From assembly GCF_019598945.1 (NCBI RefSeq), contig NZ_CP080598.1:3720001-3784000 (forward strand): DNA of 64,000 bases, written 5' to 3'. This document shows, in pieces, positions 1-64,000 of this stretch. Below the pieces are notes generated by a model that saw only the letters and a program-made list of their open reading frames with translations, made no database searches and had not been told where the DNA came from. Position numbers and translations under genes: made by a program. Position 1 is the stretch's first letter; each line of letters starts with the position of its first letter. The stretch is from Sphaerospermopsis torques-reginae ITEP-024 (GTDB lineage: Bacteria > Cyanobacteriota > Cyanobacteriia > Cyanobacteriales > Nostocaceae).

Positions 1-794
1 TCCCCTGGACTTGGCGAATAACAATTTTATACCTTTTTTTTATGTTGTTTTTGCCTATTGTGGCCATGTTCCTCAAAGCAAGTACAGAACCACCTGCAAA
101 ATTTTGGGAAATTGCTACCAGTGAATTAGCATTGGCTACATATAATGTTACTTTTGTAACTTCTATGTTGGCGGCGGCTGTTAATGGTATATTTGGTACT
201 TTGATTGCTTGGGTCTTGGTGCGGTACGATTTCCCTTTAAAGAGAATTTTTGATGCTACCGTAGATTTACCGTTTGCTTTGCCGACATCAGTAGCAGGTT
301 TAACTTTAGCAACTGTGTATAGTGATAATGGTTGGATAGGTTCTTTACTGTCACCTTTAGGTATTAAAGTTTCTTTTACTCGTTTGGGTGTAGGTGTGGC
401 AATGATATATATATCTTTGCCGTTTGTGGTGCGGACTGTACAACCTGTGCTGCAAGAGATGGAAAAGGAAATTGAAGAAGCGGCTTGGAGTTTGGGCGCT
501 TCTCAGTGGACAACTTTTACAAAGGTAATTTTACCGCCTTTATTTCCCACAATTTTAACTGGTATTGCTTTGGGTTTTTCCCGTGCGGTGGGTGAGTATG
601 GTTCGACGGTAATTATTGCTTCTAATACACCGTTTCAAGATTTAATTGCACCGGTGTTAATTTTCCAACGTTTGGAACAATATGATTATTCAGGTGCAAC
701 AGTAATAGGGGTTGTTTTATTGGCAATTTCTCTAGTTTTACTCTTAGCAATTAATTTATTACAAGCTTGGGCAAGAAGATATGACAACAGGTAA
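1..794 (+). CDS. cysT: Sulfate ABC transporter permease CysT (5' end cut by window)
   Basis: This is one of two inner-membrane permease subunits of the sulfate/thiosulfate ABC importer. Several hydrophobic segments are visible. The EAAxxLGA cytoplasmic loop that contacts the ATPase reads [15 protein letters not shown], followed by a typical [13 protein letters not shown] segment. The first ATG is at 42, but the frame stays open to the window edge and the residues before it (WTWRIT...) look like the usual CysT N-terminus. The gene therefore probably starts upstream of base 1. It overlaps cysW by 14 bases, so the two are translationally coupled. The assignment of T rather than W rests on gene order and overall similarity to the family. 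Confidence 0.92.
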
Positions 795-1632
795 ACCAAA
801 GCAACAAGCACAACATCAAAAAAAGCAAAGTTGGGTTCCGGGGGTTTTAATTGGGATAGCGGTTGGTTATTTATTTTTAGTGCAGTATATCCCAACTCTT
901 AATGTGTTTTACCAAGCTTTTAAAAAGGGAATAGGACCATTTTTTGAGAACCTAACCAGAATAGATTTTCTCCATGCTGCTTGGTTAACTTTATTATTAG
1001 CGGTGATTTCTATACCGATAAATACTGTATTTGGTTTGTGTGCTGCTTGGGCGATCGCACGTCATAAATTCCCTGGTCGTGCTATTGTTTTAAGTATCAT
1101 TGATCTGCCTTTTTCTATCTCTCCAGTTGTGGCAGGTTTGATGATTGTTTTACTCTATGGTAGACAAGGTTGGTTTGGTGGTTTTTTACAATCTGCTGAT
1201 ATTCAAATTATCTTTGCTTTTCCAGGAATGGTGTTAGCGACGGCGTTTGTCAGTATGCCTTTTGTTGCTAGGGAAGTGATTCCGGTTTTGGAAGAGTTCG
1301 GAAAAGATCAGGAAGAAGCAGCAAAAACTTTAGGTGCTAATGAATGGCAAACTTTCTGGCGTGTGACTTTACCTAGTATTCGTTGGGGTTTACTCTATGG
1401 TTTGATTTTAACAAATGCTAGGGCTATGGGTGAGTTTGGGGCGGTTTCTGTTGTTTCTGGAAATATTGCGAGTAAGACTCAAAGTTTGCCTTTGTTTGTG
1501 GAGGATGCCTATAAACAATATGAAACGGAAGCGGCTTTTTCGGCGGCGGTTTTGTTGGCATTTTTGGCGGTGGTAACTTTGGTTATCAAGGAAATTTTGG
1601 AGAGGAAAACTCGTATTAAGGATGTGGAATAA
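781..1632 (+). CDS. cysW: Sulfate ABC transporter permease CysW
   Basis: This is the second membrane subunit of the sulfate importer, 283 residues. A short hydrophilic, Gln/Lys-rich N-terminus is followed by about six membrane spans. The coupling loop reads [18 protein letters not shown], and the [12 protein letters not shown] segment is characteristic of CysW. The start ATG lies inside the end of cysT, which indicates one operon. The ATPase gene cysA is not directly downstream; a small NIL-domain gene follows after a repeat-rich gap. Family assignment is secure. Regulation by sulfur limitation is expected from the family, but no site was recognised here. Confidence 0.93.
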
Positions 1633-1864
1633 TTGGTGATTGGTGATTGGTGATTGGGTAAAATATAATCCGTACTCAGGATGTGGAATAATTCTTACTT
1701 TGCGTTCTTTGCGGTTCGTTAAATATTAAGTTTTTTTTGAACGAACCACGAAGACACGAAGGACACGAAGGGAAGAGGTTTGAGAGGGTTTTTGGGTGAG
1801 TGTTGTTAGTTGGTAAGTACGTTAGATTTATTTATGGTGATGGTTTTATTTTTTGGGGGTTTTT
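1633..1864. repeat. Repeat-rich spacer (heptamer tandem and ACGAAG repeats)
   Basis: Two repeat types are visible after cysW. One is a tandem GATTGGT heptamer around 1633-1658. The other is the element GAACCACGAAGACACGAAG around 1740-1770, which recurs in similar form at about 11705, 43093 and 45470. These are dispersed short repeats of the kind common in filamentous cyanobacteria. No gene was seen. Confidence 0.7.
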
Positions 1865-2131
1865 ATGAGTGATAAAAATGTGTTGACAAGTCAAAGAATT
1901 AGGATGAGAATTACTAAGGAGTATCATCAAGAACCTGTTATTTCTCGTCTGGTTTCTGATTATGGTTTAACTATTAATATTAAGGCTGCTTTTTTAGGTC
2001 AGGATGCTATTAGTGATGGTTGGTTTGATTTAGATTTACAGGGAACTGAAACGCAAATTCAAAATGGGTTAAATTATTTGCAAGAGTTGAATTTGGAAGT
2101 TTGGGATGAAAATAGAATAGGTAATTGGTAA
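1865..2131 (+). CDS. NIL-domain small protein
   Basis: This 88-residue protein matches the NIL domain, a ferredoxin-like fold best known as the C-terminal regulatory domain of methionine ABC ATPases and also found with sulfur-metabolism genes. The body reads RIRMRITKEYHQEPVISRL followed by GLTINIKAAFLG, typical of the fold. I chose ATG 1865 (MSDKN...) over a TTG twelve bases upstream, because a run of G at 1855-1859 sits at ribosome-binding distance. Its position after cysTW suggests a role with sulfate or sulfur metabolism, for example ligand sensing; this is inference. No catalytic motif is present. Confidence 0.8.
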   Translation: MSDKNVLTSQRIRMRITKEYHQEPVISRLVSDYGLTINIKAAFLGQDAISDGWFDLDLQGTETQIQNGLNYLQELNLEVWDENRIGNW

Positions 2132-2149
2132 TATTCAATATCCCCCCAA

Positions 2150-2168
2150 CCCCCCTTAAAAAGGGGGG
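2150..2168. terminator. Intrinsic terminator between convergent NIL gene and hcp
   Basis: A perfect 8-bp stem CCCCCCTT/AAGGGGGG with a three-base loop is followed by a T-rich tract (CTAATTTTTTAA). It lies in the 59-base gap between two convergent genes and fits a terminator, possibly serving both. Similar hairpins are also dispersed repeats in cyanobacteria. Confidence 0.7.
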
Positions 2169-2190
2169 CTAATTTTTTAATTTCAGTTGT

Positions 2191-3825
2191 CTAACTAAGA
2201 CACGCTGCTAGGTCTTTTTCTGGTGTGGTGATGAGTTGTAAATGATAGGTTTCTGATAGTAGTTTAACAACGTTTGCTGATAGGAAAGCGGGAAGGGTAG
2301 GACCTATGCGAATGTTTTGGATACCTAAATAAAGTAGGGTTAATAAAACGGCGATCGCTTTTTGTTCATACCATGATAATATCATTGATAATGGTAGTTC
2401 ATTAACTCCTATTTCAAAGGCTTTTGCTAATTCTACGGCAATTTGAATTGCGGAATAAGCATCATTACATTGTCCTACATCTAATAATCTGGGAATACCA
2501 CCAATATCACCTAATTGTTTATCAAAAAAGCGGAATTTTCCACAACCTAATGTTAAGACTATACAATCATTAGGAATTTGTTCTACTAATTCACTATAGT
2601 AGTTTCTTCCTGGTTTTGCACCATCACAACCACCTACTAAAAAGAAGTGTTTTATTTGTCCTGCTTTTACTGCATTAATGACTGTTTCTGCAACTCCTAA
2701 AACTGCATTTCTGGCAAAACCTGTAGTTACTGTTCCTCTATTTTCTTCATCTGTAAAACCTGGTAGTTCTAATGCTTTATTAATGATAGGTGTAACATCG
2801 AAAATACTCAAATGTTGTAACCCTGGATAACCAACGGGTCCTAATGTGAATACTTTATGTTTGTAGCTTTCATGGGGTGGTACAAGACAGTTTGTAGTCA
2901 TGGCGATCGCACCAGGAAAATGTTCAAATTCATGGGTTTGATTTTGCCATGCTGTACCATAATGTCCATACAAATGGGGATATTTTGCTTTTAATTTGGG
3001 ATAACCATGCGCTGGTAATAATTCCCCGTGGGTGTAAACTTTAATTTCTGTTCCTGCGGTTGCTTCTAAGATAGCTTTTAATGCTAATAAATCATGTCCA
3101 GAAACTAAAATTGCTTTACCTTTTGTATGTCCTAATTTTACAGGTGTGGGTGTAGGATGTCCAAAGGTTTCTGTATTTCCTGCGTCTAAAAGCTGCATTG
3201 CTTTGAGGTTCATTTCCCCAACTTTTAAAGCCAGGTTTAACCAATATTCTAAGGTTTTATTTTGGTCATCTAAATTAGCTAAAACTTCATGGCAGAATGT
3301 ATATAAACCTTCATCGTGCTGATTTAATTCTAAGGCATGAAAAGCGTAAGCAGCAACACCTTTTAAACCATATAATACTGTAAGTTTAAGTGAGAAAATA
3401 TCAACATTGTTTGCAGATTGACTGATAAATTCAAATTCTAAATCTTTGCCTTGTTGAATTTGATCTGTTAAACTAATAGCAGGTTGGAAAGTATTAATAG
3501 TTGATTCTACAACTTTATTACCCAATGCTTGAATTTTTAACTTGAGACTTTCACGAAGTGCGATCGCCCGATTTACAAAATTGATAAAATCAGAAGTTGT
3601 AAAATTCACATTGGTTAATGTGGAAAAAAGCATTTCACAGGTAAACTCATCGGTGTCACGAGTATTAATACTTAAAGATTTTGCTTGTAATGCTATTTGA
3701 GAAAGTCCACGCAAACAATGTACTAATAAATCTTGTAAAGCAGCAACTTCGGGACTTTTACCACACGCACCCCACTGATGACAGACATCTCCACGGGTGG
3801 TTTGTTCACATTGGTTACAGAACAT
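2191..3825 (-). CDS. hcp: Hybrid-cluster protein (hydroxylamine reductase)
   Basis: Hcp is an iron-sulfur protein with a hybrid 4Fe-2O-2S cluster. It has been described as reducing hydroxylamine to ammonia and, more recently, as an NO reductase in nitrosative stress. The N-terminus has Cys3-x2-Cys6-x8-Cys15-x5-Cys21, the cubane-cluster spacing of the class I type. Cluster-ligand regions such as TTNCLVPP, VGGCDGAKPGRNYY, TLGCGKFRF and DVGQCNDAYSA are all present, so the protein looks intact at 544 residues. No hcr reductase gene adjoins it. An FNR-type palindrome lies about 60 bases upstream, and a Crp/Fnr-family regulator is encoded 1.6 kb away, which suggests redox or NO control. Confidence 0.95.
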   Translation of the reverse strand: MFCNQCEQTTRGDVCHQWGACGKSPEVAALQDLLVHCLRGLSQIALQAKSLSINTRDTDEFTCEMLFSTLTNVNFTTSDFINFVNRAIALRESLKLKIQALGNKVVESTINTFQPAISLTDQIQQGKDLEFEFISQSANNVDIFSLKLTVLYGLKGVAAYAFHALELNQHDEGLYTFCHEVLANLDDQNKTLEYWLNLALKVGEMNLKAMQLLDAGNTETFGHPTPTPVKLGHTKGKAILVSGHDLLALKAILEATAGTEIKVYTHGELLPAHGYPKLKAKYPHLYGHYGTAWQNQTHEFEHFPGAIAMTTNCLVPPHESYKHKVFTLGPVGYPGLQHLSIFDVTPIINKALELPGFTDEENRGTVTTGFARNAVLGVAETVINAVKAGQIKHFFLVGGCDGAKPGRNYYSELVEQIPNDCIVLTLGCGKFRFFDKQLGDIGGIPRLLDVGQCNDAYSAIQIAVELAKAFEIGVNELPLSMILSWYEQKAIAVLLTLLYLGIQNIRIGPTLPAFLSANVVKLLSETYHLQLITTPEKDLAACLS

Positions 3826-3881
3826 AATTCGTTCCTCAACTCTTGATGCTTACAGTGTAGTGATTGCGATTGGGGATATCC

Positions 3882-3895
3882 TTGATTTAAGTCAA
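3882..3895 (-). promoter_or_regulatory. FNR/HcpR-type operator in front of hcp
   Basis: The 14-mer TTGATTTAAGTCAA has the form TTGAT-N4-GTCAA, which is an FNR/DNR/HcpR-class half-site pair with one asymmetric position. Its centre is about 63 bases upstream of the hcp start codon, a plausible activator position. The likely partner is the regulator encoded at 5428-6114. The box is seen directly; its use is inferred. Confidence 0.65.
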
Positions 3896-3927
3896 GTTTT
3901 TGGGTAAAGTTTGGTAAAGTTTTTTCA

Positions 3928-4110
3928 AGTATTCGGATTGATTTAACTCAGGATGGTAAGCAACTGATAATATTATTTGGTGGAGGGACAAAGAAAAATC
4001 AGCAATCTGATATTAATCGTGCTAAGGAATTGTACCAAGAGTACAAAAGGCGAAAAAAAGAAGTTAGGAAAACGCAAGACACTGAAAACGAGACAGGAGA
4101 TAAGAGGTAG
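3928..4110 (+). pseudogene. Truncated RelE/HigB-type toxin remnant
   Basis: An open frame ending at TAG 4108 encodes RIDLTQDGKQLIILFGGGTKK, then residues resembling NQQSDINRAKELYQEYK. This is the C-terminal half of HigB/RelE 'addiction module killer' proteins. No start codon or N-terminal half exists: the frame runs into stops near 3883 and the hcp promoter. The fragment stops five bases before the antitoxin gene at 4116, which is the normal toxin-antitoxin order for this family. It is therefore read as a toxin gene that lost its 5' half, perhaps when the hcp end was joined here. Boundaries on the left are approximate. Confidence 0.65.
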
Positions 4111-4115
4111 TTATT

Positions 4116-4442
4116 ATGACACTTACTAGAGACTTTAAAGAAACTGTTAATGCAAGATTCCAAAAAGATCCTGAGTTTGTCATAGCTTTATTTGATGAAG
4201 CTATCTCTCTTTTCCTCAATGGTGAACCGGAAACAGCAAGACTAATTTTAAGAGATATTGTTAATGCAACCGTAGGTTTTGAACAGTTAGCAATTGAAAC
4301 TTCTAAACCGAGTAAGAGTCTTCATCGAATGTTATCTGCAAAAGGTAATCCAACAATGGATAATCTAACTGCAATTTTTAATGTTTTAAGGAAAAATCTG
4401 AATGTTGATATTAATGTGCAAACAAGAGTTATTTCTTCCTGA
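4116..4442 (+). CDS. HigA-type antitoxin / DNA-binding protein
   Basis: This 108-residue protein has the layout of the probable addiction module antidote family. The N-terminus reads TRDFKETVNARFQKDPEF, followed by a helix-turn-helix region (LAIETSKPSKSLHRMLSAKGNPTM split over residues 60-82) and a short C-terminal helix. Such proteins bind and neutralise a RelE/HigB toxin and repress their operon. Its cognate toxin directly upstream is reduced to a C-terminal remnant, so this is now an orphan antitoxin. It may persist as a regulator or as an anti-addiction gene. The assignment is from family resemblance. Confidence 0.75.
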   Translation: MTLTRDFKETVNARFQKDPEFVIALFDEAISLFLNGEPETARLILRDIVNATVGFEQLAIETSKPSKSLHRMLSAKGNPTMDNLTAIFNVLRKNLNVDINVQTRVISS

Positions 4443-4626
4443 ATTTTTTCGTTAATTTCCTCTGTACATCATTAAATCTTGGACATCCTGATATGGATAC
4501 ATCACGCTTTGTTATCAGAGATTATCCTCACTATTATTACTATTTGCTGATTACTGATAGCTGACGGCTGAATACTGACAAATTAAATTGCTATAATCAA
4601 AGTATCAACATTAAAAATGAACTGTA
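4443..4626. repeat. Spacer with GGACATCCTGAT-type interspersed repeat
   Basis: It contains a degenerate copy (about 4461-4500) of the interspersed repeat also seen at 5380-5420 and, in several copies, at 13300-13680. A tandem CTGA-rich stretch follows at 4550-4580. No gene was recognised. Confidence 0.55.
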
Positions 4627-4893
4627 ATGACAATCAAAGAATTACTCTTACAAGAAATTGATAATACTCCCCAGGAACTACTAGAGGATGTTTTAAGTTT
4701 TTTGCGATCGCTCAAAACAAAACCTCAAGCATCCCTAGTTACATACCAGGAACTATTAGAAAGAATTGATTATTTAGAAGCAATAGTAGGTATTCGTAAA
4801 GGATTAGATGAATTTAAGCAAGGGGAAGGAATACCCGCAGAAGAAGCTCTAGCAACCTTAAAAAATAAGTTTAACATTCCTCCACGCCCATGA
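4627..4893 (+). CDS. Putative antitoxin of a ParE/RelE module
   Basis: This 88-residue, acidic, mostly helical protein begins TIKELLLQEIDNTPQELLED, which resembles the DUF2281-like N-termini of cyanobacterial antitoxins. The middle has a predicted helix (YQELLERIDYLEAIVGIRKG). The toxin gene follows with only three bases between stop and the next ATG, as in type II modules. Function is inferred mainly from this pairing. No DNA-binding motif was identified with certainty. Confidence 0.7.
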   Translation: MTIKELLLQEIDNTPQELLEDVLSFLRSLKTKPQASLVTYQELLERIDYLEAIVGIRKGLDEFKQGEGIPAEEALATLKNKFNIPPRP

Positions 4894-4896
4894 ATT

Positions 4897-5220
4897 ATGC
4901 CCATGAATTATGAAGTTATTATTCAACCTACCGCTTTTCAAGAAATCGAAACTGCCTATCGTTGGATGTGCGATAATACAAGTCCTGAAATAGCAAATAA
5001 TTGGTATTATCAATTAGAAGATGCTATAGAATCATTAAAGAAATTTCCTAAGCGTTGTAGTATAGCACCTGAAGCCAAAGCAATAGGTTCTGAAGTTCGA
5101 CAACTCTGGATTGGAAAACAAAGAAAATATCGAGTTTTATTTGTCCTTGAAGAATATGTTGTTGCCATTATTCATATTCGTCATAGTAGCCAATCCTATA
5201 TAGATGAAAACGGGGAATAA
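4897..5220 (+). CDS. ParE/RelE-family toxin
   Basis: This protein of about 105 residues has the ParE/RelE fold signature. An N-terminal strand and two helices (FQEIETAYRWMCDNTSPEIANNW begins the first pair) are followed by KKFPKRCSIAPE and a beta-sheet with REVRQLWIG-like and YRVLFVLEEYVVAIIHIRHSSQ segments. HIRHSSQ near the end is typical of the family. ATG 4897 or ATG 4903 may be the start (MNYEVIIQ from 4903 looks most like relatives). It follows its antitoxin at once. RelE-type proteins cleave mRNA at the ribosome and ParE-type proteins poison gyrase; the sequence alone does not decide between them. Confidence 0.8.
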   Translation: MPMNYEVIIQPTAFQEIETAYRWMCDNTSPEIANNWYYQLEDAIESLKKFPKRCSIAPEAKAIGSEVRQLWIGKQRKYRVLFVLEEYVVAIIHIRHSSQSYIDENGE

Positions 5221-5427
5221 TTTTGATGGGTTGAAATACATAATTTTTAGATTGTAAATACAATGAGTAGATTATCTAGCACTAATATGGGGAAAATAGG
5301 TGAAGTTAATTTTAGGAAAATCAAATATTTACAGATGTTTATTGGGTAATTATTATTCTTGTACAAAATCTCTATTTCATCCTGTACATCCTTAAATCCT
5401 GGACATCCTGATTCTGACATTCTCTTT

Positions 5428-6114
5428 ATGACTCTCACCGAAAAAGTCCTAGAAGTCAAAAACTTCCTCCACCAAACCCCCATCTTTGAAAACATCATTG
5501 ATGAACAACTCCAAGCAGTTGCTAATATTGCCATTCTCCAAACTTACAAAAAAAACGAAACTCTGTTTTGGGAAGAAGACGCAGCAACAGGATTTTTTAT
5601 TATCAAATCTGGTAAAATCAAAGTATTTAAAGTAGCAAATAACGGTAAAGAACAAATATTACACATCTTTGAAACATCAGAATATTTTGCAGAAGTTCCC
5701 GCTTTTGATGGTGGGCATTTTCCCGCATCCGCAGCAGCAATAGAAATTTCGGAAGTTGTGTTTATTCCCAGAACTTCATTTTTCATGGTTTTACAACAAC
5801 ATCCTACTTTAGCAATAGCAATGTTAGGAACTTTCGCAAAACATCTCAGGCATTTAACCAACTTAGTTAACGCTCTTTCTTTTCAGGAAGTCCCAGAAAG
5901 ATTGACCAATTATTTATTAAAATTAAGTCAGAAAAACGGTAATATTAATGTTGTAGAATTAGACTTACCCAAAACCCAATTAGCAGCATTATTAGGTACT
6001 GTTCCTGAAACCCTTTCTCGCGCTTTTTATAAACTCACTCAAGAGGGAAAAATTGAAGTTAATGGAACAAAAATTACATTATCTGACAAAATACTCACAT
6101 CCAAGAGCAAATAA
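5428..6114 (+). CDS. Crp/Fnr-family transcriptional regulator (HcpR/Dnr-like)
   Basis: This 228-residue regulator has a cyclic-nucleotide-binding-like beta-roll (about residues 15-125), a dimerisation helix (LAIAMLGTFAKHLRHLTNLV) and a C-terminal winged helix-turn-helix. The recognition helix has Glu194, Ser197 and Arg198 (TVPETLSRAF). These are the residues that FNR-type proteins use to read TTGA half-sites, so it fits the box in front of hcp. No N-terminal cysteines for a 4Fe-4S cluster are seen, so it is not a classical FNR; HcpR/Dnr-like sensing is possible. I chose ATG 5428. The upstream TTG extension lies in a dispersed repeat. Confidence 0.88.
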   Translation: MTLTEKVLEVKNFLHQTPIFENIIDEQLQAVANIAILQTYKKNETLFWEEDAATGFFIIKSGKIKVFKVANNGKEQILHIFETSEYFAEVPAFDGGHFPASAAAIEISEVVFIPRTSFFMVLQQHPTLAIAMLGTFAKHLRHLTNLVNALSFQEVPERLTNYLLKLSQKNGNINVVELDLPKTQLAALLGTVPETLSRAFYKLTQEGKIEVNGTKITLSDKILTSKSK

Positions 6115-6420
6115 ATTTTGATATACAACTCCCTTCTATCATACACCCATCATAGCATAAAAAAATAGTATGTCAATATCAATGGCTGAAATAACCGATC
6201 TTCGTAAAATTATTGATAATATTATCAATAATATTGAGAATAGAGGCTTGTTATTGCGAAAAAAAGGGAGTTGAAAAATTTTTGGATTTTTGAGATTTAA
6301 AAAATTTATGAATAATGAACCGCAAAGTACGCAAAGTACGCAAAGTACGCAAAGGAAAGAGGTTTTATCTCTGCGACTCTGTGTGATATCTGGACTTAGA
6401 TAACTGTCACCTGTCACCTG
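6115..6420. repeat. Spacer with TACGCAAAG and TCACCTG tandem repeats
   Basis: Tandem TACGCAAAG (9-mer, about 6321-6353) and TCACCTG (7-mer, about 6404-6443) arrays are present. The second array runs into the 3' end of trhO. A 34-codon ORF (6170-6274, starting MSISMAEITDLRK) is open but lacks a clear ribosome-binding site, so it is not called as a gene. Confidence 0.7.
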
Positions 6421-7371
6421 TCACCTGTCACCTGTCACCTGTAACTTATATTGCTTCCACTTCTCCTGTTGTCTCGCTTTTTTCTCCTCCGTTAAACTAT
6501 CAAAACATTGGGGACAAGAAATACCTTCCTCATACTTAGGTGAAGTTTTATCTGCGTCAGAAATGGGATGACCGCAACAGAAGCATAACTCATAACTTCC
6601 CTCTTCTAAGCCATGACGCACTGCAACCCGTTCATCAAATACAAAACATTCCCCTTCCCACAAACTTTCTTCGGTTGGGACTTCTTCTAAATATTTCAGA
6701 ATACCACCTTTGAGGTGATAAACTTCTTTAAAGCCTTGTGACAACATATAGGATGATGCTTTTTCACATCTAATTCCACCTGTACAAAATAAAGCAACTT
6801 TTTTATGTTTGCTTGGGTCTAGATTTTTACTCACATATTCAGGAAATTCTCGGAAAATTTCAGTTTGCGGGTTTTCTGCTCTTTTAAATGTCCCAATACT
6901 GACTTCGTAATTATTACGGGTATCAATTACTGTGACTTCTGGATCGGAAATTAAATCATTCCATTTTTTTGGTTCTACATACGTTCCTACCTTTTCATTA
7001 GGATCAACTTCCGGTATTCCTAAAGTAACAATTTCACGTTTTAACCGCACTTTCATCTTTTCAAATGGTGGTGTGTCGGTGTATGATTCTTTGTGTTCTA
7101 AGTCTGCTAACCGTTCATCACTACGGAGAAATCCCAAAACCGCATCAATCCCAGAACGTGAACCGGCTATAGTTCCGTTAATGCCTTCTTTGGCTAATAA
7201 AATTGTGCCTTTTATGCCTTGTTGCTGACAAAATGATAACAGCGGTGCTTGCAGTTCTTGATCATCGGGTAAGCTGACAAATTTATACAGCGCAGCTACA
7301 ACTATAATATTATCTTGGTTATTATCTTGGTTATTATCTTGGTTATTTTTTTGGTTATTTTCTGGGTTCAT
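6421..7371 (-). CDS. trhO: tRNA uridine(34) hydroxylase TrhO (YceA-type rhodanese protein)
   Basis: TrhO forms 5-hydroxyuridine at the wobble position of tRNAs. The protein has an N-terminal acylphosphatase-like domain ([12 protein letters not shown]...[15 protein letters not shown]), then a rhodanese domain with active-site loop [12 protein letters not shown]. The C-terminus has a Cys-rich segment (CFCCGHPI...CPQC). I chose ATG 7371 (MNPENNQ...), because sequence above it is not family-like. Residues 3-18 are an Asn-Gln-Asp repeat made by a 12-bp tandem repeat in DNA (about 7309-7350). The last residues (VTGDR) and the stop come from the TCACCTG tandem array, so both ends are shaped by repeats. 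Confidence 0.9.
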
Positions 7372-7468
7372 CTGTTTACAAAAAAAGAATAATAGTATAT
7401 TATTTACTTTAAGTTTAAAATAGCAGTCAGTCATTAGCAAAAAAAGCTGATTACTGAAAGCTTTGGAT

Positions 7469-7541
7469 GGGGGTTTAGCTCAGTTGGTAGAGCGCCTGCT
7501 TTGCAAGCAGGATGTCAGCGGTTCGAGTCCGCTAACCTCCA
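7469..7541 (+). tRNA. trnA-UGC: tRNA-Ala (UGC)
   Basis: This is a 73-nt cloverleaf. The acceptor stem GGGGGTT pairs with AACCTCC and carries the G3-U70 wobble pair that identifies alanine tRNAs. The D-arm is GCTCAGTTGGTAGAGC, the anticodon stem-loop is CCTGC-TTTGCAA-GCAGG with anticodon TGC, and the T-arm contains GGTTCGAGTCC. CCA is not encoded, as is usual in cyanobacteria. Confidence 0.97.
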
Positions 7542-7551
7542 CTTGGTTACT

Positions 7552-8184
7552 TTAATTTTTTTGAAATACAACTGATAGGTTATTTGCTGGCATCTGGTAA
7601 ACTTTTTGCAAGATCAAATTTTCGGCTTTTGCTGCTTTTACCACATCTTCTAAATTACGCACTCCCCATTCTGGGTTTTGCGATCGCAAAGACTCATCAA
7701 AAGCAGCGTTACTGGGTGCGGTATGTTGACCGTTTTGTTTATAGGGTCCGTATAAATAAAGGATACCACCAGGTGGTAAAATTCGTCCAGCCCCGGCCAT
7801 GAGTCCTAAACAAGCTGACCAAGGAGAAATGTGAATCATATTAATATTGACTATAGCGACAATTGGCGAGTCTGTAAATGTTTCTTTCTCAACTGTCCAA
7901 ACGGGTAACTGTGCATCTATATCTAAAGGTGGGTAAAGATTATCACTTTTTGATTCTTCCGACCAAGCTGTGATACTGTCTCTTAACAAGGGGTTTGGGT
8001 CAGAAGGTAGCCATTTTCGCGGTGCTAGAGGGGGTGCAAAAAATACCGCGTGTTCTCCTGTACCACTAGCTATTTCTAGGATAGTTCCTGATGGGGGTAA
8101 GACTTGTTGAAGTACCTCTAAAATGGGTTCGCGGTTGCGTTGGGTTGCGGGTGCAAATTGTTTTTGTTCTGGGTTTGTGTGCAT
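7552..8184 (-). CDS. DUF938-family SAM-dependent methyltransferase
   Basis: This 210-residue class I methyltransferase has the glycine-rich SAM motif ILEIASGTGEHAVFFA (about residues 35-50) and a DUF938 signature (QFAPATQRNREPILEVL at the N-terminus, INMIHISPW, GILYLYGPYKQNGQHT, SNAAFDESLR). Eukaryotic relatives are METTL26. The substrate is not known. It stands alone, facing the tRNA-Ala gene with ten bases between its stop and the tRNA end. Family assignment is strong; function stays open. Confidence 0.87.
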   Translation of the reverse strand: MHTNPEQKQFAPATQRNREPILEVLQQVLPPSGTILEIASGTGEHAVFFAPPLAPRKWLPSDPNPLLRDSITAWSEESKSDNLYPPLDIDAQLPVWTVEKETFTDSPIVAIVNINMIHISPWSACLGLMAGAGRILPPGGILYLYGPYKQNGQHTAPSNAAFDESLRSQNPEWGVRNLEDVVKAAKAENLILQKVYQMPANNLSVVFQKN

Positions 8185-8593
8185 ATTTTTGAGTTTTTAG
8201 GGAACGCAGATGAACGCAGATAAACGCAGATAATTACAGGAGTTTGATTTTTTGTAGTTTTACATATAGCAGGAGTCAGGAGTCAGGAATAAAACTTTCT
8301 TGCTGTCTATGTTTTAATTAAGATGCTGTCTCTTATTGATCTGCAATATGCTGTATTTGTATATTTGTATAATATTTACATAAAATTAGTGTAGGTGCGA
8401 TACTCCCTTTCTATTGAGATAATTGGTGAGCATCGAAACTTTGCTAAAATCATAACATGGATAAAAAGACCCTTTTCCATCCTCTTCCCTTTGTGTACTT
8501 TGCGTACTTTGCGGTTTGTTTATTTAATACCTTGGATAAATTACCATTGGCAATAATTTATCACATTGTTTTGTCACATTACAGGAGAAAAAC
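8185..8593. other. Intergenic region with dispersed repeats and acyltransferase promoter
   Basis: It holds tandem AACGCAGATA/GAACGCAGAT 10-mers (8202-8232), a short CAGGAGT repeat (8270-8285) and a copy of the GTACTTTGCG repeat (about 8490-8515). No gene or structured RNA was recognised. It must contain the divergent promoters of the two flanking genes. Confidence 0.5.
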
Positions 8594-10000
8594 TTGCCTA
8601 AGTCTATTCATTCCACCCAACCACCATTAAAATTTATTCCCCCAAATTTTCAACCGTTGGTACTCAAGGTGATGTCTTTTTTTCTCCCTTTTATTTTACG
8701 GGTGAGAACTAGACCTTGGCTACCTGCTGGTATTGTGAAAATAGAAGCTAAAAATGCGGAAGTGTTAGCTAAATTATATCATGAATTTCAAGAGGGTAAA
8801 GTTCGTTTTTTAATTGCTTTTCGGCATCCAGAAGTTGAAGATCCTTTATCAATGCTGTATCTGCTTTCTCGCATTGTTCCCAGGGTTGCGCGGGAAAAAG
8901 GCATTGATTTAAAATATCCTGTTCATAGTCATTTTATGTATGAAAGAGGGATGACTTTATGGGCAGGAAATTGGTTAGGATGGTTATTTTCTCGCTGTGG
9001 TGGTGTACCTATTCGCAGGGGAAGAAAAGTAGATAGAAATGCGATTCAAATGGTGAGAAATTTATTTGTAAATGCAGAAATGCCTATTGCGATCGCTCCT
9101 GAAGGTGGTACAAATGGTCATAGTGGAATAGTCAGTCCTTTAGAACCTGGTGTAGCACAGATGGGTTTTTGGTGTGTAGAAGATTTGCAAAAAGCTCACC
9201 GCCCAGAAACAGTTTATATTATTCCTATTGCTATTAAATATAGTTATGTTAACCCACCTTGGGAAAAAATAGAATGGCTAATATCAAAATTAGAAGCTGA
9301 TAGCGGTTTACCAGTGACGAAAATTAGTTACACTGGCAAGAATAGGGAAGAGATTTTACATCAGCGAATTTTCCGTTTAGCGGAATATTTAATTACGGAA
9401 ATGGAGGACTTTTATCTTCGTTTCTATCATCGAGATTTACCAATAATTATTTGTGAGGAAACAGCAAACCCTAATCAGGTATTAATTGCTCGGTTAAGAA
9501 ATTTAATGGATACAGCTTTACAGGTAGCTGAAGAATATTTTAATGTGACGGCACAAGGTAATTTTATTGATAGATGTCGGCGGTTAGAAGAAGCCGGTTG
9601 GAATTATATTTATCGTGATGATATCGAGGATATTAATAGTTTACCACCTTTTAAACGTGGTCTGGCTGACTGGATAGCTGAGGAAGCAGATTTGCGAATG
9701 CAACACATGAGAATAGCTGAAAGTTTTGTAGCGATGACAGCTAATTATATTCAAGAAAAACCAACCGCTGATAGATTTGCAGAAACGACTTTATTAATGT
9801 TTGATATGTTGTCGAGAATTAAAGATTCGACTTTACCAGGAAGACCAAGTTTAGGTTTAAAACAAGCGATGATTACTGTCGGTGAACCGATTTCCGTAAC
9901 AGAAAGATGGGAAAAATGTCAGGGAAATAAACAAGCTGCTAGAAAAGGTGTGAGTGATTTAACCAAAGATTTACAGATAGCTTTAGAGGAATTGATTTAG
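8594..10000 (+). CDS. Glycerol-phosphate acyltransferase family (PlsC-like) protein
   Basis: The 468-residue protein has the LPLAT fold. The catalytic HX4D box is His78-PEVE-Asp83, and the PEGGTNGHSG motif at about residues 169-178 corresponds to the family's EGT-type substrate motif. The last 200 residues are an extra, mostly helical domain without a recognised function. The start is TTG 8594. An AGGAG ribosome-binding site ends seven bases before it, and no in-frame ATG with a good site lies nearby. Members transfer acyl chains to lysophosphatidate or related lipids at the membrane; the exact acceptor cannot be told here. Confidence 0.8.
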   Translation: MPKSIHSTQPPLKFIPPNFQPLVLKVMSFFLPFILRVRTRPWLPAGIVKIEAKNAEVLAKLYHEFQEGKVRFLIAFRHPEVEDPLSMLYLLSRIVPRVAREKGIDLKYPVHSHFMYERGMTLWAGNWLGWLFSRCGGVPIRRGRKVDRNAIQMVRNLFVNAEMPIAIAPEGGTNGHSGIVSPLEPGVAQMGFWCVEDLQKAHRPETVYIIPIAIKYSYVNPPWEKIEWLISKLEADSGLPVTKISYTGKNREEILHQRIFRLAEYLITEMEDFYLRFYHRDLPIIICEETANPNQVLIARLRNLMDTALQVAEEYFNVTAQGNFIDRCRRLEEAGWNYIYRDDIEDINSLPPFKRGLADWIAEEADLRMQHMRIAESFVAMTANYIQEKPTADRFAETTLLMFDMLSRIKDSTLPGRPSLGLKQAMITVGEPISVTERWEKCQGNKQAARKGVSDLTKDLQIALEELI

Positions 10001-10033
10001 AGGATGAGTGAATCCTGACAAACTTCTGTAAAT

Positions 10034-10058
10034 GTTGGGTTTCGTTCCTCAACCCAAC
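10034..10058 (+). terminator. GTTGGGTT hairpin after the acyltransferase gene
   Basis: An 8-bp stem GTTGGGTT/AACCCAAC with a nine-base loop lies 34 bases after the stop. The same hairpin sequence is dispersed elsewhere (two copies near 19142-19217), so it is a repeat that may double as a terminator. The T-tract after it is weak. Confidence 0.4.
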
Positions 10059-10175
10059 CTACAGAATTTTATGTTTTGGGCTTAATGGAAAAGTATGGGA
10101 AATTAAGGGTTTGTTTATCAATTACCCTTAATTTCTTTCTCTTTTACCTATCTAGAGAAAGTTATTTTGACTATA

Positions 10176-10409
10176 CTAATCATCTAAATCTAAATCTGTA
10201 TCATCATCTTGATCATAAGCGAGATCATCGAGGTCGATAATCTCAGAAATTTCTTCTTCAACGTCACTCGTCAGGTCAGATTCTATATGTTCACGTGCTA
10301 TTAAACGACCAGTTGATTTTAACCATTCCAGCAGTATAAATTCATTACTGGTACGAATTACTGTAGCTCTTTGGTTGCGGGGTTGTTCATGTAGTGGTCC
10401 GTTGAGCAT
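10176..10409 (-). CDS. DUF3134-like cyanobacterial small protein
   Basis: This 77-residue protein has an N-terminal part (LNGPLHEQPRNQRATVI, then FILLEWLKSTGRLIARE) that resembles the cyanobacterial DUF3134 family. The C-terminal 30 residues are extremely acidic (DQDDDTDLDLDD). No membrane or catalytic motif is seen. It stands alone on the minus strand. The function is unknown, and the family call is from memory of the pattern. Confidence 0.7.
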   Translation of the reverse strand: MLNGPLHEQPRNQRATVIRTSNEFILLEWLKSTGRLIAREHIESDLTSDVEEEISEIIDLDDLAYDQDDDTDLDLDD

Positions 10410-10520
10410 AAAATATATTGCCTATATGCCTATATATTGCCTAAAAAATTTGTCCGTAGAAGGTCTAATTTCTTAACAAGAATTTAGTTGTGCTGTAATT
10501 ATAAGCTATTTTTTGCAAAA

Positions 10521-10973
10521 TTAATTATTCATGGCAAAAATATTTTTGGCTACCTCTTTAATCACTGGTATTACTGATAAACGATAACCTTTTTTAACTA
10601 CTAATAATTCATCACCAGTAAATTTTTCTTTCAGTGTAGATAGAAAAATAGGCTGAGAAAATAGCTCTACAAATTCCACCTTTACAGTTAACCAACGGGG
10701 AGATTCAGGAGTAGACTTAGCATCATAATATTTACTATTAGTATCAAATTGAGTTGGATCAGCAATACCAGTTTCCACTATTTTCATCAAACCAAAAATA
10801 CCTGGAGGTTCAGCATTAGAATGATAGAAAAAAGCTAAATCTCCTATTTGCATTTGCTGTAAAAAATTCCTTGCTTGATAATTTCTCACCCCATCCCAAA
10901 TAGTTTGTTTTTGGGTTTGTAAATCAAAAATACTATAAACAGAAGGTTCAGATTTCATTAACCAGTAATTCAT
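10521..10973 (-). CDS. EVE domain-containing protein
   Basis: This 150-residue protein is a single EVE (PUA-like) domain. It begins NYWLMKSEPSVYSIFDL, then WDGVRNYQARNFL and GDLAFFYHSNAEPPGIFGL, and ends with a YRLSVIPV segment. EVE domains bind modified bases in DNA or RNA and occur in thymocyte nuclear protein 1 and in modification-dependent restriction proteins. Here it is a stand-alone domain of normal length without a fused nuclease, so a general nucleic-acid role is more likely than defence. It is followed by the divergently oriented neighbourhood's repeats rather than by an operon partner. Confidence 0.9.
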   Translation of the reverse strand: MNYWLMKSEPSVYSIFDLQTQKQTIWDGVRNYQARNFLQQMQIGDLAFFYHSNAEPPGIFGLMKIVETGIADPTQFDTNSKYYDAKSTPESPRWLTVKVEFVELFSQPIFLSTLKEKFTGDELLVVKKGYRLSVIPVIKEVAKNIFAMNN

Positions 10974-10978
10974 ATATT

Positions 10979-11035
10979 AAATAGGGAATAGGGAATAGGT
11001 AATAGGCAATAGGGAATAGGTAATAGGGAATAGGA
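10979..11035. repeat. AATAGGG heptamer tandem repeat
   Basis: About seven imperfect copies of AATAGGG/AATAGGT/AATAGGC lie directly upstream of the EVE gene. This is a short tandemly repeated repetitive (STRR) sequence typical of heterocystous cyanobacteria. Similar arrays occur near 36848 and 63540-63610. Confidence 0.85.
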
Positions 11036-11087
11036 GTTCAGAAGGTAAATATTTATTCCCAGTCACCTGTCCCCAGTCCCCAGTCAC

Positions 11088-11696
11088 CTAACTAACAGCT
11101 AACTTACCCCAACCAATGTAAGGTAAATTACTCGCTACAGCCTTCACCTGTACTGCATTTGCTACCAACTGTCCGCAAGCATCCCAAGTACCAGAAACAA
11201 AAGCAGTTTTAGTCCCCTCACCCATAAACACCGGGAAAGTTAAATCATTGATTTGCACTTGCAAATTTTCTACGTCTATGGTAACAGGTGCTTGGGGATT
11301 AGCGGTAACTAAATCTTGTAGTTGTTTGACTATACCTGGTTCGGCTGTAACGCAAGGTATACCCATTGCCACACAGTTACCAAAAAAGATTTCCGCAAAA
11401 CTTTCACCGATAATAGCTTTGATACCCCATTTTGCTAATGCTTGAGGTGCGTGTTCCCTAGATGAACCACAGCCAAAGTTACGGTTAACAATTAATACTT
11501 TCGCCCCTTGATATTGAGGAAGATCAAAAGGATGTTGACCATTTAAAGCTGTTCTATCGTCAATAAATGCGCCTTCTCCTAAACCATCAAAGGTGATGGC
11601 TTTTAGGTAGCGGGCGGGTATAATTCTATCGGTGTCTATGTCGTCGCCAATAAGAGGAACGGCAGTACTGAATACTTGTTTTACTTCACTTACCAT
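11088..11696 (-). CDS. leuD: 3-isopropylmalate dehydratase small subunit LeuD
   Basis: LeuD is the swivel-domain subunit that, with LeuC, isomerises 2-isopropylmalate to 3-isopropylmalate in leucine synthesis. Typical motifs are [15 protein letters not shown] near the N-terminus and [15 protein letters not shown] in the middle. I chose ATG 11696 (MVSEVKQVF...), giving 202 residues. The longer ORF runs into the ACGAAGG dispersed repeat, which encodes no family-like sequence. The gene follows leuC on the same strand, with a 129-base gap filled by repeats. Confidence 0.95.
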
Positions 11697-11756
11697 AGTT
11701 TTAATGAACCACGAAGGCACGAAGGACACGAAGGAAAGAGTTTAAGAGAGATTTTT

Positions 11757-11820
11757 TTGTGGAACAGGCTTCTAGCCTGTTTTATGGAATGTATTTTGAA
11801 CAGGCAGGCCTATTCCACAA
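11757..11820. repeat. AACAGGC/GCCTGTT palindromic repeat between leuC and leuD
   Basis: The outer arms TTGTGGAA and TTCCACAA flank inner AACAGGC/GCCTGTT pairs and could fold into a cruciform-like hairpin in the leuCD transcript. The element GGAACAGGC-N6-GCCTGTT is related to the one embedded in sufD at 43953-43973. Confidence 0.7.
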
Positions 11821-11825
11821 GGGTT

Positions 11826-13229
11826 TTATAATAAGTCTCTGACATCAGCAACTTCACCTTTAATAGCAGCAGTTGCTACCATTGCTGGACTCATTAACAG
11901 GGTGCGACCAGATGCCGATCCTTGTCTACCTTTGAAGTTGCGGTTAGACGATGAGGCGCTGATCTGTCTTCCTTGTAGTTTGTCAGGGTTCATGGCTAAA
12001 CACATGGAGCAACCAGGTTCACGCCACTCAAAACCAGCTTCAACAAAAATTTTATCTAGCCCCTCCGCTTCGGCTTCTTTCTTCACCCGCTCTGAACCGG
12101 GAACAACAAAAGCTTTTACACCTGCTGCAACTTTACGACCTTGGGCTATTTTCGCCGCTTCTCTCAAGTCGCTGATACGTCCGTTGGTGCAACTACCGAT
12201 AAAGCAAACGTCAATTTTTGTACCTTGGATGGGTTGACCAGGGTAAAGATCCATGTAACGATATGCTTCTTCAGCAACAAACCGATCTTCTTCTGGTAGT
12301 TCTGCTGCTGCGGGTACTTTTTGATCAACGCCTATTCCTTGACCGGGTGTTATTCCCCAGGTGACTGTCGGGGGTATGTCTTCGGCATTAAATACTACTA
12401 CATCATCATATTCGGCATCGGCATCACTCCGCAGAGATTCCCACCAAGTAACGGCTTTTTCCCAGTCTGCACCTTGGGGGGCGAAGTCTCTATTTTTCAG
12501 ATATTCGTAAGTAATTTGATCAGGGTTGACATAACCGCATCTTGCACCACCTTCGATGGCCATGTTACAAACGGTCATCCGTTCTTCCATACTCATCTGT
12601 TCAAAGGTGGTCCCTGCATATTCGTAAGCGTAACCTACACCACCTTTAACGCCTAATGTACGGATAATGTGTAAAATTACATCTTTAGCGTAAACTCCGG
12701 GCTTTAGCGTCCCGTTAACTTCGATTTTTCTAACTTTGAGTTTTGATAATGCTAGGCTTTGGGAAGCGAGAACGTCGCGGACTTGACTTGTACCTATTCC
12801 AAAGGCGATCGCTCCAAAAGCACCATGACTAGATGTGTGACTATCTCCACAAGCAATGGTCATTCCCGGTTGCGTCAGTCCCAACTCAGGGGCAATAACA
12901 TGAACTATACCTTGATTTCCCGAACCGATGTTATAGAAGGTGATGTTATTTTCCTGACAGCTTTTTTCTAAAGCCTGGATCATCTCTTCTGCCATGCTAT
13001 CCAAAAACGGACGCGCTTGGTTATCCGTAGGAACAATGTGATCCACTGTAGCAACTGTCCGCTGTGGGAATAAAACTTTTAAACCCCTCTCTTTGAGCAT
13101 AGCAAAGGCTTGAGGACTGGTAACTTCATGGATAAGGTGTAGTCCGATGAATAGTTGCGTTAGTCCTGATGGAAGTGTACCAACGGTGTGGATGTCCCAA
13201 ACTTTGTCAAACAGCGTTCCCTTGCTCAT
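11826..13229 (-). CDS. leuC: 3-isopropylmalate dehydratase large subunit LeuC
   Basis: This is the aconitase-family catalytic subunit, 467 residues. Substrate and cluster regions are present: [20 protein letters not shown], the first cluster Cys in [14 protein letters not shown], and the Cys-x2-Cys pair in [11 protein letters not shown], which together bind the 4Fe-4S cluster. The C-terminus ([20 protein letters not shown]) is normal. It is transcribed before leuD. Full length and intact motifs make the assignment secure. Confidence 0.97.
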
Positions 13230-13677
13230 ACATCAAATTCTATGTTAAAGGAGTCGAACTTTTGATTATATCAGAAAAGCGATCAGCTTATCACTTTTCA
13301 GGATTTATTTTGTCTGAATCAGGATATCCAGGATTTGAGGATTTTCAGGATTTAATATTTGTCTGAATCAGGATATCCAGGATTTGAGGATTTTCAGGAT
13401 TTATACAACATTAAATCATTTTTAATCATAAGAGTCTGTTCATCTTAAACTGACTTAATGTAATTCTGTAATAATCAGAATTGTTAAATCACAACATCTA
13501 ATGCAGACAATCAAAATAATCAAATTCTCAAAATAATTAACTAAAAAACCACATCCTGTAAATCCTCTAATCCTGGATATCCTGATTCAGACAATTTAAA
13601 AAATAAACTCCTCCAAACAATTAAATCATCAAAACCACATCCTGTAAATCCTTTAATCCTGGATATCCTGATTCAGA
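13230..13677. repeat. Cluster of GGATATCC interspersed repeats
   Basis: Two direct copies (about 13300-13352 and 13353-13405) of a repeat with core GAATCAGGATATCCAGGATT are followed by two inverted copies (about 13551-13598 and 13630-13677). The last one ends at the stop codon of the restriction-modification gene. Degenerate relatives occur at 4461-4500 and 5380-5420. The copies could pair into long hairpins at this gene boundary. No gene was seen. Confidence 0.8.
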
Positions 13678-16600
13678 CTATCTAAAAATCGGCATTCTTG
13701 GAGGTGCTGTTTTCCACATTAAGTCAATTTCTTCGGGTGTTAATTGATAGGTTTGATTCACTAAATCTGCAAGTCGCTGTTCTAATTTCACAGCTTCATT
13801 TTTGCGACTTTGAATTTCGGGAACATAATCATTATGGGCTTGACGTAAAGCTTTAAAAGCTGGTACACTTAAAGGATCAGATGCTTTTTTAGCTGTCTTT
13901 GGTTTGGGCATTCTTTTTCTGACTTCTTCCACAAATTCCGCAAATTCTAAAGTTGCGAAATCTTCTAGTTTATTTCCCAGTTTTTCAATTTTGTATTCTA
14001 CTTGCAACCAGTCGAGAACATCTTTATAAATTTGTCCGTTGAGTTTGGTTATTTCTATTAAACGAGTGACTATTTCTTCTACTTCTGCGCGTATTTCTAC
14101 TGTGGGTTGTGCAATGGGTAAGGTTTCAAATAAATACCCCATTGGACTAATAGAGTCAGACAGCATTTTTGTGAAAATTCGCTGACCATACCACCAAAGC
14201 AAAGGAGAATTAAGAACAGCTAAAATAAATAAATCTTGAGTGGGAAGTATGAAAGTTTTATCATTTCCCAAAACTCCAGAATTATCAAAAGCATAAAGTG
14301 GTAAAGTTTGAATAACTTGATAGATAATTTTAGGTTGTTCAAACTTATCATAATATGCACATGACCTTAATTCCCACCAATATCTACCTTTATCTGAACG
14401 TTTGCGTAATTTATCCTCCAAAGGTTTAAAATGCTGATATAAAGAAGGAAACGAGGATTTAAAAATTTCTTCTGCTGTATTTTTATCTTCACTCCATTTC
14501 CAAGTGAAATCACTGCTAGATTTAAGTAAAATAATCCATAAATTATCCCATTCAGGACACCATCTTTTAATATCTTGTCCTCTCAATATTGGTTTAATAA
14601 TTTCCGCACATTTTGGATCATCTAAAATCAACTTTTTCTTAGTCGCATCATCTATGAAAAATGCCTCATTAAAACCTGTCATTATTCCCCGATATGGTTT
14701 AACCCCAGCAAACTCTTTTAACGGAATACCTACCCGTTGAATTTTCTGCATTAACTCATCCACCGCAGGAGGTTCTAAACTCCAAGCATGAGCAGAAAAC
14801 CGCGACCAAGGTATAGTATAACTATTGTCCTCATTCTGTACATATTGAGTAAGGTTAATTTTTGGTAACTCCTCACGAGGAACAACACAAACTACAACTT
14901 TTTTATTTTCCTTTTCCGTTTCCAAAAGATTAGTTTTCTTGACTGCAACAATACAGGGAAAAGTATCAGCATCTTCAAAAATTGGTGCGTGTCCAAAATC
15001 AATAATTTGTTCAAACACACTTGACTGAGAAAAGAACCTTCTCAACGCTTCCCCATAACCAGAACGCAACCATTTATTCGTCACAATATAGGAAAGTATT
15101 CCCTCTGGTTTCAGTAAATTCAAACCTTTTTCATAAAAATAAATATAGATATCCGCAACACCATCATAAGTTTGATAATTCTCCTGTAAATAAGGTTTAA
15201 AAGGTGATAACAATTCCTGACGAATATAAGGAGGATTTCCAATCACTACATCAAACCCACCTCCAGCAAAAACTTGAGGAAATTCACTTTCCCAAATAAA
15301 AGGTAAATCTGTAAATTGTGCATCTGCGACAATAGAATTACCAACTTTGATATTATCATCCAAATAAGTTAAAGCTTTACCCTGAGTTGCAGTTTTTAAC
15401 CACAAAGATAACTTAGTAATTTCTACCGACTCTGGAGATAAATCAACCCCAAACAAATTATTACTGAGGATGGTTTTATCTAATTCCAGATTTTCCGAAT
15501 CTTGATATTGTAAAAACCGCAAATTATCATGCACTCGTTGATACTGACTTTGCAAATAATCAAAAGCAGCAATTAAAAACGCACCCGAACCACACGCAGG
15601 ATCAACAACTCGCGTTTTTACTAATATCTCATCTCGGTAATTTAACCAAAATTCAATTTCTTTTTCTCGTTGTTTTTCTGGATCTGTAAATTCTCCTAAC
15701 TGTAAACGCTGTCTTAACTCAGCTTCCCGTTTTTGTAAATATCCACCAATGGCAATTTCGACAATATATTGCGTGATATAAGCAGGAGTATAAAACACCC
15801 CTAATTTTTTGCGCTTACCTTGTTTTTTATCAAATTCCTGTTTAGAAACATCAGCTTTTAATTCTTCTAAATCTGTAATTGACTGTTCAAAAATTCGCCC
15901 CAAAATATCTACAGAAACTTCCGAATCAAAATCAAACCGTGTCAGGTTTTTAAGTTGTGTACATAAAGGATCGGGAATATTCAACTGTTCATCTAATAGC
16001 GGATCATGTTGAAACAAACCACCATTATAACCGGGAATTGGTGGATCATCATTACCTTGATCAACCCAGCGAAAAACGTCTTTATAAATTTCCCAAATCG
16101 GACGATTATTATAAGCATTTCTGCTATCATGGGCTTTATTAATAGTCTGTTCTGGTAATAATCCCCTATCCTCACAAAATGCAATAAATAAAATTCTGTC
16201 TAATGTCTTTTGTGCTTTTTCAATTAATACCCCATCACGGTTAACAATAGCTAATTTATCAATAAACCGAAAATGTTTAACTATGTTTAATCTGACTTGT
16301 TTATATTCGTCATATAATTGTTTGGTAATATCTTCCTGTGCTTGCTCAGAAGCGGTTAATAATCTATCAATAACAGAGACATTTTTAATAGGTAAGAAAT
16401 TATCCCGACACAGAATAAAATAGAATTTTTTAAACTCCTGAAAATCTACTAAATCTGCTAATACAAACTTTTCATAATAAGCAAGAGTCTTGTTAATATG
16501 ATATAATCGTAATTCTCGATAATTAGAAATAATAATCCAACGACAATCAGGGGTATAATTAGCATAATGCCATCCTTGATCAACTGCTGATTTATCCCTT

Positions 16601-17013
16601 CCTGATGCAGCACGATCTAAATTATTTTTAGTTCCTTTTAATTCAATGGGTGCAACAACTTGACCTTGTAATTTTACCTGACCTTTTTGATTTTCTGTTG
16701 CGGTAAAATATCCTAAAGCAGCATCAGCAAAACCCCCACCATCAGCAATATTTTTCTCTGGGTAAAGTTCCCATTTTTTACCACCTCCATCAATTACAGA
16801 TTGATAACCTAACACATCTTGAAATATCTCTTTTAAGAAATTTCCCTGTAAAGAAACTTCGCTGATTTTATCCAGTGTACCTGAATTTAAAGCTTCAACC
16901 CATTTGCTAATTATTTGATGACGTGCTGTTAAATCTTCAGGAAATTTAAAAGCACCTGAAGCATTTTTTAACGCTTTTTTCTGAAATAAAGCTTTATCGT
17001 CTTTCTGACTCAT
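13678..17013 (-). CDS. Type IIG-like restriction-modification enzyme (Eco57I-type N6-adenine methylase with PD-(D/E)XK domain)
   Basis: This single protein of about 1111 residues combines several parts. An N-terminal nuclease-like domain has Asp97...Glu124-x-Lys126, in ADAALG and PIELKGTK. A gamma-class N6-adenine methylase core has DPACGSGAF at about 471 and NPPY at about 593. A C-terminal TaqI-like target-recognition region contains PYRGIMTGFNEAFFID and FETLPIAQP. This is the layout of type IIG/IIL enzymes, which methylate and cut with one polypeptide. No separate S, R or M gene adjoins it. ATG 17013 was chosen; a GTG at 17034 is possible but has no ribosome-binding site. The recognition sequence cannot be read from this. 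Confidence 0.85.
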   Translation of the reverse strand: MSQKDDKALFQKKALKNASGAFKFPEDLTARHQIISKWVEALNSGTLDKISEVSLQGNFLKEIFQDVLGYQSVIDGGGKKWELYPEKNIADGGGFADAALGYFTATENQKGQVKLQGQVVAPIELKGTKNNLDRAASGRDKSAVDQGWHYANYTPDCRWIIISNYRELRLYHINKTLAYYEKFVLADLVDFQEFKKFYFILCRDNFLPIKNVSVIDRLLTASEQAQEDITKQLYDEYKQVRLNIVKHFRFIDKLAIVNRDGVLIEKAQKTLDRILFIAFCEDRGLLPEQTINKAHDSRNAYNNRPIWEIYKDVFRWVDQGNDDPPIPGYNGGLFQHDPLLDEQLNIPDPLCTQLKNLTRFDFDSEVSVDILGRIFEQSITDLEELKADVSKQEFDKKQGKRKKLGVFYTPAYITQYIVEIAIGGYLQKREAELRQRLQLGEFTDPEKQREKEIEFWLNYRDEILVKTRVVDPACGSGAFLIAAFDYLQSQYQRVHDNLRFLQYQDSENLELDKTILSNNLFGVDLSPESVEITKLSLWLKTATQGKALTYLDDNIKVGNSIVADAQFTDLPFIWESEFPQVFAGGGFDVVIGNPPYIRQELLSPFKPYLQENYQTYDGVADIYIYFYEKGLNLLKPEGILSYIVTNKWLRSGYGEALRRFFSQSSVFEQIIDFGHAPIFEDADTFPCIVAVKKTNLLETEKENKKVVVCVVPREELPKINLTQYVQNEDNSYTIPWSRFSAHAWSLEPPAVDELMQKIQRVGIPLKEFAGVKPYRGIMTGFNEAFFIDDATKKKLILDDPKCAEIIKPILRGQDIKRWCPEWDNLWIILLKSSSDFTWKWSEDKNTAEEIFKSSFPSLYQHFKPLEDKLRKRSDKGRYWWELRSCAYYDKFEQPKIIYQVIQTLPLYAFDNSGVLGNDKTFILPTQDLFILAVLNSPLLWWYGQRIFTKMLSDSISPMGYLFETLPIAQPTVEIRAEVEEIVTRLIEITKLNGQIYKDVLDWLQVEYKIEKLGNKLEDFATLEFAEFVEEVRKRMPKPKTAKKASDPLSVPAFKALRQAHNDYVPEIQSRKNEAVKLEQRLADLVNQTYQLTPEEIDLMWKTAPPRMPIFR

Positions 17014-17118
17014 ACCTGATACCTGTTGGTTCACTATTATCTAGTTTAACCTACGGTGATTAAACAACAAATAAGCGTAACTTCCCAGGTAGGAAAACCA
17101 GGGATATTTCCATAAGGG

Positions 17119-17370
17119 TTAACAGCTATAGAATAAGGTTTTTAGACTGTTATAATAATCTAAAATCTGCTTCACCTGTTCCTCATTAGTATTTGGTTGG
17201 CAAGAAATAGACAAACCAGCAATTTGACTTTGATAATAATCAAAATCTGAAGAAGTTTGGGGAATTAAATCCACTTCAACCCCTTCCACCTGCCGCAAAT
17301 GTGCCGCTATTTCTCGATATACAGCCAAAGGAAAATTAGGAAATTCTATTTTTTGTTGAGTCTGTTCCAT
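17119..17370 (-). CDS. Small conserved hypothetical protein
   Basis: This 83-residue protein starts MEQTQQKIEFPNFPLAVYRE and contains EGVEVDLIPQTSSDFDYYQSQ, a soluble alpha-beta pattern with no recognised motif. It looks genuinely coding: compact, without repeats, ending before a clean intergenic stretch. Its first 25 bases overlap the end of the putative lipoprotein gene upstream in another frame. The function is unknown. Confidence 0.6.
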   Translation of the reverse strand: MEQTQQKIEFPNFPLAVYREIAAHLRQVEGVEVDLIPQTSSDFDYYQSQIAGLSISCQPNTNEEQVKQILDYYNSLKTLFYSC

Positions 17371-17570
17371 AAAAAGTATAAAATCATCACTATAAACTTA
17401 CAGCAGATTGTCAATGAATGAACTGGTTTTTCTGCTGCTGTTTGGGGAATTGGTGCTGCGGGAGGAGTGTTAGTAGCTTCTGGCGTATCATTAACTGTAC
17501 ATCCAGCGATCGCCAAAGTTAAAATAGCCGCAGCTACAATCTGTGAATTAATTTGTGAATTTATACCCAT
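17346..17570 (-). CDS. Putative small lipoprotein, probably truncated
   Basis: From ATG 17570 the frame encodes a signal peptide with lipobox LAIAGC followed by a Pro/Thr-rich stretch (VNDTPEATNTPPAAPIPQT). The last 25 residues (HSLTICCKFIVMILYFLWN) look out of character and overlap the next gene, so the original C-terminus has probably been lost. Only the lipobox is firm evidence. It may be a decaying gene. Confidence 0.45.
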   Translation of the reverse strand: MGINSQINSQIVAAAILTLAIAGCTVNDTPEATNTPPAAPIPQTAAEKPVHSLTICCKFIVMILYFLWNRLNKK

Positions 17571-17728
17571 TAGCTGTTCTCGAAAGCTATAGGAAAGTTT
17601 ACTTGTGGAAATCAACACGCCTGAAATTGTGATTACAGGCCAAGTCTGTTTCCTTTATAACACTAAATTTTACATTTCCAGAGTTATTTTTAACACTCCA
17701 GCAAATCATGGTTTCAGAGGATTGGCTA

Positions 17729-18505
17729 TTAATTTTCAGGCACTACCATGATTGTTTTCAGCATCTCCAGTCCTTTTTTGACTTTACGAGCAACAGTAAC
17801 TACACTAATTCCTAAATGTTCTGCAACTTGCTTCTGTGTCAAATCATGTAAAAACACGCATTCTAAAACTTCCCGGGTGCGGTTTTCCAACTGTACTAAT
17901 GCTTGTTTTAATCTGATTTGGTCTTCTTGCGCTAATTGAAAGCTGCGGTAATTGGGATCGGGAACCAATTCCCCCAAACTGGTAGATCCTTCTTCTCCAT
18001 CCTGTATGGGTACATCCAAACTCAGGGGAGAGCAATTCACCCATGCTAATTTAATTTCCTGCCATTCACTTTGAGAAATTTCCAATGCACCAGCTATTTC
18101 TGCATCAGTCGGTTGGCGGTTGTATTTTTCCCGCAAAGAACGGGAAACACCTATGGCTTGCTGTTGCAGTGCTAACCAGCGCCGGGGTATCCGTATGGTT
18201 ACGCCTTTGTCCCGGAGGTAATGTTGAATTTCCCCGCGAATGTAAGGAATAGCGTAAGAACTAAAGGCGTGCCCTTTAGAAAGTTCAAATTTCTCAATAG
18301 CTCTAATTAAACCCAAACAGCCGACTTGGATCAAATCTTCATAGCTTTCATGAGATTGATTTATCCAGTAGTGAGCTTCTTTTCTCACCAGTCCAAAATT
18401 TAGTTTCACCAGTTGATTACGAAGGCGTTCTGAAGGACATTGCTCATATTCTCGCAACAACTGTGAAATCTCATGTTTTAGTTCGTTCGTGGCTGTATTG
18501 GGCAT
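17729..18505 (-). CDS. sigF: Group 3 RNA polymerase sigma factor SigF
   Basis: This 258-residue sigma-70-family protein has region 2 (ESYEDLIQVGCLGLIRAIEKFE, then FSSYAIPYIRGEIQHYLRD), region 3 (IPRRWLALQQQAIGVSRSL) and region 4 helix-turn-helix (LTQKQVAEHLGISVVTVARKVKKGL). The length and lack of region 1.1 fit SigF, which in cyanobacteria directs type IV pilus, motility and surface functions. Its position next to psbO is the same as I recall for all3853/all3854 in Anabaena PCC 7120. No anti-sigma gene adjoins it. Confidence 0.9.
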   Translation of the reverse strand: MPNTATNELKHEISQLLREYEQCPSERLRNQLVKLNFGLVRKEAHYWINQSHESYEDLIQVGCLGLIRAIEKFELSKGHAFSSYAIPYIRGEIQHYLRDKGVTIRIPRRWLALQQQAIGVSRSLREKYNRQPTDAEIAGALEISQSEWQEIKLAWVNCSPLSLDVPIQDGEEGSTSLGELVPDPNYRSFQLAQEDQIRLKQALVQLENRTREVLECVFLHDLTQKQVAEHLGISVVTVARKVKKGLEMLKTIMVVPEN

Positions 18506-19392
18506 AGCAAATTCAGGATTTAGTAAATATAGTGTTTATTAATCGCTCCTCAACTTAATTTTGAACGCGCTATATTCAGATATGCACTTTCTTAAACAAC
18601 CCATAAAGCCATCAGTCACACTAAAATTTTTAGCTATAAAAGATTTTGAGCATGGGTTGAAAATCTAGGGCGATTTTCAGCAGAGTTGCTTTTTAGTGAT
18701 CGAAGTCAATTTGGTCTGTTGTAGCTTATTAAACAACTTGCATAGAATCAAAATATACAATTTTTTCCCTAATTCAAAACCGTGATAGTACGTAACTTTA
18801 TAAATGCAAATATAAAATTTACTGATAAATAGCCAAAAATTCTATCTATTATTTTTCTAAATTAATAAAAATTATTGATTAGTAATAGTACGTATTTGAT
18901 TTGAATAAATTCATCTAATTTCCCAAAACATGAATTTGACAACTGTTTTTTTACGGAAAAATCACAGGTGATGAGAAATCAGCCAAAAGTTTACCAGTCT
19001 AAAAAAAAACCAACTACCCTCTCAAAAAGCAGGGCAGTTGGATGAATTTTTTTATAGCTGTAGACAGAGTAGTTAGGACATCAATTAATCATGAAACTCC
19101 TAGTAACAATACCTTCGCCAAAATCAAAAATATCTTGATTTGTAGGTTGGGTTGAGGAACGAAACCCAACAAATACGTTGAGTTTACGTTGGGTTTTACT
19201 TCGTTCAACCCAACCTACGGGAAAATGGCAAAGGTATTGAGTAAAAAAGGGTTTTACTCCTGACTCTTGAACGGCAGTTGCTTCATTTGAGCAGCCACCC
19301 CTGTGGACGGGGTTCCCGGCTTGAAGGGAGTGGCGTGACTAAGACCGCACTGCTTCCTCCTGACTCCTGACTCGTGCTATAACAACAGGAAT
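18506..19392. other. Long intergenic region between sigF and psbO
   Basis: The first 450 bases upstream of sigF are very AT-rich with no recognised gene. A terminator lies at 19010-19041. After it come two copies of the AGGTTGGGTT inverted dispersed repeat (19142-19220), a GC-richer repeat block (about 19280-19340) and CTCCTGA heptamers (19355-19375). A small RNA between the terminator and psbO cannot be excluded, but none was recognised. Confidence 0.5.
19010..19041. terminator. Strong bidirectional intrinsic terminator
   Basis: An 11-bp stem CCAACTACCCT/AGGGCAGTTGG with one mismatch is flanked by nine A on the left and seven T on the right. It could end transcription in both directions. 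For psbO it lies 350 bases after the stop, so the psbO message may have a long 3' region, or the terminator may serve an unseen RNA. Confidence 0.75.
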
Positions 19393-20226
19393 TTAACCGC
19401 GATTTGTTTCTACGCGACCGTAGAATAAACCACGAATCTTAACTTCTTTAGGTTCGCCAGCACCCAAATCTGTATCAGAGGGCTGTATACTTTCAAAAGT
19501 ACCAGCTATTTCGCCAGTAGAACTGTCTACTTTAGCTACTTGTAAAGAAATCTTGCCATTGAGGATTTCTGTACGCTTCACATTAGCTCGTGTCAAATCA
19601 TCATCGTCGGCTTGGGCTGGTAATGCCACAGCATTATCATAACCACTGACCACACCACGACCTTTGGGATCTAGGAAAGAAGCACCACGATAAGAAGGAA
19701 CTTTAAACTTACCTTCAAAATCAGTAGAAGTATTAATGCTGGTCAAATTAGGCTGTGTTTGTGCAATCAAGTTTTTGACAGTAAATAAGAAAGGTACCAG
19801 TTCACCACCAGGAAGTTTGACTGTGATAGCTTGGAAATCAAGACCATCTTTTTCTACAAAGGTCAGACTGTTATCTGGGTTGATTTTTAAATCACCTTGT
19901 ACTTGATCAATAGTGGATGTGTTACGAGTCACCAATTTACCAGCTACAAATTCAGCTTCTTGCCGTTTGTTAGCAGGTTCTTCCTTGACAAAGTAATTGG
20001 TAGGTTCTAAGCACAGTTCTTTGATGGTGTAGAACTGACTGTTATCCAAAGCAATAGAACCACGGCTTGTTTCTGCCAACTGAGGGCATTTGTTAGCCAA
20101 GCCAGTACCTCGAATTTGTTCGTAAGTCAGCAAGTCTCTGCTGCTAGATGAAGGCGCATCACTACAAGCCGTTATCAGCCCCAAGCATAAAGCTAAGAAT
20201 GCAACTATTAAAGCGCGATACCTCAT
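19393..20226 (-). CDS. psbO: Photosystem II manganese-stabilising protein PsbO
   Basis: PsbO is the 33-kDa extrinsic protein on the lumenal side of photosystem II that stabilises the Mn4CaO5 cluster. The 277-residue protein has a signal peptide (YRALIVAFLALCLGLITAC) and then LTYEQIRGTGLANKCPQL. The two Cys (in NKCPQ and KELCLEP) form the conserved disulfide, and the GKFKVPSYRGASFLDPKGRG and IRGLFYGRVE signatures are present. I chose ATG 20226; a GAGG ribosome-binding site lies seven bases upstream. A Cys at the signal-peptide end resembles a lipobox. Confidence 0.97.
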   Translation of the reverse strand: MRYRALIVAFLALCLGLITACSDAPSSSSRDLLTYEQIRGTGLANKCPQLAETSRGSIALDNSQFYTIKELCLEPTNYFVKEEPANKRQEAEFVAGKLVTRNTSTIDQVQGDLKINPDNSLTFVEKDGLDFQAITVKLPGGELVPFLFTVKNLIAQTQPNLTSINTSTDFEGKFKVPSYRGASFLDPKGRGVVSGYDNAVALPAQADDDDLTRANVKRTEILNGKISLQVAKVDSSTGEIAGTFESIQPSDTDLGAGEPKEVKIRGLFYGRVETNRG

Positions 20227-20899
20227 GGTCAACCTCAATGTCATTAATATTTAAGTTGTAAAACGGCTCTACTAAACGTAATAAAACGCATTCCGTTTTG
20301 AGTTTTCAGGTTTAGCTTCAGAAGCAGCAGTTTCTTTCATCAGAGTTAGATGGAAGTTGCTTTTTTTCCTTAGCTTCAAACCAACAGTCTACTGAGTGGC
20401 ATTTGGCAGGGTTTGGCTAAATGGATGAGTAGACCACAACACAGAAACGCCTCAAGGCATCTGTTATTAATGCGAAGTAGGCTATACTTCGCGCTTTGCT
20501 CTTACATCAGGTAAAAGCGGCATGACCCCAATTATCCTGTATTATATATGTATTGTTAGTACATACAATTTCTGGTTTGATAGGGAAATCAGCCAAGTTA
20601 TAGTGCCAACAAGCATAAGATTTCTCTGATGCTATTGGTTGGTCGGAAATGAATTTCCAAAATTTACTAAAACGTAACTAAGCCCTCACATCAAATCTGT
20701 GGGGATTAATTTACGTACAATATTCAAACTACCATTCACATTGGCATCAATCAATTGACAATTAGCGCCTCGTCATTAGTAGTTCTTCGCTTGATTTTCG
20801 CTGGCTTTTTGTGATTTCGCTCTTACCCCTGCCCATCCTCCCTTTTTTCGGGTGTTTCGGGTATTGTATTACTTTTATAGAACAGCAGCAGAAAATTAC
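20227..20899. other. psbO upstream region with TnpB remnant and short repeats
   Basis: It contains the psbO leader and promoter (about 20227-20400), a small hairpin GCGAAGTAGGCTATACTTCGC (around 20472-20493, slightly imperfect), the palindromic TGTATTGTTAGTACATACAA (about 20551-20570) and, near the far end, a decayed TnpB fragment reported separately. No intact gene was seen. Confidence 0.5.
20686..20772 (-). pseudogene. C-terminal remnant of a TnpB (IS200/IS605-type) gene
   Basis: On the minus strand a frame ending at TGA (20686-20688) reads NCQLIDANVNGSLNIVRK, then LIPTDLM. This is the DANVNGSxNI segment of TnpB, which holds the third RuvC aspartate. The sequence before it shows no recognisable TnpB. 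It is a leftover of an insertion sequence unrelated in position to the intact tnpB at 22537. Confidence 0.65.
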
Positions 20900-21265
20900 A
20901 TGAACAATGACCAAAATTTGCCATCGGGGAATTTATCTGCTAAGTTGCAAGCGATCGCCGCTGCGGTGCAAGAAGCGGCTCAAGCTTGCCAAGGCAATGT
21001 TACAGCATTATTATCTTTGTTGAGACAATTGGAAAAGTTACATAAAGAGATTCGTGATGGAATTTTTCAAGATAGTTTGCCTGATAACCGCCAAAGACTC
21101 TACGCACTGCTCAGAGATATTGAGTCTGAGGGAGGTTGGCCTTATATTGAACGTATGCGATTACAAGAATTTCTAGTGAATTTACCAGTAGAAAGTAATG
21201 AAAAAACTCCTGTTATCCAAAACACCAACGACTCCTGTGATACTGATAACTGGTTAGAATGGTAA
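20900..21265 (+). CDS. Conserved cyanobacterial protein upstream of ftsQ
   Basis: This 121-residue, mostly helical protein begins MNNDQNLPSGNLSAKLQAIA, with ALLSLLRQLEKLHKEIRDGIF and LPDNRQRLYALLRDIESEGGWPYI segments. No catalytic motif or membrane span was found. The acidic C-terminus ends DTDNWLEW. I chose ATG 20900 over 20852, whose extra residues look untranslated. It lies 70 bases before ftsQ on the same strand and occupies the same place in related genomes as I recall, so a link to division is possible but unproven. Confidence 0.7.
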   Translation: MNNDQNLPSGNLSAKLQAIAAAVQEAAQACQGNVTALLSLLRQLEKLHKEIRDGIFQDSLPDNRQRLYALLRDIESEGGWPYIERMRLQEFLVNLPVESNEKTPVIQNTNDSCDTDNWLEW

Positions 21266-21335
21266 GCTCAAGAGTTGATCAATCACCAAGCACCGTGGTT
21301 TTCAGGAATTAGACTCAAACCAGAAAGGGGTTTTC

Positions 21336-22229
21336 ATGTCCGGTATAGTATCAATTTCCCGTAATAATTTAGCTCAACGCCGTAAAAAATTACGTAGGCA
21401 GCAGCAAATAAAAATCATCCACACTATTTGGCGAACACTCGCTGCCAGTAGTCTAGCAGGTGGATTGCTCTGGGTAACACTCCAACCAATGTGGGTGTTA
21501 AAAACACCTGCACAAATAGTCATAAAATCAGGCAATCAATTATTATCCGAGCAAACTATTCAATCGCTGTTGGCGCTGTCCTATCCCCAATCTTTGTGGC
21601 GAATAGAACCTTCTGCAATTGCCGAAACTTTAGAAGCACAACCCGCTATTGCACAAGCCACTGTAAGCCGTCGTCTGTTTCCTCCTGGTTTAATTATTGA
21701 AATTCAAGAGAGATTACCAGTGGCAATGATTCACACCCTACCAAAGCAAAGCATAACCAGTTGCAATACTCAGCCTCAATCTTCGGCAAACTCTGGCAAA
21801 CAAGCAACATCTTCATGTTTGCAAAATACTCCTGCTGGAAGCAAACAGGATGATGTCAGTTTACTAGATGCTAGTGGCGCTTTGATTCCTCTAGCAAAAT
21901 ACACTGCACTTAACCCCACAGGTAAATTGCCTACCCTCAAAGTTCTTGGTTCACCAGAAAAATATTGCCCCTATTGGACTGAACTTTATCAAGCTGTCAG
22001 TCAGAGTTCTGTTAAAGTGATGGAAATTGATTGCCAAGATCCCACAAATTTAATTTTGACAACAGAATTAGGAAATGTGCATCTTGGTGTTCCTAATGCC
22101 CAATTACCGGAAAAAATCCAGTTACTTGTGCAAATGCGGCATTTACCAGCAAAATTCAAGCCCAAACAATTAGCCTATATTGATATCAAAAATCCTGACC
22201 AACCTTTAGTACAAATGAACCAAAAATAA
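21336..22229 (+). CDS. ftsQ: Cell division protein FtsQ
   Basis: FtsQ (297 residues) is a bitopic divisome protein. A basic cytoplasmic tail (RRKKLRRQQQIK) is followed by one membrane span (TLAASSLAGGLLWVTL). The periplasmic POTRA domain (VIKSGNQLLSEQTIQSLLAL, then LEAQPAIAQATVSRRLFPPGL) precedes a beta domain that ends in ADIK-like IDIKNPDQPLVQM. A Ser/Asn/Gln-rich insert (about residues 143-170) is variable in the family. In related genomes ftsZ follows directly; here a TnpB gene lies between them. Confidence 0.92.
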   Translation: MSGIVSISRNNLAQRRKKLRRQQQIKIIHTIWRTLAASSLAGGLLWVTLQPMWVLKTPAQIVIKSGNQLLSEQTIQSLLALSYPQSLWRIEPSAIAETLEAQPAIAQATVSRRLFPPGLIIEIQERLPVAMIHTLPKQSITSCNTQPQSSANSGKQATSSCLQNTPAGSKQDDVSLLDASGALIPLAKYTALNPTGKLPTLKVLGSPEKYCPYWTELYQAVSQSSVKVMEIDCQDPTNLILTTELGNVHLGVPNAQLPEKIQLLVQMRHLPAKFKPKQLAYIDIKNPDQPLVQMNQK

Positions 22230-22536
22230 CAAATTAACTTCCCAGATACCTAACAAGCTTTAGCCTGTTTGAGTGCAGAAACCAGTTTTTGAGGATAAAA
22301 ATATTAGTGAGTTTTACGGTTCGCACTATTGAAATAAAAATTGGCATGAACTTTTGATTAAAATGGCAGGATAAATAATAGAAACTTCTTGGAGATAATC
22401 TTTATGCAGGTCGATGAAAAATCAAGGGTTAGTAGCAGTCTACTGTTTTCTTAACTAAGACTAACAAATACTCACATTTGCTGAAAATTTCCTGTCATCT
22501 TTTCGCTTTGTGACAGAATTACAGTAAAATCACTGT
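22230..22536. other. Spacer between ftsQ and tnpB
   Basis: This part of the ftsQ-ftsZ gap should include the left end of the TnpB-bearing element, but no clear subterminal hairpin or target motif could be fixed by eye. The only coding-like stretch is short. Nothing else was recognised. Confidence 0.4.
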
Positions 22537-23718
22537 ATGCTACTAGGATTCAAAACCGAACTCAAAGTTAACAAGCTACAACGACTACTACTGGCGCAAC
22601 ACGCAGGAGTAGCCAGACACGCTTGGAATCAAGGTTTAGCACTTTGTCAACAGGTATTGTTACATAACAAACTTAATCCTCAAGACAAAATCAAATTTCC
22701 CACAGCCATAGATTTACATAAATGGTTAGTAGCAGCCATTAAATCTACCCATCCTTGGTATTATGAAGTGTCTAAATGCGCACCTCAATACGCATTAAGA
22801 TATCTCTCAGATGCCTTGAAAGCCTTCTTGAAAAAAAGTAAAGGATTTCCTAAGTTTAAGAAAAAAGGGAGACATGATTCTTTTACCTTAGATGGGTCAA
22901 TAAAAATTGACTACAGAAAGGTAAAAGTTCCTGTCATTGGTTGGCTGAAAACTTATGAAATTCTCCCGACTGGATATAAACCGAAATCTGTCACCATCAG
23001 TAAACAAGCTGATAAGTGGTTTATCTCGTGGAAACAGGAGGTGAGAACGACTCAAACACAGAAAAATCAAGAGTTTGTAGGAGTAGATTTAGGAATAAAT
23101 CATCTAGCGACATTATCAATAGGAGAAATATTCAATGGTGTAAAAAGCTATAAAAAGTATGAAGATAAACTAGCAAGAATGCAATATTTGAACCGACATA
23201 AACTCATAGGTTCAAATAATTATAGAAAAGCACAAATCCAAATAGCGAGATTACACCAAAAAATAGCCAACATCAGAAAAGATACATTACATAAAATCAC
23301 CACCTATATCAGCAAAAACCACGCGGTTATAGGGATAGAAGATTTGAATGTATCAGGAATGTTAGCAAATGGGAAATTATCAAAAGCTATTGCGGATATG
23401 GGCTTTTATGAATTTAGAAGGCAGCTAGAATACAAAACACAACTGTATGGCAGTAAGTTAGTAATTGTGGATAGATTTTATCCCAGTAGAGACTTTATAT
23501 ATAAAGTCTCTACATCTACTTGTGGAGAGAAAAAATCATCACTGTCATTATCTCAAAGAGTGTTTAAATGTGACAGATCTGGTTTTGAATGTGACAGAAA
23601 TTTAAACGCTGCGATGAATTTAAAAAAAGAAGCGGTCAGATTGATCGTGTTAGCCTGTGGACTAGATAGTGCCGACACTGCTAGGGTGAAACAGGAAGAA
23701 AAAGCCGACTTTTGTTAG
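22537..23718 (+). CDS. tnpB: TnpB-family RNA-guided nuclease (IS200/IS605), zinc finger disrupted
   Basis: TnpB proteins are RuvC-type nucleases guided by RNA from the element's right end, ancestral to Cas12. The RuvC triad is intact: Asp184 (GVDLGINHL), Glu268 (GIEDLNVSG) and Asp353 (CDRNLNAAMN). The zinc finger normally has two Cys-x2-Cys pairs. Here the first pair is replaced by residues from a 28-bp palindrome, leaving one Cys329, and in the second pair Cys345 is followed by Ser348 instead of Cys. No tnpA lies nearby, so it is a solitary IS1341-type gene. It sits between ftsQ and ftsZ in the same direction. It is probably decaying but still open at 393 residues. Confidence 0.9.
   Translation: MLLGFKTELKVNKLQRLLLAQHAGVARHAWNQGLALCQQVLLHNKLNPQDKIKFPTAIDLHKWLVAAIKSTHPWYYEVSKCAPQYALRYLSDALKAFLKKSKGFPKFKKKGRHDSFTLDGSIKIDYRKVKVPVIGWLKTYEILPTGYKPKSVTISKQADKWFISWKQEVRTTQTQKNQEFVGVDLGINHLATLSIGEIFNGVKSYKKYEDKLARMQYLNRHKLIGSNNYRKAQIQIARLHQKIANIRKDTLHKITTYISKNHAVIGIEDLNVSGMLANGKLSKAIADMGFYEFRRQLEYKTQLYGSKLVIVDRFYPSRDFIYKVSTSTCGEKKSSLSLSQRVFKCDRSGFECDRNLNAAMNLKKEAVRLIVLACGLDSADTARVKQEEKADFC
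23486..23513. repeat. 28-bp perfect palindrome inside tnpB
   Basis: The sequence has GTAGAGAC and GTCTCTAC arms around TTTATATATAAA, making a perfect 14+14 palindrome. It encodes SRDFIYKVST at the place where relatives have the first zinc-finger Cys pair. The same family of element is in sufD at 44587-44614. Confidence 0.9.
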
Positions 23719-24301
23719 CATTAGTTAGCTTTTTTGTATCGGATATTGAGCATCAAATTCACGAAGCAATACTGGGAAAATTTAGCAACATAGTATAGAA
23801 ACTATTAATGTCTAGATCAAGTTATAAGTACCTGTGCAAAATTAATTTCTTATTTGGAAACTCTGTATCCTTTACCAGACAAGGAAGACGGGTAAATGAA
23901 ATGTGCAATTTATTTTGCATGACTACTTATAAACCGATTTTCGGACAATGTAGGTATACTTTTCTAGAATTAGTTATGCGATGGTGCAAAGCGCAATGCT
24001 GACAGCCCAGTTTGCTCTAAGCCATAGACGATCGCCTAAATTGCCAAATGATCCCATAGCTAATGATGATTACGTCTCGCAGACAGCGCCAAAACTTACA
24101 GAGACTTACAGAGACTTACAGAAGGATAACCGCTCCCATGCTCCCCTTGAAGTCAAAAGTAAAGGTCTAGACTTGTCTAGGTTTTACAGAGCAGAACAAT
24201 GAAAAACATTGTCATAGACGGTGACAGTCTCCAACTCAACTATAGTTGAATCTTAGGTGAATAACACCAAAAAAAGTCGTTTATCTACCTTCATCAAGCC
24301 A
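23719..24301. promoter_or_regulatory. ftsZ leader region
   Basis: This 583-base stretch lies between tnpB and ftsZ. It should hold the tnpB right end with any guide-RNA (omega RNA) 3' part near 23700-23760, and the native ftsZ promoters further on. A 10-bp tandem repeat (ACTTACAGAG, three copies at about 24093-24122) is visible. Two short ORFs here have no family resemblance. Promoter elements were not assigned. Confidence 0.5.
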
Positions 24302-25615
24302 ATGACATTTGATAATAACCAAGAGCTTACTTATAAAAATGCCCAATCTGTGGGACAAACAGGGTTATCTTTGCCAGTTAACTCTAATAATCCCTTTGGT
24401 AGTTCCGGGCTAAACTTTGCCCAAAGTAACGACAGTAAAAAGATGACGGAAAGTAGCCGGATCGGTGAAATTGTTCCGGGACGAGTCGCCAATATTAAAG
24501 TTATTGGTGTTGGTGGAGGCGGTGGTAATGCTGTTAACCGCATGATTGAATCTGATGTTTCTGGGGTGGAATTTTGGTCAATTAACACCGATGCCCAAGC
24601 CTTGACTTTAGCTGGCGCTCCCAGTCGTTTGCAAATTGGGCAAAAACTGACCAGGGGTTTAGGTGCGGGGGGTAATCCTGCCATTGGTCAAAAGGCAGCG
24701 GAAGAATCTCGTGATGAAATTGCTACCGCTTTAGAAGGTGCTGATTTAGTATTTATCACCGCTGGTATGGGTGGAGGTACGGGAACAGGTGCAGCGCCAA
24801 TTGTGGCGGAAGTGGCCAAGGAAATGGGCGCTTTGACTGTGGGTGTAGTGACCCGTCCGTTTGTATTTGAAGGACGGCGACGCACCAGCCAAGCCGAGCA
24901 GGGTATTGAAGGATTAAAAAGTCGGGTTGATACTCTGATTATTATCCCTAACAATAAGTTGTTAGAGGTGATTCCTGAACAAACACCTGTACAAGAGGCT
25001 TTTCGCTATGCGGATGATGTGTTGCGTCAAGGGGTACAGGGTATTTCTGATATTATTACGATTCCTGGTTTGGTGAATGTGGACTTTGCCGATGTGCGAG
25101 CAGTCATGGCAGATGCAGGATCAGCATTGATGGGGATTGGCGTGAGTTCTGGTAAATCTAGAGCTAGAGAAGCTGCGATCGCCGCGATTTCCTCACCATT
25201 ATTAGAATGCTCTATTGAAGGTGCTAGAGGAGTTGTCTTCAATATCACTGGTGGTAGTGATCTCACTCTGCATGAAGTGAATGCGGCTGCGGAAACAATT
25301 TATGAGGTGGTTGATCCCAATGCCAATATTATTTTCGGCGCAGTGATTGATGACAGACTGCAAGGAGAAGTCAGAATTACCGTGATTGCGACTGGGTTTA
25401 CCGGAGAAATTCAAGCTGCGCCACAACAAACTGTGTCCACTCCCAGAGTAGTTACTCCATCTCCCAGGAAGCCAGGAGTACAACCAACTGTTAATCAACC
25501 AACTGTTAATCAACCAACTGTTAATCAACCAACCTCAACTCCTGAGCCTAAAGAAAAACCGATTTTAGATATTCCTGATTTTCTCCAACGACGACGCACG
25601 CCACCTAAAAATTAA
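24302..25615 (+). CDS. ftsZ: Cell division GTPase FtsZ
   Basis: FtsZ forms the Z-ring. The 437-residue protein has a cyanobacterial N-terminal extension ([16 protein letters not shown]...), the [13 protein letters not shown] start of the GTPase domain, tubulin signature [14 protein letters not shown], and the T7 loop region ([12 protein letters not shown]). A linker follows, then the C-terminal binding peptide ([11 protein letters not shown]). The linker contains PTVNQ three times, from a 15-bp tandem repeat near 25490-25530. I chose ATG 24302 because relatives begin with the MT(L/F)DNNQ sequence. A GTG at 24257 would add 15 residues. Confidence 0.96.
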
Positions 25616-25712
25616 GTAATTGTAGATTTGAGATTTTAGATTAAGTTTGCAGTCTCAGTTCTGGCGTTTGTGCTTTATACAATTTCTTAGTTTTACGTTT
25701 ATCACCAGGATA

Positions 25713-25739
25713 GGGGTCTGCAATTTAGTTGCCTACCCC
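25713..25739 (+). terminator. Hairpin after ftsZ
   Basis: The arms GGGGTCTGCAA and TTGCCTACCCC pair with a two-base internal mismatch and a five-base loop. The arms are followed 19 bases later by a T run, GTTTTTTTC. It probably terminates ftsZ transcription. Confidence 0.6.
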
Positions 25740-25769
25740 ATATTTTATTGGAGTTTTTTTCTATTTAGT

Positions 25770-25920
25770 CAGTGGTAATTGGTAATTGGTAATTGGTAAT
25801 TCAATGAAAGGATTTTGGATTTTGGATTGTTTTTGTCAATTCCAATCTAAAATCTAAAATCTAAAATCTAAAATTTTCTTCCCCAGTCACCTGTCACCGT
25901 GGCGTAGCACCTGTCACCTG
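25770..25920. repeat. STRR arrays between ftsZ and gshB
   Basis: Tandem ATTGGTA (25774-25800), AAAATCT (25846-25873) and CACCTGT heptamers lie here. The last array continues into the 3' end of gshB and supplies its final codons (VTGATPR) and stop. Confidence 0.75.
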
Positions 25921-26871
25921 CTCTAGCCACTGAATAACCTGATGAGCAAGGTGAGTACCATCTAGGCGATCAATTTCTCGGATGCCCGTGGGACTGGTAA
26001 CGTTGACTTCTGTGAGGTAGCCACCAATCACGTCAATACCAACAAAAATCAAGCCGTCTTGACGCAGTTTTTCCGCCAATAAGGTGCAAATTTCCTGTTC
26101 TCTTGCGGTAATTTCTGTTTTAGCAACAGTACCACCCGTGGCCATATTATTGCGAAAATCACTGCCACTAGAAAGGCGATTGAGCGCCCCAATGGGTTCG
26201 CCATTGAGCAAGATAATTCGCTTGTCTCCGTCCTTAGCTGCGGGTAAATAGTTTTGTACCATTACTGGTAATCGACCTTGGAGGGTACTGAGTTCGACTA
26301 TTGAGTTAAAATTGCGATCGCCTGATTGTAAAAATAAAATCCCCTCCCCAGCTTTGTTGCCCAATGGTTTGAGAACTGTTGCACCCTTAGCTTCTACAAA
26401 TTGGCGGATCACCTTTTTATCAGCACTCACAATGGTTTCAGGGATGGCTTGAGTAAATTGCAAGGCATACATTTTTTCATTTGCGGCTCTGATACCATTG
26501 GGGTTGTTAATTACCAGGGTTTTATTTTGGTCAATGTAATCCAAAATATAAGTAGCATAGAGGTAGGAATCGTTTACTGGTGGATCTGTCCGCATAAATA
26601 CAGCGTCCATTGACTCCAAAGCAGTGAAGAGGCTAGAACCTAACTTATACCAAGGATTTGCGGCTACCCAACGTCCCTCTATTAATTCCACTGGTACAAG
26701 TTCTACTTGCTGTAAAACAGCCCAAGCTTTGCTATCCACAACATTTAACAAATTCGCTTGGGTTATCCAAACTTCATGACCAAGAATTTGCGCTGCTTCC
26801 ATGAGGGCAACACTCGTATCATGGCAAGGGTCAAGCTGATGGATGGGATCAATAATAAAAGCCAGTTTCAC
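25894..26871 (-). CDS. gshB: Glutathione synthetase GshB
   Basis: GshB joins gamma-glutamylcysteine and glycine using ATP. The 325-residue protein starts VKLAFIIDPIHQLDPCHDTS, typical of cyanobacterial GshB, and has ATP-grasp segments (ATVLKPLGNKAGEGILFL, DKRIILLNGEPIGALNRL, then LTEVNVTSPTGIREID at the end). I chose GTG 26871, which has AAGG directly before it and lies at the family start; the longer ATG frame begins in non-conserved sequence. Its C-terminal residues come from a CACCTGT repeat. It is convergent with ftsZ and lies downstream of grxC on the same strand. Confidence 0.95.
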   Translation of the reverse strand: MKLAFIIDPIHQLDPCHDTSVALMEAAQILGHEVWITQANLLNVVDSKAWAVLQQVELVPVELIEGRWVAANPWYKLGSSLFTALESMDAVFMRTDPPVNDSYLYATYILDYIDQNKTLVINNPNGIRAANEKMYALQFTQAIPETIVSADKKVIRQFVEAKGATVLKPLGNKAGEGILFLQSGDRNFNSIVELSTLQGRLPVMVQNYLPAAKDGDKRIILLNGEPIGALNRLSSGSDFRNNMATGGTVAKTEITAREQEICTLLAEKLRQDGLIFVGIDVIGGYLTEVNVTSPTGIREIDRLDGTHLAHQVIQWLEQVTGATPR

Positions 26872-27041
26872 CCTTTCTACCTCAATTATCAAAAAAAATT
26901 TAATTGTTATGGATCTAAAAATCACGTTACAACCCAAGGTTTAACGGGTGATGAACTGCGGGCAAAGCTGATTTAAGGATGCCGGTATTCAAATCAATGC
27001 CTGTACACCTAGCAGTCTATACTTTTATACTTGCTGGTACT

Positions 27042-27232
27042 TAGGGGTTGCTGAAAAAGTGCAAAACCTAGATAAATCAAAGGTTAAAGGTGGTCAGTGA
27101 CCACTAACGCTCACGGCGAAGCCTTGCACTTTTATTGAGTTCGAGATATGGAAAAGAAATCTTGAAATCTCCTCCTGACTCCTGACTCCTGACTCTTATC
27201 CCCTAACGGAAAAACTTTCTCAGCAACCCCTA
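27042..27232. mobile_element. MITE-like element with 19-bp inverted ends
   Basis: The left end TAGGGGTTGCTGAAAAAGT and the right end (reverse complement TAGGGGTTGCTGAGAAAGT) match at 18 of 19 positions and enclose about 190 bases with no ORF. The ends are flanked by TA, compatible with an IS630/Tc1-type target duplication. CTCCTGA heptamers sit inside. No transposase is present, so it would be a non-autonomous element. Confidence 0.6.
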
Positions 27233-27319
27233 CTGATAATTCCAAAAAGCAGGTTTCTAAGAAAACTTGAATCTCCCGCTACACCTTTAGGTTGGTGGGG
27301 GAGTCTCAAGACGCTTGAC

Positions 27320-27589
27320 CTAAACCTTAGAACCTCCAAGAAGAGTATCCAGTTGGCCTGTGCTGTCTAAAGTGTAAAGATTATCACAACCACCAATGTG
27401 ATGATCATTGATAAAAATTTGAGGCAGAGAACGCTTTCCATTTGCTCTTTGAGCCATTTCATTTCTTGCTACCTCATCTCCATCAATGTTGTATTCGATG
27501 AAATCAACGCCTTTATTTAATAGTAGGTTTTTGGCACGGTTACAAAATGGGCAGGTACTCCAAGTGTAGATTTCTACTTTGGCAGTCAT
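27320..27589 (-). CDS. grxC: Glutaredoxin 3 (GrxC)
   Basis: This is an 89-residue glutaredoxin with the dithiol active site CPFC (YTWSTCPFCNRAKNLL), cis-Pro in SLPQIFINDHHIGGCDNL, and a normal C-terminal helix. It reduces disulfides with glutathione. Transcribed before gshB on the same strand, it forms a functional pair with glutathione synthesis, though about 450 bases with a MITE-like element lie between them, so they need not share a message. Confidence 0.96.
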   Translation of the reverse strand: MTAKVEIYTWSTCPFCNRAKNLLLNKGVDFIEYNIDGDEVARNEMAQRANGKRSLPQIFINDHHIGGCDNLYTLDSTGQLDTLLGGSKV

Positions 27590-27732
27590 AACATCCTCAA
27601 GTTGAGCAAATACTTTTCAATTATAAAAGGTAGCTTCTGTCCCATCCTTGGCCAGAACGATGCAAGAGCTACCGAAAAATAATCCAAAATCCAAAATCCA
27701 AAATCTAAAATTTTCAAGCTCAATTTTCAAGC

Positions 27733-29376
27733 TCAACCGCCGTCTACTGCATATTGAATCAACTGGGACAGGCGTAGGCGTAGTGTTTCTAAACCTAAAC
27801 GTTGACTAGCTGAGATAAACACCGCCAAAGGAAATTCTTCTCGCGCCAAAGCCAGAGTTTCAGTATCGACTTGATCGATCTTGTTAAATACAACTAATGC
27901 CGGACCAGGAGTGATAGGCATTTGGGCAAGAATATCCCGAACTGACCGAATATGACTCAAACAAGCAGGATGAGACAAATCTACTAAATGTAGTAGGGCA
28001 TCTGCTTCGGTAACTTCCTCCAAAGTGGCGCGAAAAGCATCCATTAAAGAAGCTGGTAATTCATGAATAAACCCTACAGTATCTGTAATTAAGGTTTCCT
28101 GGGGTTCATTTGTATCCGCATGAGCAATAATCAGACGACGGGTGGTGGGATCAAGTGTGGCAAAAAGTTGGTCGGCTGTATATACTTCCGCGTTAGTGAG
28201 GGCGTTGAGCAAGGTAGACTTGCCCGCGTTGGTATAACCCACCAAGGCCACAGAAGGAACTTCCCGATGTTGTCGCCGCTGACGTAACCGACAACGATGA
28301 GCTTGCAGTTGGTTAACTTCTTGTTGTAGTCGGGAAATTCGCCTTTGAATAGCTCGCCGTTCTGTTTCTAGTTTGGTTTCACCGGGTCCACGAGTCCCGA
28401 TCCCACCCCCTAGTCGGGACATGGCTCTGCCTCGTCCTGTGAGTCGTGGCAGCATATATTCTAGCTGCGCTAGTTCTACTTGTAATTTACCAGCACCTGA
28501 TTGGGCGCGTTGGGCAAAGATATCTAATATTACTTCTGTGCGATCAACAACTCTGACACCAATTTGCGCTTCTAGATTGCGGACTTGAGCGGGTGAAAGG
28601 TCACGATCAAAAACCACAAGATTTGCTCCCAAGGTTTGGGCGGTTAAAGCTACTTCTTGGACTTTACCTTCACCTATTACGGTTTGGGGATGAATGCGCG
28701 ATCGCTTTTGTTGTAAGGTCTGTAAGACATCACCCCCAGCCGTATCTACTAACCTTGCTAGTTCGGCGATGGTGTCTTCAAATTGTTGGGGTGTCATATC
28801 ATTGGTTTGTACCCCAACAATGACCACCCGATCATGGTCAGCGTCTACTTCCTGAGCGATATATTCTCTCTGAAATTCTTCTTCTAGACTTTCTACCAAG
28901 TCCAGAAAATCCTGTTCGGCGATCGCTTCTAAACTCAAAGGTGGCGATACGCTGGAATATAAGGCGGAGTCTGGAATACTCATTCCTGATGACTGAGTTA
29001 AAACTAACTGTCTGCTATTGGCTACCAAATGCGCCAAATAAGCTTCTTTCACGTACCCAGTTGCTCCCCCACCCCGACGGGTAAATCCTGTGCCGGTAAT
29101 ATTCAGCATTACTAGAGCATCTAAGCGTTGTAGCGCCATTGCTGTCAGTGCCGCCTCATTCGGTGGTTCTGCTTTGAGATGGGTGGCTATACAACGAATA
29201 CCGCTCAACCGTTCTGCACCATAACGGGGCAGTTCTAGGGGTGGGATTTGGGTTTGACGTGGATTGCCTACCCCTACCCGGATCACTTGTCCGCGACGGT
29301 TGAGGTAGGCACATACAGGTTGATTTATTTCCGTACTAATTGCTGCCAGCCTTTGGGCGAACTCCGGTGTTGTCAT
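27733..29376 (-). CDS. hflX: Ribosome-associated GTPase HflX
   Basis: HflX splits stalled or hibernating ribosomes. The 547-residue protein has a cyanobacterial N-terminal extension (FAQRLAAISTEINQPVCAYL), an HflX domain (VIGEGKVQEVAL, VVFDRDLSPAQVRNLE, ARRAQSGAGK-like AQRAQSGAGKLQVELAQLEY), and a GTPase domain with G1 GYTNAGKS at about 380-387, G3 DTVGFI and G4 NKID. It is complete. It lies 130 bases before grxC on the same strand. Confidence 0.95.
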   Translation of the reverse strand: MTTPEFAQRLAAISTEINQPVCAYLNRRGQVIRVGVGNPRQTQIPPLELPRYGAERLSGIRCIATHLKAEPPNEAALTAMALQRLDALVMLNITGTGFTRRGGGATGYVKEAYLAHLVANSRQLVLTQSSGMSIPDSALYSSVSPPLSLEAIAEQDFLDLVESLEEEFQREYIAQEVDADHDRVVIVGVQTNDMTPQQFEDTIAELARLVDTAGGDVLQTLQQKRSRIHPQTVIGEGKVQEVALTAQTLGANLVVFDRDLSPAQVRNLEAQIGVRVVDRTEVILDIFAQRAQSGAGKLQVELAQLEYMLPRLTGRGRAMSRLGGGIGTRGPGETKLETERRAIQRRISRLQQEVNQLQAHRCRLRQRRQHREVPSVALVGYTNAGKSTLLNALTNAEVYTADQLFATLDPTTRRLIIAHADTNEPQETLITDTVGFIHELPASLMDAFRATLEEVTEADALLHLVDLSHPACLSHIRSVRDILAQMPITPGPALVVFNKIDQVDTETLALAREEFPLAVFISASQRLGLETLRLRLSQLIQYAVDGG

Positions 29377-29551
29377 GCGATCGCCCGATATACGCTGGTG
29401 GTACAGCCGCTGTAGTTGTTTTAGCTGGCTGGACTTTAAACCTTGGAGATTTCCGAAGATAGTCTCTATAGGCGTTTATGACCAGTTAACTGGCCCCCCC
29501 GAATTATTGTATATTTTTATTTTAACCCAATACTATGGAAATACTTGTTGG

Positions 29552-30151
29552 TTAAGGGGAAAGGGATATTTCTGACTTACGCCCAGAACTACTAGCTGAT
29601 TCTTCTGGATTGAAATCTGGGACTGTTGTTAACTTCAAGACATTTAATGATTTCCAATCAAAAAAATCCTGGGCGCGATGAATAAAATAATCAATTAAAA
29701 AAGGTCTCCCCAAAAAAACAAAGGTAATGGGAATATTATCTCTAAAACTCTCTCGCAGTTTATTTAAGTGATCTAAAATTGGGGGAACACTGCTTAAATC
29801 ATGAGAACGGGTTTCTGTGATTTCGCCAAACTTTTCTTTTTCATACTGATAGATCGAATATTCTAAACCTTTGATAAATAAGACATCAAATTGCTGATGG
29901 ATGTAGAGATTCAAAACTCGCTCATATAAAGTATTAACTGGTTCAACTAGACGTAAAATTTCTAGTTTTTTCTCTGGTATATCATGGAGAATCCGAGAAA
30001 AAAGTTTCTCAGCCTCCAGGGGTTTACACTCAACAAACAATAAGCCAAACTCATTGTTTTTTTTGCGTTTCAGAGCGTTGAGCAAAGTTTGATATTCTTC
30101 GTATCCTTCTGGGGGTACGTCTTGATCCCAGTCACTAAAATCTAAATTCAT
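29552..30151 (-). CDS. Truncated paralogue of the N-terminal domain of the TPR protein
   Basis: The 199-residue protein resembles the first 180 residues of the TPR protein at 31714-33291. Shared features are WD.D.PP...YQ.LL.AL at the start, LFVECKPLE versus YFVQCTPVE, ILRLVEPVNTLY versus VLRLLEPVDKLY, LFIKGLEYSIYQYEK, and FVFLGRPFLIDYFIHRAQDFFDW. After about residue 183 the resemblance ends in a Ser-rich tail, where the longer protein continues to TPRs, so a frameshift or truncation is likely. It overlaps the ATPase stop by four bases (ATGA), so it is translationally coupled. The domain looks like an AAA-type core without a Walker A; this is inference. Confidence 0.7.
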   Translation of the reverse strand: MNLDFSDWDQDVPPEGYEEYQTLLNALKRKKNNEFGLLFVECKPLEAEKLFSRILHDIPEKKLEILRLVEPVNTLYERVLNLYIHQQFDVLFIKGLEYSIYQYEKEKFGEITETRSHDLSSVPPILDHLNKLRESFRDNIPITFVFLGRPFLIDYFIHRAQDFFDWKSLNVLKLTTVPDFNPEESASSSGRKSEISLSP

Positions 30152-31473
30152 GGGAGATTTTCTACAGCTTCTTTAAATTCCTGAATACCTTGAATCAGTG
30201 GGTGAATATCATACCAACGCTGCATCTCCCCTTCTTGATCCAAATAGCGGTACTCTAACAGGCAGCGATTAAACATCAAACTCCGATATTGATCATCGTT
30301 GATGATACGCTTAGAACGGGATACTTCTGCTAACAAACTCCATTGATGGTTTTCCACAGCGCGGCGGTAGGTATCTCTGGCTTGAGTAATGGCGCGTCGA
30401 ACTGCTCTTTCGGAAATTGGTAAATCTTGAGTACGTCCAATAGCATCCTGAGTCAACAATAGCAAATTTCTGACGTGACCTCCACTCATCAAACAAAGTC
30501 GTTCTAGGGTTTCTGCGCTGTCAAAAATTGCCGTTTCTAAGGGTTTATCTGGTGCAAACTGCTTAACTCGTCTGGAAATCACCTCTTTCACTTTCTTGAT
30601 TCCGGGTTGATAGATTTCGCCTTTGGGAGTGCGTACCATCACCATTGGTAAAATTTGTGGATCACCATAGATATCACGCAGGTCTGTAGCTCTGGTAGAA
30701 TAGACCATAGCAATGGGTAGAGTATAGATTAAATGGCAATCTAAGGCTTTAAGTTGTTCACAACGGTCTAAGAAAACCTCTTCATAATTGGTGCGATCTC
30801 CATCTTTGACTAACACCATTCTATCTAAGTTATCAACAATTACTGCCAGTTGGGTGCAGTGAGCAGGTAAACGCTTTTTCACATCAGCGATAAACTCATT
30901 TAAGACTTTAATCAAAGTCACAGTATGAGGATTGACTGTTTCTCGGATTTGTTGGCGTAATTCGGGAACAGCCCTTAAATTTGCTGTCAATTTGGCAAAC
31001 TGACTAATTTGCATTTCTACATTCATATCCTCGATGTGAATTTCAGTTAGCGCCAAATCTTTCAAATCTTGCCAACGATCTTTGAGCCAATTTAGCACTG
31101 GTTGAGGATTGCCAATTGTTCGCAAATCTTTGAGTAACCTCCGAGTACAAGCCAAGAGAATATCTGTATATTGGGCATCTTCTGAATCAATATCCTCTTC
31201 ATCCGCAGCAAAATAAACTACATAACATTGTCTTGCTTCCAAATATTCCTTGAGTCTCAGTAATTCTGTAGATTTACCTGCTCCTCTATGACCAGAATAT
31301 AATTGACAAGTATTTTGATTTGCTAACTGAATACGATTTCCTAATTCTTCTAAAATATCTGCTTCTCCCCGCACATCTTGACAGTCTACATAGTTGGGAT
31401 CACCGGCGGGTAAGGGTTGGAATGGATTAAAAGCATTATAGAGGTTTTTGAGTAATTCAGTATTGTTGGACAT
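30148..31473 (-). CDS. AAA/STAND-like ATPase of a TPR-linked cassette
   Basis: This 441-residue P-loop ATPase has Walker A GHRGAGKST at 61-69 and Walker B VIVDNLDR at 211-218. A C-terminal winged-helix-like part contains LPISERAVRRAITQARDTYRRA. The hhhhDNLDR Walker B resembles ORC/KAP-type regulators. It is sandwiched between two genes encoding a shared domain, one fused to TPRs. Such ATPase plus TPR cassettes occur widely in cyanobacteria and have been proposed to act in signalling or conflict. No effector domain is visible in this copy, so the function is open. Confidence 0.75.
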   Translation of the reverse strand: MSNNTELLKNLYNAFNPFQPLPAGDPNYVDCQDVRGEADILEELGNRIQLANQNTCQLYSGHRGAGKSTELLRLKEYLEARQCYVVYFAADEEDIDSEDAQYTDILLACTRRLLKDLRTIGNPQPVLNWLKDRWQDLKDLALTEIHIEDMNVEMQISQFAKLTANLRAVPELRQQIRETVNPHTVTLIKVLNEFIADVKKRLPAHCTQLAVIVDNLDRMVLVKDGDRTNYEEVFLDRCEQLKALDCHLIYTLPIAMVYSTRATDLRDIYGDPQILPMVMVRTPKGEIYQPGIKKVKEVISRRVKQFAPDKPLETAIFDSAETLERLCLMSGGHVRNLLLLTQDAIGRTQDLPISERAVRRAITQARDTYRRAVENHQWSLLAEVSRSKRIINDDQYRSLMFNRCLLEYRYLDQEGEMQRWYDIHPLIQGIQEFKEAVENLP

Positions 31474-31713
31474 AGGTAAACAACTTAGTTGATGCGGTTC
31501 TGATGATGCTAAAAAGTTAGATGAAATCAGCCATAAAAAACAAGCAATATAATTTTAATGTCAGAAGTTAAAAATGTCAGATATTTAAAATCTCCACAGT
31601 GAAAATTGTAGCCAAAAGGTATATACATATATGGTTCACAGATGCAATTACCTGAGTAGAAGTTATTTCCATAATCAATTCATAAAAAGATTTTAATTTT
31701 CAATTAATCATAC
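31474..31713. other. AT-rich gap inside the ATPase/TPR cassette
   Basis: A short AT-rich stretch with no ORF or hairpin of note. It separates the TPR gene from the ATPase gene, so the ATPase pair may have its own promoter. Confidence 0.4.
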
Positions 31714-33291
31714 TTAATTAATCATACCCCTACGTATTAAATCTTGAAAACGTGCATCTTCTCGAATACAATGAAAATCAGGATCAGCGTTGGCCATTTT
31801 TGCAAACTCTTCAGGTCTGAGATTAATTGCTTGCTCCAAGTTTTCTAGTGCTTGCTCAATACTACCTTGAATAGCATAACAACAAGCTTTATTGTACCAA
31901 GCATATTTATCATCAGGTTTTATTCTTAATGCTTGATCATAAGAGAACAGAGCTTCGTCCATACGTCCCAAATCATCCAGTGCATTACCTCGATTGTTCC
32001 AAGCATAGTGATCATCAGGTTGAATTTTCAGAGCTTGATCATAAGAGAAAACAGCTTCTTCATTATTTCCTATTTTGCGGAGTGCGATACCCAAATTGTA
32101 CCAAGCATAGTGGTCATCAGGTTGAATTTTTAAAGCTTGTTTATAAGAAAAAATTGCTTCTTCATATCTGCCTAAATTCCGCAGCGCGATACCACGATTA
32201 TTCCAAGTAAAACAATCATTGGGTCTTAAATTGAGAGATTGATCATAAGATGAAATTGCTTCTTGATTGCGTCCTAAATTCCGTAGTGCATTACCTTGAT
32301 TGTACCAAAAATATGGGTCGTCCACCTTAAATCTTAAAGCTTCTTCATAAGAAGAAAGTGCTTCTTCATTACGTCCTAAGTTCAGCAGAGCATTACCTCG
32401 ATTGTACCAAAAATATGGATCATCAGGCTTAAATTCTAAAGCTTTTTCATAAGATAAAATCGCTTCTGCGTTGCATCCTAAATTCAAGAGTGCATGACCT
32501 CGGTTGTACCAAGCATAATGATCATTAGAGTTCAATTTTAATTCTTGTTCATAGAATGTAATTGCAGTTTCATATTCACCAGCAGAATAAAGTAGATTTC
32601 CCAATTCAAAAAGCAAACTTGCTTTATTACTATCTGTTTGATGTTTTTCGGCGAGAAGTTCTTGAATTTCTAGAACTTTTTCAATTTTTTCCTCAGAAGT
32701 AAGTTGTAGATATTTTTCATAGTCTCCTTCTAGTAAAAGACGACGAGATTCTTCTTCCACTAATTCTGGTGTAGTTGGTAATTCATATACTCCAGAACGC
32801 CAATCAAAGAAATCAGGAGCGCGATGAATTAAATAGCTCAGTGAAAAGGAACGCAATAAAAATACAAAGCAAAATGGAAAATCATCCCTAAATCTTTCTC
32901 TTTGTTGGTTGAGATGATTTAGTATGGGTGGTACTTTAGTTAAATTGATAAACTCACCTTCAGTTATTTCACCAAAGTTTCTTTTTTCATATTTATACAA
33001 GGAATATTCCAAACCTTTAATTAACAAGATGTCAACTGTTTGACCTTGAATGTAATTAGCTATTTGCTGATATAGCTTATCCACTGGTTCTAGCAAGCGT
33101 AATACAGCTATTTTTTTATGGGGAAGATCCTGGGGAATTTTATGTATAAAACGATCTGATTCCACAGGAGTACATTGTACAAAATATAAACCAAATCCTA
33201 ATTTTCTGTCCAGGGCGCAGAGTAAATCTTGATATAGTTCTTCGGGATCTGGTGGTAAATCATCATCCCAGCTACTGGTATTGAGTATCAT
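31714..33291 (-). CDS. TPR protein with an N-terminal AAA-like domain
   Basis: This 525-residue protein has an N-terminal domain of about 185 residues shared with the protein at 29552-30151, a short helical linker (residues 185-225) and then about eight tetratricopeptide repeats. The repeats are nearly identical (NRGNALLNLGRNEEALSSY-type units, period 34 residues or 102 bp), which points to recent repeat expansion. The C-terminus (DPDFHCIREDARFQDLIRR) is a common TPR capping end. TPRs mediate protein contacts, so it may present a partner to the ATPase. A signal peptide is absent, and it is likely cytoplasmic. Confidence 0.82.
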   Translation of the reverse strand: MILNTSSWDDDLPPDPEELYQDLLCALDRKLGFGLYFVQCTPVESDRFIHKIPQDLPHKKIAVLRLLEPVDKLYQQIANYIQGQTVDILLIKGLEYSLYKYEKRNFGEITEGEFINLTKVPPILNHLNQQRERFRDDFPFCFVFLLRSFSLSYLIHRAPDFFDWRSGVYELPTTPELVEEESRRLLLEGDYEKYLQLTSEEKIEKVLEIQELLAEKHQTDSNKASLLFELGNLLYSAGEYETAITFYEQELKLNSNDHYAWYNRGHALLNLGCNAEAILSYEKALEFKPDDPYFWYNRGNALLNLGRNEEALSSYEEALRFKVDDPYFWYNQGNALRNLGRNQEAISSYDQSLNLRPNDCFTWNNRGIALRNLGRYEEAIFSYKQALKIQPDDHYAWYNLGIALRKIGNNEEAVFSYDQALKIQPDDHYAWNNRGNALDDLGRMDEALFSYDQALRIKPDDKYAWYNKACCYAIQGSIEQALENLEQAINLRPEEFAKMANADPDFHCIREDARFQDLIRRGMIN

Positions 33292-33925
33292 ATAGATTTG
33301 ATGGTAGATGCTTGCGTAAAAACTCCCAAATTAGATATAAATTTTACACTATGGTTATTTTTTAGTATTTGAGCCTCATCTTCAATCATCATAATCCTGT
33401 TCTTTAAGTTCAGGTAAAGTTTGGGGTTAAAAATTTTAGGGATTTTACTTAGAGAATGTTTTAAAAGTTTATGGCTAACGCCACGCTACGCTATCGGCGA
33501 ATATAATTCGCTACTATACAAACTAAGTCCACTAGTGGACTAATGAAAAATCAAGGCTTTTGAACCCACGAAGGTGGGTTTTGTCTGTGTAGACGCGATT
33601 TATAATCGCCAAGGGATGTATGAATTTAGACTTTTCAAACAACCTCTTAGTCAATCTTGATGACTTAGTTATGACCATTCCAGACTTTTTGTACATCGTA
33701 ATAAATGAGGAATACTTTAAACATCATTATTTCAATAATAGGGGTTTGTCTCTGTTCATATTAGTATATTCATTTAAGTAGATTTTAAACCAAATTCTTT
33801 ATTCTACGTAAGAGGAGTTAGGATTCAGGTTTATGGAAAAGCAGAGTACTTAAGTGTAGTTTAATTTATATGTCAGCTACTGAAGTTTTGTCCTGACATA
33901 CTACCTCCCAGTGGTAATTTTACAG
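33292..33925. other. Intergenic region with composite dispersed repeat
   Basis: It contains a composite repeat at about 33480-33620. The parts are CGCTACGCTATCGGCGAA, the 16-bp palindrome AGTCCACTAGTGGACT (33527-33542), the hairpin CCCACGAAGGTGGGTTTTG, and GTGTAGACGCGATTTATAATCGC. Such blocks recur in Nostocales genomes, as I remember. The hairpin with its T run could act as a terminator on the plus strand. No gene was seen. Confidence 0.55.
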
Positions 33926-36340
33926 TCAATGGGTAAAGCGTCGTAATAAAATGGAGTTGGTGACAACACTAACTGAACTAAAAGCCATGAGGGCAGCGGC
34001 GCTGGAAGGGCTAAGAACAAAGCCAAAATGGGGTAGTAAAACACCGGCTGCTAAGGGAATACCAATTGTATTATATGCAAAAGCCCAAAATAAATTTTGG
34101 CGTATTTTGTTGAAAGTGGCACGACTCAGTTGTATTGATTCCACAACATCAGAAAGACTATCACGCATTAATATAATTTCGGCTGTTTCCATAGCTACAT
34201 CTGTTCCAGAATGTAAAGCAATGCCGACATCTGCCTGAGATAATGCGGGAGCGTCATTGATGCCATCTCCTACCATAGCAACGCTAGTGGTTTTACTGAT
34301 CTCTCCGGTTTGAAGAGCTTGGATGGTGCTGGCTTTTTTAGCTGGGGGAATACCTGCCATGACATCGGTGCTGTTGAGTCCGAGTTGTTGGGCGATCGCA
34401 TTCGCTGCTTCTAATCTATCACCACTCAGTATAATTACTCGCAAACCCATCTGACGCAGTTTGTCTACTGTTGCTTTTGCATCTGGTCTCAGTGTATCAC
34501 TGACGGCAATTAATCCAACTAAATTCTCACCAACTGCAACACTAATCACGGTTTTCCCCTGTTCCGCTAATCTTTGTGCGTGTTCTTGAGTAGTTTCACT
34601 GATAGTAATTCCATGCCAGTTTAACCATTCCCAGTTACCTAAGAGTACGTTGTTTCCTTCTACGACAGCAGATACACCCATTCCTGGCTCAGTATGAAAG
34701 TCTACTGCGTGGGGAATGGATAAATTTAGCCGCTTTGCTTCTTGATCAATTGCTTTAGCTAGGGGGTGATAAGTACCGCTTTCTACTGCTGCTGCTAGTT
34801 GCAGAAGTGAGGATGGTTCTAAGTCTGTAAATGGTAAACAGTCTGTAACTGTGGGGTTGCCTGTGGTGAGAGTGCCGGTTTTATCAAAGACTACGGTATT
34901 TAGTTGGTGGACTTTTTCTAACACATCACCACCTTTAATTAATAAACCGCGTTCTGCACCCATACCAGTACCGACGAGAATAGCTGTGGGTGTAGCGAGT
35001 CCTAAAGCACAGGGACAAGCAACCACCATCACAGCGATCGCTAATTTTAAACTGATTAAAACTGAAGAATGTTGGATGTTGGCGGCTTGATGATGTGCTG
35101 CATGACTCATCATTTCCATACCATTGGAAAGAATATTCACCTCTGGCCAAATGTGAGTACCAAAAAAGTACCAAAACAAAAATGTCAGCAAAGAAGCTGT
35201 TAAAACTCCATAGGTAAAATAACCAGCAACCGTATCTGCTAATTTCTGAACAGGTGCTTTGCGAGTTTGGGCAGTTTCTACCAAAGCGACAATGTGCGCC
35301 AAAGTAGTATCATCTCCGGTTCTGGTTGCTTGAATAGCGATCGCACCAGACTGGTTAATAGTTCCTGCTGCAACAGCATCTCCTGGTTGCTTCATCACTG
35401 GTACTGCTTCACCAGTTAACATTGACTCATCTACCGTTGTTTGTCCAAAGCGCACCTCGCCATCAACAGGTATTTTATCACCTGGTAACACCTGTAACCA
35501 TTCACCAACTCGCACTTGTTCGGCTGGTATTTCAATAATATTTGCCCCTGCTACTAATTTCTCTGAGTCTGGGTTAACAATTAATCTAGCTATCTGAGGT
35601 TGAAGTGCTAATAATTGCCGAAATGCAGATGCAGCGCGTCCTCTAGCTTGTTTTTCTAAAGTTCTTCCCAGCAAAATAAAACCCAGCATCATCACTGGTT
35701 CATCAAAAAAGCATTCCCAACCCATTTGGGGAAACAACAGCGCCACCAAACTAGCAATATAAGCTGTGAGACTTCCCAAACCGATCAAGGTATTCATATT
35801 TGGCGCTCCCCGTCGCCAACCTTGCCAGCCATCTATAATAATGGGACGACCAGGAATGAGTAATGCTACTGTTGCTAGTCCACAGTGAAACCAGATGTTA
35901 TTCAATATTGGGAAAATAAAACCACCAAAATGTCCTATTCCTGAAAATAACAATAATACAAAAGCAACTACTAATTGTTGGAAAGCCGCTTGCATTTCCT
36001 GACGCTGTTTTGCGTCTGGATCAGATTTTTCCTTCCCTGCTTGAGTTTTCGCTGTGCGGGGTTGAGAAGGAAAACCTGTAGCTGTTAATGTTTGTGCTAA
36101 TGCTTGTGCCAGTGCATCGGCATCTACAGCACCAACTTCTGCTTCTATAACTGCCACTTCTGTAGCTAGGTTGACGCAGACATTTTTAACGTCTGGATGT
36201 TGGGTTAGCTGTCTTTCTACTGCTTTCACACAGCCAGCGCACTTCATACCCCCTACATCTAAAATAATTTTCTCTGAGTTGGTATCTCTATTGGAGAGGG
36301 CGGTTTCTGGGGTAAGTTTAGTTTCAGGAACAAGTTGCAT
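33926..36340 (-). CDS. Copper-transporting P1B-type ATPase
   Basis: This 804-residue heavy-metal ATPase has an N-terminal metal-binding domain with Cys34-x2-Cys37 (GMKCAGC), about eight membrane spans, the ion-binding Cys442-Pro-Cys444 (ACPCALGLATP), the phosphorylation site Asp486 (DKTGTLTTG), TGEAVP in the actuator domain and GDGINDAPAL. The CPC motif indicates Cu(I). A His-rich stretch (SHAAHHQAANIQHS) sits in a loop before the CPC span. The N-terminus resembles cyanobacterial CtaA, which feeds copper toward plastocyanin, more than PacS, but I cannot separate them with certainty. Confidence 0.92.
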   Translation of the reverse strand: MQLVPETKLTPETALSNRDTNSEKIILDVGGMKCAGCVKAVERQLTQHPDVKNVCVNLATEVAVIEAEVGAVDADALAQALAQTLTATGFPSQPRTAKTQAGKEKSDPDAKQRQEMQAAFQQLVVAFVLLLFSGIGHFGGFIFPILNNIWFHCGLATVALLIPGRPIIIDGWQGWRRGAPNMNTLIGLGSLTAYIASLVALLFPQMGWECFFDEPVMMLGFILLGRTLEKQARGRAASAFRQLLALQPQIARLIVNPDSEKLVAGANIIEIPAEQVRVGEWLQVLPGDKIPVDGEVRFGQTTVDESMLTGEAVPVMKQPGDAVAAGTINQSGAIAIQATRTGDDTTLAHIVALVETAQTRKAPVQKLADTVAGYFTYGVLTASLLTFLFWYFFGTHIWPEVNILSNGMEMMSHAAHHQAANIQHSSVLISLKLAIAVMVVACPCALGLATPTAILVGTGMGAERGLLIKGGDVLEKVHQLNTVVFDKTGTLTTGNPTVTDCLPFTDLEPSSLLQLAAAVESGTYHPLAKAIDQEAKRLNLSIPHAVDFHTEPGMGVSAVVEGNNVLLGNWEWLNWHGITISETTQEHAQRLAEQGKTVISVAVGENLVGLIAVSDTLRPDAKATVDKLRQMGLRVIILSGDRLEAANAIAQQLGLNSTDVMAGIPPAKKASTIQALQTGEISKTTSVAMVGDGINDAPALSQADVGIALHSGTDVAMETAEIILMRDSLSDVVESIQLSRATFNKIRQNLFWAFAYNTIGIPLAAGVLLPHFGFVLSPSSAAALMAFSSVSVVTNSILLRRFTH

Positions 36341-36993
36341 GACAAGTTATGAGATTCGCTACAAAAATGCAATGCCTAAAAAAAGGCAGTTCTACTTTGA
36401 GAGTAGGCGAAATCTGGAACTATGACCAACTGTGATAGTATTTATTTAAGAAATTAAAATAGTAAGCATTCAGCTATCAGTAATCAGTAATCAGCTAATA
36501 GCAGTAATAACAAAGATTCAGAAATTTTAATTTCAGGAATGTTATCTGCATCTGTTTCTTTTTACTCTTGGTATTTCAATATTTCAGGTACTGACGGAAA
36601 CCGATGGAAAATGATGGCTGAATGCTTACTTAAAATATTTAGTGAGATTTGTCACAGACTGTCAACGAATCCAGCGCCCATAGGTCAAATATATCACAGA
36701 TACAAGTTGTATAGGCAACATGAAAATTATACTTTTGTAGAAATAGTTAATTTCCCAATGGGATGTAGTGGTGAAATACACCATAGATAGTGTTAATAAG
36801 ATTAGGGAAGTTAGATGCTTAGATTTGAGTGTTGGCATATTTTCAGAAAATAGGGAATAGGGAATAGGGAATAGGGGAGAAAAATTTTAGATTTTAGATT
36901 TTAGATTGGATTTGACAAAAACAATCCAAAATCCAAAATCCAAAATCCAAAATCCAAAATAAAAAACTCCTGACTCCTGACTCCTGAAACTTT
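36341..36993. other. Intergenic region upstream of copper ATPase with STRRs
   Basis: It holds the ATPase promoter region, CAGTAAT repeats (36476-36495), AATAGGG heptamers (36850-36873), and the mirrored TTTAGAT and CCAAAAT heptamer arrays (36889-36960), which are partly complementary and may fold. The only long ORF here has no family resemblance. Confidence 0.55.
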
Positions 36994-37269
36994 TTAGAAC
37001 CAACCCTGTTTATTAACAAAGTAGGTATTAACAAAATCTTCATGGTTTTTGTTCAAGTAAATCATGCCTTCAATTAACCCTACAAGCTGCATAATTATGA
37101 GTGTAAATCCGTAAGTGAGAGAACCACCAACTACAGAAATAACTAGCATGATAAAGCCTTCTGGGGCATAACCCAGAATAAATTTATGTATTCCAAATCC
37201 CCCCAAAATAATGCCACAGTACCCAGATAAAAGTTGTTTGGTAGCATGAGATGGGTTAAGATTAGTCAT
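36994..37269 (-). CDS. TM2 domain-containing membrane protein
   Basis: This 91-residue protein has the TM2 signature. The first membrane span contains LSGYCGIILGGFGIHKFILGYA, a short loop with Gly-x-x-G-x-H-x-F follows, and the second span is around LVISVVGGSLTYG with a third hydrophobic stretch to GLIEGMIYL. It lies in the cell membrane. The function of bacterial TM2 proteins is not settled. Confidence 0.85.
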   Translation of the reverse strand: MTNLNPSHATKQLLSGYCGIILGGFGIHKFILGYAPEGFIMLVISVVGGSLTYGFTLIIMQLVGLIEGMIYLNKNHEDFVNTYFVNKQGWF

Positions 37270-37798
37270 ATTTAGTTAAGCTCCTGTATATGTATGTAAT
37301 TATCAGAATATTTCTATTTTAAGTAAATGAGAAATTTACCCACAGAAGAGAATTCTGAAGGTTAGATAAACAAATTTGATTTTGAATCTTGAATTTCAAA
37401 GCAAAAATCCCAAATTTCCACTCTAAAATTTAGTGATTTAGTTGATAAATTTCGGTGCAGATTGTTTACAGATTTATATGTTCAACTTCAGCAAAGTTGA
37501 ATATCATTAACCTGAATAATCGGCAGCATCTCTGATACTACTTTAGTGTTTACGGGTTGATAGTTATTATGTCCGGGAATTTTTTTGATTTATACCCATC
37601 TGCAAAATTAATTTTACAGATGTAGGTGGGGGTAAGAAACCCAAAACCTCAAGGTCTGGTATAAGTTGGGTTTCCCTATCAACTGTCACCTATTACCTGC
37701 TATAGCGGTGATGTTGCGCTGCTGGAAATTTGAGAATTTCAGATTTATATGTCGATATAATCAAATATTTTTGATTTTTTCAACTGTAATTGTCGGTT
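37270..37798. other. Intergenic region, no gene recognised
   Basis: An AT-rich region with a partly palindromic stretch related to the GTTGGGTTT repeat (37620-37680) and a CACCTATTACCTG stretch. It includes the TM2 gene promoter and the 3' side of the CPBP gene. Nothing else was seen. Confidence 0.4.
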
Positions 37799-39370
37799 TT
37801 AATTATTGCTGCCCAAAAGAAATAAACTGAGCAAAGTACCACTATTCCAGAGTCCGTGGAGGAGCATGGGAGCGAGAAGATTGCGCGATCGCGTGTATAC
37901 TATTCCTAAAACCATGCCTAATGCTGTCAATGGCAGAATTTCCGATAAACTCAGGTGAGCAGCAGCAAATAACAAACTACTAACAAAAATTGCACCCCAA
38001 ACGGGTAAATAACGAGTGAGGGAGGGTAATAAAAACCCACGAAATAGAAATTCCTCAAAAAATGGCGCTGCTATGGCCGCAGTAAAGAAAAATATTCCCA
38101 ATGCTACATCATCTCTGCTTTCTAGCGCCAATTGTAACAGGGGGTTGCTTCCGCCTTGTCCGTTCCATAGTTGTTGATTAATTAATGATACTATGACGAC
38201 TATGGGTAAAGCTGTGCAATAGCCTCCCAGTCCCCAGAAAAACCAATTACTGAAAAACCGGAAGCGAAACCAATCTTCTGGTAAGGGAAAATAACGTTTA
38301 ATAGAAAAATAAAGCACTGATAACGCACCCAAGGCAACCAGTACATAACTCACCAAGACAGAAAAAGCCTGAACTCGCACATTATCCGAGGAACGGGAGA
38401 TAGGGAGGAGGGTTAACAATTCAGGTATAAATAATTGTCCCATCAAAAAAAATCCCAGGACAAAAACCTGTAAAATTGTTTCCACATTCCAAGGAGTTGA
38501 CCAAGGCTTTTGGGCATTTGTAGCTAAGATAGACGCTCTGCCCTTGAGTAAAAGCTGAATAATTAAAGCTATTAGTAAGATTAGACCTATAAAGGCTGTT
38601 AAGCTGGGAATAGTGGCAATTAAGGCTAATTTTAATACTGCATCGGTAGCGGATGCTTGTTGTGCAGCTTGAACATCTGATAAAGCAGTTTGACGCTGTT
38701 GAATTTGGTAAAGCTGAGTTAAGGCTGTGTAGCGAAACCAACCTTCTAAATTTTTTTGTATCAGTGGTTGAGCATTTGGGAGTAGACGCGGCGGGTTGCT
38801 CCATAGTCCACTGAGGACGTTAGCGGTGGCGGTAAATTCGGTTTCAGAGGGTTCTTGTACTTGACTCCAAGTTTTTTGGGCTTTATTTGTTTCCCCTTGC
38901 TGTGCTTGTAATATTCCTAAGCGTAAGTCTAATTCATGCCGCAATTTTTGCAGTTTGCTGATAGACTTCTCTAGCTCTTTTTGTTGTTGTTGGGGAGAGG
39001 TTTTGGTTTCCAGGGGTTCATTTGGTAGGGGTTTGGCAGGTGTGACAGCGGTGATATCTTGAGCGCGAAGTTTTGCAAGTTTGTTTTCGGCTTTGTCCAA
39101 GTTTGTTTTTACAGACTCACGCGCCTCTAGATATTGCTTGGCTGCACTTTCTAGGGGTTTATCACCTACTATTGCTGCCCGAAGAGCTTGCAAACTCTCG
39201 TCGTTGCTATCTTCTGGTTGCCATGCTTGGGCTTGCAAGACAATATTAGTTTGGTACAGTTCCAAACGACTTTGAAACTGAGGTTTTTGCCAACTAGCAA
39301 ATAAAGACAAGCCGGACAACATAATCGCTAACAATGTTAGCGCAGTTAACAGCAACCGTTTAAGTGACAT
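37799..39370 (-). CDS. CPBP-family intramembrane metalloprotease
   Basis: This 523-residue protein has an N-terminal membrane anchor, a long soluble segment with coiled-coil helices (residues 85-175), and then about eight membrane spans. The CPBP/Abi motifs are Glu439-Glu440-x3-Arg444 (EEFLFRG), AAHLSL with the metal His, and LLHGLWNSG near the end. Such proteases are related to CAAX prenyl endopeptidases. Cyanobacterial members with this long N-terminus are common, but their substrate is unknown. Confidence 0.88.
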   Translation of the reverse strand: MSLKRLLLTALTLLAIMLSGLSLFASWQKPQFQSRLELYQTNIVLQAQAWQPEDSNDESLQALRAAIVGDKPLESAAKQYLEARESVKTNLDKAENKLAKLRAQDITAVTPAKPLPNEPLETKTSPQQQQKELEKSISKLQKLRHELDLRLGILQAQQGETNKAQKTWSQVQEPSETEFTATANVLSGLWSNPPRLLPNAQPLIQKNLEGWFRYTALTQLYQIQQRQTALSDVQAAQQASATDAVLKLALIATIPSLTAFIGLILLIALIIQLLLKGRASILATNAQKPWSTPWNVETILQVFVLGFFLMGQLFIPELLTLLPISRSSDNVRVQAFSVLVSYVLVALGALSVLYFSIKRYFPLPEDWFRFRFFSNWFFWGLGGYCTALPIVVIVSLINQQLWNGQGGSNPLLQLALESRDDVALGIFFFTAAIAAPFFEEFLFRGFLLPSLTRYLPVWGAIFVSSLLFAAAHLSLSEILPLTALGMVLGIVYTRSRNLLAPMLLHGLWNSGTLLSLFLLGSNN

Positions 39371-39516
39371 TTATCCCCCTTGAACTTACCTGTAGAGAGC
39401 GATCGCCCCTTGGCAATTATAAGATAATCTGGCAGGTTGGGGAGATAAGGGATTTCCAAATCAAAAAATATCTAATTTTTATGACAGCAGGGGTGCAGGA
39501 AATTGACACATAATTA

Positions 39517-39535
39517 CCCCCGCAAGATGCGGGGG
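39517..39535 (-). terminator. CCCCCGC hairpin after the small peptide gene
   Basis: A perfect 7-bp GC-only stem CCCCCGC/GCGGGGG with loop AAGAT lies 48 bases after the stop of the gene at 39583. The T-tract is weak, so termination is likely but not certain. Confidence 0.5.
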
Positions 39536-39582
39536 ATTTGTGATCAAAAATGTCGTTTACCTTAGTTTAGTATGGAGTAGAT

Positions 39583-39819
39583 TTACTGACCGGACATTTG
39601 TGGTGCTTTGTCTAGTCTCCAGGTGAAGTAGCTCTCTGGGTTGTTATCAGGAACTATAAACCCAGTTGCTCCTCCTGATGTCTGAGGGGGTCTAGGAGGA
39701 CTACTTTGTCCTTGTTGTCCTGGTATTTGTGGTATTTGTGGCATTTGTTGTTCTTGTCCTTGTCCTCCAACTAACAACTCTTGTGCATTTGTGGATAGTT
39801 CTTCCAGTAAATTAAACAT
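39583..39819 (-). CDS. Possible double-glycine leader peptide (bacteriocin-like precursor)
   Basis: The 78-residue peptide starts MFNLLEELSTNAQELLVGGQ, which matches the ELS..x..LLxGGQ pattern of double-glycine leaders of cyanobacterial bacteriocin-like precursors. The GG is at 18-19. The remainder is rich in Gln, Pro and Gly (QMPQIPQIPGQQGQSSPPRPP) and ends in a more ordered part (GFIVPDNNPESYFTWRLDK). There is no Cys, so no lanthionine or disulfide product. No peptidase-ABC transporter or modifying enzyme lies nearby, so export would need a distant system. Leader identity is inference from pattern. Confidence 0.6.
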   Translation of the reverse strand: MFNLLEELSTNAQELLVGGQGQEQQMPQIPQIPGQQGQSSPPRPPQTSGGATGFIVPDNNPESYFTWRLDKAPQMSGQ

Positions 39820-40013
39820 TGAAATTTACCTCACTTACGTTATTGATTTAGTTAAGGGTTGTGTCCCCTTTATTAATTGACAATAAGTGGTTTTTGAAGG
39901 TAATTCATGTGTCAGATGGGAGAATTTCTATTATGCCTTTTGGTTAATACAAGAGGTAGAGTATTATTGATACAGATAAAATCAATCTTTTTCTCGGTTT
40001 TTTGGATTAAGAG

Positions 40014-40652
40014 CTAACCTATCTTCCCCCTCACCCAAGCACGGAAAGATTTTAACAAAGCAATTTCACCCATATTTTTACTCTGCTGAATGAATCTAGT
40101 CATATCACTAACAGAAATTACAGGAAAAGCAACACTAAAATTAATTTCAATATAATTACCTTCTAATAATTTATAAAACTGCAAAACCTCACCGTCATAT
40201 CTCCAAAGTTCAAATACACCTAAAGCAGCGTAAATATTTAATTTATTTACAGAACTGCTAGTAATATCAATTTCAATTGCTAAATCTGGTGGTGGATCTG
40301 TTTCTAAATTTAAAGTTTCTTTACCTCTAATTGCTGGTTCATTTTGGATATAATAACAAGTATCTGGTTCAATGCCTTTTTTAATTATTTTGCGTTTTAA
40401 TGTTGTAGAACCAGCACTTCTAAGTTCTATATCTAATTCTTCAGCTAAAGCAACGATAAAATTACTAAAATTGCCTTTCGGGTTTTCGTGTTCAAATAGT
40501 GGAGTCATAATTTCTAAAGTACCGCAGTCATAAGCAAAACGAGAACCTCTATTTTCACCTGTATCTTTGAGCAAGGATTCAAAGGTATCCCAACTAACGT
40601 CATATAAAACTGTTCTTTGTTCTGCGGGTGTTGATTGGAGTAGCATATACAA
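40014..40652 (-). CDS. Uma2-family (DUF820) nuclease-fold protein
   Basis: This 212-residue protein belongs to the Uma2/DUF820 family, which is greatly expanded in cyanobacteria and has a PD-(D/E)XK-like core. Key segments are RFAYDCGTLEIMTPLFEHE, then IEPDTCYYIQN and DPPPDLAIEIDITSSS, the last two containing the usual Asp and Glu. It lies three bases after the stop of the next gene upstream (40656-41255), so the two form an operon. The cellular role of this family is not known. Confidence 0.85.
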   Translation of the reverse strand: MYMLLQSTPAEQRTVLYDVSWDTFESLLKDTGENRGSRFAYDCGTLEIMTPLFEHENPKGNFSNFIVALAEELDIELRSAGSTTLKRKIIKKGIEPDTCYYIQNEPAIRGKETLNLETDPPPDLAIEIDITSSSVNKLNIYAALGVFELWRYDGEVLQFYKLLEGNYIEINFSVAFPVISVSDMTRFIQQSKNMGEIALLKSFRAWVRGKIG

Positions 40653-40655
40653 TAC

Positions 40656-41255
40656 CTATTCTGTCACGATACTAGATAAAATACCTAAAATTTTACCGAT
40701 ATTATTAATATAATATTCGCTCAAGTCAATTTCTACCACTTGATTAATAAGTTTTAAAAATTTCCAGTTAGTTCCAGTAGTCACAGTTCCGTAAATTGTT
40801 TGAATATTATTACCCTCCCGTTCATTAAATATTCTAGCAGCAATCATTTCCGCTACACATTGTCCCAAACCTGCATTAATATTTTCTTTTTTTGCTTCTA
40901 CAATTGTCACCACGGGAGCATTAACAATTAATAACTCTGGGGAACGACTAATAATAAAATCACAATTACCGTTTAATCCTTGTGCGGTATCTACAGTAAA
41001 ATCAATCCCTGAAAATAAGCTGATTTGATTGTTTAAATATTTTCTAGCGGCTATTAAAATCGGTGCAATTATCATTTCAGAACGGGATTTTTCCGTATTA
41101 CTAGCCAGAGCTAAAGGGACATTTTCTTGTAATAACTCTGCTAATAAAGCTGGACATTCAATTTCTGGAATAGAAGCAAAAATATCAATTTTATCTGATA
41201 TGGTTAAATTAAATGACTTTCTCACTTTCTCTAAAGTAAAATCACTGTAGGACAT
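40656..41255 (-). CDS. Hypothetical PD-(D/E)XK-like protein
   Basis: This 199-residue protein contains [19 protein letters not shown] followed by [12 protein letters not shown]. That is an Asp followed about 25 residues later by Glu-x-Lys, the layout of PD-(D/E)XK nucleases, and a helix with QCVAEMIAA follows as in that fold. The N-terminal 90 residues have no recognised domain. It is cotranscribed with the Uma2 gene downstream. Similar proteins are common in cyanobacteria and their function is unknown. Confidence 0.72.
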
Positions 41256-41293
41256 TTGATTTATTCCTATAAATTAAATTATGCAACCAAAAT

Positions 41294-41551
41294 TTATAAT
41301 TCATCATCATCTGGTAATTTTTCCATTTCTTCTGCAATTAATTCCTGAAAATCTTCTCCACAATGAACATTCAAATGAATTGTAGCAGTGAGTAATTCTG
41401 CCAAAATTTCCGCTTGTTGTCTATCACTTAAATGCGGTGATTGCAGTTGATGAATTAAAGCGGTAATATTTTGACATTCTATACCTAATTCATTAATTAA
41501 TGTTCTTAAAGTAGAATTAGCAATAGGAAGAGAACGATTGATAATTTGCAT
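41294..41551 (-). CDS. Small hypothetical protein
   Basis: This 85-residue, helical, acidic protein begins MQIINRSLPIANSTLRTL and ends EEMEKLPDDDEL. No motif was recognised. It is read in the same direction as its neighbours with short gaps (38 bases to the gene downstream, 13 bases to the one upstream), suggesting a small operon. Confidence 0.6.
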   Translation of the reverse strand: MQIINRSLPIANSTLRTLINELGIECQNITALIHQLQSPHLSDRQQAEILAELLTATIHLNVHCGEDFQELIAEEMEKLPDDDEL

Positions 41552-41564
41552 AATAATTATTTAC

Positions 41565-41753
41565 CTAAGATTTACCCAATCTTTTAAGGGCTTGCTGAAT
41601 TGCTTTTTCAAAGGCTTTAATCTCATTTTCCCAATGTCTAATTAAACCTTGGTCTGGAAAATCCTTTTCATATTCTAGCCTAATCTTTTCTTGATGTTCA
41701 GCAATGCGTGTATTTAATGATCTAATTGATTTTTTGTGATTTTTATTACCCAT
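41565..41753 (-). CDS. Small hypothetical coiled-coil protein
   Basis: From ATG 41753 (MGNKNHKKSIRSLNTRIAEH...) it encodes 62 residues, highly charged and helical, probably a short coiled coil (HQEKIRLEYEKDFPD, then NEIKAFEKAIQQALKR). An upstream ATG (41780) would add residues encoded in a TATATATG-rich stretch and is less likely. The function is unknown. Confidence 0.55.
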   Translation of the reverse strand: MGNKNHKKSIRSLNTRIAEHQEKIRLEYEKDFPDQGLIRHWENEIKAFEKAIQQALKRLGKS

Positions 41754-41803
41754 ATATATGTAGATAAAAAAGGTGGGCATTACCCACCCAAAATATTATT
41801 TAT

Positions 41804-43069
41804 CTATTCACCAAACACACTTGCAAAGAAATCTAAAGTTTCCTTCAAAGCCTTAATAAAAACATCAATTTCTTCACGGGTATTGTAAAAAGATAAACTC
41901 ACTCTTGCTGTTCCCGCTAAACCTAAATGACGGTGTAAAGGTTGTGTACAATGATGTCCAGAACGGATCGCTACACCTTCTTGATCTAACAAAGTTGCTA
42001 AATCATTGGCGTGAACTTCGGAAGCTGTAAAAGCGGCTAAAGCGGCTCTACCTTCGCCGTTAACATCGGGTTTTGGTCCGTAGATTCTAATTTGAGGTAT
42101 TTGGGCTAATTGCTCAAATAAATAGGCTGTTAATTCGGCTTCGTAGGCATGAATTTTATCCATACCTATATTAGTTAAATAATCTATGGCTGCACCCAGG
42201 GCGATCGCTTCCCCAATAGCAGGTGTACCGGCTTCAAATTTGTGGGGTAATTCTGCATAGGTGGAATGGTCTAAATACACCTCTGCAATCATTTCTCCAC
42301 CACCAAAAAATGGCGGCATTGCTTCTAATAATTCTAATTTCCCATATAAGAAACCAATACCAGTGGGCGCTAACATTTTATGTCCAGAAGCTACCAACCA
42401 ATCACAGTCAATTTCTTGGACATTAATAGGAGTATGGGGGACACTTTGGCAAGCATCCATTAAGAATTTCGCACCGTATTTGTGAGTAATTTCGGCAATT
42501 TCTTTAACAGGATTTATGCAGCCTAATGTATTAGAAATATGAACTATAGAAACAAGTTTTGTTTTTTCAGAAATCAGTTTTTTAAACTGTTCAAAATCAA
42601 ATGTTTCTTCTGGTGTGAGTTCGACAAATTTTAAAACTGCACCTGTTTTTTGAGCGACAAATTGCCAAGGAACTATATTGCTATGGTGTTCCATTACTGA
42701 GAGAATTATTTCGTCTCCCGGTTGTAAGTTGTTCATTCCCCAACTGTAAGCGACTAGGTTTATTGCTTCGCTGGCGTTGCGGGTGTAAACTATTTCTTGG
42801 CGAGATTTGGCGTTAATAAAATTAGCTACTTTGTCTCTTGCTGCTTCGTAAGCGTCGGTAGCTTTGGCACTTAAATAATGTGCGCCGCGATGAACGTTTG
42901 AGTTGTATTTTTCGTAATAATCACGCCATGCGTTTAATACTGCTGTTGGTTTTTGGGATGTGGCGGCGTTGTCGAGGTAAATAAGGGGTTTGTCGTGGAC
43001 TTTTTCGTTAAGAATTGGGAAGTCTTTACGAACTTTTTCGGCTAGGGTTTTGGTGGATGTGAATGTCAT
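41804..43069 (-). CDS. sufS: Cysteine desulfurase SufS
   Basis: SufS is a PLP enzyme that takes sulfur from cysteine for Fe-S cluster assembly. The 421-residue group II enzyme has the PLP-lysine segment [17 protein letters not shown], the catalytic Cys loop [15 protein letters not shown], and NAATSQKP near the N-terminus. It is the last gene of sufB-sufC-sufD-sufS. A repeat-filled gap of 192 bases separates it from sufD. Confidence 0.97.
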
Positions 43070-43261
43070 ATTTTTAAGAATTTAAGAATAATGAACCACG
43101 AAGGTACGAAGGAACGAAGGTAAGAGATTTTAGAGAGATTGTTGGTGAGTTTCCCTATTTTAAGAGGAATGAACCGCAAAGTACGCAAAGTACGCAAAGG
43201 TAAGAGGTTTTTGAGGGTTTTTTGGTGGTGTTTCCCCACTTTTTGAAGGTGGGGTTTTTGG
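43070..43261. repeat. Repeats in the sufD-sufS gap
   Basis: ACGAAGG-type (43093-43120) and TACGCAAAG-type (43171-43200) dispersed repeats are followed by a CCCCAC/GTGGGG hairpin (43234-43254) directly after the sufD stop codon. The hairpin might stabilise or attenuate the message before sufS. Confidence 0.7.
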
Positions 43262-44632
43262 TTATTTGTTGGTGATGGTGATGACGGTTTTTATTAGTTT
43301 TTCTCGCAAGGATGAAACAGGAATTAGGTTGATAATTTCTGCTGCGAAGGCGTTAACTAATAGTTTGCGTGCGTCGGTTTCATCTATTCCGCGACTTTGC
43401 AAATAGAAGATTTCATCGTCTTCTAGTTGACTGACTGTTGCACCATGAGCGCATTTGACGTTATCTGCGGTAATTTCTAGTTGGGGTTTGGTGTCAATTC
43501 TGGCTTTTGATGATAACAATAAGTTGCGGTTTAATTGTGCTGCGTCGGTTAATTGTGCGGGTTTGGGTACGAAAATTTTACCGTTGAAAACTCCATGAGC
43601 GCGATCGCCTATAATGCACTTATGTAGTTGTTTACTCACACCATGAGGATGATTTAAAGATATAGCACTGTGAGTATCAGCTAACTGTTTATCAGCAATA
43701 ACTGTTAAACCATTGAGTGTGGTTTCTGTCTGCTCACCAGTTTGTAAAATATCCAAATTATGACGGGAAATTTTACCACCAACTGTCACAGCATTACAAG
43801 TATAACGACTATACCGCGCTTGTGTTACCGCAGTTTTGCCAATGTGAAAAGCAGCATTACTTTCTAACACAATTCTATTGTGATTAACCTGAGCATTTTC
43901 ATTTACCCAGATTTCTGTCACACTATTATTAAAGTAAACTTGCTGCTCTTGTGGAACAGGCATCTTGCCTGTTAAATATTCTCCATTACCTGTGATAAAC
44001 TCTTCAATTAAACTCAACTGAGAGTTACTTTCAGCAACCACTAAACAACGAGGTTGAGAAATAATAGCACCTTCAGCAGCAACAGAAATAAATAACAAAT
44101 GAATGGGATTTTCAACGATTACATTTTTACCCACCAAAACCACTGCGACATCATTTAAACCAGCAGTATTCAGAGCAGTAAAAACATCCCGTGTACCCTC
44201 AGACTGTGCTAGATATTTTTCGGCAACATCATCACCTAAAACATCCAAATTACCAACCTTTAAACCAGCAGGTAAATTTTCAGTATTAGATAAATTCGCT
44301 GCAAAAACACCATTCACAAAAACCAAACGGTGAGCAACTTCAGGTAAAACAAAATCATCTGTTAGGGATAATTCATGAATTGTCCCTACACTATTAAATG
44401 TTACCTTTTTCAGTGGAGATAAATCAGTAAAACGCCATTCTTCATCGCGGGTGTTGGGAATAACAGAATGGCGCACCCACTTAACAGCATCATTCTTACT
44501 TTGTTGTACCCAACCGCTTTTTTCAGATGCAGAAAACTGATTTAATAAACCAGTTAAAAAAGCATCTCTGTCTAACAAATTTGGTTGTAGAGACGTTTCA
44601 TGAAACGTCTCTACATTAACTTCAATAGTCAT
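43262..44632 (-). CDS. sufD: Fe-S cluster assembly protein SufD
   Basis: SufD is part of the SufBC2D scaffold. The 456-residue protein ends in the typical core (CAHGATVSQLEDDEIFYLQSRG, then ARKLLVNAFAAEI). I chose ATG 44632, two bases after sufC; the longer ORF only reads into sufC. Two dispersed repeats are embedded in frame. One is a 28-bp palindrome coding VETFHETSL right after the start. The other is an AACAGGC element coding TGKMPVPQ in the middle. Both lie in parts where variation is tolerated, and the frame is intact, so the protein is presumed functional. Confidence 0.95.
   Translation of the reverse strand: MTIEVNVETFHETSLQPNLLDRDAFLTGLLNQFSASEKSGWVQQSKNDAVKWVRHSVIPNTRDEEWRFTDLSPLKKVTFNSVGTIHELSLTDDFVLPEVAHRLVFVNGVFAANLSNTENLPAGLKVGNLDVLGDDVAEKYLAQSEGTRDVFTALNTAGLNDVAVVLVGKNVIVENPIHLLFISVAAEGAIISQPRCLVVAESNSQLSLIEEFITGNGEYLTGKMPVPQEQQVYFNNSVTEIWVNENAQVNHNRIVLESNAAFHIGKTAVTQARYSRYTCNAVTVGGKISRHNLDILQTGEQTETTLNGLTVIADKQLADTHSAISLNHPHGVSKQLHKCIIGDRAHGVFNGKIFVPKPAQLTDAAQLNRNLLLSSKARIDTKPQLEITADNVKCAHGATVSQLEDDEIFYLQSRGIDETDARKLLVNAFAAEIINLIPVSSLREKLIKTVITITNK
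43949..43982. repeat. AACAGGC-type repeat embedded in sufD
   Basis: The element with core GGAACAGGCATCTTGCCTGT lies in frame in sufD and gives the peptide TGKMPVPQ. A related element is between leuC and leuD. Confidence 0.8.
44587..44614. repeat. 28-bp perfect palindrome at the start of sufD
   Basis: Arms GTAGAGAC/GTCTCTAC enclose GTTTCATGAAAC, making a perfect 14+14 palindrome. It encodes VETFHETSL a few codons into sufD. It belongs to the same family as the palindrome in tnpB at 23486-23513. Confidence 0.92.
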
Positions 44633-44634
44633 GA

Positions 44635-45420
44635 TTACACACCTACACCTAAAGCTTCTTCCAATACCCAATCATAACCGCGAGATTCTAACTCTAAAGC
44701 CAATTCCTTACCACCGCTTCTAATAATCCGTCCTTGTGCCATCACATGAACAAAATCAGGGACAATATAATCAAGAAGACGCTGATAGTGAGTAATCATA
44801 ATTGTGGCATTTTCAGCATTAGTTAACTGATTCACACCATTAGCCACAATTTTCAGAGCATCAATATCTAAACCAGAATCAGTTTCATCCAAAATAGCTA
44901 ACTTAGGTTCTAAAATAGCCATTTGCAGAATTTCATTCCGCTTTTTCTCACCACCAGAAAAACCTTCATTCACACTGCGATTCAGAAAAGCAGGATTCAT
45001 TTTCACAACATCCAACTTTTCCTCAACCAAATCATCAAAATCGAAAGCGTCAACCTCTTCCAAACCCTGCGCTTTTCTCTTTGAATTATAAGCAACCCGT
45101 AAAAAATCCAAATTGCTCACACCAGGAATTTCCAAAGGATATTGAAAAGCCAAAAACACACCACTTCTAGCTCTTTCCTCCGCCTCCATTTCCAGTAAAT
45201 TTTCACCTTGGAAAATCACCTCACCACCAGTCACAGAATAAGCAGGATGTCCAGCCAAAACCTTAGAAAACGTACTCTTACCAGAACCATTTGGACCCAT
45301 AATCGCGTGAATTTCACCAGCGCGAACATCCAAATTCAAACCCTTCAAAATAGGAGTACCATCAACATCAGCCTTCAAATCCTTAACAGACAAAATCAAC
45401 TCACTATTCTCAACAATCAT
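44635..45420 (-). CDS. sufC: Fe-S cluster assembly ATPase SufC
   Basis: This 261-residue ABC-type ATPase has Walker [10 protein letters not shown], signature [12 protein letters not shown], Walker [13 protein letters not shown] and the H-loop THYQRLL. It energises the SufBC2D scaffold. Two bases separate its stop from the sufD start, so they are cotranscribed. Confidence 0.97.
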
Positions 45421-45511
45421 CTTCTAAATCCTCTCTTTCTTCTTCTCTTCTTCCTTCGTGTTCTTCGCTTCTTCGTGGTTCATTCAAAAAAAGAACCTCA
45501 AAGAAAACAGA

Positions 45512-46951
45512 TTAACCAACACTACCTTCCAACTTCAAACTCAACAACTTATCAGCCTCAACAGCAAACTCCATTGGTAACTGATTAAAAACATCCTTAC
45601 AGAAACCGCTAATCATCATAGAAATAGCATCTTCTGCTGAAATACCACGTTGAGCAAAAAAGAATAATTGATCTTCACCAATCTTAGAAGTAGACGCTTC
45701 ATGCTCAACCTTTCCAGTATTATTCTGAACTTGAATATAAGGAAAAGTATTAGCCTGTGCATTATCACCAATCAACATTGAATCACATTGAGAATAATTT
45801 CTCGCACCCGTCGCAGTGGGATTAATCTTCACCAAACCGCGATAACTATTACTAGATTTTCCAGCAGAAATACCTTTAGAAATAATTGTACTGCGAGTGT
45901 TTTTACCAATATGAATCATCTTAGTGCCAGTATCAGCTTGCTGCATATTATTTGTTAATGCAACAGAGTAGAACTCACCCACAGAATTATCACCAACTAA
46001 CACACAGCTAGGATACTTCCAAGTAATAGCAGAACCGGTTTCTACTTGAGTCCAAGAAATCTTAGAATTGACACCTTGACACAAACCGCGCTTGGTTACG
46101 AAATTATAAATTCCACCTTTACCATTTTCATCCCCAGCGTACCAGTTTTGAACAGTAGAATATTTAATTTCCGCATTATTTAAAGCTACCAATTCTACAA
46201 CCGCAGCGTGTAATTGATTGCTGTCATACATGGGTGCTGTACAACCTTCTAAATAGGAAACATAACTATCATCTTCGGCGATAATTAAGGTTCTTTCAAA
46301 CTGTCCTGTATCACCGGAATTAATGCGGAAATAAGTTGACAATTCCATTGGTGATTTTACACCTTTGGGAATATAAACAAAAGAACCATCACTGAATACT
46401 GCGGAATTTAAAGCCGCGAAATAATTATCAGCAATAGGAACAACACTACCCAGATATTTTTTCACTAACTCTGGATGTTCCCGTAATGCTTCAGAAATAG
46501 AACAGAAAATAATGCCATCTTTAGCGAGTTTTTCTTTATAAGTAGTCGCTACAGAAACACTGTCAAAAATTGCATCAACAGCAACGTTAGTTAATCTTTT
46601 TTGTTCATTTAAAGGAATACCTAATTTCTCGAAGGTTTCCAATAAAGTGGGATCAACTTCATCTAAACTGTTGAGTTTTTCTTTCTTTTGTTTCGGTGCG
46701 GAATAATAAATGATATCCTGATAATTAATAGGTGGATACTTGACATGAGGCCATGTAGGTTCTGTCATCTTCAACCATTGACGGTAGGCACGAAGACGAA
46801 ATTCCAGCATAAATTCCGGTTCTTCTTTTTTCGCGGAAATTAAGCGAATAACGTCTTCATTTAGTCCACGAGGGATGGTGTCGGTTTCGATGTCGGTGAC
46901 AAAACCGTACTTGTAAGGTTGGTTAACTAAGGTTTTGACGGATGCGCTCAT
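45512..46951 (-). CDS. sufB: Fe-S cluster assembly protein SufB
   Basis: SufB is the main scaffold subunit, 479 residues. The family core is clear: [61 protein letters not shown], and [13 protein letters not shown] with the conserved Cys, ending [16 protein letters not shown]. It is the first gene of the operon and is read divergently from sufR. SufR sites lie in the 229-base region between them. Confidence 0.97.
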
Positions 46952-47062
46952 CGGTTCTCTTGTGTTCTCTTTAAAGGATAGGCGACGGGTTCTATAAAGC
47001 TGATTCCCGTTTTTTGTTAGCGATCGCTAACAGGGCTGTTAGAATAGGTTTACACACTAAAA

Positions 47063-47076
47063 CAACTCGGCTGTTG
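47063..47076. promoter_or_regulatory. SufR operator 1 (CAAC-N6-GTTG)
   Basis: CAAC-TCGGCT-GTTG fits exactly the CAAC-N6-GTTG inverted repeat reported for Synechocystis SufR. It lies between the divergent sufB and sufR genes, about 112 bases upstream of sufB's start. Confidence 0.82.
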
Positions 47077-47107
47077 TTTAATCTAAATCTATTGTACGAT
47101 AGATTAA

Positions 47108-47121
47108 CAACAACAATGTTG
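47108..47121. promoter_or_regulatory. SufR operator 2 (CAAC-N6-GTTG)
   Basis: CAAC-AACAAT-GTTG is a second exact match to the SufR motif, 45 bases from the first, about 60 bases upstream of sufR. Two sites allow repression of both sufBCDS and sufR, as described in Synechocystis. Confidence 0.82.
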
Positions 47122-47180
47122 TTTAAGTCAAATTTTTTTAGAGATTTTTTGAATTTTTGGAAATTTTTATTGGGACTAAC

Positions 47181-47852
47181 ATGGCCACTACCCAGCAGTC
47201 CTCTACTAAGCAGGATATCCTAGAGTATCTTTTAAAACACTCACAAGCTACGGCTCTTGAACTTGCGGAAATATTAAAAGTTAGCCCCCAAGCGATTCGT
47301 CGCCATTTAAAGGATTTGGAGGCTGAAGAATTAGTGATATATTCTATACCGGAAAATTCTGGTATGGGTAGACCCCAACATATATATCATTTAAGTCAAC
47401 GGGGAAGAGAACACTTACAAAAGAGTGTTAGCGGTGTCGGTGGTGGTTATGGTGAGTTTGCGGTTTCGCTATTAGATACTTTAGCGGAAACTGTAGGACG
47501 TGAGCAATTTAAAACGATTTTACAAAAGCAGTGGGAACGCAAAGCACTGGAATATCGGGAAAGGGTGGGTAATGGTTCTTTAAAGGAACGGGTCGCCGCT
47601 TTGGTGGAGTTGCGAAAAGCTGAAGGTTTTATGGCTGAGTTTCACCATGTAGAAGCAGATACTAGCGGTGGTGATAGGTTTTTATTTATGGAACACACCT
47701 GCGCTATTTCTAATGTGGCTGAGTCGTTTCCTAGTGTGTGTGGTCATGAGTTAGAAATGTTTGCAGCGATTTTACCAGATTGTAGTGTGGAGAGGACGCA
47801 TTGGTTAATTCATGGTGAGCATCGTTGTGGGTATTTGGTGCAGAAAAGGTAG
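47181..47852 (+). CDS. sufR: Fe-S-sensing repressor SufR
   Basis: SufR represses the suf operon when its 4Fe-4S cluster is loaded. The 223-residue protein has an N-terminal helix-turn-helix (TALELAEILKVSPQAIRRHL). Four C-terminal Cys (174, 187, 201 and 216) include the conserved cluster ligands (HTC...SVCGHE...HRCGYL). I chose ATG 47181 (MATTQQSS); the upstream TTG lacks support. It is divergent from sufB, as in other cyanobacteria. Confidence 0.95.
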   Translation: MATTQQSSTKQDILEYLLKHSQATALELAEILKVSPQAIRRHLKDLEAEELVIYSIPENSGMGRPQHIYHLSQRGREHLQKSVSGVGGGYGEFAVSLLDTLAETVGREQFKTILQKQWERKALEYRERVGNGSLKERVAALVELRKAEGFMAEFHHVEADTSGGDRFLFMEHTCAISNVAESFPSVCGHELEMFAAILPDCSVERTHWLIHGEHRCGYLVQKR

Positions 47853-47903
47853 GTAGTTTAACGCAGATGAACGCGGATGGACGCAGATAAGGAAACAACA
47901 ACT

Positions 47904-48014
47904 ATGAATAATAAAGAATTTTATGTGGTAATTGAAAGAGATGAAGATGGTATGTATATTGGTGAAGTTCCTCAACTTCAAGCCTGTTTTTTTCAGGGAG
48001 AAACGATTGATTAA
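47904..48014 (+). pseudogene. Truncated HicB-type antitoxin remnant
   Basis: A 36-codon frame encodes NNKEFYVVIERDEDGMYIGE, then VPQLQACFFQGETID and a stop. This matches the N-terminal half of HicB antitoxins (partially degraded RNase H fold) up to the point where relatives continue with ELMxNIKEA. There is an AAGGA ribosome-binding site upstream. The rest of the gene and the HicA toxin are missing. Confidence 0.65.
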
Positions 48015-48037
48015 CGATTAATATTATAAATAAAAAT

Positions 48038-48280
48038 ATGAACGCTCACAAAATAGAAATAACTTTAACTGAAGATGGAACTCTGACGCTGCGGGATTTA
48101 CCATTTCACGCAGGTGAAGCAGTGGAAGTGATTATTTTAGAAGCTAAACATCCACAACAACAAGTGTCAATAAAACCACAATCAAATACAAATCTTTACC
48201 CATTGCAAAATACACAGCCATACTCTTATGAAGAACCTACAGAACCCGTTGGTTTAGAAGATTGGGAAGTTCTGCAATAA
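48038..48280 (+). CDS. Small protein resembling cyanobacterial antitoxins
   Basis: The first half of this 80-residue protein (HKIEITLTEDGTLTLRDLPF, then HAGEAVEVIILE) looks like a small beta-rich antitoxin N-terminus. The second half is Gln/Pro-rich and ends EEPTEPVGLEDWEVLQ. No toxin gene follows it; a kinase gene does. Family assignment is weak. It could be an orphan antitoxin. Confidence 0.55.
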   Translation: MNAHKIEITLTEDGTLTLRDLPFHAGEAVEVIILEAKHPQQQVSIKPQSNTNLYPLQNTQPYSYEEPTEPVGLEDWEVLQ

Positions 48281-48354
48281 ACATCACCAAACTACCCAAA
48301 TCATACCTGACTGTGCCAAAATGAACACAACAATATTTTAGGCATCTGTAACCT

Positions 48355-49776
48355 ATGGTTTGGCAAAAGGGGTATAAATTACAGGGTGGGAGATACGTGA
48401 TAGAAAAAGTCCTGGGAGAAGGTGGTTTCGGGATTACATATCAAGCACAACATACACTTTTAAAACAGTGGGTAGTAATAAAAACCCCCAATGAAAGCCT
48501 AAAAAATGATTCTGAATACCCCAATTATGTCAAAAGATTTATTCAAGAAGGACGCAAATTAGCAAAACTTTCTCAACAACCACACCCGAATATTGTCCGT
48601 GTAACTGAATTATTTGAAGAAGGTAAAACATATTGTTTAGTAATGGACTTTGTACCCGGTGAAAGTTTATTTAATTTAGTCCAAAAACAGGGAGCATTAC
48701 CAGAATTAGAAGCGGTAGGATATATAAAACAAATTGGAGGGGCTTTAATTTTTGTTCATCATCAGGGTTTAGTTCATCGGGATGCACACCCTGGTAATAT
48801 TATGGTACAAAAAAATGGTAAAGCTGTATTAATTGACTTTGGAATTGCAGGGGAAATAATTCCCCACGATGGATATTTTACTTCTCATCATCCTGCTAAT
48901 ATTGCTTTTGCACCTTATGAACAAATGGGAGGTAATAGACAAGTAACGATTGATGTTTATACTCTTGCTGCTTCTTTATATTATGCGGTTACAGGTAAAC
49001 GTCCTGAAAGTTCGCTAGATAGAAAGTTGTATAATAAACCGTTAATTTCTCCTAATAAATATGTTATTGGTATTAGTGATGAGTTGAATTTGGCAATACT
49101 TAAAGGTATGAATTTAGAGCCGGAATATCGTCCGCAGTCTATGAGAGAATGGTTAAAGTTATTGCCTGATTTTAGTCATCAGGTTTATCAGGTTAGTCAG
49201 AAAATAGAACATCAAACTATTAGGACTGAGAAAACATTTCCTGTCATTGTAGGTGTTAATAAAAATGGCAAAATCAATAATATTCCTTGGGATTTCTTAA
49301 AATTAATAGGTTTATGTTATTCAATAATGGGATTTTTATTAGCATCTTCTCCTTGGTATTATTCAGCTTTCGCTTGTTTCTTAGGTTTGAATTTGGCTTT
49401 TATCTCTGCTTTGATTTTAGTGTTAAATAAACCATTGACCTATTTTTCATCAACTTGGTACATAGCTTTGCTTTTAAAGTTTGCTTTGCAGATGGTTTTG
49501 AGTTTACCTATGATGTTAGCTATTTTGGGACCTATTTTTTTATCTATTGGATCAATTGAAGGTAAAGGAGAGGGTTCTATTGCTGGTTTAGCTGGTATTA
49601 TTATTTTTTGTATTAATATTGTATTGATTTTCATTTATGTTCCAATTACTAAAAAGTTAGAAAATTATTTAAGCAAATTGCATCAATTTTTAATTTTACT
49701 TAGCACTTCTTGGTTAGGCATATTTTTAGGCTGGTTATTTTATCAACTCTTCCCAGTATTTACATTATTATCTTGA
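48355..49776 (+). CDS. Hanks-type serine/threonine kinase with C-terminal membrane domain
   Basis: The N-terminal 280 residues are a protein kinase domain: glycine loop LGEGGFGITY, Lys43 in VVIKTP, catalytic loop HRDAHPGNIM (141-150) and DFG at 161-163. The catalytic loop has His in place of the usual Lys two residues after Asp143, a variant seen in many cyanobacterial kinases. The C-terminal 150 residues form about four membrane spans (FLKLIGLCYSIMGFLLASS onwards). Substrate and signal are unknown. It lies at the start of an accessory block with toxin-antitoxin genes. Confidence 0.85.
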   Translation: MVWQKGYKLQGGRYVIEKVLGEGGFGITYQAQHTLLKQWVVIKTPNESLKNDSEYPNYVKRFIQEGRKLAKLSQQPHPNIVRVTELFEEGKTYCLVMDFVPGESLFNLVQKQGALPELEAVGYIKQIGGALIFVHHQGLVHRDAHPGNIMVQKNGKAVLIDFGIAGEIIPHDGYFTSHHPANIAFAPYEQMGGNRQVTIDVYTLAASLYYAVTGKRPESSLDRKLYNKPLISPNKYVIGISDELNLAILKGMNLEPEYRPQSMREWLKLLPDFSHQVYQVSQKIEHQTIRTEKTFPVIVGVNKNGKINNIPWDFLKLIGLCYSIMGFLLASSPWYYSAFACFLGLNLAFISALILVLNKPLTYFSSTWYIALLLKFALQMVLSLPMMLAILGPIFLSIGSIEGKGEGSIAGLAGIIIFCINIVLIFIYVPITKKLENYLSKLHQFLILLSTSWLGIFLGWLFYQLFPVFTLLS

Positions 49777-49816
49777 TATTATAAAATAATGAGATAATTT
49801 TTCTAGGAGTAGGCTA

Positions 49817-50599
49817 ATGTTACTTTACCACGGTACAAGTTTTGAAAATATTGAGAGAATTCGGAGTCAAGGAGTTTTACCTCCCAGAGAAACCAAAAAA
49901 AGCAATTGCTCTGTGTCTGAGTTAAATGATTATGAATCAAGAAATGACGCTGTTTATTTAAGTGATGCTTATGCACCATACTATGCTTTCTATCAATACT
50001 ATGATCCTTTGATGAAACAGCTTTGCTCACAATTGACAAAACCATCAATTGAACTGACTACAGTAAGCTCGAAAGGAGCTTTAATTGAAATAGATATTGA
50101 TTCTTTAGAACAATACAAGTTTTACCCTGATGAAGACTTTTTAGCACATTCGTCAAACCTGCTGTATCAAATAGGAGAAACGGTAAAAGAACGCACAAAT
50201 TATTTTAAAGAAAATTTGGAATCCTACCAGGATTATTTGAAAGATAGCCTTCAAGAAATGGGTAACTGTTGTTATATTGGTGTAATTCCTCCAACAGCGA
50301 TTTCTCGCATTACAACATGGTGCTGTAAAGAAGTTAAGATTCTAAAGGCATTGAGTTATGATTATGTGTACGACAAAGGTGGCGTTACAATATTTCATGA
50401 TCAGGAAGATAGTCAAATTTTACGATTGCTAACGAAATGTTTTGCAAAGCGAGAATTCCAAATAGATGAACTACTATTTTTATGTAAAACAAAGTTTCAA
50501 CTGGATGATAATTTTGATTATGATAAAACTAAAGATATCCTGATCCAAGAAATTGAAAGAATTGAAATTGTCTGTGATAAAGACTGTGATACAATATAA
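49817..50599 (+). CDS. Putative ADP-ribosyltransferase-like protein
   Basis: This 260-residue protein begins LLYHGTSFENIERIRSQGVL (His5-Gly-Thr, then a helix), followed by AVYLSDAYAPYYAFYQ around residue 46 and GALIEIDIDSLEQYKF. A YHGT start, then a VYLSD/Y strand, then an acidic strand is the arrangement of ADP-ribosyltransferase-fold proteins such as DarT and RNA 2'-phosphotransferase. The catalytic set cannot be fixed by eye. It precedes a MazF-type pair in the same direction. It may be a toxin or effector; this is inference. Confidence 0.55.
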   Translation: MLLYHGTSFENIERIRSQGVLPPRETKKSNCSVSELNDYESRNDAVYLSDAYAPYYAFYQYYDPLMKQLCSQLTKPSIELTTVSSKGALIEIDIDSLEQYKFYPDEDFLAHSSNLLYQIGETVKERTNYFKENLESYQDYLKDSLQEMGNCCYIGVIPPTAISRITTWCCKEVKILKALSYDYVYDKGGVTIFHDQEDSQILRLLTKCFAKREFQIDELLFLCKTKFQLDDNFDYDKTKDILIQEIERIEIVCDKDCDTI

Positions 50600-50637
50600 T
50601 CGAGTTCCAAAAATCTAACTACATAAATATAAAAAAT

Positions 50638-50919
50638 ATGAATAACCTATCAATTCCAGCGCAAACATTACAAGAAGCATGGGAAAAGGGTTTACAGCAA
50701 GGTTTAACCAAAGTTGCTGTAAATATGTTACGAGAAGGTATTGAATTAGATTTTATCGTCAAACTAACTGGACTGCCATTAGCAGTAGTTAAAAATTTAC
50801 AAGCTGTTGATATAGATGATGATAAAATAATAGTTAAGGAATTTTTAGAAATGAGTGAATCATCATTAAATAAAGTGTGGCTTGATCCAGAGGAAGACGA
50901 AGCATGGAAGGATCTATAG
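50638..50919 (+). CDS. Antitoxin of the MazF/PemK pair
   Basis: This 93-residue protein contains EAWEKGLQQGLTKVAVNMLREG and a LTGLPLAVVKNLQ helix-turn-helix-like part, resembling C-terminal tails of Rpn-type proteins. The C-terminus (ESSLNKVWLDPEEDEAWKDL) is typical of MazF-associated antitoxins. It overlaps the toxin start by 16 bases, so the two are coupled. It is likely the antidote of the next gene. Confidence 0.78.
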   Translation: MNNLSIPAQTLQEAWEKGLQQGLTKVAVNMLREGIELDFIVKLTGLPLAVVKNLQAVDIDDDKIIVKEFLEMSESSLNKVWLDPEEDEAWKDL

Positions 50920-51302
50920 AACATTTAATTAAAGGTGATGTGATATCTATTCCTTTTCCTTTCTCTGATACATCTACCACAAAAAAACGACCAGCTTTAG
51001 TGATAGCAGAATCAGACAATAATAATATTATAATTTGTCCTATTACCAGTAAACCAGGACGAGATTATGAAATTAAATTAGAAGATCAAGATTTTAGAGT
51101 AGGTAAATTAAATTTAAGTCCTTGTTATATTCGCCCTAATATTATTGCTACAGTTGATAAAAGTAACGTAATTCGGTACATTGGAAAACTCAAAGATGAT
51201 AAAATTAATCAAGTGATTAGTACAATTATTGAAATTATAGAAAAACCATCATCACCACCACCAGCATCAAAAGCATGGGAAAGAAGCAAAAAACCAAAAT
51301 GA
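50904..51302 (+). CDS. PemK/MazF-family mRNA-cleaving toxin
   Basis: This 132-residue MazF-fold toxin has GDVISIPFPFSDTSTTKKRP at the N-terminus, ALVIAES, IIICPITSKPG and CYIRPNIIATVDKS. These are the hallmark strands of MazF/PemK endoribonucleases. The final 20 residues are low-complexity (PSSPPPASKAWERSKKPK). It follows its antitoxin with overlap. Confidence 0.87.
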   Translation: MEGSIEHLIKGDVISIPFPFSDTSTTKKRPALVIAESDNNNIIICPITSKPGRDYEIKLEDQDFRVGKLNLSPCYIRPNIIATVDKSNVIRYIGKLKDDKINQVISTIIEIIEKPSSPPPASKAWERSKKPK

Positions 51303-51494
51303 TGAAATACCCAGATCCCCGAATTCTTTGATAAACTCCCATTATTCACCCAAAATTAAACTCAGAAATCGGGGATATTTGCTAACTTCTCTGCGTTCTC
51401 TGCGTCTCTGCGTGAGAAAAAACAACTACTCAAAAATTACCACAATATGATTTAATATAAAAAAACTTCCCACTTAAACACAACTTTAAACCCT

Positions 51495-51755
51495 ATGGAT
51501 ATCTCCCCCAATCAATCATCAACCCAGTTTTTAACCACTGACGAATCTGCACAAGTTGACGCAGCTTTGTTATCTTCCCCTGAAAAATTCTTAACCAGGT
51601 TGACAATTTCCTCCTTACGGATTTTACAACATATTGCTACAGAATATGATGTACCCATTGAAGAGTTAACAGTAAAACAAATTATCACTTGGTTTGAACT
51701 TGATGCTAAAATTAGAAGAGAAAAAGGAGTAGAAGAAGCATTTTTGAAGTGGTAG
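51495..51755 (+). CDS. Small hypothetical protein
   Basis: This 86-residue protein has SPEKFLTRLTISSLRILQHIATEY and VPIEELTVKQIITWFELDAKIRR, a helical pattern without a known motif. The codon start and an upstream AT-rich leader look normal. It is 26 bases before the lipoprotein gene. The function is unknown. Confidence 0.6.
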   Translation: MDISPNQSSTQFLTTDESAQVDAALLSSPEKFLTRLTISSLRILQHIATEYDVPIEELTVKQIITWFELDAKIRREKGVEEAFLKW

Positions 51756-51781
51756 GGAATAATTAAAAAGGGGACATTATC

Positions 51782-52345
51782 TTGATATATATTACTAAAA
51801 GGCGAGTTTTTATAACTCAGTCCTTTGCTATTTTTGGATTATTAGGACTATCTCTAATTAGTTGTAATCCCAAGGTAGCAACAACCATGAAATTAACCAG
51901 CAGTGCTTTTGTAGATAATGGTTTAATTCCTGCAAAATATACCTGTGATGGTGCAGATATTTCACCACCTTTAAGCTGGGATGAGATTCCTCCAAATACT
52001 CAAAGTTTAGCATTAATTGTTGATGATCCAGATGCCCCAAGAATGACCTTTGTGCATTGGGTTATTTATGATATTCTCCCATCAGTTAACCAATTAGCGG
52101 AAAAAATTCCTGCGGGTAAAACTATTGCTATTGGTGGAATACAGGGTAAAAATGATTTTGGCAAATTAGGTTATGGTGGTCCTTGTCCTCCTAGTGGAAC
52201 TCACCGTTATTTTTTCCATCTTTATGCTTTAGATAAAAAGTTGAATTTAGAACCTGGTGTTAGTAAAAATCAAATTTTAACAGCAATGGCAGGTCATGTT
52301 TTAGCAAAAGCCGAATTAATGGGAAAATATCAACGTCAGGGTTAA
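51782..52345 (+). CDS. YbhB/YbcL-family (PEBP-like) lipoprotein
   Basis: The mature part is a PEBP/Raf kinase inhibitor-like domain (MKLTSSAFVDNGLIPAKYTC, then DISPPLSWDEIPPNTQSLAL, DPDAP, WVIYDI, GGPCPPSGTHRYFFHLYALD). The N-terminus is a signal peptide with lipobox LSLISC when read from TTG 51782; a GGGGA motif ten bases before supports that start. Starting at the internal Met would give a cytosolic protein without the lipobox. The role of bacterial YbhB proteins is not settled. Confidence 0.85.
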   Translation: MIYITKRRVFITQSFAIFGLLGLSLISCNPKVATTMKLTSSAFVDNGLIPAKYTCDGADISPPLSWDEIPPNTQSLALIVDDPDAPRMTFVHWVIYDILPSVNQLAEKIPAGKTIAIGGIQGKNDFGKLGYGGPCPPSGTHRYFFHLYALDKKLNLEPGVSKNQILTAMAGHVLAKAELMGKYQRQG

Positions 52346-52492
52346 ATTATTTGATCATAAAAATAATCATCAGATCCCCGATTTATTTATTGAATAAATA
52401 ATAAATCAGGGATCTAATCAATCACCAATTACCAATTACCCATTACCCATTACCAGCCAAACAGATATGATAACTATTCAACACAGGTAATA

Positions 52493-53128
52493 TCAATGAT
52501 TGTAATTATTAGATCGAGGACTACGCGCACCTGCAACTGCACCCATCAATGCTGCTGCTAAACTCAATAGAGAACCAAGAACAAACCACCATAAAGTTCT
52601 AGAAGTTGCGGCGGCAATTTCACGAGTTTGTTCAGCAGTTAAAGCAGGTAAATTTTGTGGTATGGTAGTACCTTGTCCTTGAATTTGATTCATTACGGCT
52701 GCTGCATTGTAAGCCGCTACTCCAAATGCACCCCATACACCATTTGCTAATAGAAAAGAGCTAATTGCTAAAGTTGTTGCCCACAGAATTGATCCGTTAA
52801 GTAAAGCTGTGTCTCGGTGCATTGGTCCACAGCCACGGGTTGCTATCCAACCACCCAGAAACAGGGAAAGTAATAAAGCTAAAGTTGACCAAATTCCTAC
52901 ATTACTAATAATTCCGGCGGCGATTGTTCTTGGTGCTAATGAGTCAGCTATTCTACCTGCACCTAGCGCCCCAAAAAAGGAACTTAATATTAATTGAGTA
53001 GCTAGAGCAACTAAAACACCAGAAATTATTGGACCCCAACGCACCCGATCCCGGTATTCTGTGACTCTTGTTGCTACCGCAGACTCAGGAGCAATAATTT
53101 CATCCCCTACTCTATTTACATAAGACAT
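52493..53128 (-). CDS. Four-span membrane protein of unknown function
   Basis: This 211-residue protein has an N-terminal cytosolic stretch and then membrane spans around residues 32-55, 75-95, 110-130 and 178-200 (the last before RSPRSNNYNH). The second span lies near GLLLSLFLGGWIATRGC-like sequence. It resembles a cyanobacterial family without a name. The function is unknown. Confidence 0.7.
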   Translation of the reverse strand: MSYVNRVGDEIIAPESAVATRVTEYRDRVRWGPIISGVLVALATQLILSSFFGALGAGRIADSLAPRTIAAGIISNVGIWSTLALLLSLFLGGWIATRGCGPMHRDTALLNGSILWATTLAISSFLLANGVWGAFGVAAYNAAAVMNQIQGQGTTIPQNLPALTAEQTREIAAATSRTLWWFVLGSLLSLAAALMGAVAGARSPRSNNYNH

Positions 53129-53351
53129 AGTTTATTTTCTCCCTTGCTATTTCAGTAAAGTTGCTCAGGTATATTTATGGTTTATGCTTTTATTTACAAT
53201 TAAATTGCTATTTTGTGTTTTTATTATCTATCAGTGGAAAGAGTTAATCACTATGTCTTTAGTGAGAAGATAACGTTGTGAAATGCAGTTTTGAAATATA
53301 GCAGAAATGTTTAATTTTTCAGACTTTTATATATTTAAAAAAGACAAAATT

Positions 53352-53678
53352 CTAACGCATCTTGACAGCCGTACCTGTGGCAGTTATTAATAATAAAACT
53401 CCAGATTGATCAACATTTATTGTTCCTGTATCAATTTCTATACCGATGACAGCATCCGCCCCTAAACGTTGCGCTCTTTGTTGTAGTTGTTCTAGTGCTT
53501 TCCGTTGTCCTTCTTCAAATAAACGCTCGTAACTGCCACTACGTCCACCAACAATATCCCTGATGCTGGCTAAAAAGTCCCGCAAAAAATTGCTGCCATA
53601 GACAACTTCCGCTGTGACAATGCCCAAATATGAATCAATGACAGCGCCTTGAATGACATCGGTTGTACTTAAAAGCAT
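53352..53678 (-). CDS. YbjQ/UPF0145 (heavy-metal-binding-like) protein
   Basis: This 108-residue protein matches the UPF0145/DUF74 family: LSTTDVIQGAVIDSYLGIVT, GSNFLRDFLASIRDIVGGRSGSYE, and ADAVIGIEIDTGTIN near the end. The fold is a small beta barrel that forms pentamers. The function is not known. Confidence 0.9.
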   Translation of the reverse strand: MLLSTTDVIQGAVIDSYLGIVTAEVVYGSNFLRDFLASIRDIVGGRSGSYERLFEEGQRKALEQLQQRAQRLGADAVIGIEIDTGTINVDQSGVLLLITATGTAVKMR

Positions 53679-54017
53679 AATATTTCCTTATTGACAGCCA
53701 ATAGTTTAAAGTTTGGGTTTTTAGGTGCCTCTGATACAGATTGCCAGAATTGCTGGAACTTTTTGGATCTTATTTTCATCCTATATTTTCATCCTGCCAC
53801 ACTTGTAAATGCCAATTGAATTGCATCTAGTTCATAGTCTTGCCACTTATCAGATGAGTATAGATGCTCGCCTGAATTCCTATATACAGCAACAGGACAG
53901 GGTTCTAACAATTACCAATTTTATAAGATTTTGTCAATGTGAATAAATACAGTTTTCAAAACTAAATATTTTTGTTTTAATGTACAAACAAAACTTCACT
54001 AAAATTTAAGGAAATAT
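53679..54017. other. Intergenic region, no gene recognised
   Basis: This divergent promoter region between the YbjQ and TPR genes is AT-rich. No repeats, hairpins or ORFs of note were seen. Confidence 0.4.
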
Positions 54018-54704
54018 ATGCTACACAAACAAACATCATTTTTAGTGGCTGTTCTATTATTAGGAAGTTTCGTGACTGCTGTTCCTGTAAAGGCTGAAAG
54101 TGCGGAAGTATTAGTTGCACAAGCTAATGATGCTAGGTTAAGGCAATTGTTGGAAGAAGGGCGGAGACTGGTGGATACGGGGGATTATAATGGGGCGATC
54201 GCTGTCTATCAGGAAGCAGCAAAATTAGCTCCCAGAAATGCGAGAATTCATTCTGGAATTGGGTTCTTATATGCTCAACAAGGTAATTTTCAGTTAGCTT
54301 TAACTGCTTATCGTCGTGCGATCGCCCTAGATGGTAATAATAGTGACTTTTATTACGCTGTAGGTTATATCAAAGGTAATTTAGGAGACACCAACGGAGC
54401 AAAAGAAGCTTATCGTCGAGCTATCCAGCTAAACCGTAGCAATTTTAATGCTTATTTAGGTTTAGGTGTCACACAAACTGCTTTAGGTGATTATACTTCA
54501 GCGATGTGGGCTTTTGAAGAAGCAATTAAATTAAACCGTAACAATCCACGTACTTATGAATTGATGGGTTCAATGTTCAAACAACGTAGACAAACTCAAC
54601 AGGCCAGCACTGCTTTAAGACAAGCTCTTAGTTTATATCGCAGTAGTAATGATGCAGAAGGCGCAAACAGAGTAGAAAATATGCTCAGAGAGATCGGAGG
54701 TTAA
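54018..54704 (+). CDS. Secreted TPR protein
   Basis: This 228-residue protein has an N-terminal signal peptide (FLVAVLLLGSFVTAVPVKAE), so it is likely periplasmic. About four tetratricopeptide repeats follow (YNGAIAVYQEAAKLAPRNA, ALTAYRRAIALDGNN, AKEAYRRAIQLNRSN, AMWAFEEAIKLNRNN). The role is unknown, presumably a protein scaffold. Confidence 0.85.
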   Translation: MLHKQTSFLVAVLLLGSFVTAVPVKAESAEVLVAQANDARLRQLLEEGRRLVDTGDYNGAIAVYQEAAKLAPRNARIHSGIGFLYAQQGNFQLALTAYRRAIALDGNNSDFYYAVGYIKGNLGDTNGAKEAYRRAIQLNRSNFNAYLGLGVTQTALGDYTSAMWAFEEAIKLNRNNPRTYELMGSMFKQRRQTQQASTALRQALSLYRSSNDAEGANRVENMLREIGG

Positions 54705-54806
54705 TGTTAGTAGGTAGCAGAAAAAAATTCCTTGACAAATTAAATGATTGCTGAACTCTAACCAATGCTAAAAATAAGAAATAGACTCTGGTGAATTACC
54801 AAAATT

Positions 54807-56000
54807 ATGAATACTCAGGGAATAGAAAATCAGCAAAATTTGTCATGGTCTTTTTGGCCTATTTTACCTCTGTATCCCTACGGAAAAAGAAAGACTTTAT
54901 GCCGAGAAATTATCAAAGATACCCTATGGATATTTGATCAATTACAAGGCATTTTGTACACAATTGTACCAGTTCGTATGACCATAATTAAGCTACAGGA
55001 AGGCGGACTTTTAGTTTATGCACCTGTAGCACCCACCCCAGAATGTATCAATTTAGTAAAGGAATTGGAACAAAAACATGGGGAAGTAAAATATATAATT
55101 TTACCTACTAGTTCCGGTTTAGAACATAAAATATTTGTCGGTCCTTTTGCCAGAAAATTTCCCCAGGCTTTAGTTTATGTTGCTCCCCATCAATGGAGTA
55201 TTCCTTTTAATCTTCCCCTCAGTTGGTTAGGTTTTCCGCAAAAACGGACATTATTTTTATCAGTAAATCATCAAAATAACCCCTTTGGTAATGAATTTGA
55301 ATATGCTATTTTAGATATCAATTTAGGTAAAGGTTCTTTCCAAGAAGTTGCATTATTACATAAACCATCTCGCACTTTATTATTAACAGATACCATACTT
55401 TCTATTACTCAAGAACCACCAGAAATTTTACAAATAGATCCCTATCCTTTACTATTTCATGCTAGGGAAAATGCACAAGAAACAATTACAGATAATGCTG
55501 AAAACCGTCATCGTGGTTGGCAAAGAATAGCTTTATTTGCAATTTATTTTCGTCCCAGTGCAGTCAAAATTTCTCAACTTGGGGAAATTTGGAAAGATGC
55601 CAAACAAGCACCTGATCGTTCACATAAAGCATACTTTGGTTTTTTCCCCTTTAAATGGGATGAAAATTGGCAAGATACCTTTACAGCATTATCTGGTAAT
55701 GGTCGTCCTTTTGTTGCCCCAATTTTACAAATTCTCATCCTTCCTCAAGGAGCAAGAGAAGCAATAGAATGGGCTGATAAAATTGCAACTTGGGATTTTC
55801 AACAAATAATTTCTTGTCATTTTGATGCACCTATTAAAGCTACTCCTGAACAATTTCGACAAGCATTTAGTTTTTTAGAACAGCAACCAAAAGCAAGTTA
55901 TCAGCAACCTTTATTAAAGGAAGATTTGCGTTTTATTCAAGAATTAGAAGCTAGTTTAGTTAAACGTGGTATTGCTACACCTCAAAAGGAAAGGGTGTAA
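54807..56000 (+). CDS. DUF4336 protein
   Basis: This 397-residue protein matches the cyanobacterial DUF4336 family, which has a metallo-beta-lactamase-like core: GGLLVYAPVAPTPECINLV, YIILPTSSGLEHKIFVGPFARKFP (split here), APHQWSIPFNLP, DTILSI. No complete HxHxDH metal site is visible, so catalytic activity is doubtful. The gene stands alone. Confidence 0.8.
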   Translation: MNTQGIENQQNLSWSFWPILPLYPYGKRKTLCREIIKDTLWIFDQLQGILYTIVPVRMTIIKLQEGGLLVYAPVAPTPECINLVKELEQKHGEVKYIILPTSSGLEHKIFVGPFARKFPQALVYVAPHQWSIPFNLPLSWLGFPQKRTLFLSVNHQNNPFGNEFEYAILDINLGKGSFQEVALLHKPSRTLLLTDTILSITQEPPEILQIDPYPLLFHARENAQETITDNAENRHRGWQRIALFAIYFRPSAVKISQLGEIWKDAKQAPDRSHKAYFGFFPFKWDENWQDTFTALSGNGRPFVAPILQILILPQGAREAIEWADKIATWDFQQIISCHFDAPIKATPEQFRQAFSFLEQQPKASYQQPLLKEDLRFIQELEASLVKRGIATPQKERV

Positions 56001-56060
56001 TAAATCTCGTAAATTAGCAATTAAGTAATTATTATTTTGTATGAAGCTTGATTTATTGTA

Positions 56061-56071
56061 GACTATATGTC
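56061..56071 (+). promoter_or_regulatory. Controller-type operator upstream of the methyltransferase (O_M-like)
   Basis: GACTATATGTC has the same form as the two 11-mers in front of the controller gene (58269-58294) and lies 33 bases before the methyltransferase start. A single operator here is the arrangement known in C.Esp1396I-type systems, where the controller represses the methyltransferase. Confidence 0.6.
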
Positions 56072-56103
56072 ACAATGAAGACAAACTTTATATAAATTAT
56101 TCA

Positions 56104-57297
56104 ATGCAAGGAACACAACTTTCTTTTTTACCTAACGAGGATAATAGTCATCCTAACAAAAAACAAAAAAAACCGAAGTTAGGACGTTATGAGCGTATTC
56201 AGCGTCAACTAGATGAAGATAATTCTGATCCATATAAAATATTTATTGATGTTAATACCCCACAAATTTCATTATCTCAATATAATTTTGTGGATCTGTT
56301 TTGTGGTGCAGGGGGAATTACCCAAGGGTTATTCCAAGCAGGAGTTACACCCTTAGCTAGTGTAGAAATTAGTCCCATTGCTTCTGCAACTCATCAAAAA
56401 AATTTCCCTAACTGTCATCATTTCTGTGGAGATATTGAACAATTTTCTCCCCAAGAATGGCTGCAAAAAATAGGTTCACCTGAAATTAATGTTGTGGTTG
56501 GTGGTCCACCATGTCAAGGATTTTCAGTAGCAGGAAAACGCGATCCTAATGATCCTAGAAATAGGTTATTTTATCAATTTGTCCGGGTAGTTTCGGAAAT
56601 ACGTCCTTGGTATGTAGTCATGGAAAATGTACCAGGGATTTTAACAATACAAAAAGGGGATGTAAAAACAGCAATTATTGAAGCTTTTGAATCTATTGGT
56701 TATCCTCATGTATCTGTAGCGATTTTAGAATCTGCTGCTTATGGAGTACCACAAATTCGCCCAAGAGCAATTTTTATTGCTAACAGATTTGGAATGCCAA
56801 ATCCCTATCCTCAAGCACAATTAAAACCAGAAGAATATAAACCTATAGAATCAGGAATTTCTGATTTACCAGAATATACTCCCATACCAGAAATTAATCA
56901 TGAATGGACTAAACATTCACAGGAATACATGGAACGTTTAGCAAAAGTTCCTCCTGGTAGTTCTTTATATGAAAAATACGCTGATGCTTTCAAACGACAA
57001 TATCCTGGTAAACCTAGTATGACTGTAAAAGAAAATCATGGTGGTACACATATTCACCCTTATTTAAACCGTGTGATTTCCGCTAGAGAAATGGCCAGAT
57101 TACAAACATTTCCTGACTCATTTATTTTTGCAGGTACTATGAAAAAAGCAATGTGGCAAATTGGTAATGCTGTTCCACCACGTTTAGCTGAATGTATTGG
57201 TTATGCACTAATTCCTTACTTAAATGATATTGCGATTAACACCAAAAAACCTGTTAATTTACATCATTTTGAACAATCTGAGATAGTTTTTGGTTAA
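56104..57297 (+). CDS. DNA (cytosine-5) methyltransferase of a type II system
   Basis: This 397-residue C5 methyltransferase has motif I DLFCGAGG at 64-71, the catalytic Cys137 in GGPPCQGFS, ENVPG at 174-178, and motif X QIGNAVPPRLAE near the C-terminus. The target-recognition stretch is around residues 250-320. The N-terminal 60 residues are a charged extension. Its 3' end overlaps the convergent endonuclease gene by 44 bases. With that gene and the controller it forms a restriction-modification system. The recognition sequence cannot be read off. Confidence 0.93.
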   Translation: MQGTQLSFLPNEDNSHPNKKQKKPKLGRYERIQRQLDEDNSDPYKIFIDVNTPQISLSQYNFVDLFCGAGGITQGLFQAGVTPLASVEISPIASATHQKNFPNCHHFCGDIEQFSPQEWLQKIGSPEINVVVGGPPCQGFSVAGKRDPNDPRNRLFYQFVRVVSEIRPWYVVMENVPGILTIQKGDVKTAIIEAFESIGYPHVSVAILESAAYGVPQIRPRAIFIANRFGMPNPYPQAQLKPEEYKPIESGISDLPEYTPIPEINHEWTKHSQEYMERLAKVPPGSSLYEKYADAFKRQYPGKPSMTVKENHGGTHIHPYLNRVISAREMARLQTFPDSFIFAGTMKKAMWQIGNAVPPRLAECIGYALIPYLNDIAINTKKPVNLHHFEQSEIVFG

Positions 57298-57994
57298 GTG
57301 CATTACGCCAAGTTTCAAAATCATACCACCCACAACCAATACAACCTTCCTCAGCTTCATCACCTCGTTGATGTTGGGAAGGCCAATCTTCACTTCCTTG
57401 ATACCAGAATTTAATCCCAAAAGGTGTACCACGTTTACCAGTTTTAATACAGCGTTCACAACTTCTTGATTTTAAAAGATTGTGATTTCCAGAAGCATCT
57501 TTTTTGAGTAATTGAAACTTTTTTCTAATTTCTTCTTCACTCATAGACGTTAAATGTGGAGCTTCACTTTCTCCCCAACGTTCCATAGGAAAACGATGGT
57601 CAATGACTAACTCATGCTTTTCTCTTTGTCTTTGTTCTATGACATCTGTATATGAATAAATGTCAAGAATTTTCTTAACTAAAGCAGCAGGTATATTAGC
57701 AGATGAATTAGCTGATTTTATTTCTCCTGTCCAACGATCTCCTAAACGTATTTGCTGACAAGTTAAGCAATAATTCCTTTCTGTTTCAATTACTAAACCA
57801 GGACGACTTCTTGTACCCCTTTGTAAACCTTGAATACCTCCACCACCTGCATATTGAGTTGATCCTATATTTTTTCCTTCACATTCTCGACAATGCCATT
57901 TTTGGTCTGATAGAAGATTAAAAACTTTTAACTGAGTTGAGTTTTGTCTGAATTGAGATTTAATAGTTTCTACTAGATTTCTTTGGTTTGTCAC
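57254..57994 (-). CDS. HNH-type restriction endonuclease
   Basis: This 246-residue protein has an HNH (beta-beta-alpha-metal) core: Asp132-His133 in VIDHRFPMERW, Asn172 in GNHNLLKSRS and the Cys179-x2-Cys182 pair. Two further zinc-type pairs (Cys35/Cys38, Cys76/Cys79) lie before it and Cys217/Cys220 near the end. Placed six bases after the controller gene and convergent with the methyltransferase, it is best explained as the cognate endonuclease. It overlaps the methyltransferase 3' end. The activity is inferred. Confidence 0.8.
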   Translation of the reverse strand: MTNQRNLVETIKSQFRQNSTQLKVFNLLSDQKWHCRECEGKNIGSTQYAGGGGIQGLQRGTRSRPGLVIETERNYCLTCQQIRLGDRWTGEIKSANSSANIPAALVKKILDIYSYTDVIEQRQREKHELVIDHRFPMERWGESEAPHLTSMSEEEIRKKFQLLKKDASGNHNLLKSRSCERCIKTGKRGTPFGIKFWYQGSEDWPSQHQRGDEAEEGCIGCGWYDFETWRNALNQKLSQIVQNDVN

Positions 57995-58000
57995 TTTATT

Positions 58001-58246
58001 TTATCTTTTATCAGCTTCAATTTCGAGATTTTGTAGCAGAACAGAAACACTAATACCTAAGCCATCTGCAAGACTAACAAGCGCAGTTAAAGAGGGGTTT
58101 CTCACTCCACGTTCTACACCAGAAATGTATGTGCGGTCTAAGTTAGCACGTAGTCCTAACTCTTCTTGAGAAATTCCTAGCTCTGTTCTGCGTTGTCTGA
58201 CTAGATAACCTAAAGCATTAAGAATCTTTTGTTTTGATTTATCCAT
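58001..58246 (-). CDS. Restriction-modification controller protein (Xre-type HTH)
   Basis: This 81-residue protein is an Xre helix-turn-helix (RTELGISQEELGLRANLDRT, then YISGVERGVRNPSLTAL). Its size and place directly in front of the endonuclease gene are those of C proteins, which delay endonuclease expression until the DNA is methylated. A C-box lies 23 bases upstream of its start. Confidence 0.88.
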   Translation of the reverse strand: MDKSKQKILNALGYLVRQRRTELGISQEELGLRANLDRTYISGVERGVRNPSLTALVSLADGLGISVSVLLQNLEIEADKR

Positions 58247-58268
58247 CTGACAATTTTCAATGTCTATG

Positions 58269-58294
58269 GACTATCAGTCTACGGACTATGTGTC
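58269..58294 (-). promoter_or_regulatory. C-box (O_L/O_R) in front of the controller gene
   Basis: Two 11-mers, GACTATCAGTC (58269-58279) and GACTATGTGTC (58284-58294), are separated by four bases. The 11+4+11 layout with GACT/AGTC half-sites is that of C.AhdI- and C.Esp1396I-type operators. It lies just upstream of the controller start and should give both activation and self-repression. Confidence 0.75.
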
Positions 58295-58354
58295 ACATTG
58301 CCAGGCATCATCACCTAACTATTAATTTGCTTGCTACTTATTGGTTAATACTAA

Positions 58355-60028
58355 TCATGATCCATTTTTATTTGCAGCAATAGGCATTCTCCAACCAGTA
58401 CCAAAAGCACGATCAGTAATTTTCAAACCTGGTGCTGCTTGACGGCGTTTAAATTCAGCAATAGAAACCAGTTTTAACACCCTATTTACTATTTCTTGAT
58501 CATGACCTGCTTTAACTATTTCCTCTGCTGATTGATGTTTATTAATCAACCGTGCCAAAATATCATCTAAAATGTCATAAGCTGGCAAAGAATCTTGATC
58601 CACTTGACCAGGTTTTAACTCTGCGCTAGGCGCTTTAGTAATGATATTTTGGGGAATAATTTCTTTTTGATTATGAGTATTTAACCAATTACAAATAGAA
58701 TAAACACGGGTTTTTGGTACATCTGCAATGACAGCTAAACCGCCATTCATATCACCATAAAGGGTACAATAACCAACCGCCATTTCTGATTTATTGCCAG
58801 TAGATAAAAGCAGATGTCCAAATTTATTAGATATCCCCATTAATAAAGTACCACGAATGCGAGATTGAATATTTTCCTCCGCAATACCAAATTCTGTACC
58901 TGTGAATAATTCAGATAATGTATGATCAAAACTTTGCATTAATTCCCCAATGGGTAAAATTTGCGTTTTAATTCCTAAATTCTCCCCTAATTTTAAAGCA
59001 TCACTAACAGAATGTTCGGAACTATAAGGAGAAGGCATTAATACACCTAAAACATTTTCTTTACCTAATGCAGTCGTCGCAATAGCAGCAACTAAAGCGG
59101 AATCAATACCACCACTTAACCCTAAAACAACTTGAGAAAAACGGCATTTTTTCACATAATCTCGCACACCTAAAACCAAAGCGTGCCAAATTTCCTCATC
59201 TTCCGATTCATACAAGTTACCAACATAATTTAACTGCAAATCTCGCGTTTGTTTATCAAATTCAACAGTCAAAAAATCTGTTTCAAAACCTTTAGCACGA
59301 CAAATAATTTCACCTTGATTATTTACAGCAAAACTGCGCCCATCAAAAATTAAATCATCATTTCCGCCAACTTGATTAGTATAAATAATTGACTGCTGAA
59401 AATTTACTGCACTATGTTTTAACATAGCTTCCCGTAAATTTTGCTTACCAACGGTATAGGGAGAAGCAGATAAATTGACAATTAAATCTACACCTAAAAT
59501 TGATAAATCAGAAATGGGATTAACTGGATAATGACGTTTACCCCAAAATTCCTCATCATTCCATAAATCTTCGCAAATAGTCACACCAATATTGATATCA
59601 TCTAAAGCGAAATAATTAGCTTGTAACCCTGGTTCAAAATAGCGGTTTTCATCAAATACATCGTAAGTTGGTAATAGTCGCTTGTGAAAATATTGTTTAA
59701 TTTTTCCTGCTTCTAACAAAGCAATACTATTAAATAAAGTTTTACCACCTGTAATATGAGCATCTTTGTTTTTAACAGCAGTTCCTACTAAAACAGCTAA
59801 ATTAGGTGGTAAATCTTGAGCTAGTTTTTTTAATGTGATATCCATTGATTTCACAAAACTAGGATTTAATAATAAATCCCGTGGTGGATAACCACATAAA
59901 GAAAGTTCTGGTGTTAATAATAAACGGACATTATTTGCTGCTGCTTGTTGTGCAGTTTCCAGGATTTTTTGAGCATTTCCTGTTAAGTCACCGATAATAG
60001 GGTTAAGTTGGGCAATTGCAATTTTCAT
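58355..60028 (-). CDS. nadE: Glutamine-dependent NAD+ synthetase NadE
   Basis: This 557-residue protein makes NAD from nicotinate adenine dinucleotide. The N-terminal glutaminase (carbon-nitrogen hydrolase) domain has the Glu in TPELSLCGYPPRD, Lys in HKRLLPTYDVFDE and Cys in VTICEDLWN. The C-terminal synthetase domain has the ATP loop LGLSGGIDSALVAAI and STGNKSEMAVGYCTLYGD. It is the last gene of a cluster pncB-nadD-nrtR-nadE. Confidence 0.97.
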   Translation of the reverse strand: MKIAIAQLNPIIGDLTGNAQKILETAQQAAANNVRLLLTPELSLCGYPPRDLLLNPSFVKSMDITLKKLAQDLPPNLAVLVGTAVKNKDAHITGGKTLFNSIALLEAGKIKQYFHKRLLPTYDVFDENRYFEPGLQANYFALDDINIGVTICEDLWNDEEFWGKRHYPVNPISDLSILGVDLIVNLSASPYTVGKQNLREAMLKHSAVNFQQSIIYTNQVGGNDDLIFDGRSFAVNNQGEIICRAKGFETDFLTVEFDKQTRDLQLNYVGNLYESEDEEIWHALVLGVRDYVKKCRFSQVVLGLSGGIDSALVAAIATTALGKENVLGVLMPSPYSSEHSVSDALKLGENLGIKTQILPIGELMQSFDHTLSELFTGTEFGIAEENIQSRIRGTLLMGISNKFGHLLLSTGNKSEMAVGYCTLYGDMNGGLAVIADVPKTRVYSICNWLNTHNQKEIIPQNIITKAPSAELKPGQVDQDSLPAYDILDDILARLINKHQSAEEIVKAGHDQEIVNRVLKLVSIAEFKRRQAAPGLKITDRAFGTGWRMPIAANKNGS

Positions 60029-60040
60029 AAATCAAGGGAA

Positions 60041-60074
60041 TGGGTAATTGGTAATTGGTAATTGGTAATTGCTG
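60041..60074. repeat. ATTGGTA heptamer array
   Basis: About four copies of ATTGGTA lie between nadE and nrtR, followed by CACCTGT/CAACTGT heptamers up to the nrtR stop. Confidence 0.75.
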
Positions 60075-60112
60075 AAAAACTCTTAACTGTCACCTGTCAA
60101 CTGTCACCTAAC

Positions 60113-60859
60113 TTAAATAAAAACTAAAGGTTTATCTTTAAACGGTGCAAAAGCTTCTGCATCAAATTTATATAAACTCGCGGGACGACCTGCACCTCTT
60201 GATACTTTAATTCCTGTATCTAATAAAAAACCAAGTTTCAATAAACGCGCTCGAAAATTTGAATAATCAGAAAAGTTATCCCCTAAAACTGTGGTGTACA
60301 ACTGATATAAATCGTTGAGTGTAAAAGTTTCTGGTAAAACATCAAATGCTACGGGACTATATTCTAATTTATTTTTCAGTCTTCTGTGTCCATAGGTGAT
60401 AATTTCATTATGATCAAATGCTAACTGAGGTATTTGTTTAACGGGATACCATGCAATACCTGCAACTTTATCAGCAATTAATTCTGCTTCTTCAAACCGA
60501 ACTAAAGCAAAATAACTAACTGATAAATAACGCACTCCATAACTATTAATTTCTTCTCTGGGGTCACGGTTTGGACCACCAAAAGTATAAAGTTGTTCTA
60601 AATAAAGATTATTAACCTTTATTTTTTCTGCCATAATGCGATAAGCAGCATTTTCTAAAGATTCTCCTTGTCTAACTAAAGTACCGGGAAGACTCCAAGA
60701 ATTTAAAAATGGTTCTTGTTGTCGCATTACTAATAAAACTAACAGCCGATTTTTGGTAGTATCTACAGAAAATATGACATTATCCACACCAACTTTAAAA
60801 TCAGCCAAAGTTTGTTGAAGTGTGGAATTTGAGATTTTCTTATGGTTACGTAGTGGCAT
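60113..60859 (-). CDS. nrtR: NrtR-type Nudix-related transcriptional regulator
   Basis: The 248-residue protein has an N-terminal Nudix-like domain (WSLPGTLVRQGESLENAAYRI, with the Nudix box only partly conserved) and a C-terminal winged helix (LNDLYQLYTTVLGDNFSDYSN, then FRARLLKLGFL). This is the architecture of NrtR, an ADP-ribose-sensing repressor of NAD genes. It starts one base after the nadD stop codon. Its location within pncB, nadD and nadE supports the call. Confidence 0.88.
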   Translation of the reverse strand: MPLRNHKKISNSTLQQTLADFKVGVDNVIFSVDTTKNRLLVLLVMRQQEPFLNSWSLPGTLVRQGESLENAAYRIMAEKIKVNNLYLEQLYTFGGPNRDPREEINSYGVRYLSVSYFALVRFEEAELIADKVAGIAWYPVKQIPQLAFDHNEIITYGHRRLKNKLEYSPVAFDVLPETFTLNDLYQLYTTVLGDNFSDYSNFRARLLKLGFLLDTGIKVSRGAGRPASLYKFDAEAFAPFKDKPLVFI

Positions 60860-61423
60860 TTAAACGTACAATTTCTCCCGATAAATATAATCTATAACAG
60901 GGGGTGTGAGAGTTTGATGATCTTTTTGTTGACGAAAAGCGGTAGAGGAAACATCTAAACCTGTTAAACTAGCGATCGCAATTTTTCCTCCTAACTCTCT
61001 AATTCTCTCTAAACTAATATTATCTATGACATATCCTGGGCGCGGAATCACTAATAATTGCACTTGTTTTAACAAATCTTCAACATGATACCATCGTGGT
61101 AATTGATTCACTAAATCTGAGCCAATTACAAGAGTATATTCCATATAATCGCCCCATCTTAACTTTGCTTTTTCCAATGTTTCCAAAGTTCGCCAACTAC
61201 TTAATTCTTGTTCCAAACTAATATTACCTAATGGTGCTTGAATATCTGTAATTAACAAATTCAACATTGCTGCACGATGAGGTAAAGGAGTTTGTTGCTC
61301 TTTAAAAGGATTATCAGCAGCCCAAACCGCTACCCAATCATAATGTTGAGATAACCATTTAATAATTTTTTGATGTCCCGCAGTTGGTGGATCAGCACTT
61401 GTTCCGAATAATGCAATGTTCAT
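60860..61423 (-). CDS. nadD: Nicotinate-nucleotide adenylyltransferase NadD
   Basis: This 187-residue nucleotidyltransferase joins nicotinate mononucleotide with ATP. It has the (H/T)xGH motif in GTSADPPTAGHQKII and SSTAFR near the C-terminus, which is the family's ISSTxxR motif. It lies between pncB and nrtR on the same strand. Confidence 0.93.
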   Translation of the reverse strand: MNIALFGTSADPPTAGHQKIIKWLSQHYDWVAVWAADNPFKEQQTPLPHRAAMLNLLITDIQAPLGNISLEQELSSWRTLETLEKAKLRWGDYMEYTLVIGSDLVNQLPRWYHVEDLLKQVQLLVIPRPGYVIDNISLERIRELGGKIAIASLTGLDVSSTAFRQQKDHQTLTPPVIDYIYREKLYV

Positions 61424-61440
61424 AATTTAGGAGTTCAGGA

Positions 61441-61474
61441 AATAGGTGACAGGTGACAGGTGACAGGTGACAGT
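61441..61474. repeat. GGTGACA heptamer array
   Basis: About four copies of GGTGACA lie between pncB and nadD, followed by an AACGCAGAT-type repeat (61500-61527). Confidence 0.75.
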
Positions 61475-61523
61475 AATAAATTAATAATTCCTATTATCTG
61501 TGTTCATCTGCGTTTATCTGCGT

Positions 61524-62915
61524 TCATGATTCATATTGTGATTTCGTCTTATTAGTTAAATTTTGCAGCATTTCCGAAATTTCTACTTTTACAGAAATTG
61601 GATTTTCTAAACTTATTGTTTCCTGTGGTAAACTTGCCACAGAAAATGAGCTTCTTTCTCGAATAGTTTGTAAACTTTCTGTTGGTTTTATCTGCTTACC
61701 TGATTTCATCACTAACTCTAATAAAGGTTTTTCTTTTCCAGAATTTTCATCTAATAAACCTAATCTATCAGATTGTAATTTACCATCAACAAAAGACCTA
61801 AAAATTTGTTTTTTTCCAGGATAAGTAAACTTACCGCTAGACATTTTCATCACGGGAATACCATCAATATCCACAAGTTTATAAACTCCATTTACAGGAG
61901 TACCAGTAACTAATTTTGTGCCTAAACCATAACCATCAATTTCCGCGCCTTGATTTTTTAATCTTTGTATTTCCCATTCATCTAAGTCTCCACTGGCGAA
62001 AATTGTAATTTGTGGTAGGAGCGATCGCACTTGTTTTGATAAACTAACTAAATCACCAGAATCTAAACGCACCCCAGTTAATGTCATTTCCCCACTATTT
62101 ACCTTTTTAGCTAACTTTTCAGCAGCAGCAACAGTATCAAAAGTATCAATCAATAAAGGCGCACCTGGAAAATATTGATGAAAAGCTGTAAACGCTTGTT
62201 GTTCACTTCCTTCTAAAGCTGATAATGCCATGACTAAGGCGTGAGCCATTGTACCACTGGGTTTTTCACCTAGTTGTAATGCTGCTAACACATTGGAAGT
62301 GGCATCTAAACCACCTGCTAAAGCCGCCCTTGCAGCCCATAAAGAGCCTTGAGGACTAAAAGCTCTGCGTGTGCCAAATTCTAAAAGTGTTGCTTTTTCC
62401 CCCGCAATATCACGTAATCTAGCCGCCCTGGTAGCGATTAAAGTTTGATAATTAAGTGTATTTAAAAGATAAGTTTCTACTATTTGTGCTTGCCATAAAG
62501 GCGCTTCAATTCTTAATAATGGCTCATTAGCAAATACAGCAGTTCCTTCTGGTACTGCCCACACATCCCCAGTAAAACTGCCTTCAGATAATAATGACCA
62601 AAAACGCTCAGGTGCATGATCAAATATACCCGTTCTTTGTAAAGCAGCAATTTGGGCGGAATTAAAGCGAAAATTAGCTAAATATTCCAAAGCTTGTGCC
62701 AAACCCATCGCTATTAAATAGCCAAAACCTTCAGGTAAGCGCCTGACAAATAATTCAAAGCTGGCTCGTTTTTGTTCTATTCCTTCACCTGTGTAACAAG
62801 CTGCCATTGTTAGCTGGTAAAGGTCTGTCAGCAAACTATAATTTTCAGGACAAAGATTCAATTCTGGGTTGTGGTAGCTGTTCTTGTCATCATCAACATC
62901 TGCAAAAGCAGTCAT
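61524..62915 (-). CDS. pncB: Nicotinate phosphoribosyltransferase PncB
   Basis: PncB salvages nicotinate to nicotinate mononucleotide. The 463-residue protein has LLTDLYQLTMAACYTGEGIE at its start, FVRRLPEGFGYLIAMG, the substrate loop EFGTRRAFSPQGSL, GTMAHALVMAL, LLIDTFDT and VRLDSGDLVSLSK. These are typical of the family. It is the first gene of the NAD cluster, with an operator-like palindrome 32 bases upstream. Confidence 0.95.
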   Translation of the reverse strand: MTAFADVDDDKNSYHNPELNLCPENYSLLTDLYQLTMAACYTGEGIEQKRASFELFVRRLPEGFGYLIAMGLAQALEYLANFRFNSAQIAALQRTGIFDHAPERFWSLLSEGSFTGDVWAVPEGTAVFANEPLLRIEAPLWQAQIVETYLLNTLNYQTLIATRAARLRDIAGEKATLLEFGTRRAFSPQGSLWAARAALAGGLDATSNVLAALQLGEKPSGTMAHALVMALSALEGSEQQAFTAFHQYFPGAPLLIDTFDTVAAAEKLAKKVNSGEMTLTGVRLDSGDLVSLSKQVRSLLPQITIFASGDLDEWEIQRLKNQGAEIDGYGLGTKLVTGTPVNGVYKLVDIDGIPVMKMSSGKFTYPGKKQIFRSFVDGKLQSDRLGLLDENSGKEKPLLELVMKSGKQIKPTESLQTIRERSSFSVASLPQETISLENPISVKVEISEMLQNLTNKTKSQYES

Positions 62916-62946
62916 CTGAGAGCGTCCTACTAAGAGTGCTTCTCTT

Positions 62947-62969
62947 ATTATGGTAAATTATACCATAAT
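62947..62969 (-). promoter_or_regulatory. Candidate NrtR operator at the pncB promoter
   Basis: Perfect 9-bp arms ATTATGGTA and TACCATAAT are separated by five bases. A TTGACA -35-like hexamer lies next to it (62973-62978 on the minus strand), so a repressor bound here would block transcription of pncB and downstream NAD genes. Assignment to NrtR is inference from the neighbouring regulator. Confidence 0.7.
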
Positions 62970-63285
62970 TAATGTCAAGTATGGGAATGAAGATTGCTGA
63001 AAAGCTTGCCAATCAAGGCAAATTAATCTTCATATATCTATTATTTCACAGTTTTTAATGGTAATAGGAATAATTATGCCTCTAAAATACCCTATTCGGC
63101 GGTAAGAAGTTACAATTATAATTAAATGGAAAAGTTTGAATCTTCAATTAGATAAAGTATTGCAAAGCTATCTAAAAAAACATTGCGTAAAATATCAATA
63201 TATTGCAAATATGAGCAACCAACAAATATCAGCATTAAAGTAATAGATATCTCAGATAAAGGGCATAAAAAAGGAGTCTTAGATT
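62970..63285. other. Intergenic region upstream of the 50-residue ORF
   Basis: An AT-rich divergent region between pncB and the small gene at 63286. No repeat or RNA was recognised. Confidence 0.4.
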
Positions 63286-63438
63286 ATGTTTATCTCCAGA
63301 ATGCTTGCTAGTATGACCCAATTTATTTCTGAAGCCTTCATGCGAATTTTTAGCCCTACAGATGACGCTTATCCTGTCACTGGTTTTCAACCTTTTACCG
63401 GCGTTCCCTATAAGAGACGTAAAGCTGCATCTTGGTAG
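63286..63438 (+). CDS. Small conserved-looking protein (50 residues)
   Basis: The ORF encodes MFISRMLASMTQFISEAFMR, then IFSPTDDAYPVTGFQPFTGV and a basic end (PYKRRKAASW). An AAGGAG ribosome-binding site lies nine bases before ATG 63286, which supports translation. The pattern DxYPxTGxQPFxG looks like a conserved short cyanobacterial family, but I cannot name it. The N-terminus could be an amphipathic membrane-surface helix. Confidence 0.6.
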   Translation: MFISRMLASMTQFISEAFMRIFSPTDDAYPVTGFQPFTGVPYKRRKAASW

Positions 63439-63439
63439 A

Positions 63440-63610
63440 TTTTTCTCAGGAGTCAGGATATTAAGGAGTCAGGAGTCAGGAGTTCAGGATTTGAGGATTT
63501 CAGGAGAAAAAACTAATTTTTCTTACCTCTGTCACCTGTCCCCTGTTCCCTGTTCCCTGTTCCCTGTTCCCTATTACCTATTACCTATTACCTATTACCT
63601 ATTCCCTATC
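63440..63610. repeat. Dense STRR block (CTCCTGA, TGTTCCC, ATTACCT heptamers)
   Basis: Several heptamer arrays follow each other: CAGGAGT (63448-63485), CCTGTCC/TGTTCCC (63535-63572) and ATTACCT (63573-63605). They end at the stop codon of the LCP gene. Confidence 0.8.
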
Positions 63611-64000
63611 ACCTAACCATATTTTCAAACACTGGTTTATGTAGTAACCAATCTTGACCTACTTGAATACTAATATCAGAGGCGATATTACCAGTGCTTT
63701 CAACCCGCACTTCCCCAAAACCTAAAGTATTACGAATAGATTCAGCACTATCACTATCACCTTGTTGAGCAACAATGTGAGTAGTATCCAAAGGTTCACC
63801 CCAAGGTCGAGAAATAAAGATATTACGATATCCAGCTTGTTCTAAAGCTGCAATTAAAGGACGAATTTGAGAGCGATCGCCACCTGTACTATCTTGAATA
63901 GCGATCCGTAGCCGAGAGGGATCAATGATTTCAGGATCAAATGATATTGATTCTAAACCAAAATTTTGCACCATTAATTTATTAATTGCCCGTTCATAAG
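63609..64000 (-). CDS. LCP (LytR-CpsA-Psr) family protein, C-terminal part
   Basis: The frame is open to the window edge, so this is the C-terminal fragment. Residues from 64000 read YERAINKLMVQNFGLESISF, then IDPSRLRIAIQDSTGGDRSQI, AALEQAGYRNIFISRPWGEP and GFGEVRVESTGNIASDISIQ. This is the LytR C-terminal domain of LCP proteins, which attach glycopolymers to peptidoglycan. The catalytic LCP domain lies outside the window. Confidence 0.82.
   Translation of the reverse strand, partial: YERAINKLMVQNFGLESISFDPEIIDPSRLRIAIQDSTGGDRSQIRPLIAALEQAGYRNIFISRPWGEPLDTTHIVAQQGDSDSAESIRNTLGFGEVRVESTGNIASDISIQVGQDWLLHKPVFENMVR

What the first reader, a model, noticed from the sequence alone, without database searches (positions are those of the whole stretch)
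56061..58294. C-controlled restriction-modification system with operators on both units
The controller gene has a double 11-mer operator (11+4+11 with GACT/AGTC half-sites), and the methyltransferase has a single related 11-mer (GACTATATGTC) 33 bases before its start. This reproduces the C.Esp1396I logic: two sites for C/R and one for M. The C-R unit and M are convergent with overlapping 3' ends, which could add antisense control.
Basis: partly seen in the sequence, partly recalled or inferred. Interest (0 to 1): 0.68.

Follow-up and report, generated by a model that had tools for sequence, protein, structure and literature searches.

The report
C-protein-controlled restriction-modification system, Esp1396I type
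A cyanobacterium carries a DNA-cutting defence enzyme, its protective methylase and a small regulator whose three predicted binding sites resemble those of the well-studied Esp1396I system; the arrangement is a real but ordinary member of a known kind.

Summary
The window carries a convergent type II restriction-modification system: C-5 methyltransferase M (56104-57297, +), restriction enzyme R (57254-57994, -) and controller C (58001-58246, -). C has two GACNNNNNGTC boxes in an 11+4+11 layout; M has one. These are the only GACNNNNNGTC sites in the window, and the exact double operator is unique in the 5.25-Mb genome. All 33 C upstream regions compared (window included) keep the double operator. 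A -35-like TAGACT overlaps the proximal box, with a -10-like hexamer 17 bp on, 6 nt before ATG. The M box is variable: exact in 17 of 32 M upstream regions, decayed in place in 3, not found in 12. C matches C.Esp1396I (1.4e-11) and keeps its DNA-contact residues R35, T36, Y37, R46. The Esp1396I logic (activate then repress C/R; repress M) is the best reading, inferred and not shown. Antisense control through the 44-bp 3' overlap has no support: 8 of 28 rows lack it. Recognition sequence unknown; R may be an HNH nuclease, on weak evidence. New member of a known kind.

The parts
56104..57297 (+). M: DNA (cytosine-5) methyltransferase, 397 aa
   Evidence: Pfam DNA_methylase 6.2e-68; NCBIfam dcm 6e-56; PADLOC MTase_II 1.4e-120
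57254..57994 (-). R: type II restriction endonuclease, 246 aa, GTG start; Cys pairs C35/C38 and C76/C79 in the N-terminal half, IDHRFPM block and CxxC pairs in the C-terminal half
   Evidence: PADLOC REase_II PDLC03537 5.6e-154, residues 1-242; 24-sequence alignment; weak Pfam ICEA hit in 9 of 24 members, best 0.0015
58001..58246 (-). C: controller protein, 81 aa helix-turn-helix
   Evidence: HTH_3 3.3e-15; PADLOC Control_protein 2.7e-16; C.Esp1396I chain 3clc_A 1.4e-11, best row 4fn3_A 5.2e-12
58284..58294 (-). distal operator OL, GACACATAGTC, preceded by TGT
   Evidence: conserved in relatives
58269..58279 (-). proximal operator OR, GACTGATAGTC, 4 bp (CGTA) from OL, overlapping the proposed -35
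58253..58281 (-). proposed C/R promoter: -35-like TAGACT (58281-58276), 17 bp, -10-like GAAAAT (58258-58253), 6 nt before the C ATG, so the transcript is likely leaderless
   Evidence: mean -10 match over 33 regions peaks at spacer 17 (3.85 of 6, against 1.06-2.45 at the other nine spacings tried)
56061..56071 (+). single operator OM, GACTATATGTC, followed by ACA (reverse complement of the TGT beside OL)
56048..56076 (+). proposed M promoter: TTGATT (56048-56053), 17 bp, CACAAT (56071-56076); OM fills most of the spacer and touches the -10
   Evidence: the -10 is weak and variable, and spacer 14 scores as well as 17

Best explanation
A type II restriction-modification system timed by a C protein in the Esp1396I manner. 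On entry into a cell M is made at once from its own promoter, while the C/R promoter (imperfect hexamers) is weak. Slowly accumulating C dimers fill OL and recruit RNA polymerase to the C/R promoter, giving positive feedback; at higher levels a second dimer binds OR cooperatively, covers the -35 and shuts C/R down. C also binds OM inside the M promoter and lowers M. Shown here: genes, operators, their conservation and their fit to promoter positions. Inferred: C binding, activation, repression, and that R and M are active on the same site.
For: C aligns without gaps to C.Esp1396I over residues 8-74. The PDB chain numbering runs three ahead of the paper's (my inference); allowing for this, R35, T36, Y37 and R46 correspond to window R38, T39, Y40 and R49, all invariant in the 16 C proteins aligned. 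In Esp1396I T36A abolishes measurable binding and R46A weakens it about 30-fold (PMC4041747, passages). Published Esp1396I oligos contain TGTGACTTATAGTC (OL) and TGATTATAGTC (OR), with specific contacts to GAC and an outer TG (PMC3758141, parts 1 and 2 of 3 read); here OL with its flank reads TGTGACACATAGTC. GTGAC is present in 33 of 33 C upstream regions (it was the alignment anchor and every row held it), TGTGAC in 32 of 33 (L043 has GGTGAC). Convergent C/R and M with OL, OR and OM is the stated Esp1396I arrangement. Conservation is low upstream of the operator block and mixed downstream. The one cyanobacterial relative with R and M on an uncut stretch but no C within it (L022) also lacks boxes before R and M.
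Against: No binding, transcript or methylation data. The consensus promoter scan picked neither proposed promoter; the window hexamers match 4 of 6 each. The M -10 is ambiguous: over 19 rows spacer 14 scores 3.0, the same as 17, and spacer 20 scores 2.79. 12 of 32 M upstream regions have no box, and the nearest relative L006, whose C protein is identical, has a decayed one (GATTATATATC). Window C has Ala where Esp1396I has S52; there S52A costs about five-fold in affinity.
Confidence: 0.85

Rival explanations
1. C controls only the C/R operon; the M box is a passive leftover or is too weak to matter, and M is constitutive.
For: M box not found in 12 of 32 and decayed in 3 of 32 M upstream regions, including the nearest relative with an identical C; the M box has no partner site.
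Against: In 16 regions (window included) the box sits 27-33 nt before the aligned M start, and in 14 of those 16 a TTGA-type hexamer begins 13 nt before it. It is kept between Microcystis and Nostocales rows; the Microcystis M proteins are about 76% identical to the window's. Background is 0.0008 per 120 bp. A single site is what Esp1396I uses.
Confidence: 0.12
2. The 44-bp overlap of the convergent 3' ends gives an extra antisense or collision control between M and C-R transcripts.
For: Overlap of 20-53 bp in 20 of 28 rows with readable 3' ends; no terminator-like site found in 55950-58400.
Against: Overlap absent in 8 of 28; compact gene packing explains it; no sequence feature points to regulation.
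Confidence: 0.08
3. The boxes are chance matches and the HTH protein is an unrelated XRE regulator.
For: GACNNNNNGTC on its own is common: 5.2 expected per window.
Against: Exact double operator once in the genome and kept in 33 of 33 C upstream regions; C.Esp1396I is the best solved-structure match.
Confidence: 0.01

Closest known systems
Esp1396I restriction-modification system (C.Esp1396I)
   Same: Convergent C-R and M; two operators before C and one before M; GAC/GTC boxes with outer TG; same DNA-contact residues.
   Different: R and M were not compared with the Esp1396I enzymes; host is a cyanobacterium and the genes are on the single 5.25-Mb contig, whereas Esp1396I is plasmid-borne; M operator varies between relatives; R has no detectable relative of solved structure.
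AhdI system (C.AhdI)
   Same: Convergent C-R and M; leaderless C transcript reported for AhdI (PMC5333194, passages) and predicted here.
   Different: In AhdI M represses its own promoter (PMC11736437, passages); here a C box lies in the M promoter. C.AhdI is a weaker match, 4.5e-10.
Cyanobacterial C-REase fusions of the PvuII group
   Same: C-regulated systems reported from Anabaena, Gloeocapsa and Oscillatoria (PMC3850674, passages).
   Different: There C and R are fused and R is PvuII-like; here they are separate genes. R was not compared directly with R.PvuII but has no solved-structure match.

Membership tests
C-protein-regulated type II restriction-modification system | Small HTH controller gene directly upstream of, and co-directional with, the R gene | tested here: met
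   6 nt between the C stop and the R start; PADLOC Control_protein and REase_II hits
C-protein-regulated type II restriction-modification system | Two tandem C operators before C, the proximal one overlapping the -35 | tested here: met
   33 of 33 regions with the 11+4+11 layout; exact OL GACNNNNNGTC in 32 of 33 and exact OR in 30 of 33; the -35 position itself is inferred
Esp1396I-type circuit | Single C operator within the M promoter | tested here: met
   Box present in the window, promoter position inferred; over all regions 17 of 32 exact, 3 decayed, 12 not found
Esp1396I-type circuit | Convergent C-R and M units | tested here: met
   convergent in 34 of 34 rows with R and M placed after duplicates are removed (L039 and L053 are one genome). 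In Ruminococcus L032, not in that count, only a weakly similar methyltransferase (24%) lies downstream, co-directional with R
Esp1396I-type circuit | C activates then represses C/R and represses M | not testable with these tools
   Needs binding or transcription assays
Type II restriction-modification | R and M act on the same DNA site | not testable with these tools
   Specificity not known; family models only
HNH nuclease of the IceA/NlaIII kind (for R) | Significant match to the ICEA model or HNH fold | tested here: inconclusive
   ICEA at E<=1 in 9 of 24 members, best 0.0015; window 14.7 bits against a cut-off of 24; model too poor for a fold search, mean pLDDT 61; no solved relative. That NlaIII belongs with IceA is recalled.

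The most novel reading that the evidence does not exclude
One cyanobacterial R-M family keeps the C/R switch essentially fixed while direct control of M by C is a detachable module: likely present early, lost or eroded several times, once (L006) under an unchanged C protein. This would be a natural experiment on whether M repression is needed for safe establishment or only tunes the M-to-R ratio.
Probability: 0.45. Interest if true: 0.42.

Novelty: new member of a known kind. Interest (0 to 1): 0.27.

Why it matters
Quantitative work on C-timed systems rests on a few cases (Esp1396I, AhdI and EcoRV in PMC11736437, passages). This family offers about thirty cyanobacterial versions with the same C/R switch and a variable M operator, useful for testing models of M-to-R balance. 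In itself the system is ordinary.

Tried and rejected
Structure of R: the alignment-based model had mean pLDDT 61, with residues 115-144 and 164-227 below 50, so no fold search was run. Profile search against solved structures gave nothing up to E 1. Specificity of M: plasmid relatives reach 45% identity and are annotated only generically in the rows listed; one match (Mycoplasmopsis cynos, 40%) overlaps a gene named 'UpaP162 family type II restriction enzyme', but no paper holds the term UpaP162I; no recognition site is claimed. Viral or plasmid origin: no relative of R in the phage records or viral contigs; two versions of one Methanosphaera plasmid record match 58% of it at 37%. A C regulon elsewhere in the genome: the only other double site needs one mismatch; ORFs around it were listed but not searched. 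Background scoring was inflated because its random pieces included the real boxes; one search replaces it. Tree of M (32 rows): the box label (17 rows) needs 8 changes, starred branches force 5, shuffled mean 10.9, 22 of 500 shuffles as low; 'none' (12 rows) needs 5, starred branches force 2, 0 of 500 as low; the 3 decayed rows need 3 (500 of 500). Absence is clustered, but the number and direction of changes are not fixed.

Literature: searches (listings and abstract starts) showed no paper on this system; the library holds only openly licensed papers and does not hold the 2009 Esp1396I transcription paper. No restriction-enzyme database was searchable; the strong PADLOC model match suggests the R family is already catalogued.

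Full report
Setting. The window lies in a single-contig 5.25-Mb genome, at G000:C1:3720001-3784000. The nearest relative of the system with a named record is Sphaerospermopsis kisseleviana NIES-73, R 95% and C 100% identical. Its two neighbour genes (relatives of the 54807-56000 ORF and of the NAD-synthase-like ORF at 58355-60028, name recalled) are those of the window; none of the other 29 loci shows either neighbour in the DNA held, up to 5 kb a side and often less. The upstream ORF was also sought in 20 other genomes: 18 have a relative, and among the 20 best-match stretches fetched (1.5 kb flanks, the window's own included) only the window's and that of the same-genus genome show the R-M genes beside it; that ORF has paralogues, so orthology is unsure. 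The system therefore seems to sit at different places in different genomes, as expected of a horizontally moving R-M system (inference).

Genes. M is a C-5 cytosine methyltransferase; R matches one PADLOC restriction-enzyme model over residues 1-242 of 246 and has no significant Pfam, NCBIfam or PDB match; C is a small HTH protein. R begins with GTG after a 6-nt gap from the C stop; by aligned starts, C and R overlap by a few bases in most relatives, with a 169-nt gap in L047. In 24 aligned R proteins C35, C76 and C79 are invariant (C38 becomes His in L020-L022, L024 and L043), as are I131-M137, R139, W140 and Cys pairs 179/182 and 218/221. With the weak ICEA hits this suggests, but does not show, an HNH nuclease with zinc sites.

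Operators. See the observation check for coordinates and chance rates. Searches gave 54 loci. Four (L002-L005) are paralogous C genes and were left out; 50 carry some part of this system. Eleven of these were dropped by hand before counting: L001 and L036 (the window itself), L037, L038, L041, L042, L044, L050, L052 and L054 (judged the same genomes as named-record loci by equal match values) and L051 (same place as L045). The 39 left plus the window gave 33 C upstream regions (31 distinct) and 32 M upstream regions (30 distinct over the last 80 bases), window included in each. These are regions, not genomes: L010 and L035 are two C regions of one assembly, and some genomes are split over two or three loci (L023/L025/L033; L039/L053). 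Starts are aligned starts, extrapolated by a few codons in some rows (for example L012, L026, L027, L028, L047).

C side. All 33 have both sites at 11+4+11. OL reads GACACATCGTC in 23, other GACNNNNNGTC forms in 9, and GACACATCGAC in 1. OR is exact GACNNNNNGTC in 30 and not in 3 (L012, L019, L047). The spacer is CGTA in 28, CATA 3, TATA 1, CGTG 1. Conservation is near complete from ATGTGAC to the last GTC and low on the upstream side. TAGAC at the start of OR serves as a plausible -35; the best -10 lies at spacer 17, with 4 or more matches of 6 in 29 of 33, and 6 nt from it to the aligned start in 26 of 33 (5, 7 or 8 in the rest). A leaderless C transcript is therefore likely; that is reported for AhdI (PMC5333194, passages).

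M side. With a matrix made from C-side boxes only, and 120 bp searched per region, 17 of 32 M upstreams carry an exact GACNNNNNGTC as best site. In 16 it lies 27-33 nt before the aligned start, in 14 of them behind a TTGA-type hexamer; in the 17th (L047, the most diverged) it lies 51 nt before, ahead of a TTGACA. Three more (L006, L011, L020) have a decayed box at the same place. Twelve have none: L012, L014, L015, L017, L019, L022, L026, L029, L030, L031, L040, L049. Ten of these twelve still have C; L022 has no C in the 5 kb held upstream of R (only matches at E 0.69 or worse), and L017 is cut by the contig end. L022 has one GACNNNNNGTC site on its stretch, at 2496, not before R or M. In the M tree the absences cluster. 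Because Microcystis and Nostocales share an alignable promoter-box arrangement, an early box with later losses is my preferred reading; gains or exchange cannot be excluded.

Mechanism. The match of C to C.Esp1396I, the conserved contact residues and the operators make the published logic the best transfer: a C dimer at OL recruits polymerase, a second dimer at OR represses, and C at OM represses M (PMC4041747 passages; PMC11736437 passages). None of these steps was measured here.

3' overlap. M and R overlap by 20-53 bp in 20 of 28 rows with readable 3' ends and by nothing in 8 (L009, L024, L027-L031, L047) (L012, L039/L053, L046, L048 and L049 left out because a gene is disrupted or cut). 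No terminator-like site was found between 55950 and 58400. There is no evidence of an antisense function.

Literature and novelty. See Tried and rejected for the searches. The system is a further member of the C-controlled kind; no paper seen describes it, but R is already modelled in PADLOC. The variable M operator is the only feature of more than routine interest.

Noticed in passing
L002, L003, L004 (own genome, C1 near 151.8 kb, 2625.5 kb, 1180.3 kb): Three further control-protein genes, each beside a predicted type II restriction enzyme and a methyltransferase or part of one; none has a GACNNNNNGTC site on its 3.2-kb stretch, so the genome seems to hold four C-type systems, presumably with different operators.
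   Followed up: partly
L039/L053, L045, L046, L048, L049: R is interrupted, frame-broken or cut short in these relatives while C and its double operator remain; in L046 and L049 M is short too.
   Followed up: partly
R residues 1-130 versus 131-235 (alignment A1); L020, L021, L024, L043: The N-terminal half of R is more diverged than the C-terminal half (L043, 26-column blocks: 40-73% in blocks 1-5, 77-92% in blocks 6-9, 67% in block 10), with C38 changed to His; recombination of the N-terminal part or looser constraint.
   Followed up: partly
L022: Cyanomargarita relative has R and M but no C in the DNA held and no boxes before either gene: apparent joint loss of controller and operators.
   Followed up: partly
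L006 upstream of M: M box changed symmetrically from GAC...GTC to GAT...ATC although C is identical to the window's.
   Followed up: no
L032 4335-5705: Ruminococcus relative has two R-like stretches side by side (57% and 33% identity), a weakly similar methyltransferase downstream on the same strand, and no C of this kind.
   Followed up: no
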